From: a bacterium
GTDB taxonomy: Bacteria; UBA9089; JASEIO01
Assembly: GCA_030017475.1 (NCBI GenBank)
Contig: JASEIO010000009.1
Location: forward strand, 1-48,280
Length of the DNA stretch: 48,280 nucleotides
Direction: 5' to 3'
The translations under genes were made by a program, and so were the position numbers. Numbering within the stretch: position 1 is the stretch's first letter; each line of letters starts with the position of its first letter. Positions 1 through 48,280 of this stretch are shown here, one piece after another. Under the pieces are notes generated by a model, which saw nothing but the letters and a program-made list of their open reading frames with translations, had not been told where the DNA came from and searched no databases.

Positions 1-66
1 AAGGAATTACTTTCCAGAATTCTTAAACAAGCAAAAATTGATAAAGGCACCTGGGAGAAACTATGA
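1..66 (+). CDS. 3' end of a HicA-like toxin gene (partial)
   Basis: Frame 1 is open from the window edge and ends with TGA at 64-66, giving 21 residues that read KELLSRILKQAK then IDKGTWEKL. HicA mRNA-interferase toxins end in a very similar way, with a basic residue followed by L..ILKQAxI and a short tail. Only the tail is present, so catalytic residues cannot be checked. No HicB follows. The neighbouring region holds other toxin-antitoxin debris, which fits. The match is short, so the identity is tentative. Confidence 0.35.
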   Translation, partial: KELLSRILKQAKIDKGTWEKL

Positions 67-189
67 GTATTGCGCACATCGCCTAACAGCAGATAAAAGG
101 GAAATCAAAGATTTCCCCAAATTGCCTTTGGAAACTTCTTTTATCCGCAAGACGTTAGCCGCATTAGTTAAACCTGAAAGGAGATCTTT

Positions 190-872
190 ATGGCTCGAAG
201 GAAACAATCAAAGGGTAAGTGCACTTACTGTGGAACAGTAATAACCAAAAGTGGAATATCCAGTACCTTTCTGCATGCCAAAAACGCCAGATGGTTATTG
301 AAAAGGCCGATCGAAAGAAAGTCGAAAATGAATCATTGTATCATCTTCGGGTGCAAGACGCTTGGCGCAGCGAGTTCTGGCTGGATTTGGAGATGCGTGG
401 CCCAAGTACCCTAAAAGATCTTGACTATTATCTGCGTGGCATTTGGTTAGAGTGCTGTGGGCACATGAGCCGATTTTCAATCGGAAGTTGGCGAGGGAAA
501 GAAATACCAAAGGGGCGACGAGCTGACGAAGTTTTCAAGTACGGGATCGAACTGATGCACATCTATGATTTTGGAACATCATCCAAAACATTGATCAGGG
601 TGGTAGGAGTACGAAAAGGTAAGCCTACCACCGCTCATCCTATTGTGCTCATGGCACGCAATCTAATGCCAGAAGCCGAGTGCATAGAATGCAAACAGCC
701 AGCGGCATGGTTGTGTATGGAATGTCTGATTGAAGAAGACGTATGGGGAACATTGTGTGATGAACACGCCAAGACTCATCCCCACGACAACTATGGCGAA
801 CCCATTCGTTTGGTGAATTCGCCCAGGATGGGAATGTGTGGTTATTACGGCCCTGCCGAACCGCCCTATTAG
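190..872 (+). pseudogene. Zinc-finger plus pRiA4b ORF-3-like protein, broken by a frameshift
   Basis: Translation starts at ATG 190 behind an AAGGAG at about 177-182 and runs MARRKQSKGKCTYCGTVI. At 259-261 the reading must slip back one base to continue as QYLSACQKRQ and on to the stop at 872. Joining the frames restores a C-x2-C...H/L-x-x-C zinc-finger-like module, followed by WLDLEMRG, TLKDLDYYLRGIWLECCGHMS and a later cysteine-rich CIECKQPAAWLCMEC stretch. The middle resembles the plasmid pRiA4b ORF-3 family (also called IS1096 passenger TnpR-like), whose function is poorly known. The one-base loss may be a real mutation or a sequencing error. The gene sits among other frameshifted accessory genes. 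Confidence 0.6.
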
Positions 873-893
873 TTATTATTGGGGTGGAAGATC

Positions 894-1116
894 ATGCCTA
901 CAAAGAATCCTAGATTAAATGTTGTGTTGGATCCGAGATTGTATAAGAGCTTAGACAGATTGGCCCACAAGGAAGGTATTTCTTTATCCTCAAGCGGCAA
1001 TGGATTTGATAAAAGAAGGTTTAGAAATTCATGAGGATATATACTGGCAAGAAGTGGCACGGGAAAGAGAGAAGACCTTCTCTTATAAAAAATCTCTGTT
1101 CCATAAAGACATTTAG
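894..1116 (+). pseudogene. Frameshifted RHH (RelB/DUF6290-type) antitoxin
   Basis: ATG 894 follows a GGGGTGG. The first frame reads MPTKNPRLNVVLDPRLYKSL and DRLAHKEGISLSS, a typical ribbon-helix-helix antitoxin start. It goes out of frame near 990. One missing base restores QAAMDLIKEGLEIHEDIYW and a C-terminal tail ending at TAG 1114-1116. The joined product would be about 74 residues, normal for this family. It would have bound DNA and neutralised the RelE-type toxin whose remains follow directly. Confidence 0.6.
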
Positions 1117-1285
1117 CCTGAGAAATATGGCGAGCCATTAAGAAGGGGATTGTACGGATATCGAAAGTTGCGCGTAGGAGATTACCGAGTTATTTATAAG
1201 GTTGATGAAGAAAATATAGTTATTTTTAAATAGGTCACAGGGAAAAGAAGTGTACTGTCAGGCTTATTTGCGCATAGAGGGTTGA
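1117..1285 (+). pseudogene. Truncated, frameshifted RelE/ParE-family toxin
   Basis: Directly after the antitoxin stop the sequence reads PEKYGEPLRRGLYGYRKLRV then GDYRVIYKVDEENIVIFK. This is the C-terminal half of a RelE-superfamily toxin, including the RxGDYRVIY core. Two more one-base losses near 1231 and 1244 are needed to read on through GHR..EVYCQAYLRI and stop at 1285. About 35 N-terminal residues are missing, so a deletion seems to have joined the antitoxin end to the middle of the toxin. It cannot be functional as it stands. Confidence 0.6.
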
Positions 1286-1353
1286 ATAATGAGAAAGATT
1301 GAGATTATATTAGAGTATCGGCAAGAATAACGAAATAGTTCGGTTATTTTGAG

Positions 1354-1374
1354 TTAGCTGCAATTTGCGGCTAA
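1354..1374. repeat. 10-bp inverted repeat upstream of a small ORF
   Basis: TTAGCTGCAA at 1354-1363 is complementary to TTGCGGCTAA at 1365-1374 (one G-T wobble). It lies just before the AAAGGAG of the next ORF. There is no T-run, so it is not a good terminator. It may be a hairpin in the leader or the remains of an element end. Confidence 0.4.
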
Positions 1375-1398
1375 TTTCAAAAGGAGAATGTAAAACTT

Positions 1399-1596
1399 AT
1401 GGCTAATAAAATTCAAGAAATAAAAGAAGATGTAGAGTCTCTATTGAGGAAGACTGACGAAGTAGTTGCCAGTAATGAAGCGATTGCTGATGAAATTTCT
1501 CATCTCTCTTTTGTGGCGGACAAAAGGTTACAAGAGCTATGTTCTCTCATAGATCATAGATTCCAGGAAATCATTGATAAACTTTATTTCCAATGA
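1399..1596 (+). CDS. Small coiled-coil protein, function unknown
   Basis: This is a 65-residue ORF with a good AAAGGAG at 1380-1386. It is rich in E, K, D and L, with heptad-like spacing (IKEDVESLLRKTDEVV, RLQELCSLIDHRFQEI), so a helical or coiled-coil fold is likely. There is no signal peptide or membrane segment. It overlaps the next ORF in another frame. Given the frameshifts upstream, the two may be pieces of one membrane-anchored coiled-coil protein. I do not recognise a family. Confidence 0.45.
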   Translation: MANKIQEIKEDVESLLRKTDEVVASNEAIADEISHLSFVADKRLQELCSLIDHRFQEIIDKLYFQ

Positions 1597-1606
1597 TACT
1601 TTACCA

Positions 1607-1885
1607 ATGATTTTTAGTTTTCTGCTTGCACCCATACCAGTGCTTATAGGTGGAATTATGGCTATTATAGATATATTAGGCAAAACACACCTAATAAAGA
1701 CGGTCACAGCGAGAATTCTGTATTTATTTTTATTTTCTAACATAGTTTTAATTCTTTTGCCTATGTTAGAGGGTAAAAGAGGACGTAAGAGACTTAAGGC
1801 TATAGATAGCAAATTAGAAAAATATACAAATATGTTAGAAGCGGGAGAGCCGCCAACACAGGCAGAGACTATGGGATGCTTGTAA
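1607..1885 (+). CDS. Small two-TM membrane protein, function unknown
   Basis: From ATG 1607 the product begins MIFSFLLAPIPVLIGG and has two hydrophobic segments (about residues 1-23 and 36-54), then a basic stretch EGKRGRKRLKAIDSKLEK. An upstream TTG at 1574 is also possible. The last few codons run into the inverted repeat shared with the right edge of the window, so the true C-terminus may have been replaced. There is no family match that I can name. Confidence 0.35.
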   Translation: MIFSFLLAPIPVLIGGIMAIIDILGKTHLIKTVTARILYLFLFSNIVLILLPMLEGKRGRKRLKAIDSKLEKYTNMLEAGEPPTQAETMGCL

Positions 1886-1986
1886 GAAACGTAAAGAAAT
1901 TACCCTAATAGCCTATCTTTCAAGTCACTATTGTTGTTAAATATCCTTTCTCCTCGGGCTACTCCTTTATTCACTGCTTGTCGACT
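1856..1986. repeat. Inverted repeat copy A (partner at 47798-47930)
   Basis: The reverse complement of this stretch matches 47798-47930. The core (1882-1986 against 47798-47902) is about 90% identical by eye, with two one-base indels, and a weaker match extends about 28 bases further. Shared landmarks are AGTCGACAAGCAGTGAAT, TTTAACAACAATA and AGGCTATTAGGGT. The repeat carries the C-terminal coding part of an HTH protein, which suggests a dispersed mobile-element remnant. Confidence 0.75.
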
Positions 1987-2025
1987 AATGGATAACCTTC
2001 TACCTGCCTCAGTCAATTTGAATCC
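1900..2025 (-). pseudogene. Helix-turn-helix tail of a transposase-like protein (remnant)
   Basis: The minus strand is open for 41 codons, containing KLTEAGRRLSISRQAVNKGV and ARGERIF and ending in RLLG-stop at 1900. There is no start codon, and a stop lies just upstream at 2026-2028. The GRRLxISRQAVxKxVxRGE pattern is a helix-turn-helix like those at the C-terminus of REP-associated (Y1 HUH) transposases. That assignment is inferred from the motif only. A second copy forms the C-terminus of the ORF at 47633-47860. Confidence 0.45.
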
Positions 2026-2059
2026 TTATTTTGTTCATCCTTGAATCATTAGATTCTTG

Positions 2060-2088
2060 TTGAGAAATTGCTGGAGATAGGTTATAAT
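2060..2088 (+). promoter_or_regulatory. Sigma-70-type promoter for mfd
   Basis: TTGAGA at 2060-2065 and a perfect TATAAT at 2083-2088 are 17 bases apart. The expected transcription start (about 2094-2096) coincides with the ATG codons at 2095 and 2098, so the mfd transcript may have almost no leader. Confidence 0.65.
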
Positions 2089-2094
2089 GACGTG

Positions 2095-5000
2095 ATGATG
2101 TTAAGTAGCATTTTATCTATACTTGATAGGTCAAAGGAATTTGAGGCTATTGTAGGAAATATTAATCAGAATATAAAGGAGCAATATGTCTCTGGGTTGT
2201 CTGGTTGTGCCTTTTCTTATTTTGTGTCTTCCTTAAGGCATAAACTTAATAGACCATTTTTAATAATCATGCAAAACACCGAAGAGGCTGAAAGGGTATA
2301 TCAGGATTTATCCTCCTTTTTTAAAGATACCTTCCTTTTTCCTGCCTTAGATACATATTCCTCCTCTGATTTACCTTCTAAAAGACTGGTTAGTGAGAGA
2401 TTAATGGTTTTAGACAAATTGGTACGTGGTGAGCCTGTTATAGTAATAACCTGCATTAAAACTATCTTATACAGATTAATCTCAAAAGATTTGTTTAGGA
2501 AATCGATTATCCATCTGTGTTTAGATCAGGATATAGATCGAGATGGACTCATTAGTAGTCTTGTGCACCTGGGTTATGAGATAACTGAAATGGTAGAGGA
2601 AGTAGGTGAAGGAAGTGCGAGAGGTGGTATTGTAGACATCTACTCACCTTCTTATTCCCTACCACTTCGGATTGAACTATATGGGGATAAAATCCTATCC
2701 ATTCGATCGTTTTCTCCCACTACCCAAAGGTCTATCTCTTTCATGAAGGATGCAGATATTTTGCCAGCAAATGAATCCGTTTTATCTAAAAGTGGGGATC
2801 TAAAATCCTCGCTCATTCATTATCTTCCATCAAATAGCGTGATAATCATTGATGAAAAAAAGGCATTACAAAAGGAAGCCCACATGTTAAAGGAAGAGGT
2901 GGCATACCAGGGGATTTTGACGTTTGAACAGATCATGGAGCAGGCACGTGATAGACAGATTATCTACACCTCGTTGTTAGATGAGTCAAAAGATGGGATC
3001 AACTTTTCCGTAAAGCCTATGGAGCGCTTTTCAGGAAGAATCTCTGGTTTTACGGATAGGCTTAAAGATTTAAAGGACTTGGGATATCAGATTGTTATTG
3101 CAGCCAATTACAAAGGACAGGGAGAAAGGATAAAGGAATTATTAGAAGAGTATGGGGTATCTTCGGTATTGATCACCACCCACAACCCACAACCAACAAC
3201 TCACCACTCACCACTAATCTTTATCTCTAACCTATCTTCAGGCTTTGATCTTCCGGAAATAAAGATGGCCTTAATTACTGATAAAGAGATATTTGGTTAT
3301 CCAACCTATACAAGACGTAGAAGGTTTGCATTTCAAGGAGAACCAATAACATCTTATCTTGACCTTAAAACGAATGACTATGTGGTCCATGAATTGCATG
3401 GAATTGGAGTATATTTGGGTATAAATAATATAGAGGTTGAAGGTAAGAAAAGGGATTTTATTACTATCCTTTATGCAGAGGGAGATAGATTGTATGTACC
3501 AATCGATCAGATAAGTTTAGTGCAGAAGTATGTTGGGGATAAGGATCATCCTCCTTCTATCTATCGTTTAGGTGGTACATCCTGGGAAAGGACGAAATCA
3601 CGAGTTAAGAAATCGATTCGTACGTTTGCCCGTGAATTATTAGAGTTATATGCCATAAGATTGTCCCGCCCAGGATATGCCTTTTCCCAAGATACAGCCT
3701 GGCAGTATGAATTTGAGGCTGGATTTACGTATGAAGAGACTGAAGACCAATTGAAGGCAGTAAGGGATATAAAAAGGGACATGGAGCAAAAAAGACCTAT
3801 GGATCGCTTGCTTTGTGGAGATGTGGGATTTGGAAAGACAGAAGTTGCAATTAGGGCAAGCTTTAAGGCAGTAATGGATGGGAAACAGGTCGTAGTATTA
3901 TGTCCAACCACTATCTTAGCTCTTCAGCACTTTAATACCTTTAAGGAAAGACTAGCACCATATCCCATTAAGGTAGAAATGCTATCCAGGTTCCAAACCC
4001 GTGTGGAGCAGAAACGGATTATTTCTGAGTTAAAAAGGGGATTGGTTGATATCGTTATTGGAACCCATAGATTGATTCAAGATGATATAGATTTTCATGA
4101 TCTTGGGCTGCTTATTATTGATGAAGAGCATCGATTTGGGGTAGCGCACAAGGAAAGGTTAAAAAGGATTCGGAAGTTAGTGGATGTTTTGACCCTAACC
4201 GCTACACCAATTCCAAGGACCCTATATCTTTCTTTGGGAGGGGTAAGGGATATGTCAACAATTAACACCCCACCCTTAGGGAGATTACCCATAAAAACCT
4301 ATATATCTGAATTTTCTGAAGACTTAATTAGAGAAGCGGTACTGAAAGAGATGGAAAGGTCAGGTCAGATCTATTTTGTCCATAATAGAATAGAAACTAT
4401 CTACAAAATGTATTGCCGGCTTAGAGAGATTTTACCGTTTGCAAAAATTACGGTGGCTCATGGGAAAATGACAAGTAGAGAACTCGAAGAGGTGATGATT
4501 GACTTTTTGGATAAGAGATACGATATATTACTTTCTACATCTATCATTGAATCCGGATTGGACATGCCTAATGTAAATACTATTATTATAAATGATGCCC
4601 ATCGTTTTGGCTTAGCTGAACTTTATCAATTGCGAGGTCGTGTTGGAAGAGGGAGTAGATCAGCCTATGCCTATCTCTTTTATCCCAATGAATCGGTCTT
4701 ATCTCGGGATGCAAAAGAGCGGCTGCGGACAATCAAAGAATTTACCGATTTAGGTTCAGGATTCAAGATAGCTATGCGCGACTTAGAGATTAGAGGGGCT
4801 GGGAATCTGTTAGGTAAAGAACAATCAGGGAATATCTTACAGATTGGCCTTCCATTATATTGTAAGTTATTAAGGCAAACCGTCTCAGAATTAAAAGGAG
4901 AGCATGAAGAAGAGACACTTGAACCAAGGATAGATGTCCCTTACAGTGCCTATATCCCAGATACATACATACCCTCATCCCTTCAAAGATTTGCTATATA

Positions 5001-5352
5001 TAAGAGGATGCAGGCTGCATCCCAAGTTTCAGATGTTTTGGAAATCAAGGATGAGTTAAAGGATAGATATGGAAAATTGCCTGAGGTAGTGGAAAACCTC
5101 TTGAAGATTATAGAACTACGTGTTAGGGCTAAGCATGCAGGGGTATTGTCCATAGGGACTTCGGACCACAAAATATCGATTGAGTTAAAAGAGGATAAGG
5201 ATATAGTATCGAAGATCTTACACATAACCTCAAAATTTCCAAGTCAATTAAAGGTAGATCCACAAAAAACTAATCTATTAACCCTATCCTGCGATAATCA
5301 TTCACTATTGGAAGAGGTATTAGAAGAACTATCTTTTGAGTGGATTAGATGA
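2095..5352 (+). CDS. mfd: Transcription-repair coupling factor Mfd
   Basis: Mfd is a DNA translocase that removes stalled RNA polymerase from lesions and recruits UvrA. From ATG 2095 the product is about 1085 residues, normal for the family. The N-terminal UvrB-like module comes first, then a CarD-like RNA-polymerase-interaction domain from about residue 425 (NDYVVHELHGIGVYLG). The RecG-like helicase core has Walker A GDVGFGKT at about 575, the DEEH box at about 675 and IIESGLDMPN near 818, followed by the C-terminal TRCF domain. A frame extension up to TTG 2068 exists, but it overlaps the promoter, so 2095 (or 2098) is preferred. A 7-bp repeat array codes for the loop near residues 358-375. 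The next gene overlaps by 4 bases (ATGA). Confidence 0.96.
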   Translation: MMLSSILSILDRSKEFEAIVGNINQNIKEQYVSGLSGCAFSYFVSSLRHKLNRPFLIIMQNTEEAERVYQDLSSFFKDTFLFPALDTYSSSDLPSKRLVSERLMVLDKLVRGEPVIVITCIKTILYRLISKDLFRKSIIHLCLDQDIDRDGLISSLVHLGYEITEMVEEVGEGSARGGIVDIYSPSYSLPLRIELYGDKILSIRSFSPTTQRSISFMKDADILPANESVLSKSGDLKSSLIHYLPSNSVIIIDEKKALQKEAHMLKEEVAYQGILTFEQIMEQARDRQIIYTSLLDESKDGINFSVKPMERFSGRISGFTDRLKDLKDLGYQIVIAANYKGQGERIKELLEEYGVSSVLITTHNPQPTTHHSPLIFISNLSSGFDLPEIKMALITDKEIFGYPTYTRRRRFAFQGEPITSYLDLKTNDYVVHELHGIGVYLGINNIEVEGKKRDFITILYAEGDRLYVPIDQISLVQKYVGDKDHPPSIYRLGGTSWERTKSRVKKSIRTFARELLELYAIRLSRPGYAFSQDTAWQYEFEAGFTYEETEDQLKAVRDIKRDMEQKRPMDRLLCGDVGFGKTEVAIRASFKAVMDGKQVVVLCPTTILALQHFNTFKERLAPYPIKVEMLSRFQTRVEQKRIISELKRGLVDIVIGTHRLIQDDIDFHDLGLLIIDEEHRFGVAHKERLKRIRKLVDVLTLTATPIPRTLYLSLGGVRDMSTINTPPLGRLPIKTYISEFSEDLIREAVLKEMERSGQIYFVHNRIETIYKMYCRLREILPFAKITVAHGKMTSRELEEVMIDFLDKRYDILLSTSIIESGLDMPNVNTIIINDAHRFGLAELYQLRGRVGRGSRSAYAYLFYPNESVLSRDAKERLRTIKEFTDLGSGFKIAMRDLEIRGAGNLLGKEQSGNILQIGLPLYCKLLRQTVSELKGEHEEETLEPRIDVPYSAYIPDTYIPSSLQRFAIYKRMQAASQVSDVLEIKDELKDRYGKLPEVVENLLKIIELRVRAKHAGVLSIGTSDHKISIELKEDKDIVSKILHITSKFPSQLKVDPQKTNLLTLSCDNHSLLEEVLEELSFEWIR
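3171..3219. repeat. 7-bp tandem repeat array inside mfd
   Basis: Seven consecutive 7-base units fit this stretch, including ACCCACA twice in tandem and ACTCACC twice in tandem, with related units between. They encode a low-complexity ITTHNPQPTTHHSPL loop in Mfd, between two conserved blocks. The base composition (almost no G) differs from the flanks. Confidence 0.75.
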
Positions 5353-5897
5353 AGAGACTCCTTTACTACCTGCTACTCACTTCCTACTTCGCCCTTCTCC
5401 TATTAGCTTGTACAAAAAAGGAGGAAGACATCTTGGCACAGGTAAATGATGAATGTATTACAAGAGATGAATTCCGTGAGATGTTACGTAATGTACCTAC
5501 AGAATATAGGGATATGGTTACGGATGTGGATGGTAAAGAGAGGCTGCTTTCTGAATGGATCATGGAAAGGTTATTGGTTCAGGAAGCGTATAGGCTAAAG
5601 TTAGATAAAAATCCACATATCATAAAAAAGATAGATGATTTTAAACAGGAACTACTGGCTAAAGAATTGATTAAGATTGCGGTCCTGAGTAAAGTAAGTT
5701 TAAATGAAAAGGAGATTAGGGATTACTATAATCTGCATAATGACATGTATCAAGAAGAATTTGAAGAGATAAAACAGGAAGTAGCAAAGGATGCCTTAAG
5801 GAAAAAACAGGATGTTGAATTTACGCGCCTTATAAAGAAACTGGAGAAGAAGGCAAAGATCCGAAAGAACCTGAAACTATTAAAAGGTATAAAATAG
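5349..5897 (+). CDS. SurA-N-like periplasmic chaperone lipoprotein
   Basis: The 182-residue product starts MKRLLYYLLLTSYFALLLLAC, a lipoprotein signal peptide with the lipobox LLAC (Cys 21). Next comes a SurA/PrsA N-terminal-like region (ILAQVNDECITRDEFREML and an LLSEWIMERLLVQEAYR helix). The usual parvulin PPIase domain is absent. The rest is a charged helical tail (IKQEVAKDALRKKQDVEF), as in the C-terminal helix of this family. It overlaps mfd by ATGA, so it is probably co-transcribed. It likely acts as a chaperone for exported proteins. Its 3' end overlaps the convergent PorV-like gene by 18 bases. Confidence 0.7.
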   Translation: MKRLLYYLLLTSYFALLLLACTKKEEDILAQVNDECITRDEFREMLRNVPTEYRDMVTDVDGKERLLSEWIMERLLVQEAYRLKLDKNPHIIKKIDDFKQELLAKELIKIAVLSKVSLNEKEIRDYYNLHNDMYQEEFEEIKQEVAKDALRKKQDVEFTRLIKKLEKKAKIRKNLKLLKGIK

Positions 5898-6770
5898 GGA
5901 TATGCGATGAGATAGTCCTAAGTCCTTGTTAATTAATGCATAATCAAATCCAAATGGTTCAAACCGAAAACCCAATCCTCCGGTATAATCCAAATCATCC
6001 AGTCCAGCCCTTAAGGCTAACCTTTGGTTAAATTGCCAAACCTCAATTCCTGTATGAAGTTTGATTGACTGATGTTCGCATCTCTCTAAATCTAAAGAGA
6101 TGGTAGAATCTTTAAGGAACTTAGTGTAAGAAAAACCTATCCTGATATTTAATGGAACCTCCTCCTCTCCTCCTTCTCTTTCTAACCTTGCCTTAACCAC
6201 ATTTTGGATATCTAAACCAAGCCTTAGGTGTTCTGTCGGTCTATATAATATGGATAGGTCTCCTCCAAACCCAACGGCATTAAGACCGTCGCATACCTTA
6301 TTTATAGATTTAAGGCTTCCTCCAAAAAATATCTTAGGATGTAATTTAAGGCTACTGGATATAAAAAAGGCATTCTCTTGAAAGGAAGATTCGTGTGGAC
6401 AAATTTCTCCTTCGCTATCCCTTTTTTCATATCCACCAGAGTAAAGTTGAACCACTCCTAAACCAAAATTTATAAAGGAGATTACAGAGTGGACATATGT
6501 TATCGCATCGTACCTTGCGCCTTCAAATAGAATGATATGCATGCAGGATAATTCTTTACGCTCAACCTGAGAGAGACCTGCAGGATTATAGTAAACGGAA
6601 CTCGAATCATTGGCTAAGCCAGTAAATGCCTTGCCCATTCCCAACGCCCTGGCACTTCCGCCTAAATCCAAAAAGCGGCAAGGTAATCCATAATCTCCTA
6701 TTACACCAAACGCAGTCTTAACAGAAGGGATTAAAATGATTATGCAAAATAAGATCAGAATCTTCTTCAT
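5880..6770 (-). CDS. PorV/PorQ-like outer-membrane beta-barrel protein
   Basis: The 296-residue product has an N-terminal signal peptide (MKKILILFCIIILIPSVKTA). It is followed by the typical PorV/UPF0164 block: FLDLGGSARALGMGKAFTGL, then DSSSVYYNPAGLS. The rest has alternating beta-strand patterns and ends in an aromatic residue (RISLFYTF), as outer-membrane barrels do. PorV works in type IX secretion as an attachment or shuttle protein; relatives of unknown role are common in candidate phyla. It is the last gene of the minus-strand pseudopilin cluster, 16 bases after a protein with a FlgD/T9SS-type C-terminal domain. Confidence 0.75.
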   Translation of the reverse strand: MKKILILFCIIILIPSVKTAFGVIGDYGLPCRFLDLGGSARALGMGKAFTGLANDSSSVYYNPAGLSQVERKELSCMHIILFEGARYDAITYVHSVISFINFGLGVVQLYSGGYEKRDSEGEICPHESSFQENAFFISSSLKLHPKIFFGGSLKSINKVCDGLNAVGFGGDLSILYRPTEHLRLGLDIQNVVKARLEREGGEEEVPLNIRIGFSYTKFLKDSTISLDLERCEHQSIKLHTGIEVWQFNQRLALRAGLDDLDYTGGLGFRFEPFGFDYALINKDLGLSHRISLFYTF

Positions 6771-6786
6771 AACTCTTAGATTTCGA

Positions 6787-8046
6787 CTACTTAACTAATA
6801 TCTTCCTTGTTTCTCTATCTCCCTTGGCTTCAATCACACAGATATATCCACCAAAAGATACAATTTCTCCTTTCTCATTCCTGCCATCCCATGGCACCTC
6901 ATTGACTACTGACCCTACTTCCACATCCTTACGCCAAACAAGATTACCTAATAGGTCATAGATCTTAACTATTGATCTACAATCCTCTTTTAATCTATAC
7001 TGGATAATAGTTGACTCTTTATTGGCTGAGAAGGGGTTTGGATAATTAAAGACATCCGTAATAAATGATTCCTTATCAGATTCCTTATCAGATTCCTTAT
7101 CACTTGGGGTTTCTACTAAGATAGCATAACCTATCTCATAATCATTTCCATCATAATAATGATAGGCAATAGAATTACCCCAAAGACAAGGACACATACC
7201 TTCTGTAACCTTTTCTTCCTTTTCACCATCCCAATACCATATCTCTCCTTCCCTTTCCCATGCAATCTTACCTTTATAAAGGGATGGGGCTACATCCTGG
7301 ATTGAATTATCGGTTATTTTATGTGTGTCTTTCCCATCCCAATAATAGATCTCATAATCTCCATCCTCATCTATACCACACCAAGTAACAGTATTTTCGT
7401 AAATGGATGGATTTTTATTCATGCCTTGACTTACCCCTTTTGATAAACATTTGGGATCTGGAGAGCGGAGATCATCTATATAATAAACCTCATAATCCTT
7501 CCCAATATAGGCAAGACTATTTCCATAGAGTGCTGGAGATTCTCCTGTTATGGAATCGATTGAATCTGGCTTTGGCTTTGGGGAATCACATTTACACAAG
7601 TGAATAAACTCTATCGGTTCGCCAGATTCACCCGGCCTACAACCAACCCATGAAATCCAATTCTCATAAATGGAAGGGCTATAATCACAATACTTCCTTT
7701 CAATTCTAATTTGTTTTCCATCCTTATAGTAATAGATATCATGTTCATTCAAGGTCTCTTTTACATATTTCGTCCATGCTATATGTCCATTATGTATAAC
7801 AGGCTCTCTATCCCAATGCCCTTTATCATTTGAGATATTCTCCTCCTCAAATCCACTCCATCTATAGATCTCCCAATCTATCCTCCCTTCTTCATCACGT
7901 TCTTTACGTTCCCAGACAATCTCTCCTTTAGAAAGAGAGGGATACTTATCATCTACATTATTATCTGTGACCCTCTTAATAACCCATCCACTTGAAAGAA
8001 CAGGGTTTGGTAAAAGAAGTAATACTAAAATCAGTAAGATTCTCAT
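6787..8046 (-). CDS. Exported beta-propeller protein with C-terminal FlgD/T9SS-type domain
   Basis: The start is ATG 8046, behind GAAAGAAGG; the frame can extend to 8073 but lacks a better site. The signal peptide MRILLILVLLLLPNPVLSSG is followed by TolB-like repeats carrying the recurring pattern 'xPSLYxGKIAWxxxGEIWYWDG' in several variants, which predicts a beta-propeller. A linker of three SDKE tandem units precedes a FlgD-Ig/T9SS type-A-like domain (VFNYPNPFS, KIYDLLGNLVWR, VPWDGRNEKGE, GGYICVIEA). That domain often acts as a sorting or assembly tail. The gene lies between the PilX-like gene and the PorV-like gene, so export through a related route is plausible. The ligand is unknown. Confidence 0.7.
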   Translation of the reverse strand: MRILLILVLLLLPNPVLSSGWVIKRVTDNNVDDKYPSLSKGEIVWERKERDEEGRIDWEIYRWSGFEEENISNDKGHWDREPVIHNGHIAWTKYVKETLNEHDIYYYKDGKQIRIERKYCDYSPSIYENWISWVGCRPGESGEPIEFIHLCKCDSPKPKPDSIDSITGESPALYGNSLAYIGKDYEVYYIDDLRSPDPKCLSKGVSQGMNKNPSIYENTVTWCGIDEDGDYEIYYWDGKDTHKITDNSIQDVAPSLYKGKIAWEREGEIWYWDGEKEEKVTEGMCPCLWGNSIAYHYYDGNDYEIGYAILVETPSDKESDKESDKESFITDVFNYPNPFSANKESTIIQYRLKEDCRSIVKIYDLLGNLVWRKDVEVGSVVNEVPWDGRNEKGEIVSFGGYICVIEAKGDRETRKILVK

Positions 8047-8092
8047 CACACACCTTCTTTCTCCCCAAATCAAGATATGCCTTTACTATCGT

Positions 8093-8428
8093 TTATTGCC
8101 CTATTATCTCTACCTCAATAGTTCCAGTAATAGTCTCCCCAGTATCTGTCCTAATCTCTACTTGAGGAAGGGTACGACGCCAATTAAGGTTACGAAGATC
8201 CATACCTGGAGTGATTCGATTTTGAGCCTCATTCAATCCATAACTTATTCCAGTCTCTGCCAGATAATAGGCCCTCTGTCTCAACCTTTCATGGGCTTCG
8301 TGTTTTGTTCTTGCCCTTAGAAAAAAGACAAGGCTTAAAGAGACTGCACTGAAGAGGATTAGGCCAATAATAGCCATAATAAGAACAGCCTGGCCTTTTT
8401 CATTTAGATGGAAAACCTTCTGTAACAT
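8093..8428 (-). CDS. PilX N-terminal-type pilus assembly protein
   Basis: The 111-residue product has a good GGAGGG upstream. After a short leader it reads NEKGQAVLIMAIIGLILFSA, then a long hydrophobic helix and the signature RLRQRAYYLAETGISYGLNEA, which matches the PilX N-terminal domain of minor type IV pilus proteins. Normally this domain is fused to a large exported C-terminal part. Here the product stops after a short beta-rich tail (ETITGTIEVEIIG). The giant protein encoded upstream in the same cluster has a PilX-like C-terminus, so the two together may replace one PilX. Confidence 0.7.
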   Translation of the reverse strand: MLQKVFHLNEKGQAVLIMAIIGLILFSAVSLSLVFFLRARTKHEAHERLRQRAYYLAETGISYGLNEAQNRITPGMDLRNLNWRRTLPQVEIRTDTGETITGTIEVEIIGQ

Positions 8429-8481
8429 GGTATCCCTCCTTCAAAATTATAAGCCTAAAATTTTACCTTTCTTTTACGAGA

Positions 8482-9777
8482 TTATCTAACCCTTGGGTAG
8501 ATAACCGTCTGAAATTCTAAGGGTGCCTGCGGCTGATTGCCCATCCCTTTATTGAAAGGGATATATACCTCTACTCCCCTTTCGGTTTGGATAAATCGAG
8601 GTCTTGGTCTTAGATCTTCTGGATTCACCCTATTCCTATCTATCCTTTTTACAAAGCGCTCACTCCTAATCCCTCTCCACTCTCTATTCAATACATATCT
8701 TCCTGGATTATCTCTTGGATCAAATTCAGCAAATGTAAAAGAGCCTTCTCCTAACTCTCTATTATCATCATCTCCATCCTGAGCAGTGATTGTAAGTCTC
8801 TCTCTATCTAACTCTCCAACATAGAAATTGTCGAAATGAACTATAGCTGGGTAATCAGGAACTGCATCTCCTAAGCCAGAGACCCTGGCGATTAATTGGA
8901 TGGAATTGATCTCATCATCAAAAATACGTCCATCAACATCTCGGGTAGTACCTCTCAAGATAACCCCTCCTGTCCATTGATATCCAGGGCTAGAGAAGAC
9001 ATTGCCACCATCAAAACCAGTGTCTTGCTCAACCGTCCAGAATACAGGGAATAGATTTCCATCCAAGGTGTCATTGTTAGGAGTTCTATCATTTATGTTT
9101 GCAATCAGGCAAAGATGATGATCCCTTACTAAGTTCTGGTCATCAAGATCATTCTCATATGGAACACCGTCTCCGTCGTTATCTCTACCAATAGCGAAAT
9201 TAACCTCTTGAGTGAAAAACCTTATATCTGCAAAGCAGCCGAATATCACTGCTTTAGCATTCAGTCCGGAGATTGTTTCACTCCTCCATTCATACCTATT
9301 TTGATTAAGATTGGTTATTCCAATACATTGAGGGTCATGGACTGATAATATGTCACGTATGTCAGGTGGACTTTCTGCATTAGGGCCAAAATGAAAGAAA
9401 TTTGTTTGGGGTAACGGAGGATTATGCATATTATGGTTTTCATTGTGCCAATTAGGAGGTACAGGATAAGCTATACCTTCCCACATTGTCCAAGGATCTG
9501 GAGGAACATCTGGAAAAACCATTCCATCCCTCTCAGGCGTTACAAATCCAGGATTGGCTAATAGATTATCTATAGTTGTACGCCTTACCGTTTTCAAGTC
9601 CTCTATCAGCCTATCTTGAGCGTGGGTTGCCTCACGAGTGACTTCAAGTATATTCTTACTCTGCCACCATGTCCTTAGGGTATTGATAAAGAATACATTC
9701 AGTCCCACAACAATTAAGGCAATGATTGCAGCAGCGAATATCATCTCAACAAGGGTTAAACCCTTTTCTTTTTTCAT
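8482..9777 (-). CDS. PilW/GspJ-like minor pseudopilin (431 aa)
   Basis: The prepilin leader MKKEKG is followed by LTLVEMIFAAAIIALIVVGL, with Glu at position 5 of the mature protein, so PilD-type peptidase cleavage after the glycine is expected. The hydrophobic helix leads into a large globular domain rich in N, D and P, with several DDDG-like acidic loops (DNDGDGVPYENDLDDQN resembles a calcium-binding loop). It is longer than the average minor pilin. It lies 15 bases downstream of the PilV-like gene. It probably contributes to a pseudopilus tip. Confidence 0.75.
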   Translation of the reverse strand: MKKEKGLTLVEMIFAAAIIALIVVGLNVFFINTLRTWWQSKNILEVTREATHAQDRLIEDLKTVRRTTIDNLLANPGFVTPERDGMVFPDVPPDPWTMWEGIAYPVPPNWHNENHNMHNPPLPQTNFFHFGPNAESPPDIRDILSVHDPQCIGITNLNQNRYEWRSETISGLNAKAVIFGCFADIRFFTQEVNFAIGRDNDGDGVPYENDLDDQNLVRDHHLCLIANINDRTPNNDTLDGNLFPVFWTVEQDTGFDGGNVFSSPGYQWTGGVILRGTTRDVDGRIFDDEINSIQLIARVSGLGDAVPDYPAIVHFDNFYVGELDRERLTITAQDGDDDNRELGEGSFTFAEFDPRDNPGRYVLNREWRGIRSERFVKRIDRNRVNPEDLRPRPRFIQTERGVEVYIPFNKGMGNQPQAPLEFQTVIYPRVR

Positions 9778-9792
9778 AACAAACCCCTTTTA

Positions 9793-10458
9793 TTATGGAT
9801 AATATGCCCTGATCGTCGATAAAATATAGAACCTATCTCTTCCTCCTTCTCTCCAATTCACTCTGATATCTATCCTTTTGAAATTTGTAGGATCTTCTGT
9901 TTGGGTAAAGTCTCTATCATTTACATAAAAAACCAAGACCTCTCTTTCAAATGGCTGTGACCCAGGGATTTCCTTTCCGTATATATCATGGAAAGGACCT
10001 GTTTCACGAAAGCCGTTATAGTCATCTATATCATCAAGGGTCAAGCGATTATTGTGATCCTCTCCAGGCTCAGGTCCAAGATTAGTGGAATAACTACCTA
10101 CAACACCTCTTCTATTATGATCATCAGGTTGAGCTTTACCATTAAACTCATCCCATGCCCTTTGTGGAGAATACAAAACCCTTCTTGCATTTTCGCCTGC
10201 AACAGAGGTTACTACATCATTACCTGTATTTATATATCTTATAGAATTATTACATGGTCCCTGGATTATCTCCTCCATCAAATCCTGGGCAAATACCCTT
10301 GCTCGATTTTCAAGGCTTACATCCTCTGTCTTTGTTATTACATTTGCAAACATCCAAATAAGAGGTAATATCCCTCCGATAAGGATTAAAGAGGCAACCA
10401 TCAATTCAATTAGACTCACCCCTGAATTGGTGTTTAAAAAACAGGATAATCTTTTCAA
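9793..10458 (-). CDS. PilV-like minor pseudopilin
   Basis: I place the start at TTG 10458, preceded by AAGGGGTAAAGG, giving leader MKRLSCFLNTNSG and the cleavage site before VSLIELMVASLILIGGILPL. The longer frame up to 10509 would begin inside the -35 box of a good promoter (TTGACT), so it is unlikely. After the membrane helix comes a domain of about 180 residues ending in a beta hairpin (DRFYILSTIRAYYP). It fits PilV/GspI-type minor pilins that initiate pilus assembly together with PilW and PilX. Confidence 0.7.
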   Translation of the reverse strand: MKRLSCFLNTNSGVSLIELMVASLILIGGILPLIWMFANVITKTEDVSLENRARVFAQDLMEEIIQGPCNNSIRYINTGNDVVTSVAGENARRVLYSPQRAWDEFNGKAQPDDHNRRGVVGSYSTNLGPEPGEDHNNRLTLDDIDDYNGFRETGPFHDIYGKEIPGSQPFEREVLVFYVNDRDFTQTEDPTNFKRIDIRVNWREGGRDRFYILSTIRAYYP

Positions 10459-10480
10459 ACCTTTACCCCTTCTATTTCCT

Positions 10481-10509
10481 AAGATAGCATAAATTCTAAA
10501 AAAAGTCAA
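10481..10509 (-). promoter_or_regulatory. Internal promoter before the PilV-like gene
   Basis: On the minus strand TTGACT (10509-10504) and TATCTT (10486-10481) are separated by 17 bases. The site lies in the short gap after the giant gene. It would allow the pseudopilin, propeller and PorV genes to be expressed without the giant protein. Confidence 0.5.
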
Positions 10510-10527
10510 TAATAGTCTTTTATCTCT

Positions 10528-13500
10528 CTATTTTACATCCCAGCTTATTATCCTCTTTATCCTTCCATCTTGATCTACCTCAGCCCGTGCCTCGATCACT
10601 TTCCTATAGATTCTCCCTCCTTGCTCAACCGTTGCAGTTGACCTTATGAGTATTATCCTTCCATGGGCAACTGTTCCATGGAAAAGAAGAGATCGGGCTA
10701 AGTTTGGTGCTGCTAATCCAGGTTCATTATCCGAATCTTCAACCGTTATCATGCCGTATACCCTTTCTCCATCATGTCCAGCAAATACTGTGGCTGGGAT
10801 GTTGAATCTTGCTTCTCCACCTGGGTCTACTGGAACAACAAGATTCACAAATGGTGATGGTACTGGTAAGATATTCCCTGGTGCCAAAGGATTAAAGAGG
10901 ATATGGTTTGGATTCTCGACATCGTCACAGAATGGCCTCCATGATAGGTATAGCCTCACACACTTTATTCCATCTATTTGAATATTTTGCCCACCACAAT
11001 TAGGACACCTTCTCGGAGGTCTTCCAATTCCAGTAGTTCTACAGTCTCTACATCTCCATTCTACATCATCGTCTGGAGTGTCATGAGTATCCTCATCCAT
11101 TACCACAACCCTGATTGTATTTTGGGCATTGGAGTTAAATGTGAAGTTAGTAGATATATTGACAAAACCTTGGTAATATCTATTGTTCCTTATATCGTCT
11201 CCATCTGCAAAGGCCCTTGCACCCCTCGCAGGTTGGTTTCTAAAGTTATTGCCATGTGGGTCTATGTTGAATGTAATATCTCTATCTTCAGGGGAATCCG
11301 AATTTACTATAAAATTTAAAGGTAAGTCAACAAAATCTGGCTGCATAGCGTCGTCATCCCTTATCTCAAACTCGAACCATTCTACATCTTCTTGTACTTT
11401 AGTCAATCCGTTTCTACCTACCCAAAAATCGATCCCTAGGTTATCATCGTGGATCCTGTATCTATATCTAAAGGTATCTCCTCTATGTAATCTTATACCA
11501 TCCGTCTGATCAAAGACCGTCCTTTCTTCATCTCTAAAGTTAAAATGAGGGTCGTTCAATGGATCGATTCCTATGAAGTGAACTCTACCACCTTCCATTT
11601 TGCTTTCTTTCCTCCAGTATGTGAACCGGCAAAGGGCCTCATTCGTTCCAGCTTCCCCTCTCTCATCTTCAGTATCTTTATCATTAAACTGAAGCTCACC
11701 CCTCCTTATAGACCTCTCTCTTTCAACCTCATATTCAAGCCATACCTTTCCAGATGGAATTGTGTGATAGCTTGATCGGAGCCTTAGGAGAGGAGGTACA
11801 TCATTTCTACCATCAAAGTCGATCCATCCATCAAAAATGAAGAATCCATCTGCATCACGTCTTATATTGTCTTGATATTCAGCTCCTCCAAGATCATGGT
11901 TCAGTTCCTGAACACACATTCCTTCAGGATTCTTTACATTTGCGTAATTTATTGATGTATCAATATTTGGGGTATACATAGGGTCTTCTGCCTCATATTT
12001 TGTATAGTAAGAGCCATCCCTTTCTACTATCTTATATTCCCTAGTTACTGGATCATATTCTGCACCAGAGAAGCATTTTATTGGTCGTCCAGGTTTTATC
12101 CTAAAGTCCATAATCCCTGGAATGGGAGGTTGTGGATTTGTATCCTCCTCTGCCCACTGCCATCCTTCTCCATCGATATATACACATGTTCTCCATCTTC
12201 CATTCCATTCATCAAGAGGTGGCATCCAATCAGTAAATACGTCATGTCCCTCGTATTCTCCTTCGCCACCATATCCACGGATATTCTCCATATCAACAAG
12301 GTGGATGTACTTGGATATAACATAACACCAGATAAACTTATTGTTAGGGCATTCGCAAAGGTCTTCCTTAGTATTTGCCTTGTATGGTCCATTGTAGAAT
12401 CTATTTCCTACCCCATGAAGGTATATATAGTCAGTTGCATACAATCCTCCTTTTATAATACTTGAGCCGATATGACTACTATCAAAACTATTTGCAAACA
12501 GAATGCTTCCTTCTCTTATCTCTGTTCCTGCCTTATTTGGTATTTCACTATAATCATATTCCCCATAAAATGCTATATTCTTCATACTCCTCACAACCCC
12601 ATTAAAGACTGTCCTATTTGGTTTATCGCCTTTAGTCTCACCGAATATAACATCACCTCCTGCATGGATAAAGGCCTTATTCATCTCTATTTTATTGTCG
12701 AAAGGCTTGATTCTTACTATTCCATTTGTTATCAATTCGCCACTAAAATCTAAATCCCCATCTGAACCATCTCCACAAAAGTAGATGGCATTATCTCCCC
12801 TATAATGGGAATGCATTGAGCAGTTTTTGTAATGGCTAATATCTCTATTTGTTGAATCTTTCCAATCACTAAGCTCTATCTTTCCTCTACAGACGATTTT
12901 TACATTCTTTAATTTGTGTAACCCTTCTTTCTTTAGATAGCAATAATCCTTATGGACATAGATATAGGTTCCATCAATCTTTAAATCTCCAGATCCTATA
13001 ATATTTATATACTTATCTCCTCTCATGTAAGGACCAGTAAATCTGAAATTGCCTATATTCTCTGCAGAGATATAATCTCCACTATAGATCGAACCTTTTA
13101 TATCGCAATCCATCTCCTTATTTCTGAAATATATATATCCTTTTGAATATATATTTCCAGAGACCTCAAGGTCTACTCTCTTTTCGCTCTCAATGTCGAA
13201 GTTTATATTACCTCTTGTATACATATCACCTGTTATAATCTGCCTTTTATCAGCTATTTGAGAGGTAAAGGAAATATTTATCCCATTCTTTGCAATTAAG
13301 TAACTTCCTGTTAGCTCGATCCTTTCTGATGTAATCTCTATCTTGTCATCTCTTACGTAAATTATTCCCCGTGCTATTAGTTCTGCTATTGGTTCTTTTT
13401 TACCTATACCCATGTCATCACATCTAAGATCTCCATCTAAGGTGAGGTATCTACCATCCTTTACGCTAAAACATCCGCCGCAATGGATTGGACCATTTAT

Positions 13501-16500
13501 CTTAATATCTGTATATGGATCAAGGTCAAATTTTAAATGTCCTCCTTTTCCTTTTGTAAACAATGCAACTGGAAAACCAAGGAAGTTATCTAATTTCACA
13601 TCTTCAGAGATCACGATCTTATTCTTTGCAACCAATGCACCAATTCCTACAATCTCTGCCCTTTTTTTTATATGAATATTTGCTTTTGAATAAACAATCC
13701 CTTCTATTTTAACCTTTTCACCCTCCTTTATGTTGATCGTACCGCTATAATATCCACTTATTGTATCTCCATTACCAAACGACCCTCCCCTCTTCTCTCC
13801 AAGTTCTCTTGCCATTTCTTCATAATCAGAAAGGTCTGTTGGATAGGTTATGTCCATACCATCCTCTGCATAATTAATCATCTTATCTATCCTATCAGAA
13901 ACAAACGCCTTATAATCAGATAATAGAGGATCTGGCTCCTCTAAATATCCACCATCTGACTCTAACTCAATCTCCTTTTCTCTCACTATCTGGGTACCAG
14001 AATTATCTTGGTCTATGTCTGGATAAGGAATCTCCACATGATTATCGTCTATTATAGCAAGACTACTTTTATTAAGCGAATCTGGTTTAGGCTCCATCCA
14101 ATCTTTAGCTTCAAGGTATGCAATCCTTTCTCTATCTTCTGGGACTTCTGGTGGATTTTTTGGCTCCCATCCAACATATGTATCTTCATCGATTTTCATA
14201 CCGCGATTTGAATGGAGTCTTGCCCAATAGATGTAAAGGTGTTTTGATTTTGATTTTGTAATAAGTAGATCATCTTTTGTTGACCAGCCAGTGAAATACT
14301 TCTCCTGGACAACATCCTTAAATCCAGTGCATGCAATACTCCCTTTTTGAGAGATCGCCTCTCCGAGGTAGGTACCATTACTACTCACTATGCTAACATC
14401 CTCTTTTCCGTGGATTGTCCCTTCAAATATATATGATCCACTCTTAACCTGAATCGAGCTATTTGATCTTATCTCTCCACGGAGATATCCTAAATCTACA
14501 TTTTCTAAACTCACCTTCCCTTCACTATACAACCTTCCCTGGTTCATCTCAAACCTACCGCCTGATGTACCTCTCTTAACATTTATCTCTCCTTTACTCC
14601 ATATCCCCCCTTTTAATAGTACGGATTGACCATCTAAGTGGATTGTAGCATCTCCTCCGGAATAGATATTTGCCTTGATTTTGCAAAATCTATTGGATGC
14701 CTCAGGCTTGATCTCTATTTTACTACCACTTCTTATCTCACCAGATATTAGAGGGATAGACATACCATATCTATCGCCTGCACCTGTACCAATAGTCAAA
14801 CCACGAGAATGGTCTCCAGAATGGATAGATACATCTCGAAATGTTAAAGAGCCTTTTGATGTTCCATTGATAAACAACATGTAAGTCCCTGACCGAAGCT
14901 TTGTGCCTCTAAATTCTACATCGGGTCCATCTATACAAATACCAATACCTTCTTTAGCATGCATCTTTCCCATTATAACTGTCTTACCCCCTACCAATCT
15001 AAAATCATTATCAGGATACGCACCTCCTATATAGCTACCTGCTCTCATATCAGCCCAGAGCACAGGGATCTCTACTATATTATAGCTACCTTGCCTTGTA
15101 ACTATACAACCACCTGCATGCATCTTACATCTAAGGAAGCTAATCTTTCCACCACTTGTTCCTCTACCCATAGATATATCCCCTCCTGCTATCAAATCTC
15201 CCCTTATTATTACGTGAGTATTACTGGAATCAACATATATACAAATATCTCCTTGTGCATTGACATCTGCATCCATATGGGTCCGAATGGGTGCGTTTGA
15301 GCCACAATTACCAAAGGATAGATAAACCGTACCGGATGAATATATCTTTCCACGGATCTTTAAAACACGGCTCGCATAACAATTCCTAAAAGATACATTA
15401 CCATTTTCATTTACAAGCAGTGCATCTACATCTATAATCGCTTGCTTATTTGGCTTTATGTCTAAATCCTTTGAACCAGATGGTGAAGCCGTCCTCCACT
15501 CTCCTCTTATCTTACATAATCCGCATCCTCCAACTCCAACAGAGATATTACCATTGGTATATCCTATTGTATCAAGGACTGTGCCTTCTCCACCATCAAA
15601 CTCTATACCATCTTTCGAAAACAATCCAGCTTTTCTATGAGGTGGATCTATCTTAATCGCAACAGCCTCCCTTGCAGAGATACTACCTTCAGAGATAATT
15701 GCCCCTTCTCCTACTGCACCTACTGTAAATCCATCCTTATTCCATTTTCCAGCCTTCTTAAACATAACATAATCTACATCTTTAAAATATAAGACATCCT
15801 TCTCCAAGACGATTGGACCCTGAATGAACGCATGCCCTCCTTCGAAGTAAATCAAACCATCCGGAGATCCACCTCCAAACTTACCTGGTACATCACCGTT
15901 TTTTGACATCCTATAAAAGTTGTATCCTGGAAAGTCTGAGGCATCATCATAATCACTTAAGGCTGTATCATAAGTTGGACGAGGTATATCCGCTGGAGAT
16001 TCTGGAGAAAGTGGTAACTCTGGTTTATGATGACCTACAACATATCTTGGTGGCTTAGGAATTCCTGCGTATTGCTTAGGATCCTTAGGATCGTCAAATG
16101 GTGGTATTATTATAACCCTATCAGCCCCATCTATTCTTTTATATTTATTTCCTGGATTTCCTGCACCACAGTTTACTCTCCCACATGCAGTTATATCTCC
16201 GTATACATTAGTTCCAGTAACCACTGCATTTCCATTCGAATGCATATTCCCCACAGATTGATTGCTGAAAGAGACATTAAGTCCCTGCTCTCCAAGGAAT
16301 CCATAGGTAAATATTGGGGCTTGCCAGATCTTCTTTGGATTCTTAACACGAAGCTGTATATATGGAGAATCTTCGGTTGGATCGCCTGGGGATTCACCTA
16401 CTTCAAAATAGACTCTTGCGTGTGCACCACCCTCTGGTGGTGCGGTAGTTTTATCATTAGGTATAACCTTCCCCCTAAATTCCTTTGCCTCGTTGATAGT

Positions 16501-16602
16501 CCACTCATCTCCTGAATCAGGTGTTTGGTTATAAACCTCTGCACAAAAGGAAGGCATAGTAAAAAGAACCATTAAGAAACTCAATATAAGAATCCTTTTC
16601 AT
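10528..16602 (-). CDS. Giant exported beta-helix protein with PilX-like C-terminus (2024 aa)
   Basis: The start is ATG 16602, behind AAGGGGTGA; a GTG at 16611 overlaps that site and is less likely. The signal peptide is MKRILILSFLMVLFTMPSFC. From about residue 245 to 820, and again from about 930 to 1420, the chain is made of short repeats alternating 'GxIxSxGxIxI' with Gly/Asn turns (SGGDATIHLDG, SKGEINVKRGTSGG), a pattern typical of parallel beta-helices or bactofilin-like folds. A Pro/Asp-rich linker separates the blocks. Residues about 1500-1980 look like Ig or beta-sandwich domains. They include a four-cysteine zinc-ribbon-like CRDC...CPNCGG near 1850-1870. The end (RIILIRSTATV..., KVIEARAEVDQDGRI, SWDVK) resembles the C-terminus of PilX-type pilus proteins. 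It is first in the pseudopilin cluster. It is probably a surface fibre, adhesin or pilus-tip protein; no catalytic motif was seen. Confidence 0.7.
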   Translation of the reverse strand: MKRILILSFLMVLFTMPSFCAEVYNQTPDSGDEWTINEAKEFRGKVIPNDKTTAPPEGGAHARVYFEVGESPGDPTEDSPYIQLRVKNPKKIWQAPIFTYGFLGEQGLNVSFSNQSVGNMHSNGNAVVTGTNVYGDITACGRVNCGAGNPGNKYKRIDGADRVIIIPPFDDPKDPKQYAGIPKPPRYVVGHHKPELPLSPESPADIPRPTYDTALSDYDDASDFPGYNFYRMSKNGDVPGKFGGGSPDGLIYFEGGHAFIQGPIVLEKDVLYFKDVDYVMFKKAGKWNKDGFTVGAVGEGAIISEGSISAREAVAIKIDPPHRKAGLFSKDGIEFDGGEGTVLDTIGYTNGNISVGVGGCGLCKIRGEWRTASPSGSKDLDIKPNKQAIIDVDALLVNENGNVSFRNCYASRVLKIRGKIYSSGTVYLSFGNCGSNAPIRTHMDADVNAQGDICIYVDSSNTHVIIRGDLIAGGDISMGRGTSGGKISFLRCKMHAGGCIVTRQGSYNIVEIPVLWADMRAGSYIGGAYPDNDFRLVGGKTVIMGKMHAKEGIGICIDGPDVEFRGTKLRSGTYMLFINGTSKGSLTFRDVSIHSGDHSRGLTIGTGAGDRYGMSIPLISGEIRSGSKIEIKPEASNRFCKIKANIYSGGDATIHLDGQSVLLKGGIWSKGEINVKRGTSGGRFEMNQGRLYSEGKVSLENVDLGYLRGEIRSNSSIQVKSGSYIFEGTIHGKEDVSIVSSNGTYLGEAISQKGSIACTGFKDVVQEKYFTGWSTKDDLLITKSKSKHLYIYWARLHSNRGMKIDEDTYVGWEPKNPPEVPEDRERIAYLEAKDWMEPKPDSLNKSSLAIIDDNHVEIPYPDIDQDNSGTQIVREKEIELESDGGYLEEPDPLLSDYKAFVSDRIDKMINYAEDGMDITYPTDLSDYEEMARELGEKRGGSFGNGDTISGYYSGTINIKEGEKVKIEGIVYSKANIHIKKRAEIVGIGALVAKNKIVISEDVKLDNFLGFPVALFTKGKGGHLKFDLDPYTDIKINGPIHCGGCFSVKDGRYLTLDGDLRCDDMGIGKKEPIAELIARGIIYVRDDKIEITSERIELTGSYLIAKNGINISFTSQIADKRQIITGDMYTRGNINFDIESEKRVDLEVSGNIYSKGYIYFRNKEMDCDIKGSIYSGDYISAENIGNFRFTGPYMRGDKYINIIGSGDLKIDGTYIYVHKDYCYLKKEGLHKLKNVKIVCRGKIELSDWKDSTNRDISHYKNCSMHSHYRGDNAIYFCGDGSDGDLDFSGELITNGIVRIKPFDNKIEMNKAFIHAGGDVIFGETKGDKPNRTVFNGVVRSMKNIAFYGEYDYSEIPNKAGTEIREGSILFANSFDSSHIGSSIIKGGLYATDYIYLHGVGNRFYNGPYKANTKEDLCECPNNKFIWCYVISKYIHLVDMENIRGYGGEGEYEGHDVFTDWMPPLDEWNGRWRTCVYIDGEGWQWAEEDTNPQPPIPGIMDFRIKPGRPIKCFSGAEYDPVTREYKIVERDGSYYTKYEAEDPMYTPNIDTSINYANVKNPEGMCVQELNHDLGGAEYQDNIRRDADGFFIFDGWIDFDGRNDVPPLLRLRSSYHTIPSGKVWLEYEVERERSIRRGELQFNDKDTEDERGEAGTNEALCRFTYWRKESKMEGGRVHFIGIDPLNDPHFNFRDEERTVFDQTDGIRLHRGDTFRYRYRIHDDNLGIDFWVGRNGLTKVQEDVEWFEFEIRDDDAMQPDFVDLPLNFIVNSDSPEDRDITFNIDPHGNNFRNQPARGARAFADGDDIRNNRYYQGFVNISTNFTFNSNAQNTIRVVVMDEDTHDTPDDDVEWRCRDCRTTGIGRPPRRCPNCGGQNIQIDGIKCVRLYLSWRPFCDDVENPNHILFNPLAPGNILPVPSPFVNLVVPVDPGGEARFNIPATVFAGHDGERVYGMITVEDSDNEPGLAAPNLARSLLFHGTVAHGRIILIRSTATVEQGGRIYRKVIEARAEVDQDGRIKRIISWDVK

Positions 16603-16699
16603 TTCTATCACCCCTTCTTGTTTGATCCATTTCCACTAACAAGCTTTTGCAAATATCGTGCCAAAATCGAGATTCTTCCTAACATCTTACAAATTATAA

Positions 16700-16727
16700 A
16701 CTTACGACTTACGATCCATTATTCATC
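16700..16727. repeat. 7-bp tandem repeat array
   Basis: Two tandem ACTTACG units are followed by two related 7-base units (ATCCATT, ATTCATC). It lies upstream of the giant gene. Confidence 0.5.
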
Positions 16728-16739
16728 CTCGCCTCTCGA

Positions 16740-16774
16740 GTAAAGATTTTTTACTCAAGGTAAAAAATCTTTAC
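16740..16774. repeat. Perfect 15-bp inverted repeat
   Basis: GTAAAGATTTTTTAC at 16740-16754 and its exact reverse complement at 16760-16774 are separated by TCAAG. The T-runs inside the arms would let it act as a bidirectional terminator or a hairpin. It could also be a palindromic operator. Confidence 0.65.
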
Positions 16775-16913
16775 TTTGTTAAGTGACCCCTACACATTCT
16801 CTCTTTCTCACCGTTTCCTTGTAAATTCGGGGTGGTCCATTTAGTGTGGGGGAAGACAAATAAAGCCACCTGATTGAAAAGGCGAACAAGAGATGCCTTT
16901 GAAAAATGCCTTG

Positions 16914-17117
16914 TTACCATTTCCCCTCCTTATACCTATTTTTTAATAGCCATTCATCTATCTTATCCTTCTTGAACCTCCAAGACTTACCCACCTTAAA
17001 TGCAGGAATCTTGCCTTTCTGGCACATTCTATATATACTTATTTCATGTAACCGAAGATATTTTGCTACCTCTTTCACAGTCATAATAGTGGGTCTTCTT
17101 TCCTTTAGCTCATCCAT
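16914..17117 (-). CDS. Excisionase/MerR-type helix-turn-helix protein
   Basis: The 67-residue product contains the HTH_17/excisionase-family signature: TVKEVAKYLRLHEISIYRMC, then GKIPAFKVGKSWRFKKDKID and EWL. This small winged-helix fold binds DNA, and stand-alone members occur as regulators or phage/ICE directionality factors. No integrase is nearby, so a regulatory role is more likely. The Shine-Dalgarno AAGGAGGTGATTG is nearly fully complementary to the 16S rRNA tail. A promoter lies at 17170-17198. Confidence 0.8.
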   Translation of the reverse strand: MDELKERRPTIMTVKEVAKYLRLHEISIYRMCQKGKIPAFKVGKSWRFKKDKIDEWLLKNRYKEGKW

Positions 17118-17169
17118 TTATTCAATCACCTCCTTCCTCATTTAGTAAATCTTAACTTAATGAATCTTT

Positions 17170-17198
17170 ATCTTATTATGTTACTCAAATTTAGTCAA
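17170..17198 (-). promoter_or_regulatory. Promoter for the HTH gene
   Basis: On the minus strand TTGACT (17198-17193) and TAAGAT (17175-17170) are separated by 17 bases, giving a leader of about 45 bases before ATG 17117. Confidence 0.6.
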
Positions 17199-17333
17199 GT
17201 CTTTTTTGGAGATTAGGAGATTAGAAATCGCAAGTTATTTCCATTTTCCTAATAGAAAAGGCTTTTATGGTCGATATTTATCAATCGCAAGGTAATCCCG
17301 CAACCCTCTATTAGAACCAAGGAATGTTTTTCC

Positions 17334-17362
17334 TTGACAGGTCACTGCTAATCTTGTAAAAT
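17334..17362 (+). promoter_or_regulatory. Promoter at the start of the HEAT-repeat gene
   Basis: TTGACA at 17334-17339 and TAAAAT at 17357-17362 are 17 bases apart. The -10 box touches the first possible start codon (TTG 17363), so the start of this gene or the use of this promoter is unusual. Confidence 0.55.
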
Positions 17363-18214
17363 TTGAGAAATCGTTTGGAGAAGGTTAAATATACAATAGA
17401 GGAAGAAGTTAAGTACTGGTTTTTGAGCCTGAACAGGCCAGATACAAGGTCCATTTTTGCCTTTGTATTTACTGTAGGTTTGTTTTCTGGACTTACGAAA
17501 GAGAGATTTAAGAAGGTACATCGAAAGGTTATAAATAGGCTAAAAAGAAGATATAATGATCTTAGGGACGAAGATTTGGAGTTTTTAAGAAAAAGCACCT
17601 CCTCTTACATTACCTCGAAAGATCCTATTGATTTTATTTCGCTAAGTTATCTTGAAGGTGTAAGGGAAGGATTTAGAGAACTTAAAGAAGATTTTATAAT
17701 AATTTTGCCTATCCTCAGAAGATTGTCTAAGGACAAAGATGCGGTTATTCGACGATCTGCCGCATATTCTTTAAGATTTATAGAGAAAAAGGAATTAAAA
17801 AAAAAGAAGGTCTTACCCATCTTAAAAAGGTTGTCTAAAGATAAAAGCTTAGAGGTTAGAGAGGTTGTAGCATATTGTTTAAGAGATATGGATATAGAAA
17901 TCCCAAACAAGGTTCTACCAGTCCTGCATAGGTTATCCAAAGATGAAGATTTAGAGGTCAGGGAGCTTGTAGCAGATTCTTTAAGAATTATACTTAAAGA
18001 AAACATAGATGAAGTTTTACCGAACTTAAGATTTTGGACAAAGGATAAAGATTGGAATGTACGGGAGGCTGTAGCATATTCTTTAAGAGATATAGGAAAA
18101 GAAATGCCAGATGAGGTGTTACCAATCTTACGGGACCTAGCCAATGATGAAACCTTTTTTGTGCGAGATGTAGCTCGGGATTCTTTAATGAGGTTTAAAG
18201 GTGTTACAAGATGA
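17363..18214 (+). CDS. HEAT-repeat protein
   Basis: The product is up to 283 residues. An in-frame stop at 17357-17359 and the lack of any in-frame ATG before about 17890 force a TTG start at 17363 or 17375. After an N-terminal helical region come about five HEAT/PBS-lyase-like repeats of about 30 residues. Each carries a variant of VLPILKRLSKDKSLEVREVVA then YSLRDI, from about residue 110 to the end. Such solenoids bind proteins or nucleic acids, and the partner is unknown here. It is followed after a short gap by a 57-residue gene. Confidence 0.75.
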   Translation: MRNRLEKVKYTIEEEVKYWFLSLNRPDTRSIFAFVFTVGLFSGLTKERFKKVHRKVINRLKRRYNDLRDEDLEFLRKSTSSYITSKDPIDFISLSYLEGVREGFRELKEDFIIILPILRRLSKDKDAVIRRSAAYSLRFIEKKELKKKKVLPILKRLSKDKSLEVREVVAYCLRDMDIEIPNKVLPVLHRLSKDEDLEVRELVADSLRIILKENIDEVLPNLRFWTKDKDWNVREAVAYSLRDIGKEMPDEVLPILRDLANDETFFVRDVARDSLMRFKGVTR

Positions 18215-18251
18215 ATCAACAGATTTTCACAGATTGGAGGAAGGAGAGGAA

Positions 18252-18425
18252 ATGAGAGCACAATTGATTTTAAAGATAAACAGATTGGCAAAAGAAGGGA
18301 AAAAGATACCTTGTAAAAAGGCATTAGAATTAGCTAAAGAATTTAGCGTAGAACCAAAGGAAATAGGAGATATCCTAAACAAGTTAGAGATAAAGATTAT
18401 AGATTGCAGCTTAGGTTGTTTTTAA
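18252..18425 (+). CDS. Small conserved-looking protein ending in CxLGCF (57 aa)
   Basis: ATG 18252 follows GGAAGGAGAGG. An upstream in-frame ATG at 18201 lies in the end of the HEAT gene and lacks such a site. The product has a helical, HTH-like body (PCKKALELAKEFSVEPKEIG and DILNKLEIKI) and ends IDCSLGCF, with three cysteines in all. The pattern suggests a small winged-helix-like or metal-linked protein. I do not recognise a characterised family, and the function is unknown. Confidence 0.6.
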   Translation: MRAQLILKINRLAKEGKKIPCKKALELAKEFSVEPKEIGDILNKLEIKIIDCSLGCF

Positions 18426-18525
18426 TCCACAGATTTTTACCAAAGGGTGTCTCTTTGGAACAGAGGATATTAACATCTTTTTTGGTGGTAAAATGATTTA
18501 AAGAGATTAGAGAGGGAGTGGAAAG

Positions 18526-19236
18526 ATGATTAGATTGGGTGTGAATGTTGATCATGTAGCCACAATAAGAGAGGCAAGAAAGACCAATTATCCTGATCCG
18601 GTTCGGGCAGCAATTTTAGCAGAATTAGCTGGATGTAATTCTATAGTAGTTCATTTGCGAGAGGATAGGCGACATATTCAAGAAAGAGACGTACGGATAT
18701 TGAAAGAGGTGGTTCAAACCAGATTGAATTTAGAGATGGCTGCTACTGATAAAATGGTGAAATTTGCCAGGGAATTAAAGCCGGATCAAGTAACATTGGT
18801 TCCTGAACGGAGGGAGGAGTTGACCACAGAAGGTGGCTTAAATGTTGTCAATCAAAGGGAGTTATTACAAACAGTGGTCAATCTTTTGCAGGATACAGAA
18901 GGGATCGATGTCTCACTATTTATCGATCCAGATCCAGAACAGATAAAGGCAGCCCATAAAATAAAGGCGCGAATTATTGAACTCCATACAGGGCGATATT
19001 GTGAATCTTCTTCACCCATTGATGAATTGCAAAAGTTAGAAGAGGCTGTGAAACTTTCACACCGACTGGGTTTACAGGTTTCAGCTGGACATGGATTGAA
19101 TTATCAAAATGTAAAGGCTGTTGCAAAAATTTCGGGAATAGAAGAGCTAAACATTGGACATTCAATAGTGGCTCGTGCAGTTTTAGTAGGAATGGAAAGG
19201 GCAGTAAGGGAGATGATTGCCTTGATAAACCCATAA
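18526..19236 (+). CDS. pdxJ: Pyridoxine 5'-phosphate synthase PdxJ
   Basis: PdxJ condenses 1-deoxy-D-xylulose 5-phosphate with 3-amino-2-oxopropyl phosphate in the DXP-dependent vitamin B6 pathway. The 236-residue length is typical. Family motifs are present: [15 protein letters not shown] at the N-terminus, [15 protein letters not shown], the catalytic Glu of [26 protein letters not shown], and [12 protein letters not shown] with [12 protein letters not shown] at the end. The start ATG has GAGAGGGAG upstream. No other B6 gene is in the window. Confidence 0.95.
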
Positions 19237-19242
19237 CTTGAA

Positions 19243-19605
19243 TTATTCCTGGAGTAATGTTCTTACTGCCTTTGCTACCTCTTCTGGTTTTTGGCGTAAA
19301 ACCTCTTCTTCTGGTCTCTCCTCCTTATGTGACTCTTCCCCAGGTTTTTCTTTCTTTTCTTCTTTTTCTTTAGCCTTCGATTTTAAAAACTCCGAAACTT
19401 GAGGAATCTTTAGCTCCAAGATAAATCCGACTACCCAACCTATCGTAAAGAATAGTAGAAAGCTTATCACACCTCTTATAAGCACCTTAAATATTAACAA
19501 GGGTAGGGGAATAATTTCCAAAAGTAGCCACATTCGTTCTAAGGTTATTAGGATGGTCAAGATGAACGCAAATTTTCCTAAAAAAGAACCAATTTTATAA
19601 CCCAT
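19243..19605 (-). CDS. Membrane protein with charged cytoplasmic tail, function unknown
   Basis: The 120-residue product has two likely membrane helices (about residues 8-30 and 38-62). They are followed by a highly charged E/K linker and a conserved-looking end, LRQKPEEVAKAVRTLLQE. That last motif is reminiscent of short interaction tails in motor or secretion ring proteins, but this is only a resemblance. AAAGGAG precedes ATG 19605. The gene converges on pdxJ with a 6-base gap. Confidence 0.55.
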   Translation of the reverse strand: MGYKIGSFLGKFAFILTILITLERMWLLLEIIPLPLLIFKVLIRGVISFLLFFTIGWVVGFILELKIPQVSEFLKSKAKEKEEKKEKPGEESHKEERPEEEVLRQKPEEVAKAVRTLLQE

Positions 19606-19665
19606 ATCTCACTCCTTTTTTTATTCTACCACAAATTTAGTACTCCTGCCAAATAAATAAATTCC

Positions 19666-19694
19666 TTGCTTTTTTCATAATGCTTTGGTAAGAT
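19666..19694 (+). promoter_or_regulatory. Promoter for the D-aminoacylase gene
   Basis: TTGCTT at 19666-19671 and TAAGAT at 19689-19694 are 17 bases apart, giving a leader of about 42 bases. The leader contains a 7-bp repeat array. Confidence 0.45.
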
Positions 19695-19711
19695 ATATAC
19701 TTAGTTTTAAA

Positions 19712-19746
19712 CTTAATCCTTGTGGCTTAATCCTTACAGCTTATGT
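19712..19746. repeat. 7-bp tandem repeat array at a gene start
   Basis: Five 7-base units, each beginning CTT (CTTAATC occurs twice, alternating with CTTGTGG and CTTACAG), run into the ATG of the next gene at 19743. Confidence 0.65.
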
Positions 19747-21317
19747 ATGACCTGATTATAAAAGATGGTATAATAGTCGATGGGACAGGGAAGCCTAAAT
19801 ATGTTTCGGATATTGGAATTAATGAGGAGAGGATTACAAATATCTCGGACCTCTCGGATGGTGCTTCGAAAAAGGTTATTGATGCAAGGGATTGTGTAGT
19901 TTCTCCTGGTTTCATTGATATCCATTCCCATTCAGATTTTACTATACTTGTTAATCCTACATCAGACAGTAAAGTAAAACAAGGGGTTACAACAGAGGTA
20001 ATAGGAAATTGCGGTTTTTCCGCAGCCCCATCTCTTGGCAAGATAAAAGAAAAGGCGGGTAATATCTGTAAGGGATATGGTTTGGAATTCAATTGGAGTT
20101 CATTAGGTGAGTACTTGAATCAAATAAGAGATATATCCGTTAATGTTGTACCTTTAGTAGGTCAAGGGAACATTAGAGCCGCAGTCTTGGGTTATGAGGA
20201 TAGGAAACCAACCTATAAAGAGCAGGATAGGATGAAGTACCTATTAAAAGAGGCCTTTGAACAAGGATCGTTTGGTTTATCTGCGGGACTTATTTATCCG
20301 CCTGGCTGTTTTACTAAAGGTGAGGAATTGATTGAACTTTGTAAAGTTGTGGTTGAATTTGAAGGGGTATTTGCCAGTCATATTCGCAGTGAAGGTACGC
20401 ACTTGATAGAGGCAATCGAAGAGGTAATAGATATTGGAAAGGAGACAGGGGTTAAGGTCCATATTTCACATTTAAAGACTCAGGGTAAAGAAAGTTGGAA
20501 GAGATTGGATACCGTATTTAAGAAGATAGAAGATGGTTTAAGAGATGGTATAAGGATTACTTGTGATCGGTATCCTTATTTGGCTGGATCAACAGATTTA
20601 GATATCATCCTTCCAAGTTGGGTCTATGAAGGAGGAACTGCGGAGGAGTTAAAAAGGTTGAGAGATCCTGAATGCAGAGAGAGGTTAAAAGGGAAGATTT
20701 TAGAGTCGCACGGAGATTCGTGGGAAGATGTGATGATATCTTCTGTTTCGCGAAGAAGGAATAAATGGATGGAAGGAAAGAGGATATCCCAGATATTAAA
20801 AGAGATAAACCTCCATCCTTGTGATTTTATATTTGACCTTCTGATTGATGAAAAGGCACAGGTTCAAGCAATATTCTTCTCTATGAGTGAGGACAATCTG
20901 AAAAGGATACTTAAGAAACCTTATACCTCAATTGGTTCTGATTCATCCTCCCGTAAAACCTCTGGTATTTTAGCCAAAGGGAAACCCCATCCTCGAGCCT
21001 TTGGAACCTTTCCCCATGTATTATCCAAGTATGTTAGGGAAGAGAAGATATTAACTATGGAAGAAGCTATACATAAGATGACAGGTGCTAATAGCCTACT
21101 CATTGGAATTAAAGAACGTGGTTTTATAAAAGAGGGGATGTATGCTGATATAGTAGTATTTAACCCACGCCTTATAAAGGATCAAGCTACTTATGAAGAT
21201 CCTTTTAAATATCCTAAAGGGATCGAATATGTATTAGTTAATGGAAAGATTACAGTTAAACGAGGAAGGCATACTGGAGTTTTGGCTGGAAAGGTGCTTA
21301 AAAGAGATAATATATGA
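19743..21317 (+). CDS. N-acyl-D-amino-acid deacylase (D-aminoacylase family)
   Basis: This amidohydrolase-superfamily enzyme of 524 residues would release D-amino acids from N-acyl forms. Motifs: MYDLIIKDGIIVDGTG at the N-terminus, the metal-binding VSPGFIDIHSHSDF, the Cys of EVIGNCGFS, the SHLK histidine, and the late metal Asp in SIGSDSSS. The C-terminal ADIVVFNP closing strand is also present. The leader has no strong Shine-Dalgarno because a 7-bp repeat array occupies it. It overlaps the next gene by 4 bases, so they probably share a transcript. The exact substrate cannot be read from sequence. Confidence 0.88.
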   Translation: MYDLIIKDGIIVDGTGKPKYVSDIGINEERITNISDLSDGASKKVIDARDCVVSPGFIDIHSHSDFTILVNPTSDSKVKQGVTTEVIGNCGFSAAPSLGKIKEKAGNICKGYGLEFNWSSLGEYLNQIRDISVNVVPLVGQGNIRAAVLGYEDRKPTYKEQDRMKYLLKEAFEQGSFGLSAGLIYPPGCFTKGEELIELCKVVVEFEGVFASHIRSEGTHLIEAIEEVIDIGKETGVKVHISHLKTQGKESWKRLDTVFKKIEDGLRDGIRITCDRYPYLAGSTDLDIILPSWVYEGGTAEELKRLRDPECRERLKGKILESHGDSWEDVMISSVSRRRNKWMEGKRISQILKEINLHPCDFIFDLLIDEKAQVQAIFFSMSEDNLKRILKKPYTSIGSDSSSRKTSGILAKGKPHPRAFGTFPHVLSKYVREEKILTMEEAIHKMTGANSLLIGIKERGFIKEGMYADIVVFNPRLIKDQATYEDPFKYPKGIEYVLVNGKITVKRGRHTGVLAGKVLKRDNI

Positions 21318-22261
21318 TAAGGATAGGTATTGCATATCATCCAGATTATACAAAACATGAGACAGGAGGACATCCAGAGAATAAGCAAAGGGTCGCAAGA
21401 ACCATAGAGTATCTTAAACAATCAAGGATCAATAAAGACCTACTTTATATAACCCCAAATCTTGCCTCGATAGAGGAGATAATGCTTGTTCATCCTAAGT
21501 CGTACATTGAATCAATCGAAAAGGCATGTAAGACAGATAGAAGATATTTAGATGCAGATACCCTTATATCTCCTGATTCATTTGATGTTGCTTTGCTTGC
21601 AGTCGGTGGTGTGATATCATGTGTGAATTCGGTTATGGAAGGTAAGGTAAAAACTGGATTTGCTTTGGTTAGACCACCGGGACATCATGCATGCAAAGAG
21701 AAGGCAATGGGATTTTGTATATTCAATAATATCTCGATTGGAGTAAGGTATGCGAAAAAGTTATATGATTTACACAGGATCTTAATCATTGATTTTGATG
21801 TTCATCATGGAAACGGAACCCAAGAGATCTTTTATGACGATCCCGAAGTTTTATATTTCTCACTACATCAATATCCATTCTATCCAGGTACAGGGGATAA
21901 AGGTCAGGTAGGAACTGGTAATGGAAAAGGCTATACTGTCAATGTTCCTTTATTAGCTGGAGGAGGAGATTTGGAATATAAAGAAGGTTTTGAACAATAC
22001 CTCATCCCTCGTGCTATAAAATTTAATCCAGAGCTAATCTTTGTCTCAGCTGGTTTTGATGCATACAAAGGTGATCCCTTGGGAGGTATGAACTTATCGA
22101 TTGATGGCTATAGAATGATTGGTAGGTTAATCTGCGAACTTGCAAGTCAAACCTGTGAAGGAAAGGTAATATCCAGTTTGGAAGGTGGTTATAATTTAGA
22201 AACATTACCTATCCTAATTGAGGCATACCTTGATAATTTTACTTCGCAAAATTATGGTTAA
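21314..22261 (+). CDS. Histone deacetylase / acetoin-utilisation (AcuC)-family hydrolase
   Basis: This zinc hydrolase of 315 residues belongs to the arginase/deacetylase fold. Diagnostic motifs are in order: the HPE near residue 20 (GGHPENKQR), RPPGHHA with the catalytic His pair, IDFDVHHGNGTQEIFYDD with the zinc ligands Asp and His, the Asp of SAGFDAYKGDPLGG, and the closing SLEGGYN. Bacterial members remove acetyl or acyl groups from lysines or polyamines. It directly follows a D-aminoacylase gene with ATGA overlap, so both may process acylated amino compounds, which is an inference. Confidence 0.9.
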   Translation: MIRIGIAYHPDYTKHETGGHPENKQRVARTIEYLKQSRINKDLLYITPNLASIEEIMLVHPKSYIESIEKACKTDRRYLDADTLISPDSFDVALLAVGGVISCVNSVMEGKVKTGFALVRPPGHHACKEKAMGFCIFNNISIGVRYAKKLYDLHRILIIDFDVHHGNGTQEIFYDDPEVLYFSLHQYPFYPGTGDKGQVGTGNGKGYTVNVPLLAGGGDLEYKEGFEQYLIPRAIKFNPELIFVSAGFDAYKGDPLGGMNLSIDGYRMIGRLICELASQTCEGKVISSLEGGYNLETLPILIEAYLDNFTSQNYG

Positions 22262-22302
22262 AAATAGATACTTACACAAGATTATTGTTTCAGGTGGCTA
22301 AA

Positions 22303-22809
22303 ATGTTATTATCTGATAGATCAATCAAAAAATTAATAGAAGAAGGAAACTTGGTAATTCAACCAAAAGCGATCTTGAAGTCGGCATCGATAAGATTACA
22401 TTTGTCTAACCAATTCGCCAAACCAGCAGAAAGGGTTGAGGTGAAAGAAGGGTATCTATTAAAACCAAAGGAATTGATTTTAGGCTCGACATTGGAAAGG
22501 ATTAAACTTCCAAATGATCATGCAGGATTGTATGATGGCTCTACAACACTGGCAAGAGTGGGTATAACATCACATATGGGAAGTATGCTTATCTCACCTG
22601 GTTCTGATGGCAATCTTACATTGGAGATCTTTAATGCATCAGATAAACCATTTTTGCTCAAGGTAGGTATGAGAATAGGGCAACTAATTATCATTAAATT
22701 AGATTCACCTTCTGAAAAACCACAACCAGAACGATCTAAATACAAAGGAGCGCTCCATAGAGGCTTGATAATACCTGACAAAGATCTAATCTACAGATAT
22801 TATAAGTAG
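22303..22809 (+). CDS. dCTP deaminase-like protein
   Basis: The start is ATG 22303 behind AGGTGG, giving MLLSDRSIKKLIEEGNLVIQP, the usual DCD beginning. A TTG at 22285 is possible but less likely. The 168-residue product has SIRLHLS in place of the usual S.R.G, then LYDGSTTLARVGITSHMG and GNLTLEIFN, which contains the catalytic Glu, and GMRIGQLIII. DCD proteins convert dCTP to dUTP, and some bifunctional forms also yield dUMP. The DGSTTLAR core differs from the common RSSLGR, so substrate choice may differ. Confidence 0.8.
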   Translation: MLLSDRSIKKLIEEGNLVIQPKAILKSASIRLHLSNQFAKPAERVEVKEGYLLKPKELILGSTLERIKLPNDHAGLYDGSTTLARVGITSHMGSMLISPGSDGNLTLEIFNASDKPFLLKVGMRIGQLIIIKLDSPSEKPQPERSKYKGALHRGLIIPDKDLIYRYYK

Positions 22810-22818
22810 AGGTTTTTT

Positions 22819-23943
22819 GTGAAGCGAAGATTCAATATAGAAAGGAGAAGGATAGCTAAGCAATATACAAAGATAAATAGACGACTTATGATATTGAACC
22901 TAATAATAGCTACCTTGATTTTGGTCCTCTTTCTTATAAGCGGTTTATCCCTCGGATTGAGAAATGCTTTATACGGATTTACCAATAATGATTGGTTAGT
23001 GATCTTGTTTTATCTATTAATCTTTAGTCTTGGGGTCGAGATCTTAACACTACCAATTTCGTTCTATGATGGGTATATAATTGAACATAGGTTTTCTCTT
23101 TCTAATCAAACTGTATCCGCCTGGCTTAAGCATAAAGCGAAAGGATTTTTAGTATCATTTGTACTTGGGATTATATTCATAGAGATATTATACCTATGTC
23201 TAAGGAAGACCCCTTCAACCTGGTGGATATGGATGTCTTTGATCTGGATAGTTTTTACAGTCGTCCTATCACATTTAACACCTATCTTATTGATACCTAT
23301 ATTTTACAAACTAACCCCATTAGAAAATAAGGAATTAAAAACCCGCTTATTAAATCTTTCCCAAAAAGCAGGGACAAAGGTAAAAGGTGTATATAGAATA
23401 AATCTCTCTAAAGATACAAAAAAGACTAATGCTGGTTTAACTGGAATTGGTGGAACAAGATGTATAATTGTCGGAGATACAATGCTTTCTAACTATTCAG
23501 AGGAAGAGATCGAGGTAACCTTGGCCCATGAATTGGGTCACCATTACTATAGGCATATCATAAAGCAGATTGCAAGTGGAGCAATCTTTGCGTTTATAGG
23601 ATTCTATCTTACACATTTGGTTCTACGAGGTTTAACACCTAATCCATCTGACATAGCTTATCTCCCTATATTCCTCCTATCCTTCTTTGGATTTTCACTC
23701 CTAAGCTCCCCTATTCAAAATACCTATTCAAGATTTTTAGAAAGACAGGCCGATAGATTTTCTTTGGAATTATCTAATAACCCGGATGCCTTTATATCAA
23801 ATATGATTGCCTTATCTGATCAGAATCTATCTGATATCTCTCCACATAGATTAGTAGAATCTTTGTTATACGACCATCCATCTCCAATAAGAAGGATAAG
23901 ATTTGCCCATAATTTTGCCAAAAGAAAAGGGGGTAGGGAATGA
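22819..23943 (+). CDS. M48 family (Ste24/CAAX prenyl protease-type) membrane metalloprotease
   Basis: A GTG at 22819 starts a 374-residue integral membrane protein with several hydrophobic helices. The catalytic zinc motif is HELGHH near residue 237. A third ligand Glu is in ERQADRFSLEL. The region before it (NAGLTGIGGTRCIIVGDTML) is typical of Ste24/HtpX-like enzymes that cut membrane proteins at the cytoplasmic face. Bacterial substrates are mostly unknown. It overlaps purL by 4 bases (GAATGA). Confidence 0.85.
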   Translation: MKRRFNIERRRIAKQYTKINRRLMILNLIIATLILVLFLISGLSLGLRNALYGFTNNDWLVILFYLLIFSLGVEILTLPISFYDGYIIEHRFSLSNQTVSAWLKHKAKGFLVSFVLGIIFIEILYLCLRKTPSTWWIWMSLIWIVFTVVLSHLTPILLIPIFYKLTPLENKELKTRLLNLSQKAGTKVKGVYRINLSKDTKKTNAGLTGIGGTRCIIVGDTMLSNYSEEEIEVTLAHELGHHYYRHIIKQIASGAIFAFIGFYLTHLVLRGLTPNPSDIAYLPIFLLSFFGFSLLSSPIQNTYSRFLERQADRFSLELSNNPDAFISNMIALSDQNLSDISPHRLVESLLYDHPSPIRRIRFAHNFAKRKGGRE

Positions 23944-26297
23944 AAAGGGTTTTTCAAGTCAGTAAGATGGGGGATGAAGAGCTAAAGCTAAAGCTTAAAA
24001 GGCTAAATATCTCCTTAACTGTGGATGAAGTGCGGAAGATAGTTAATATATTAGGAAGAGACCCAACATGTACTGAATTGTATATATTTAATGGAGAATG
24101 GAGTGAACATTGTTCATATAAATCCAGTAAGTCTATAATAGACAAGTATCTACCAACTAAGGCACCAAATGTCATTCAGGGTCCAGAGGAGGATGCCGGA
24201 ATCATCTATCTCACTACTATAAATGGTGAAAGATATGGTTTAGTTATTGCCCATGAATCTCATAATCATCCCTCGCAAGTTCTACCTATAGAAGGGGCAG
24301 CTACTGGAATTGGCGGTATTGTCCGGGATGTTGATTGCATGGGAGCCCGTGTTTTGGGGGTAGCTGATTCCTTGCGATTTGGAGATCCTGCTGGAGCTAA
24401 CAAAGAAAGGACAAAATGGATTGCAAATGGAGTAGTTCAAGGAATCTGGGAATATGCCAATGCCTTAGGGGTTCCAAATTTAGGAGGGGATACGTATTTC
24501 AACGATTCGTTTGATGATAACTGTCTGGTTAATGTAGTAGCTATTGGGGTGGTTCGAGAAAGGGATATTGTCCACTCCCGAGTTCCAGAGAAGGCACGAT
24601 ACGAGGATTATGATGTAATCTTAATTGGCAAGCCAACTGATTCCTCAGGTTTTGGTGGGGCATCTTTTGCATCAGAGGTTTTATCTGAAAAGGAGGAAAG
24701 AAGAGGAGCGGTTCAGGTGCATGATCCATTTTTAAAGAATGTATTATCGATGAGAAAGGCAAATGAGGAGGTTTTAAAGTTAGCAAGGGAGAAAGGGGTG
24801 GAGATTGGATTTAAGGATTTAGGTGGCGCAGGATTAGCCTGTGCATCTTCAGAGATTGGGGCAGGGTCTTCCTTTGGAATAGAAATAGACTTAGAGCGGG
24901 TTCATGTAGGAGAGAAGGACCTATTACCTGAAGTGATAGCCTGCGCAGAGACACAGGAAAGATATATTATGGTGGTACCTTCTTCCTTTTCTCAAGATGT
25001 CTTAAGGATATATAATGAAGATTGGGAGCTACCAGAAATCTTCGAGGGAGCCCGCGCTACAATAATTGGTAAGGTAAGAAAAGACACAAGATACATCTTA
25101 ACCTATAAAGGGGAAATTGTATGTAATGCCCCTATTATGGAAATAGCTAAAGGGATAAGGTATAAAAGAAAGGCAACCCCAATTATAAGGGATCTAAAAG
25201 AACCTGAATTCCGAGAACCAAAGGACATAGGAGAGGTTTTATTACGTCTTCTAAATAGTCCAAATATTTCCAAAAAAGAGTATATCTATAGGTCTTATGA
25301 TACTGAGGTTCAAGGAAATGCAGTGATAAGACCGGGTGAAGCTGATGCTACGGTAATTGCTCCTTTAGAAGAGGAAGGATCGAATGTTGGTATTGCCCTG
25401 TCTACGGATGGAAATCCATTTTATGGAAGGATATCACCCTATTGGGGAGGTGCTACCTCGGTAGCAGAGGCGATGAGAAATGTAGCCTCAGTTGGGGCCA
25501 CTCCTTCATGCCTTACAGATTGTCTAAATTATGGATCGCCAGAGAAGGAGGAGGTTTTTTGGGAGTTTATAGAAGGGGTTAGGGGATTATCAGATGCAGC
25601 ACGCCACTTGTGGTTAAAAGGAACAAACACCCCTACCCCTGTTGTTTCTGGAAATGTAAGTTTTTATAATGAGTCTGAAAGTGGTAGGGCTATTGATCCA
25701 TCACCAATCATCTGTTGCATTGGGATATTAGAAGATTACTCGCGTGCTATAACCCAGAGATTTAAAGAGATAGGATCAAGAATATATCTTGTTGGTGAAA
25801 GGAAGGATGAACTCGGTGGTTCAGAATACTACAGGGTTATACTCCAGACCTTAGGTAAAAACGTGCCTAAGGTAGATTTTGAGCGTGAAAGGGGAGCGAT
25901 ATATGGAGTCATTGATGCCATAAATGAGGGTCTGATTAAGGCCTGTCATGATATATCAAATGGTGGTATGATTATTACGATAGCTGAGATGATGATTTCG
26001 GGTCGTTCTTCAGGTGACTTAGGTGTGGAATTATACCTGGATAAGGTTCCAGGCGGATTACGAGGAGATAAGAAGCTTTTTACTGAATCAAGTGGATTTA
26101 TATTAGAGGTTTCGCCGATCCATAGTTCAAAAGTTTGTCATATATTTGCAGATTACGGAGTGAAAGCGGATTATATCGGAAAGGTGATTAAGAATCCCTA
26201 TCTAAAGGTGAAGGATAATGGGCGAGAGATCTTAAATATATCTTCTGTAGATTTAAAAAATGCCTGGACAAGTGGAACCCAGGATGCGATGAGGTAA
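23940..26297 (+). CDS. purL: Phosphoribosylformylglycinamidine synthase subunit PurL
   Basis: PurL is the ATP-dependent synthetase subunit making FGAM from FGAR in purine biosynthesis, using ammonia from PurQ. The product has 785 residues, slightly longer than the small PurL of about 740. Motifs: GEWSEHCSYKSSK, HESHNHPS, GAATGIGGIVRDV, the duplicated AIRS-like half with TDGNPFYGRISPYWGG, and KACHDISNGGMIITIAEM near the C-terminus. There is no glutaminase domain. purQ and purS are not in the window. It is translationally coupled to the protease gene upstream. Confidence 0.95.
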   Translation: MKRVFQVSKMGDEELKLKLKRLNISLTVDEVRKIVNILGRDPTCTELYIFNGEWSEHCSYKSSKSIIDKYLPTKAPNVIQGPEEDAGIIYLTTINGERYGLVIAHESHNHPSQVLPIEGAATGIGGIVRDVDCMGARVLGVADSLRFGDPAGANKERTKWIANGVVQGIWEYANALGVPNLGGDTYFNDSFDDNCLVNVVAIGVVRERDIVHSRVPEKARYEDYDVILIGKPTDSSGFGGASFASEVLSEKEERRGAVQVHDPFLKNVLSMRKANEEVLKLAREKGVEIGFKDLGGAGLACASSEIGAGSSFGIEIDLERVHVGEKDLLPEVIACAETQERYIMVVPSSFSQDVLRIYNEDWELPEIFEGARATIIGKVRKDTRYILTYKGEIVCNAPIMEIAKGIRYKRKATPIIRDLKEPEFREPKDIGEVLLRLLNSPNISKKEYIYRSYDTEVQGNAVIRPGEADATVIAPLEEEGSNVGIALSTDGNPFYGRISPYWGGATSVAEAMRNVASVGATPSCLTDCLNYGSPEKEEVFWEFIEGVRGLSDAARHLWLKGTNTPTPVVSGNVSFYNESESGRAIDPSPIICCIGILEDYSRAITQRFKEIGSRIYLVGERKDELGGSEYYRVILQTLGKNVPKVDFERERGAIYGVIDAINEGLIKACHDISNGGMIITIAEMMISGRSSGDLGVELYLDKVPGGLRGDKKLFTESSGFILEVSPIHSSKVCHIFADYGVKADYIGKVIKNPYLKVKDNGREILNISSVDLKNAWTSGTQDAMR

Positions 26298-26353
26298 TGT
26301 GAAGAAAGGTTCTTAATTACGAGTAATTCTTGAATCTGAGGGTAGGTTTAAAA

Positions 26354-28153
26354 ATGCAGAAGCTAAATGAGGGGCTATTGTCTTGTAATAAGTGGATTAT
26401 GGATGAGATGTTACAAGATAAGAATCCTGAACTTAAGAGGCAAGTAAGGATCTTAAAAAAACAATTAGGGCAATATCGTACACCAAAATTTATTATAGAT
26501 TATATACTTGAACAAATGGAATTAAGTCCAGATAAAAAGGTGCTTGATCCTGCCTGTGGAACTGGTGACTTTCTCTTGCGGGCCTATGATATATTGAAAG
26601 CGAAGTACGAAAGACAAGGTGTTCAAGCCGCCGAGATTCATAGTAGAATACTTAAAAATAATTTATATGGTGTAGACATCAATCCCTTCATTGCTGAATT
26701 GGCTATAATAAACTTGGTGATGAAGGATCTTTCTACCCCAGTAGAGAAGGTCAATATTATTGATGCCAATAGCTTAAGGAGATATGAATTGGAGTTTGAC
26801 TACGGAAAGGAAAATTCAACAATAAGAAACAGAGAACCTATTTCAAGACACGCCTTTTTTCGCCAGAGATTTGATGTGATTATAGGAAATCCACCTTACC
26901 TTGATGGAAGGAATGTTTGCAAAATAGATCATAGGTATTACAAAAAGGTCTTTAGAACAGCTCAAGGAAAACTTAATACCTTCTCACTTTTTATAGAAAG
27001 GGGTTTAGAGATGTTAAAAAGTGGAGGGAGGCTTGGTTTTATAGTGCCAAGTACAATGCTAAGGAATTCTCGGTATTGGGCGGTGAGACTTGAATGTTTA
27101 GATCGAGCAAGAATTCATAAACTTACCTACCTTGACAATTTACCTTTTAAAGATGCTGTGGTTACGGGATTGATAGTTATATTAGAAAAGGTGGATAATA
27201 AAAGGTTAAAAACTCATTGGAAGGTAAAAACAGCTATAGTACGGAAAAATGAGGAGCTGAGAAGTGGATTGATTAATTATTCCTTTATCGATCAAAGGTT
27301 TTTCGAAACTAATAATAAATACAGGTTCTATATCTCCTTATCCAATTTTGACCTTAATCTATTAAAAAAGATTAAAGGGAGTGGAATTCCACTGCGCGAA
27401 ATTTGTGAGGTTAAGGATGGAATAAGTACAGGATTCAAGCCATTTCGAGATATATTACTTGGCTATGAAGCAGATTCTAATTTTGTAGCTTTGAATGGAG
27501 AGACAGAGCGATTCGATCCAAAAATCCATAAGAAGGTTATTGATGGCCAAGAATTTAAACGATACTCTGAAATCAATTGGAAAGGTCGTTTTATCAAATA
27601 TGATAAAAGGATAGAGCAAGACCCTAAGCCTAAAGAAGGAAGGCCTTTTAATTGTCAATTAAGAGATGAATATATCTTTCTCCGGAAGAAGATTATAACC
27701 CGGCAAACTGCGGATAGGTTAATCGGGACTTTGGATACCTGCCAATTTTATACGAGAAATTCAATACATAATACATTCCTCCATCCTTCCCAAGAGAGGA
27801 ATTTTGAATTGGAATATATCCTTGGCATAATAAATAGCCGTCTTATGACCTGGTACTATCAAAAACTCACCCAAGAGGCGTCGCGTGTCTTTCCTCAAGT
27901 CCATATTATGGATCTGAAAGAATTACCTATAAAACGAGTGGATTTGGAAGAACAAAGGAAATTTGTGGATTTGGTAAATAGGATAATAAAACTTAACAAG
28001 GAATTAACCCTTAACCACACACACAAAAAAAAGGAGATTCAAAGGAAGATTGAGGCTATTGATAGAATTATAGATAAGAAAATATATGATTTATACGGAC
28101 TAACACGGAATGAACGAAGATTGATAGAAGAATCTTGCAAGAACCTAAAATAA
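26354..28153 (+). CDS. N6-adenine DNA methyltransferase (Eco57I/TaqI-like), solitary
   Basis: The start is ATG 26354; a TTG at 26330 is an alternative. The product is about 599 residues. The N-terminal helices are followed by LGQYRTPKFIIDYIL, SAM-binding motif I VLDPACGTGDFLLRAYD, ELAIINLVM, and the catalytic motif IV FDVIIGNPPYLDG. A TaqI-like C-terminal target-recognition region follows (SIHNTFLHP, YILGIINSRLMTWYYQK, FPQVHIMDLKELPI). No nuclease motif was seen, and no restriction enzyme gene adjoins it. It therefore looks like an orphan methyltransferase or a type IIG relative without the nuclease part. Confidence 0.85.
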   Translation: MQKLNEGLLSCNKWIMDEMLQDKNPELKRQVRILKKQLGQYRTPKFIIDYILEQMELSPDKKVLDPACGTGDFLLRAYDILKAKYERQGVQAAEIHSRILKNNLYGVDINPFIAELAIINLVMKDLSTPVEKVNIIDANSLRRYELEFDYGKENSTIRNREPISRHAFFRQRFDVIIGNPPYLDGRNVCKIDHRYYKKVFRTAQGKLNTFSLFIERGLEMLKSGGRLGFIVPSTMLRNSRYWAVRLECLDRARIHKLTYLDNLPFKDAVVTGLIVILEKVDNKRLKTHWKVKTAIVRKNEELRSGLINYSFIDQRFFETNNKYRFYISLSNFDLNLLKKIKGSGIPLREICEVKDGISTGFKPFRDILLGYEADSNFVALNGETERFDPKIHKKVIDGQEFKRYSEINWKGRFIKYDKRIEQDPKPKEGRPFNCQLRDEYIFLRKKIITRQTADRLIGTLDTCQFYTRNSIHNTFLHPSQERNFELEYILGIINSRLMTWYYQKLTQEASRVFPQVHIMDLKELPIKRVDLEEQRKFVDLVNRIIKLNKELTLNHTHKKKEIQRKIEAIDRIIDKKIYDLYGLTRNERRLIEESCKNLK

Positions 28154-28183
28154 CATTGATAGCATATATCCTGTCAAAATAAC

Positions 28184-28213
28184 TTGACAATCAGTGAGGA
28201 TTTGTAGTATCTT
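28184..28213 (+). promoter_or_regulatory. Promoter for the EF-G gene
   Basis: TTGACA at 28184-28189 and TATCTT at 28208-28213 are 18 bases apart. An AGGAGG Shine-Dalgarno follows before ATG 28230. It probably opens the long plus-strand run. Confidence 0.5.
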
Positions 28214-28229
28214 TTTATAGGAGGATAGA

Positions 28230-30281
28230 ATGGAGATTACGAGATTAAGAAATGTTGGATTGATCTCTCACGGTGGGGCGGGTAAAACCTCCTTGACTGA
28301 GGCAATACTTTTTAATACCAAGACAACTGATAGACTTGGTCGGGTTGATAATGGGACAGCTACAACCGATTATTTAGAGGAGGAAATAGAAAGGAAGATT
28401 TCTATTAGTAGTTCCTTAGCCCAGGCAAATTGGGGAGGTTATAAGATAAATATTATCGACACACCTGGTTATATGGATTTTGTTGGAGAAGTTAAAAGGG
28501 CACTACGTGTTGTAGAAGGAGTGATTGTAGTTATAGATGCTGTATCAGGATTAGAGGTTGGTACTGAAATAGTGTGGAATATGGCCGATGAAGAAAACTT
28601 ACCAAGAATAGTCTTTATCAATAAAATGGATAAAGAGAATGCCTCTTTTCATAAATCCTATGAATCCATAAAGAATGGACTGAATGCCAATGTTATTCCT
28701 ATTCAACTACCAATTGGAGAAGAAGGCAATTTCCGAGGAGTAATTGACTTGATAGGACAGAAGGCCTATGTGTATAAAGATGGGGATTTTAAAATCGAAG
28801 AGATTAGAGATGATTTAAAAGATAAAAGCCACTCCTATAGAGAAAAATTAATAGAGGCTATAGTAGAGACAGATGATACCCTAACTGAGAAATATTTAGA
28901 AGGGAAAGAACTTACGGAAGAGGAGTTGCGGAAGACATTGAGTAAGGCTATAAAAGAGCAGAAGCTAATTCCTGTTTTATGTGGTTCGGCATATAATAAT
29001 ATTGGTATTCACCCTTTATTGGATAATCTAATTGAGGTTTTACCAGATCCTTTTTTTCAGAAGTTTATAATTGGCAAGAATGAAAGTGATGAGGAGGAAA
29101 AAAGAGAGATATCAGTTAACGAACCCTTCTCATCCCTTGTTTTCAAGGTAATGACAGATCCTTATGTAGGAGACCTCACACTCTTTCGGGTTTTTTCAGG
29201 TAAGGTAAGAACAGGACAAGAGATTTATAATTCTACGAAGGGCGAGAAAGAAAGGATAGGACATATCTGTCAAATCCATGGAAAGCAACGTCGGGAAGTT
29301 GGAGAGATTGTTACTGGAGATGTTGGGGCAGTAATAAAGTTACGGAATGTCTCTACTTCTGATACCCTATGTGATCCAGCGCATCCCATTCGATTAAAAC
29401 CGATTGATTTTCCAAATCCTACCATCTCCATTGCAGTAAATCCAAAAACAAAGCAGGATCAAGAGAAGTTGTCCATAGGATTATCCCACTTAGAAGATGA
29501 AGATCCTACCTTCCGTGTTAAATTAGAACATGAATTGGGACAGACCATTATATCTGGAATGGGAGAGATACACTTAGAGGTTATGATTGACCGTTTGAGA
29601 AAAAGGTTCGGGATAGAGGTCAATTTAGAAAAACCTAAAATACCCTATCGAGAAACCATTAAAAAGACAGCTAAAGGTGAAGGGAAATATAAAAGGCAGT
29701 CAGGAGGAAGGGGTCAATATGGACATGCATTTTTAGAGATAGAACCGAAGCCAAGGGGAGAAGGTTTTGAATTTGTAAATGAAATCTTTGGTGGGGCGAT
29801 TCCAGCAAAATACATCCCTGCTATTGAGAAGGGAGTGAAAGAGGCTATGAATAAAGGGATCTTAGCAGGTTATCCAGTTATTGATACGAAGGTTAGATTA
29901 TATGATGGATCCTTTCATACAGTTGATTCATCTGATTTAGCCTTTAATATCGCTGCCTCATTAGCCTTTAAAAATGCATTTAATGAGGCATCACCTGTTT
30001 TATTGGAACCAATTATGCAAGTTGAAGTAATGGCTCCTGAAGAATATATGGGGGATATAATCTCTGATTTGAATGGCAGAAGAGGAAAGATACAAGGTAT
30101 GGAACCAAAAGGTACTATACAAATAATAAAGGCACTTGTCCCTCAAGCAGAGATGTATAAATATTCAACAAACCTACGTTCTATAACCAGAGGAAGAGGA
30201 ATATTTAATATGGAATTTTCTCACTATGAAGAGGTACCAAGTCATTTAGCTCAAAAGATAATAGAGGAGTCCAAAAAATGA
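28230..30281 (+). CDS. Elongation factor G, EF-G2-type
   Basis: This is a translational GTPase of 683 residues. G1 reads SHGGAGKTSLTEAILF rather than the AHIDAGKTT of the main EF-G. G3 is DTPGYMDFVGEV and G4 is NKMDKE. Domains II to V are all present (for example GMGEIHLEVMIDRL, and SGGRGQYGHAFLEIEP in domain IV). The G1 variant and LGRVDNGTATTDY are typical of the second EF-G lineage (FusA2/EF-G2). That lineage often has no rpsL-rpsG-tuf context, as here. It may act in translocation or ribosome recycling. A canonical EF-G is expected elsewhere in the genome. Confidence 0.88.
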   Translation: MEITRLRNVGLISHGGAGKTSLTEAILFNTKTTDRLGRVDNGTATTDYLEEEIERKISISSSLAQANWGGYKINIIDTPGYMDFVGEVKRALRVVEGVIVVIDAVSGLEVGTEIVWNMADEENLPRIVFINKMDKENASFHKSYESIKNGLNANVIPIQLPIGEEGNFRGVIDLIGQKAYVYKDGDFKIEEIRDDLKDKSHSYREKLIEAIVETDDTLTEKYLEGKELTEEELRKTLSKAIKEQKLIPVLCGSAYNNIGIHPLLDNLIEVLPDPFFQKFIIGKNESDEEEKREISVNEPFSSLVFKVMTDPYVGDLTLFRVFSGKVRTGQEIYNSTKGEKERIGHICQIHGKQRREVGEIVTGDVGAVIKLRNVSTSDTLCDPAHPIRLKPIDFPNPTISIAVNPKTKQDQEKLSIGLSHLEDEDPTFRVKLEHELGQTIISGMGEIHLEVMIDRLRKRFGIEVNLEKPKIPYRETIKKTAKGEGKYKRQSGGRGQYGHAFLEIEPKPRGEGFEFVNEIFGGAIPAKYIPAIEKGVKEAMNKGILAGYPVIDTKVRLYDGSFHTVDSSDLAFNIAASLAFKNAFNEASPVLLEPIMQVEVMAPEEYMGDIISDLNGRRGKIQGMEPKGTIQIIKALVPQAEMYKYSTNLRSITRGRGIFNMEFSHYEEVPSHLAQKIIEESKK

Positions 30282-30297
30282 AAGGGAGGACGGTATC

Positions 30298-31047
30298 ATG
30301 TCAGGTCATTCAAAATGGGCAGGGATTAAGCATAAAAAGGCAATAGTTGATGAAAAAAGAGGTAAGCTCTTTTCAAAACTTATTCGAGAAATTACTGTTT
30401 CGGCTCGTATGGGTGGTGGGGATTTGCAAGGGAATTCAAGATTAAGGCAAGTAGTGGAAAAGGCAAAGGGGTATAACATGCCCCAGGAGAATATAAAAAG
30501 GGCAATTCAAAGAGGTACAGGTGAACTTCCAGGTGTAGTAGTGGAGGAGGCAATTTACGAGGGTTATGGACCAGGTGGTGTAGCCATATTAATTGAGGCA
30601 TTAACCGATAATAAGAATAGAACCACGGCCCGGATAAGAAGTCTGTTTTCTAAATATAATGGCAATTTAGGTGAATCTGGATGTGTATCATGGATGTTTA
30701 CAAAGAAAGGCTATATCACCCTCGATAAAAGTGATATTTCAGAGGATGAGCTTTTAGATATTGTATCAGAATGGGTAGAAGATATTAAAGCTGAAGAAGA
30801 TACATATGAAATTATTACCATTCCTCAAGACTTTGAGGCGGCTAAAGAGTCCTTAGAGAAAAGGGTTAATTTGAAATATGCTGAAATTACTATGCTTCCA
30901 CAGAGTTATATAAAGGTCGATGAAAAGACTGCAAAAACCCTTTTATCTTTTATAGAGGCTTTAGAAGAGGATGAAGATGTAAATCATGTCTATGCAAATT
31001 TTGACATACCTACAGAAATCCTTCAAGAAGTAACACGGAGTGATTGA
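30298..31047 (+). CDS. YebC/PmpR (TACO1) family translation/transcription factor
   Basis: The 249-residue product starts MSGHSKWAGIKHKKAIVDEK, the family hallmark. GGDLQGNSRLRQVVEKAKGY, NMPQENIKRAIQRGTGE and EGYGPGGVAILIEALTDNKN follow. Members help ribosomes pass difficult proline stretches, and some were described as regulators. As in many bacteria it directly precedes ruvC. The ruvC GTG start overlaps its end by 8 bases. It has a good GGGAGG upstream. Confidence 0.95.
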   Translation: MSGHSKWAGIKHKKAIVDEKRGKLFSKLIREITVSARMGGGDLQGNSRLRQVVEKAKGYNMPQENIKRAIQRGTGELPGVVVEEAIYEGYGPGGVAILIEALTDNKNRTTARIRSLFSKYNGNLGESGCVSWMFTKKGYITLDKSDISEDELLDIVSEWVEDIKAEEDTYEIITIPQDFEAAKESLEKRVNLKYAEITMLPQSYIKVDEKTAKTLLSFIEALEEDEDVNHVYANFDIPTEILQEVTRSD

Positions 31048-31537
31048 CAAGGTGATTGTCTTAGGAGTTGATCCAGGATTAGCAATAACAGGTTTTGGCA
31101 TAGTAGAATCTGTCGATAAAAAAATGAAGGTACTTGATTATGGATCTTTTACCACCCAAAAGAAAACCCCTTTCCCAAGTCGTTTAAAGAAGATTCATGA
31201 TTTTTTGGAAAACGTTATTAAGGATTTTAACCCCACATCCCTTGCTATTGAGGACATCTTTTTCTGTAGAAATGTAAAAACTGCTATAAATATTGGTCAA
31301 GTTCATGGTGTTGTAGTATTAGCTGCTGCAAAGGCAAATCTACAAGTTTATAAATATACTCCTTTACAGATAAAACAAGCAGTAACTGGTTTTGGAAGGG
31401 CTAAGAAATATCAAGTTCAGGAGATGGTAAAGAGGCTACTTGGCTTAGAGAAACTCCTCGATGTAGATACATCAGATGCATTAGCAGTAACCATTTGCCA
31501 TATCCATAGCCACAGAGGATTTACAGAAGTCAGATAG
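31040..31537 (+). CDS. ruvC: Holliday junction endonuclease RuvC
   Basis: RuvC resolves four-way junctions in recombination together with RuvAB. The GTG start at 31040 gives 165 residues. The four acidic catalytic residues are visible in VLGVDPGLAITG, LAIEDIFF, and the two Asp of DTSDALAVTICH. TGFGRAKKYQVQEMV is also conserved. It overlaps yebC and is followed by ruvA after 24 bases. Confidence 0.95.
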   Translation: MIDKVIVLGVDPGLAITGFGIVESVDKKMKVLDYGSFTTQKKTPFPSRLKKIHDFLENVIKDFNPTSLAIEDIFFCRNVKTAINIGQVHGVVVLAAAKANLQVYKYTPLQIKQAVTGFGRAKKYQVQEMVKRLLGLEKLLDVDTSDALAVTICHIHSHRGFTEVR

Positions 31538-31561
31538 ATTTTGAATTTGTAAGGGGAGATC

Positions 31562-32146
31562 GTGATTGATACCGTATCTGGTATATTGATAAAGAAATTA
31601 CCTACCTCTGTGGTGATTGATGTAAATGGGATTGGTTATGAATTGCATATCCCTCTTTCAACCTTCAATGAATTGCCTCAAGAGAATCAAAGAGTCAAGC
31701 TTTTCACTCGCCTTGTTGTAACAAATAATAGTTTAACCCTTTATGGATTCGCTACCTTAGATGAAAGAGAGATCTTTGATTCATTAACCAAGATTTCAGG
31801 AATAGGTTATAAAATTGGTTTAAAGATTTTATCAAGTTGTGAAGTGGTAGAACTAAAAAAGGCTATTTCCTCACAAGACTTGGATTTTTTGACATCTATA
31901 AGTGGTATCGGTAAAAAGACAGCTCAAAGGTTAATCCTTGAACTAAAAGATAAATTGGAGATAAAAGAAGATGACACATCTCTTGATGGAAATGTGATGG
32001 AAGAGGCCATATTAGGATTAATATCATTGGGCTATACCAAAACAGCGGCTCGGAAACTAATCCGTGAAGCAAAGAATAATACGAAAGACCTGACTACTGA
32101 AAATCTAATAAGGAGTGCCTTGAAGTTAGTTCGAGAGATGAGGTGA
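31562..32146 (+). CDS. ruvA: Holliday junction DNA-binding protein RuvA
   Basis: A GTG at 31562 behind GGGGAGA starts a 194-residue protein. It has the N-terminal OB fold (VIDVNGIGYELHIP), the helix-hairpin-helix pair LTKISGIGYKIGLKIL and LTSISGIGKKTAQRLILEL, and the mobile C-terminal domain III (AILGLISLGYTKTAARKLI) that contacts RuvB. It binds the junction as a tetramer. Confidence 0.95.
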   Translation: MIDTVSGILIKKLPTSVVIDVNGIGYELHIPLSTFNELPQENQRVKLFTRLVVTNNSLTLYGFATLDEREIFDSLTKISGIGYKIGLKILSSCEVVELKKAISSQDLDFLTSISGIGKKTAQRLILELKDKLEIKEDDTSLDGNVMEEAILGLISLGYTKTAARKLIREAKNNTKDLTTENLIRSALKLVREMR

Positions 32147-32200
32147 ATAGATGGAAATTGAGGTAAATAAGTGAATATAATGATCTACTTGATAAAAACC

Positions 32201-32229
32201 TTGACAAAATGCACTTAGCTCCTTATAAT
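32201..32229 (+). promoter_or_regulatory. Perfect consensus sigma-70 promoter for ruvB
   Basis: TTGACA (32201-32206), 17-base spacer and TATAAT (32224-32229): a full consensus match between ruvA and ruvB. It rules out the in-frame ATG at 32209 as a start for transcripts made here and points to ATG 32251. Confidence 0.75.
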
Positions 32230-32250
32230 ACAGATATAGAGGAATGTGTA

Positions 32251-33246
32251 ATGAATGTAACTTCTCCTTGGGTAATAGAAGAGGATAGGGAACTTGACGT
32301 AAGTTTGAGGCCAAAAACCCTATATGAATTTATTGGAAAGGAAAATCTCAAAGAAAACTTAGGGATATTCATTAAGGCAGCAAAGAGAAGGGGGGAGGCT
32401 TTGGATCATGTTCTTTTCCATGGTCCACCAGGATTAGGAAAGACAACCTTGGCTTGGATTATCGCTCAGGAATTAGAGGTAGGAATAAAATCAACTACTG
32501 GTCCTACGATTGAACGTGCAGGAGATTTAGCAGCTATTTTAACTGATTTAAGGGAAAGAGATGTTTTATTTATTGATGAAATCCATAGATTGCCAAGAAA
32601 TGCAGCGGAGATTCTTTATCAGGCATTAGAGGACTTTAGGATTGATATAATAATCGGTAAAGGCCCTTCTGCACGTAGTATAAAATTGGATCTACCTCAT
32701 TTTACCTTGGTTGGAGCAACAACCCGTGCAGGATTACTTACTTCTCCCTTACGGGATAGATTTGGGGTAATTAATAGACTCGGGTTTTATGATGAGGAAG
32801 ATCTATACAAGATTGTTAAAAGGTCTTCCAATATCTTAAATATAGAGATTTTGGAAGAAGGAGCAAAAGAGATTGCTAAAGGATCGAGAGGTACACCAAG
32901 GGTAGCTAATAGATTACTCCGGAGGATTCGTGATTATGCAGAGGTTTTAGGAGAAGGTATAATTACAAAGGATTTAGCAAGGGATGGACTAAGGAGGTTA
33001 GAGGTTGACCCAATTGGTTTGGATGAGATGGATAGGAAGATACTTCAGACAATAATAGAAAAATTTTCAGGTGGACCAGTAGGAATTAAGACTTTAGCTA
33101 CAGCTGTTTCTGAGGAGAAGGATACGATTGAGGATGTCTACGAACCTTATCTAATACAGATTGGATTTTTAAACCGTACCCCCCGTGGTAGGTGTATAAC
33201 AAAACTTGCCTATAAGCATTTTGGAAAAAAGGATAAGGGGTTTTGA
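32251..33246 (+). CDS. ruvB: Holliday junction branch-migration ATPase RuvB
   Basis: This is an AAA+ motor that drives branch migration with RuvA. I choose ATG 32251 ([21 protein letters not shown]); the in-frame ATG at 32209 lies between the -35 and -10 boxes. The product has 331 residues. Motifs: [18 protein letters not shown], Walker [12 protein letters not shown] at about residue 58, Walker [13 protein letters not shown], sensor [19 protein letters not shown] with the arginine finger region, and the winged-helix end [16 protein letters not shown]. Confidence 0.96.
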
Positions 33247-33255
33247 AGAAATGTG

Positions 33256-33837
33256 ATGAAGATACTCTTACATATATGTTGTGCGAATTGCGCAACCTAC
33301 TGTTATAATTACCTAAGGGCCAATGGATATAAGGTTTATGGATTCTTTTATAATCCCAATATACATCCTTATACCGAATACAAGAAAAGGCTTGATGTAG
33401 TCTCGTATTATGCTGAAAAGGTCAATTTAGATGTGATCTATAATGATGAGTATGATTTAGAAGGGTTTTTGCGTCAGGTAGTTTATCGGGAAAAAAGAAG
33501 GTGTCAATTTTGTTACAGAATAAGGCTTGAGAGAACTGCTAAGATAGCGAGAGATAGAGAATTTGCATGCTTTACAACTACCCTCCTCATCTCCCCCCAT
33601 CAACAACATGAGCTTATAAAGGATGTGGCAAAAGAGATAGAAGAAGAGACGAAGATTAAATTTTTTTATCATGATTTTAGAGAAGGATATAAAGAAAGTA
33701 TTAGGATTTCAAAGGAATTTGACCTTTATAGACAGAGATATTGTGGATGCATCTATTCAGAGAAGGAAAGGTATATACAAGAAGATTTGCCACGAAGACA
33801 TAAAGGCACAGATCTGACATCTGATCTGTGTAAATAA
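33256..33837 (+). CDS. queH: Epoxyqueuosine reductase QueH
   Basis: QueH carries out the last step of queuosine synthesis, reducing epoxyqueuosine in tRNA. It is the non-B12 alternative to QueG. The start is ATG 33256 (a GTG lies one codon before). The 193-residue product has the metal and FeS cysteines in ICCANCATYCY, RRCQFCYRIRLE and RYCGCIYSE. It also has FYNPNIHPYTEYKKRL and TTTLLISPHQQHELI. tgt lies 4 kb downstream in the same run. Its last codons (KGTDLTSDLCK) come from a heptamer repeat that forms a hairpin. Confidence 0.93.
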   Translation: MKILLHICCANCATYCYNYLRANGYKVYGFFYNPNIHPYTEYKKRLDVVSYYAEKVNLDVIYNDEYDLEGFLRQVVYREKRRCQFCYRIRLERTAKIARDREFACFTTTLLISPHQQHELIKDVAKEIEEETKIKFFYHDFREGYKESIRISKEFDLYRQRYCGCIYSEKERYIQEDLPRRHKGTDLTSDLCK

Positions 33838-33856
33838 CCTGTCTCCTTGTGCCTTT
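33802..33856. repeat. Nested hairpin and heptamer repeat over the queH stop codon
   Basis: CACAGATC (33807-33814) pairs with GATCTGTG (33823-33830), and AAAGGCACA (33802-33810) pairs with TGTGCCTTT (33848-33856). The two stems compete, since their left arms overlap. The centre has an ATCT-containing period of 7 bases. There is no T-run, so it is not a classical terminator. It may modulate the queH/ligA transcript. Confidence 0.5.
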
Positions 33857-33860
33857 GTGA

Positions 33861-36017
<2,157 letters not shown>

Positions 36018-36047
36018 ATCCAAATCAACTTTGTGGAGTATTGATTG

Positions 36048-36263
36048 ATGGTTGACTTGGCTAAGGTTATAATCGGCTTGGGTATATTTTTAATCATAAT
36101 AGGGGGAGTGATTCTACTATTAAATAAGATACCTGGAATTGGAAAGCTGCCAGGGGATATCTATATAAAAAAAGGATCTTTCAGTTTCTATTTTCCCATT
36201 ACAACATGTATCTTGATAAGTATCCTTTTATCTTTACTACTCTTTCTTTTCTCAAGGAGGTGA
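36048..36263 (+). CDS. DUF2905 family small membrane protein
   Basis: The 71-residue product has two membrane helices, separated by a conserved loop NKIPGIGKLPGDIYIKKGSF typical of DUF2905. The function is unknown. Family members often sit near ruv genes, queA/tgt or spoIID, as here. A TTG one codon upstream (36045) is an alternative start. Its stop overlaps the Shine-Dalgarno of the next gene, so the two are likely translationally coupled. Confidence 0.85.
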   Translation: MVDLAKVIIGLGIFLIIIGGVILLLNKIPGIGKLPGDIYIKKGSFSFYFPITTCILISILLSLLLFLFSRR

Positions 36264-36265
36264 AA

Positions 36266-37357
36266 TTGCAGAGATTAATTATCATTTTATCGACCTTGTT
36301 ATTTGCTAATTATTCATGGGGAATTACCTTAAGGGTTGACATAACTCCAAGCTGTGAGCCAATTAGTATCTGCTCCAATTCCGAAATCTTTGATTTAGGT
36401 ACTCATAGGGAAATAAGGTATAGTGGGGTAATTGACCCTATTGAAATAGTGGGGGAAGAGATAAGATTAGGTAATCTTGGCCTATTTTCCGGACCAATTT
36501 TTATAAGATCGAGTTTATTGATTAAGGTTAATAATTCTCCTTATCGTGGAGATATCGAAATCTCAAAGATTGATGGAAGGATAAAGGTAATTAATGTTAT
36601 AGACTTAGAAGATTACCTTTATGGAGTGATAAAAAAGGAGGTCCCAGGTTCCTTTCCATTTGAAGCAATTAAGGCTCAGGCTGTTGTGTCTCGTACATTT
36701 GCCCTGGCAAATTTAGGAAAACATGGGGATTTTGACCTATGCAGCAACTGTCATTGTCAGATGTATGGTGGGGTTTTGGCAGAAGATATTTGGACAATCA
36801 TTGCAGTCCGAGAAACTCAGGGAGAGATTTTAGTCTATAATGGGAAGATAGCTGATACCCCTTATCATTCTACCTGTGGTGGACATACAGATTCTTCAGA
36901 GCTTGTTTGGTCAGGTAAAAAAGATATCCCTTATTTGCGAGGGGTAAGATGTGGCTTTTGCTACGATTCTCCTCATTACACTTGGCAAGAGGAGATTCCT
37001 ATTAATGAGATTAGTAAGGCATTAAATATTGGTAATATTTACTCAATTGAGATCTTAGAGGTAACTCCATATGGAAGGGTTCAGAGATTACTTATAACTC
37101 ACTCAAAAGGAGAGACAAAAATAAGTGGAAGGGATTTAAGGGAGATTTTAGGGTTAGATGTAATCAAAAGTACCCGCTTTACATGTAGAAGGCATGGAGA
37201 TATGATTCTATTCAGTGGATATGGTTTTGGACATGGGGTAGGGATGTGCCAATTTGGGGCGAAAGAAATGGCAAAGGCTGGGTATACCTATAAGGAGATA
37301 CTTGAACATTATTACCCAGGGACCGAATTAAGCCATATAGAAGGCATTTGTCATTAA
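36266..37357 (+). CDS. SpoIID/LytB-domain peptidoglycan-acting protein
   Basis: TTG 36266 is chosen because AAGGAGGTGA lies at 36254-36263 with ideal spacing; the GTG at 36260 and ATG at 36206 overlap that site or the gene before. The 363-residue product begins with a signal peptide (MQRLIIILSTLLFANYSWG). The SpoIID core shows DLEDYLYGVIKKEVPGSFP, EAIKAQAVVSRTFAL, YHSTCGGHTDSSELVW and GYGFGHGVGMCQFGAKEMA. SpoIID is a lytic transglycosylase that removes denuded glycan. Non-sporulating bacteria use relatives for envelope remodelling. Extra cysteines (CSNCHC, CGFC) may form disulfides. Confidence 0.88.
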   Translation: MQRLIIILSTLLFANYSWGITLRVDITPSCEPISICSNSEIFDLGTHREIRYSGVIDPIEIVGEEIRLGNLGLFSGPIFIRSSLLIKVNNSPYRGDIEISKIDGRIKVINVIDLEDYLYGVIKKEVPGSFPFEAIKAQAVVSRTFALANLGKHGDFDLCSNCHCQMYGGVLAEDIWTIIAVRETQGEILVYNGKIADTPYHSTCGGHTDSSELVWSGKKDIPYLRGVRCGFCYDSPHYTWQEEIPINEISKALNIGNIYSIEILEVTPYGRVQRLLITHSKGETKISGRDLREILGLDVIKSTRFTCRRHGDMILFSGYGFGHGVGMCQFGAKEMAKAGYTYKEILEHYYPGTELSHIEGICH

Positions 37358-40073
<2,716 letters not shown>

Positions 40074-40090
40074 AAATAAGGAGTCTTTAA

Positions 40091-42751
40091 ATGGAGAAGA
40101 TTGATTTACCAAAGACTTATGATCCTTCTCAAGTAGAGGAAAAGTGGTACAAGGTGTGGGAAGAGAAGGGATATTTTCATGCTGATGAGAATGCCAAAAA
40201 ACCTTCCTTTTCAATGGTTATTCCTCCTCCAAATATTACTGGTTCTTTACATATGGGTCATGCCTTGAATAATACCTTGCAGGATATATTGGTAAGATGG
40301 AAAAGAATGAGTGGTTTTAATACCTTATGGCTGCCAGGTACTGACCACGCTGGGATTGCAACTCAAAATGTCGTAGAAAAGGAATTGCAAAAGGAAGGAT
40401 TGAGCCGCTCGGATATTGGACGTACAGAATTTATCAAACGGATGTGGGAATGGAAGGATAGGTATGGAGGATCAATAATTACTCAATTGAAGCGACTTGG
40501 TGCATCTTGTGATTGGAAAAGATTAAGGTTTACTATGGATGAATCGTGCACTCAAGCAGTGAAGGAGGTCTTTGTCAGACTTTATGAAGAGGGGTATATC
40601 TACCGTGGTAGTTACATCATCAACTGGTGCCCACGCTGCCACACCGCCCTTTCTGATATTGAGGTAGAACATAAGAGTGTTAATGGCTACCTCTATTACA
40701 TCAAGTATCCCCTCAAATATCCATCCCGTAATGTCCAATATCTATCTGTGGCTACTACCCGACCAGAAACGATGCTTGGAGATACAGCAGTAGCTGCCAA
40801 CCCAAAGGATAAACGATTCCGGGATATGATTGGCACACTCCTTATTTTGCCAATATTGAAGAGGGAACTTAGGCTCATTGCGGATGACTTCGTTTCGCCA
40901 GAATTTGGTACAGGCCTTGTCAAGGTAACCCCTGCCCACGATCCAGTGGATTTCGAGATAGGAAAACGTCATAATCTTCCGGAGATAAATATTCTCCACC
41001 CAGATGCCCGTATGAACCAGAATGCTGGTCCATATGAGGGATTGGATAGATACGAGTGTCGAAAGCGTCTACTTGAAGATCTGAAACGTGAGGGTTATTT
41101 AGAAAAGGTTGAAGATTATTCCTATAGTATTGGTCACTGCTACCGGTGCCATACCATTGTTGAGCCGTATCTCTCTCTCCAGTGGTTTGTACATATGAAG
41201 GAATTGGCACACCAGGCAATAGAGGCAGTAGCGAAGGGACATGTCAGGTTTGTTCCTAAATCCTGGGAAAATACCTATTTTGAATGGATGCGAAATATAA
41301 AAGATTGGTGTATATCACGACAGATATGGTGGGGGCATAGAATTCCTGTTTGGTATTGCAAAGATTGTGATAAAGAAAATGTTTCAAGAAGTACGCCAGA
41401 TAGCTGTAAGAGATGTGGAAGCCCGAATCTTGAGCAAGACCCAGATGTTTTAGATACATGGTTCTCCTCTGCTTTATGGCCATTTTCGACCTTAGGTTGG
41501 CCCCGCAAAACTCAGGACTTAGAAACATTTTATCCCACATCATGCCTATCTACTGGATTCGATATAATATTCTTTTGGGTAGCCAGGATGATTATTATGG
41601 GGTTAAAATTTATGGGGGATGTTCCATTTCGCACGGTTTACATTCATGCCTTAATAAGGGATGAATCTGGGCAGAAGATGAGTAAGTCATCTGGGAATAT
41701 AATCGACCCTATCCATGTAATCGAAAGATACGGAGCAGATGCCTTGCGATTTACACTGGCTGTGTCTTCAGCCCAAGGAAGGGATGTTGTTTTATCCTAT
41801 GATAGGATAGAGGGTTATCGCCATTTTTGTAATAAAATCTGGAATGCTGCACGCTTTATATTGATGAACTTAGAAGGATATGATCATAGGTTACAACTTA
41901 CAACATATAGCTTAGAGTTGTGTGATCGATGGATTTTATCAAGAATTGATCAAGTGACAGAAGAGGTAACAGGGAGGTTGGAAACCTATAATTTTGATGA
42001 AGCTGCAAAGATCTTGTATAACTTCTTATGGCATGAATATTGCGATTGGTATATTGAGCTATCGAAACTCGGATTAAATGAGGGAAGGAGAAATGTCACC
42101 CAATATCTGTTAATTACTACATTCAGTAAAATTTTACGCTTGCTTCATCCATTTATGCCATTTATCACTGAGGAATTATGGCAATACCTTCAGCGGACAG
42201 AAGAAACTGGACAGCGGACAGATTCTATTGTAATTTCGGAATGGCCAAAATCCAAGTCTCGCATGATTGATCATCAGGCAATTAAAGATATGGAGGTTAT
42301 TATGGATGTAGTTTATAATATACGGAATATTAGAAGCGAGATGAAAATACCTCCAAAAAAGAAGGTACGTGTATTCATAAATACAGACATTCCTTTAATA
42401 AATACCCTTTTAAATGATCATTCAGAATATATCAATCTGTTAGGCAATGTCTCTAACTTGGTAGTAGGTAAGGTAAAGAAACCTCCATTTTCTGCTGTAG
42501 CTTGTATAAAAGATATGGAGATATATATACCTTTAAAAGAGCTGATTGATATAAAGAAGGAACGGACACGTTTAAATAAAGAATTGTACAAGATATCGGA
42601 AGACCTGAAAAAGGTAGAAAAAAAACTTGAAAATAAAGAATTTGTCCTGAAGGCATCGAAAGATATTGTGAAAAAACAGGTGGAGAGAAGAGAAGAACTT
42701 GTGAATCTAAGGGATAAATTACTCAAAAACTTGAAGGCCTTAGATGAATAA
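40091..42751 (+). CDS. valS: Valyl-tRNA synthetase
   Basis: This is a class Ia synthetase of 886 residues. The HIGH-type motif is in PPPNITGSLHMGHALNNT (about residues 46-63), and KMSKS begins at residue 529. Also present are the editing domain (TTRPETMLGDTAVA), WCISRQIWWGHRIPVWY, and a C-terminal coiled coil (LNKELYKISEDLKKVEKKLE) typical of ValS. A heptamer repeat codes for QRTEETGQRTD in a variable anticodon-domain loop. Its stop TAATG overlaps the tadA start by one base. Confidence 0.96.
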   Translation: MEKIDLPKTYDPSQVEEKWYKVWEEKGYFHADENAKKPSFSMVIPPPNITGSLHMGHALNNTLQDILVRWKRMSGFNTLWLPGTDHAGIATQNVVEKELQKEGLSRSDIGRTEFIKRMWEWKDRYGGSIITQLKRLGASCDWKRLRFTMDESCTQAVKEVFVRLYEEGYIYRGSYIINWCPRCHTALSDIEVEHKSVNGYLYYIKYPLKYPSRNVQYLSVATTRPETMLGDTAVAANPKDKRFRDMIGTLLILPILKRELRLIADDFVSPEFGTGLVKVTPAHDPVDFEIGKRHNLPEINILHPDARMNQNAGPYEGLDRYECRKRLLEDLKREGYLEKVEDYSYSIGHCYRCHTIVEPYLSLQWFVHMKELAHQAIEAVAKGHVRFVPKSWENTYFEWMRNIKDWCISRQIWWGHRIPVWYCKDCDKENVSRSTPDSCKRCGSPNLEQDPDVLDTWFSSALWPFSTLGWPRKTQDLETFYPTSCLSTGFDIIFFWVARMIIMGLKFMGDVPFRTVYIHALIRDESGQKMSKSSGNIIDPIHVIERYGADALRFTLAVSSAQGRDVVLSYDRIEGYRHFCNKIWNAARFILMNLEGYDHRLQLTTYSLELCDRWILSRIDQVTEEVTGRLETYNFDEAAKILYNFLWHEYCDWYIELSKLGLNEGRRNVTQYLLITTFSKILRLLHPFMPFITEELWQYLQRTEETGQRTDSIVISEWPKSKSRMIDHQAIKDMEVIMDVVYNIRNIRSEMKIPPKKKVRVFINTDIPLINTLLNDHSEYINLLGNVSNLVVGKVKKPPFSAVACIKDMEIYIPLKELIDIKKERTRLNKELYKISEDLKKVEKKLENKEFVLKASKDIVKKQVERREELVNLRDKLLKNLKALDE
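42191..42225. repeat. 7-bp tandem repeat array inside valS
   Basis: Five 7-base units fit, with CAGCGGA occurring twice (42191, 42212), each followed by a CAG-beginning unit. They code for a variable loop just before a conserved VISEWP-type stretch. Confidence 0.65.
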
Positions 42752-43242
42752 TGGAAGATGTAGCGAACCATGAGTATTTTATGCGTCAGGCACTGAATGA
42801 GGCAAAGAAGGCAGCGAATCTCGGAGAGGTTCCAATTGGTGCAATTGTTGTTTTAAATGAAGATATTGTGGCTTCAGCATATAACAAAGTGGAAGGTTTA
42901 AAAAACCCTACCGCTCACGCTGAGATTTTGGCAATTAGGAGGGCATGTGCATCTCTTAAAAATAAGTACTTGATTAATGCCACCATTTATGTTACAATAG
43001 AACCATGTGCGATGTGTACTTGGGCATTAATCCTATCCAGGATAGGTTATTTAGTATATGGTGCAGAAGATAAAAGAACAGGTGCATGTGGTGGAATCTT
43101 GGATTTAGTTAATCGCTCAAAACTTAACCACAAGATTAAAGTAACAAGAGGGGTTTTGGCTTCGGAATGTCAAGCATTGATACAAAACTTTTTTAGAAAC
43201 CTCAGAATTCGTTCAACGAAAGAAAATAGAAAATATATTTAG
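42751..43242 (+). CDS. tadA: tRNA-adenosine(34) deaminase TadA
   Basis: TadA converts A34 to inosine in tRNA-Arg(ACG). The 163-residue product has the zinc deaminase motifs NPTAHAEILAIRRA (His and catalytic Glu) and VTIEPCAMCTWALI (two Cys ligands), and EVPIGAIVVLNEDIV. It overlaps valS by one base. tadA upstream of ffs, dnaX and ybaB is also the gene order in Bacillus subtilis, apart from the inserted gspE-like gene and tRNAs. Confidence 0.94.
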   Translation: MEDVANHEYFMRQALNEAKKAANLGEVPIGAIVVLNEDIVASAYNKVEGLKNPTAHAEILAIRRACASLKNKYLINATIYVTIEPCAMCTWALILSRIGYLVYGAEDKRTGACGGILDLVNRSKLNHKIKVTRGVLASECQALIQNFFRNLRIRSTKENRKYI

Positions 43243-43254
43243 GGGGTATTAGAT

Positions 43255-44925
43255 ATGCCCGTTCCAAAAAGAGAAAGGATAGGAGATATGTTAGTTAAGG
43301 CCAAAATTATAGAAGAGGAGCAATTACAGAAGGCCTTAGAGGTTCAAAAGAAGACTAATAAAAGATTAGGAAGGATATTGATAGATTTAGGTTTTGTTGG
43401 GGAAAGTGTTATTATAGATTTCTTAGGATCCCAATTAGGGATACCTTACATTAATTTAGGTAAAATAAAAAAGATCGATCCTGAAGTCTTGCGGTCTGTT
43501 CCAGAGTTTATTGCAAGACGTCATCTATTGATTCCTATATCTAAAGAAGGAAATACTATAACTATAGCTATGGCTGATCCAGTGGATATCCTAGCCATCG
43601 ATGATATAAAATTTCTGATCGGTGAGTGTGATGTAAATCCAGTGGTTGCCTCTGAGAGAGAGGTAACGGCTGCAATCGAGGAATTTTATGGAAGATCGAA
43701 GGCAATTATGGAGATCTTAGAAGGGGCTATTATGGGAGAAGAGGGGGTTGAGACGAGAGAAAGGATGTCTGCGGCTAATCTGATTACCCATTTTCTATCT
43801 GAAGCCATTAAAGCCCGTGCCTCGGACATCCATATTGAACCTTATGAAAAGGAGTTAAGAACTCGATATAGAATAGATGGAATGTTGTATGAGGTTGCTT
43901 CACCCCCCAAAGAAATTCAAAAGGCTATTGTTTCCCAAATAAAGATTATGGCCCATTTAGACGTTACTGAACGCAGGCTTCCTCAGGAAGGAGGATGTAA
44001 GGTAAGGGTAGATGATCGAGAGATAGATTTACAGATTTCTATAACTCCCACAGTATATGGAGAAAAGACGGTAATGAAGATTTTAACTCCAATAGCCGGA
44101 TCCTTAGATATAACACGCCTTGGCTTTGAACAAGAGGCTCTTGCTTTATATCAAAAATGTTTTCTCTCATCAAGTGGGTTTATTTTATTTACTGGGCCTA
44201 AGACCAGTGGAAAAACCACTACTATATATACTACCTTAACCGCTATCAATTCTTCAGAGAAAAATATTATGACTGTTGAAAATCCAATAAAATCCCTTTT
44301 ACCCGGGATAAATCAACAGCAAATCAATTTAGATATCGGCTTGACATTCTCGAGAGGATTAAAATCTTTCTTATCTCAAGATTCAGACGTCATTATGGTT
44401 GGAGGGATAGTAGATAAAGAAACAGCAAGATTAGCTATAAATGCTGCTTTAACTGGACATTTAGTATTTGGTATTATGCATTCAAATGATTCTTTGGAGG
44501 CATTAACTCGTCTAATTAATATGGGGATAGAGCCATTTTTAATTGCCTCAACTGTAAAATTATGTATTACTCAAAGATTAGCTCGAATGATTTGTGAAGA
44601 ATGCAAAGAACCTTATGAAGTCACCTACACTGCCTTAAAGGATATTGGCATAAAGATAAAAGGGAAAGGAAAAGAAAAGGTTATCCTACATAGAGGAGTT
44701 GGTTGCAAAAGCTGTAATAATATTGGATATAAGGGAAGAACAGGGATATTTGAAGTAATGGAAATAAATGAAAAGATTCAAGAGGCGATAGTTAATCGAG
44801 CACCAAGAAAAGATATCAAAGAGGCGGCAATAGCTTCTGGAATGATTACTTTACAAGAATCAGCACTAAGAAAGGTTTTAGCTGGTATAATTACTGTGGA
44901 AGAACTACTACGGATCACCTTATAG
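43255..44925 (+). CDS. Degenerate GspE/PilB-family ATPase
   Basis: The 556-residue product has an N-terminal MshEN domain (about 1-130) and a secretion ATPase domain with ASDIHIEPYEKELRTRYRID and the Cys-rich CEECKEPYE...CKSCNNIGYKGRTGIFE zinc module. The P-loop is GPKTSGKTT (about 314-322), where GPTGSGKTT is usual. The Asp box reads VENPIK instead of VEDPxE. The Walker B reads DVIMVGGIVDKETA where family members have DVIMVGEIRDxETA. The catalytic Glu is therefore Gly at residue 384, and the following Arg is Val. LRQDPD has become LSQDSD. ATP hydrolysis is probably weak or lost. It may act as a partner subunit or a cyclic-nucleotide sensor through MshEN. Confidence 0.85.
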   Translation: MPVPKRERIGDMLVKAKIIEEEQLQKALEVQKKTNKRLGRILIDLGFVGESVIIDFLGSQLGIPYINLGKIKKIDPEVLRSVPEFIARRHLLIPISKEGNTITIAMADPVDILAIDDIKFLIGECDVNPVVASEREVTAAIEEFYGRSKAIMEILEGAIMGEEGVETRERMSAANLITHFLSEAIKARASDIHIEPYEKELRTRYRIDGMLYEVASPPKEIQKAIVSQIKIMAHLDVTERRLPQEGGCKVRVDDREIDLQISITPTVYGEKTVMKILTPIAGSLDITRLGFEQEALALYQKCFLSSSGFILFTGPKTSGKTTTIYTTLTAINSSEKNIMTVENPIKSLLPGINQQQINLDIGLTFSRGLKSFLSQDSDVIMVGGIVDKETARLAINAALTGHLVFGIMHSNDSLEALTRLINMGIEPFLIASTVKLCITQRLARMICEECKEPYEVTYTALKDIGIKIKGKGKEKVILHRGVGCKSCNNIGYKGRTGIFEVMEINEKIQEAIVNRAPRKDIKEAAIASGMITLQESALRKVLAGIITVEELLRITL

Positions 44926-44958
44926 TTCTTAGTTGTCAGTATCTAACAACAAAGAACT
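44924..44958. repeat. Heptamer-type repeat forming a 13-bp inverted repeat
   Basis: The left arm at 44924-44936 and the right arm at 44946-44958 pair with one mismatch around a 9-base loop. The stretch divides into five 7-base units starting AGTTCTT, AGTTGTC. It overlaps the stop codon region of the GspE-like gene, so it could serve as a weak transcript end. An 11-bp core TTAGTTGTCAG recurs inverted at 45549-45559. Confidence 0.55.
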
Positions 44959-44963
44959 AATAT

Positions 44964-45051
44964 GGAGAGGTACCGAAGTGGTCATAACGGGATCGACTCG
45001 AAATCGATTTGAGGGTATTCTCTCACGTGGGTTCGAATCCCACCCTCTCCG
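44964..45051 (+). tRNA. tRNA-Ser (anticodon CGA)
   Basis: The 88-base gene has acceptor arms GGAGAGG and CCTCTCC with discriminator G, the anticodon loop CTCGAAA on stem ATCGA/TCGAT, a long variable arm and the T-loop GGGTTCGAATCCC. The CCA end is not encoded. It reads UCG. Confidence 0.95.
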
Positions 45052-45085
45052 TCTTGCCACGGATGGACACGATAAAAAATGAACA

Positions 45086-45173
45086 GGAGAGATCGCATAG
45101 TTTGGCCGAGTGCGCACGACTGGAAATCGTGTGGGGTGCAAAGCCCTCGTGGGTTCGAATCCCACTCTCTCCG
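45086..45173 (+). tRNA. tRNA-Ser (anticodon GGA)
   Basis: The 88-base gene has acceptor arms GGAGAGA and TCTCTCC with discriminator G, anticodon loop CTGGAAA, a long variable arm (GGGGTGCAAAGCCCTC) and the T-arm GTGGGTTCGAATCCCAC. The CCA end is not encoded. It reads UCC and UCU. Confidence 0.95.
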
Positions 45174-45211
45174 CCTAAAATCGGCTTCCCTGATTTCTTC
45201 TATATTCACAT

Positions 45212-45234
45212 GTAATTTTGCAAAGCAAAATTAC
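45212..45234. repeat. 10-bp perfect inverted repeat between tRNA and ffs
   Basis: GTAATTTTGC and GCAAAATTAC flank AAA. It lies after the second tRNA and just before the SRP RNA. Only a short T-run follows, so it may be a weak terminator or a processing site. Confidence 0.45.
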
Positions 45235-45240
45235 CTGATT

Positions 45241-45514
45241 TGGTCGTGCTAGATGGGGAGATAGCGGTGCCCTGTAACCGGAAATCCGCTAAATGCCGGG
45301 TTGAATTCCTATTTCGAGGTTTAAATCTTTTGGATTTAAGGAAAGTTAGATAGTGATGAAAATTGGGTCCTGTAGAGGCTCTGAATTATAAACCCCGTCA
45401 GGTCTGGAAGGAAGCAGCGGTAAGTAATTTGAGGCTTCGTATGGGGGTGCCTGGTTGGAGCTATTTAGCCTTCACTTACTCCAAAAGAGCGAATCAAGAA
45501 TAGGTGCACGACCA
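45241..45514 (+). ncRNA. ffs: Signal recognition particle RNA, large bacterial type (with Alu domain)
   Basis: The 5' end TGGTCGTGC pairs with the 3' end GCACGACCA, fixing a 274-base RNA. The 5' part GGGGAGATAGCGGTGCCCTG resembles the Alu domain of Bacillus scRNA. The domain IV core GTCAGGTCTGGAAGGAAGCA and GCGGTAAGT is the Ffh-binding hairpin with its GGAA tetraloop. A terminator hairpin follows at once. Confidence 0.93.
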
Positions 45515-45541
45515 TACAAAACCCTTCGGGTTTTGTAGTTG
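45515..45541 (+). terminator. Terminator-like hairpin after ffs
   Basis: TACAAAACCC pairs perfectly with GGGTTTTGTA around a TTC loop. The T-run after it is short (GTTGTTTC), so read-through into dnaX is possible. Confidence 0.6.
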
Positions 45542-45548
45542 TTTCAGG

Positions 45549-45570
45549 CTGACAACTAATAACTAATTGC
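45549..45570. repeat. Short heptamer-type repeat before dnaX
   Basis: TGACAAC, TAATAAC and TAATTGC follow each other, and CTGACAACTAA is the inverse of the 11-bp core at 44929-44939. It occupies the place where a dnaX Shine-Dalgarno would be expected. Confidence 0.45.
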
Positions 45571-45580
45571 GAGACAATCA

Positions 45581-47149
45581 ATGGGATATATTGTATTATC
45601 AAGGAGATATAGGCCAAAAGATTTCCGGGAGGTAGTTGGACAGAGTCATGTTACTACCACCTTGGCTAATGCTATATTAGAGAACCGTATCTCTCATGCG
45701 TATCTATTTTCTGGCCCTCGGGGAACAGGAAAAACAACCGTAGCCCGGATTCTTTCAAAATGTTTAAGTTGTGAAAAAGGGGTAACTTCTTCTCCTTGTA
45801 ATGTATGTAGTGCATGTTGTGAAATTGATGATGGAAGCTCTCTTGATGTGATAGAAATCGACGGTGCATCACATAGAGGGATTGATGAAATTAGGGACAT
45901 TCGGGAAAAGGTAAAATATGCCCCGGCACGCTCGAGGTATAAGGTTTACATTATTGACGAAGTCCATATGTTGACTGAACCTGCCTTTAATGCCTTACTT
46001 AAAACCTTAGAAGAACCACCAAAACACGTAGTATTTATATTTGCTACTACACAACTCGCAAAGGTTCCTATAACTATTCAATCACGCTGCCAAAGGTTTG
46101 ATTTTAAAAGAATAACAGAGGGTGATATTTTTAACCGTTTAGAATCTATAGCTCACCTGGAACATGTGGAAATAGACAAAAAAACCCTTTCCTTAATTTC
46201 TAAACATGCTGATGGGTCACTTCGAGATGCCGAAGTCTTACTTGATCAATCTATTTCTTTTAGTGGAGGGAAAATAAGCCTCGAAGATGTAACCACGGTC
46301 TTAGGAGTTATTAAGAAAGATTTGCTGTTTCGATTTTCTCAAACCTTACTTACGAGAGATACAAACCAGGGGTTAAGGATTATTGATGAACTTGTAGAAA
46401 ATGGAGTTGATTTGATACAATTTACAAGAGATTTAATAAGACATTTTAGGGACCTACTTTTTTTCAGGATTGATAAAAGAAATTTAGAACTAATAGATGT
46501 AGATGAAGCCTTGGTTCCCATCCTAACTAAACAATCATCTGAATTTACCTCCAATCGATTATTAAATATCGTTGATTATCTGATAGAGGTAAATGAAAAG
46601 ATACAAAATTCCCCAAATTCTAAGTTTCTATTAGAGATAGCGGTAATAAGACTTAATAATATAAAAGATGAAATCCCTTCGCAAGATCTTTTTCAAAGAG
46701 TAGAGTTAGAAAAGGTGCCTGCTGAAAGAGATAAGGAGTCTAAGGTTGAGGTAAAAGAAGCCCCTTTGTATGATTTAGAGGGATTTAGTAAGATTTGGGA
46801 ACAGGTCTTAGAAAGGATCAAAAAAGAAAAACCATCTTTAGAATCCGTTTTAAGAAATGCTAAGATAGTGGAGATTACTGATAATGTGGTCACTATTGGA
46901 TTCAACAAGGAATCCTCTTTTTCCAAACAAATGGTAGAGAAAAATAAAGATCTGATTGAAGAAGTGATTAGGAAAGTGACTGATAAAGATTTTATTCTTA
47001 AACCTGTCCTAATCCATGAGGAGCTTGATGAGAAATCCTCTCTTAAACTGGATAAGAAAGACGAATTAAGTACCATCCTCGAGGCAGAGCCAATGGTTAA
47101 GAAGGCAATGGAGATCTTTAAAGGAAGAATCGTTAAGATAGGAGGATAG
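45581..47149 (+). CDS. dnaX: DNA polymerase III subunit gamma/tau DnaX
   Basis: This is the clamp-loader ATPase, 522 residues. It begins MGYIVLSRRYRPKDFREVVG. Walker A GPRGTGKTT lies at about residue 45. The four-Cys zinc module follows (CLSCEKG..., CNVCSACC, about 60-78), then DEVHMLTEPAFNALLKTLEE at about 126 and the sensor LRDAEVLLDQ. A C-terminal tau-like region (about 370-522) is present but short. There is no clear Shine-Dalgarno before ATG 45581. No A-run programmed-frameshift site was obvious. Confidence 0.95.
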   Translation: MGYIVLSRRYRPKDFREVVGQSHVTTTLANAILENRISHAYLFSGPRGTGKTTVARILSKCLSCEKGVTSSPCNVCSACCEIDDGSSLDVIEIDGASHRGIDEIRDIREKVKYAPARSRYKVYIIDEVHMLTEPAFNALLKTLEEPPKHVVFIFATTQLAKVPITIQSRCQRFDFKRITEGDIFNRLESIAHLEHVEIDKKTLSLISKHADGSLRDAEVLLDQSISFSGGKISLEDVTTVLGVIKKDLLFRFSQTLLTRDTNQGLRIIDELVENGVDLIQFTRDLIRHFRDLLFFRIDKRNLELIDVDEALVPILTKQSSEFTSNRLLNIVDYLIEVNEKIQNSPNSKFLLEIAVIRLNNIKDEIPSQDLFQRVELEKVPAERDKESKVEVKEAPLYDLEGFSKIWEQVLERIKKEKPSLESVLRNAKIVEITDNVVTIGFNKESSFSKQMVEKNKDLIEEVIRKVTDKDFILKPVLIHEELDEKSSLKLDKKDELSTILEAEPMVKKAMEIFKGRIVKIGG

Positions 47150-47151
47150 AG

Positions 47152-47472
47152 ATGGAGAAGAGATTAGACGGCGTCTTAAAACAGGTTCAAAAGATCGGTG
47201 CTGAAATTATAAAACTTCAGGAAGAATTAAAGAACAAGACTGTAACTGCATCCACTGGTGGAGGCATGGTATCGGTTACTGCAAATGGGAAACGGGAGAT
47301 TATGGAGGTTAAAATCGATAAAGAGGTAGTCAACCCTGAAGATATAGAGATGTTAGAGGATTTGGTATTGTCAGCAGTAAATGAGGCATTAAGAAGGGCT
47401 CAAGATCTTGTGCAAAATGAAATAAGTAAGCTAAGCGGAGGCATCAATATACCACAAGGATTATTATTTTAA
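47152..47472 (+). CDS. YbaB/EbfC nucleoid-associated protein
   Basis: The 106-residue product follows dnaX by 2 bases with GGAGG upstream. Family features: an N-terminal helix with VQKIGAEIIKLQEELKNKTV, then ASTGGGMVSVTANGKREIME, VKIDKEVVNPEDIEMLEDLV and ending INIPQGLLF. It binds DNA as a dimer. In many bacteria recR comes next, but here a terminator ends the run. Confidence 0.93.
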   Translation: MEKRLDGVLKQVQKIGAEIIKLQEELKNKTVTASTGGGMVSVTANGKREIMEVKIDKEVVNPEDIEMLEDLVLSAVNEALRRAQDLVQNEISKLSGGINIPQGLLF

Positions 47473-47490
47473 AGATAGAATTTTTTGGTT

Positions 47491-47530
47491 AGGCAAGAGG
47501 GTAGTTATTTCTCCTCTTGCCTATTTTTGT
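47491..47530 (+). terminator. Rho-independent terminator after ybaB
   Basis: AGGCAAGAGG (47491-47500) pairs perfectly with CCTCTTGCCT (47513-47522) around a 12-base loop and is followed by ATTTTTGT. It closes the long plus-strand gene run. Confidence 0.88.
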
Positions 47531-47632
47531 CTCTTAGTTACCCATCTATCTCCCATATCTATCCTGCTATAACTCCGAATTTATCTACCAAAGGTTTTGG
47601 GCAGGTGAGTTCAATCGGTAGGCAGATTAAAA

Positions 47633-47860
47633 ATGGATAAACAAAACAAAACACCGAAGGGAATTAAAATCATAGCTGGGCTAATGTTTGTAATTGGCCT
47701 AATTAACTTTGGTATGCATTTAATAGAAGGAATAACTTGGACAACTGATTATATCTTTGGAGAAATAAGGACTGGTTATACTCCACTCTCTTCATTCAGT
47801 CGACAAGCAGTGAATGCAGGAGTAGCCAAAGGAGAAAAGATATTTAACAACAATAAGTGA
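47633..47860 (+). CDS. Small chimeric ORF: membrane segment joined to an HTH remnant
   Basis: The 75-residue ORF has an N-terminal hydrophobic helix (IKIIAGLMFVIGLINFGM). Its last about 22 residues (SRQAVNAGVAKGEKIFNNN) are the same helix-turn-helix tail found as a remnant on the minus strand at 1900-2025. The junction with the inverted repeat is at about 47798. The N-terminal part therefore seems to have been truncated by an element remnant and extended by its sequence. The Shine-Dalgarno is weak. It may not be functional. Confidence 0.4.
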   Translation: MDKQNKTPKGIKIIAGLMFVIGLINFGMHLIEGITWTTDYIFGEIRTGYTPLSSFSRQAVNAGVAKGEKIFNNNK

Positions 47861-47930
47861 CTTGAAAGACAGGCTATTAGGGTGATTTCTTGCGTTTCTT
47901 ACCAGCGTCCCCTACTCTACTACCTGAATA
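47798..47930. repeat. Inverted repeat copy B (partner at 1856-1986)
   Basis: This is in the opposite orientation to the copy near the left edge, with the core at 47798-47902. It spans the end of the chimeric ORF and reaches the first codon of the AlkD-like gene. Confidence 0.75.
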
Positions 47931-48280
47931 TGGATAAATCGCAAATTCAAGAAAGGACAAAGAAACTGCTTGAAAAAGCAGATAGACTAAAGGAATTTAC
48001 AAAAGGATTACAGGAACTCCTTACATCCTATGTGAATAGAGACGCAACAAAGAATTACCAAAGACTTATTCCAGATATAGGAAAATTTTATGGAGTCCCG
48101 CTTCCTATTTTGAGACTAATAGCTGCCGAGATAGGAAGATTTATTCAGAAAGAACCAACAGAAGCAAAACTTTTGTTAGAGACTATTTGGAACGAAGGTT
48201 CTTTTGAGGCAAGAGAGATAGCAGGGAAAAGTTTGGAGAAGTTTAGTCCAAAGAATCCAAAAATTTGTTTAGATTTTGTC
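47930..48280 (+). CDS. AlkD-like DNA alkylation repair / HEAT protein (5' part)
   Basis: The frame is open from ATG 47930 to the window edge (117 residues seen). After a helical start (LEKADRLKEFTKGLQELL) comes KNYQRLIPDIGKFYGVPLPI, LRLIAAEIGRF and LLLETIWNEGSFEAREIAGK, the pattern of AlkD-type HEAT-like repeat proteins. Those are alkyl-purine DNA glycosylases, or relatives of unknown role. Active-site residues lie further on and cannot be seen. There is no Shine-Dalgarno, and the frame stays open further upstream into the repeat, so the true start was perhaps replaced by the element remnant. Confidence 0.6.
   Translation, partial: MDKSQIQERTKKLLEKADRLKEFTKGLQELLTSYVNRDATKNYQRLIPDIGKFYGVPLPILRLIAAEIGRFIQKEPTEAKLLLETIWNEGSFEAREIAGKSLEKFSPKNPKICLDFV

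Follow-up and report, generated by a model that had tools for sequence, protein, structure and literature searches.

A 2024-residue exported, putative beta-helix protein encoded ahead of three minor pilins, a candidate tip payload of a type IV pilus

The window, by which we mean the whole 48,280-nt stretch of bacterial DNA that was analysed, encodes on its minus strand an exported protein of 2024 residues which, in our assessment, is probably carried as payload on the tip of a retractable type IVa pilus and takes the role of PilY1 there. The strongest evidence that this protein and the PilV-type minor pilin encoded beside it work together comes from a related genome, in which the two window genes correspond to a single polypeptide chain. 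We infer for the protein a location at the pilus tip, a part in adhesion, donation of a strand to a minor pilin and control by sigma-54, and we lay out the observations behind each of these below.

The reading frame, its operon and the upstream region

The following features were assigned, from the upstream region to the last gene of the cluster:

16739..16775, no strand: perfect inverted repeat, 16+16 nt with a 5-nt loop, 76-112 nt upstream of the sigma-54 site
16648..16663, minus: candidate sigma-54 -24/-12 promoter, TGGCACGATATTTGCA; sole exact match in the 1.64 Mb genome
10528..16602, minus: exported beta-helix protein, 2024 aa, candidate type IV pilus tip payload; uninterrupted ORF
16543..16602, minus: Sec-type signal peptide, MKRILILSFLMVLFTMPSFCA; sequence form and hydropathy
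14383..16320, minus: beta-helix block 1, aa ~95-740; motif sites and AF2 model, with aa 63-371 homologous to the PilV-fused beta-helix of the related genome G008
12403..13785, minus: second Gly-rich repeat block, aa ~940-1400; motif sites at aa 1149-1390
10531..12285, minus: C-terminal region, aa ~1440-2024, probably all beta; AF2 pLDDT 34
10972..11088, minus: zinc-ribbon-like CxxC...CPxC element, aa ~1840-1877; weak matches to several rubredoxin/Zn-ribbon families, all below cut-off
10531..10566, minus: terminal Trp strand ...KRIISWDVK, proposed docking strand; form common to PilX/GspK and some PilY1 C-termini
9793..10509, minus: PilV-type minor pilin, start uncertain; TIGR02523 1e-7, below cut-off
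8482..9777, minus: PilW-type minor pilin, N_methyl, 431 aa; PF07963 above cut-off
8093..8428, minus: short PilX-type minor pilin, 111 aa; PF14341 2e-4, below cut-off
6787..8073, minus: exported protein with T9SS type A/FlgD-Ig C-terminal domain; TIGR04183 above cut-off
5880..6770, minus: PorV/PorQ-family outer-membrane barrel; NF033709 2.4e-30, above cut-off

The frame of the large protein runs from an ATG at 16602, which is preceded by the Shine-Dalgarno sequence AAGAAGGGG, down to 10528; an alternative GTG start 9 nt upstream of the ATG would give 2027 aa instead of 2024 aa. The reading frame reported in a preliminary description of this DNA is real and free of interruption, and the signal peptide proposed there is borne out as well, in that the protein begins with MKRILILSFLMVLFTMPSFCA-E, a segment built like a Sec signal peptide and marking the peak of the hydropathy profile. 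Searches of Pfam, NCBIfam, PHROGs and the PDB sequences with the 2024-residue protein returned zero matches. The protein contains 34 cysteines, and its zinc-ribbon-like CxxC...CPxC element, lying within a Sec-exported chain, is odd for an extracytoplasmic domain.

Two long blocks of Gly-rich repeats had been described, and both motif enrichment and layout agree with them. Seven copies of the motif G-x-h-x-[AS]-x-[GDEKN]-x-h-x-h were counted, whereas 1000 shuffles yielded a mean of 0.05 and a maximum of 1; for a looser form the count is 13, with a shuffled mean of 1.2 and maximum of 6, and the sites cluster at aa ~118-700 and ~1149-1390. Tandem repeats at the DNA level are negligible. The AF2 model of block 1, computed from a two-row alignment, has a mean pLDDT of 48, reaches block means of 69-87 at aa 619-718, and displays a regular run of short solenoid-like strands across most of the block. 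Comparison of this model with the PDB using Foldseek gave nothing at E<=0.001; the 19 weak matches are mostly to adhesins or enzymes with a beta-helix, among them EspC, HxuA, antigen 43, tapirins and FfIBP, the last being an ice-binding protein and the closest relative of the ComZ solenoid (PMC6561018). Judging by the model, block 1 is likely to be a beta-solenoid. The earlier claim of a beta-helix agrees with the predicted solenoid-like strands, which have moderate confidence at aa 619-718 only, but not with any significant match in the PDB. The sandwich-like domains that had been placed later in the chain are unconfirmed, as alignment-free AF2 prediction of the last 578 residues was uninformative (pLDDT 34).

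The large gene is the first of its operon and is followed on the same strand by the PilV-, PilW- and PilX-type genes at gaps of 18, 15 and 53 nt, in agreement with the preliminary description. The window PilX has no Glu5 (mature QAVLI..., from the sequence), a residue whose absence is typical of PilX/GspK (PMC7541494), and it has no terminal Trp strand. Gaps of 19 and 16 nt separate PilX from the T9SS-type gene and the latter from the PorV-family gene, and this pair, which the preliminary description passed over, probably belongs to the minor-pilin operon.

The candidate promoter TGGCACGATATTTGCA lies ~45 nt ahead of the start codon of the large gene. Exact matches of this kind are expected by chance at ~0.02 per 48-kb window and roughly 0.7 per genome, and the case for sigma-54 therefore rests on the position of the site and on the sigma-54 gene, which the window genome carries. 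Ahead of the other pilus operons, sigma-54-like sites did not exceed background. Going by the sequence, expression of the operon is probably driven from this promoter, and the inverted repeat is a possible activator site; activator sites usually sit at such a distance upstream of sigma-54 promoters. Further upstream on the same strand is a 67-aa ORF of the excisionase-type helix-turn-helix family (16914-17117; TIGR01764 above cut-off), which also comes close to the NF047737 MAD1 defence model without reaching its cut-off, and a plus-strand gene for a HEAT-repeat protein (17363-18214) adjoins the operon.

A pilin fusion and the payload slot across the phylum

Relatives were sought in 386 genomes, comprising 19 of the phylum, including the window genome (G000), and 367 others. 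A profile of the N-terminal domain of the large protein matched G000 and G008 only, i.e., two of the 19 phylum genomes and none of the others, consistent with the lineage-specificity proposed earlier. A two-row profile scan of a contig collection gave no matches, but it missed even G008, which is itself in that collection, and is not evidence of absence. In G008, the metagenome-assembled genome 'bacterium isolate Yes70-06' (JASEGW01), the homologue, 848 aa long, is a class III prepilin whose N_methyl match exceeds the cut-off; its aa 5-167 resemble the window PilV (blastp 5e-9, phmmer 6e-12) and its aa 143-423 the 2024-residue protein (5e-8 pairwise and about 2e-7 against a small database), at an identity of 22-25% and in this one relative only. 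The beta-helix is joined to PilV in this chain, not to PilX, and PilW, a 127-aa PilX and other genes come after the fusion gene.

In other genomes of the phylum, different payloads occupy the minor-pilin operon. The gene order is FimU-PilV-PilW-PilX-PilY1 in G012 and G014 and FimU-PilW-PilX-PilY1, with no PilV identified, in G007 and G010, while in G003 PilV-PilW-PilX is followed by a PilC-like beta-propeller protein. Four genomes (G013, G016, G017 and G018) encode a payload-bearing PilX of ~830-920 aa followed by PilV and PilW, and the payload in G013 consists of Kelch repeats and DUF7305; this unusual 924-aa PilX-type minor pilin (L032 7533-10307) is predicted to combine a beta-propeller with a beta-helix. 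PilY1 occurs in 7 of the 19 genomes, with two of these matches (G003, G010) below the family cut-off, and was found in none of G000, G008, G013 and G016-G018; PF05567 is absent from the entire G000 genome. No genome of the 19 has two payload types, in small numbers and in counts that ignore kinship. Two further loci deserve mention in their own right, namely a 2189-aa frame in G012 (L030 10155-16724) with a weak DUF7305 match and a C-terminus like a T9SS sorting domain, and three tandem similar genes of ~123 aa beside a short PilX-like gene in G002 (L062 8000-9706).

The C-terminus of the large protein had been called PilX-like. What holds of this is a short terminal Trp-strand motif; local alignment with nine PilX/GspK segments was not significant (best Z 2.8). 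The window protein has a terminal [ILV]-x0-2-W strand, as do seven of seven payload-bearing PilX or GspK examined in the phylum and three of six PilY1, compared with ~5 of 248 other ORFs (about 2%), for a motif picked after viewing the sequence and a background tallied by hand. Most short PilX of the phylum are without this strand, including those paired with PilY1, so its absence from the window PilX is not special. The PilY1 C-terminus has been predicted to join PilX by beta-strand addition (PMC11046646, PMC13190605). Given this prediction and the common Trp-strand motif, donation of a strand by the large protein to its short PilX is plausible by analogy; the idea does not apply to G008, whose fusion protein lacks the motif.

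Proposed role and alternative explanations

The window genome encodes the type IVa carrier set of PilB, PilT, PilC, secretin and pilins. PilT scores 482 bits with TIGR01420 against a cut-off of 319 and PilB 692 bits against 676, and PilC, two secretins and two pilins on contig 17 are present. An apparent 24,276-aa reading frame around one of the secretins was rejected as an artefact of masked N. Since a retractable type IVa pilus is present, a separate pseudopilus is not needed, and we take the ordinary retractable pilus as the simplest carrier. The pseudopilus and the undescribed surface system of the preliminary description give way to this standard machinery, and we found no evidence for its surface fibre. 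At a distance from the main pilus cluster, the window encodes a second PilB/GspE-type ATPase, which has an MshE-type domain that binds c-di-GMP (43255-44925; NF053729 above cut-off), and another gene of the window encodes a 607-aa protein that by eye is like the Eco57I/TaqI-type adenine methyltransferase of a restriction-modification system (26330-28153).

In the mechanism that we propose, the large protein would be exported by Sec and would meet the PilV/PilW/PilX priming complex in the periplasm, from where the growing pilus end would push it out through the secretin. The long beta-helix would then extend from the tip and bind a surface or polymer while the pilus is pulled back by PilT. Docking would probably occur via the C-terminal end, whose final Trp strand is like the one that closes PilX/GspK and some PilY1, and the very short PilX, which is without a Trp strand, may accept a strand from the large protein. 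The earlier suggestion of a tip protein assembled with minor pilins is in keeping with the beta-helix-PilV fusion of G008 and with the PilY1 or PilX-borne payload found in the same operon elsewhere. A broader scheme, which we put forward tentatively and consider doubtful, would make the tip of this phylum modular, with PilY1, a PilX-borne Kelch/beta-helix or a PilV-borne or free beta-helix as payload; in the window, a ComZ-like pilin would have been split, and a stalk-only PilX would be completed by the donated strand.

Having its own signal peptide and no pilin stalk, the large protein could instead be cargo or a cell-surface adhesin that is released or anchored in the envelope, with the minor pilins forming a secretion pseudopilus or merely sharing the operon. 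Two tapirin structures and a number of secreted beta-helix adhesins among the weak Foldseek matches, and the occurrence of GspK-type pseudopilins in the phylum, point the same way. We nevertheless regard this explanation as unlikely in view of the G008 chain, in which the homologue is covalently part of a class III prepilin, the PilY1 in the corresponding operon of relatives and the PilT of the genome. T9SS/PorV-type surface display by way of the two downstream genes, with the pilins incidental, is very unlikely: the sorting-domain and PorV-family genes do come next at short gaps, and a similar pair is known from G016, but the large protein carries no type A or B sorting domain in Pfam or NCBIfam searches, and neither G008 nor the PilY1 clusters examined have such a pair after their pilins. 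The pair in G016 lies 1-3 kb past the minor pilins (L166 8702-10607). Most improbable of all is a polysaccharide-export apparatus like the cyanobacterial HpsA-HpsBCD, which shares the layout of a large protein with three pilin-like proteins (PMC6495340) and to which the window PilW gives a weak HpsC match (E 0.037, far below cut-off), but the operon encodes no glycosyltransferases and the large protein has no HpsA match.

Relation to known tip proteins

The reading of the large protein as a tip payload invites comparison with PilY1, which forms a tip complex with minor pilins (PMC7541494). Both PilY1 (PF05567) and the window protein are big Sec-exported non-pilins without a prepilin stalk and are encoded with PilV, PilW and PilX. 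However, the window protein has putative beta-helix blocks in place of the C-terminal seven-bladed beta-propeller of PF05567, and its gene is first in the operon, not last. ComZ of Thermus thermophilus is a tip pilin with a beta-solenoid inserted before the last pilin strand (PMC6561018), and the predicted solenoid of the window protein, at its proposed tip location, would resemble it in this respect. In contrast to ComZ, which is a single prepilin, the window protein has a Sec signal, its PilX is separate and it has no PDB sequence match; the class III prepilin leader and pilin helix that ComZ carries on the solenoid chain are absent from the window protein but present in its G008 relative. 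The DUF7305 (PF23981) PilX proteins likewise place a beta-helix-like payload in a minor-pilin operon of the same phylum, in the order PilX-PilV-PilW, although the payload there is covalently part of PilX. Membership of the window protein in DUF7305 was considered and rejected, with no match by Pfam or a home-made profile and an hhalign E of 0.09 at a probability of <1%.

Tapirins are cellulose-binding proteins encoded beside the pilus genes of Caldicellulosiruptor and are thought to be released or anchored in the envelope. As secreted beta-helix adhesins they are like the window protein in the role that we propose for it, the Foldseek matches to PDB 4wa0 and 6n2b (E 3 and 8) being not significant, and we know of no fusion of a tapirin with a minor pilin. 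HpsA of hormogonia is a large membrane protein encoded with the pseudopilins HpsB-D (PMC6495340), whereas the window protein does not match it and the window operon is without polysaccharide genes.

Altogether, the comparison suggests that type IV pili end in an adhesive module which is exchangeable and can switch between a free and a pilin-fused form within one phylum. Comparing the payloads of this phylum is a natural way to ask how a giant non-pilin protein comes to be attached to the pilus tip, and a candidate tip protein can now be named for organisms in which PilY1 searches come up empty. By its sequence, the 2024-residue protein is not a member of PilY1 (no propeller), ComZ (no pilin stalk) or DUF7305 (no match), and we infer for it a role like that of PilY1 or ComZ at the tip of a pilus machine that is itself of known kind.
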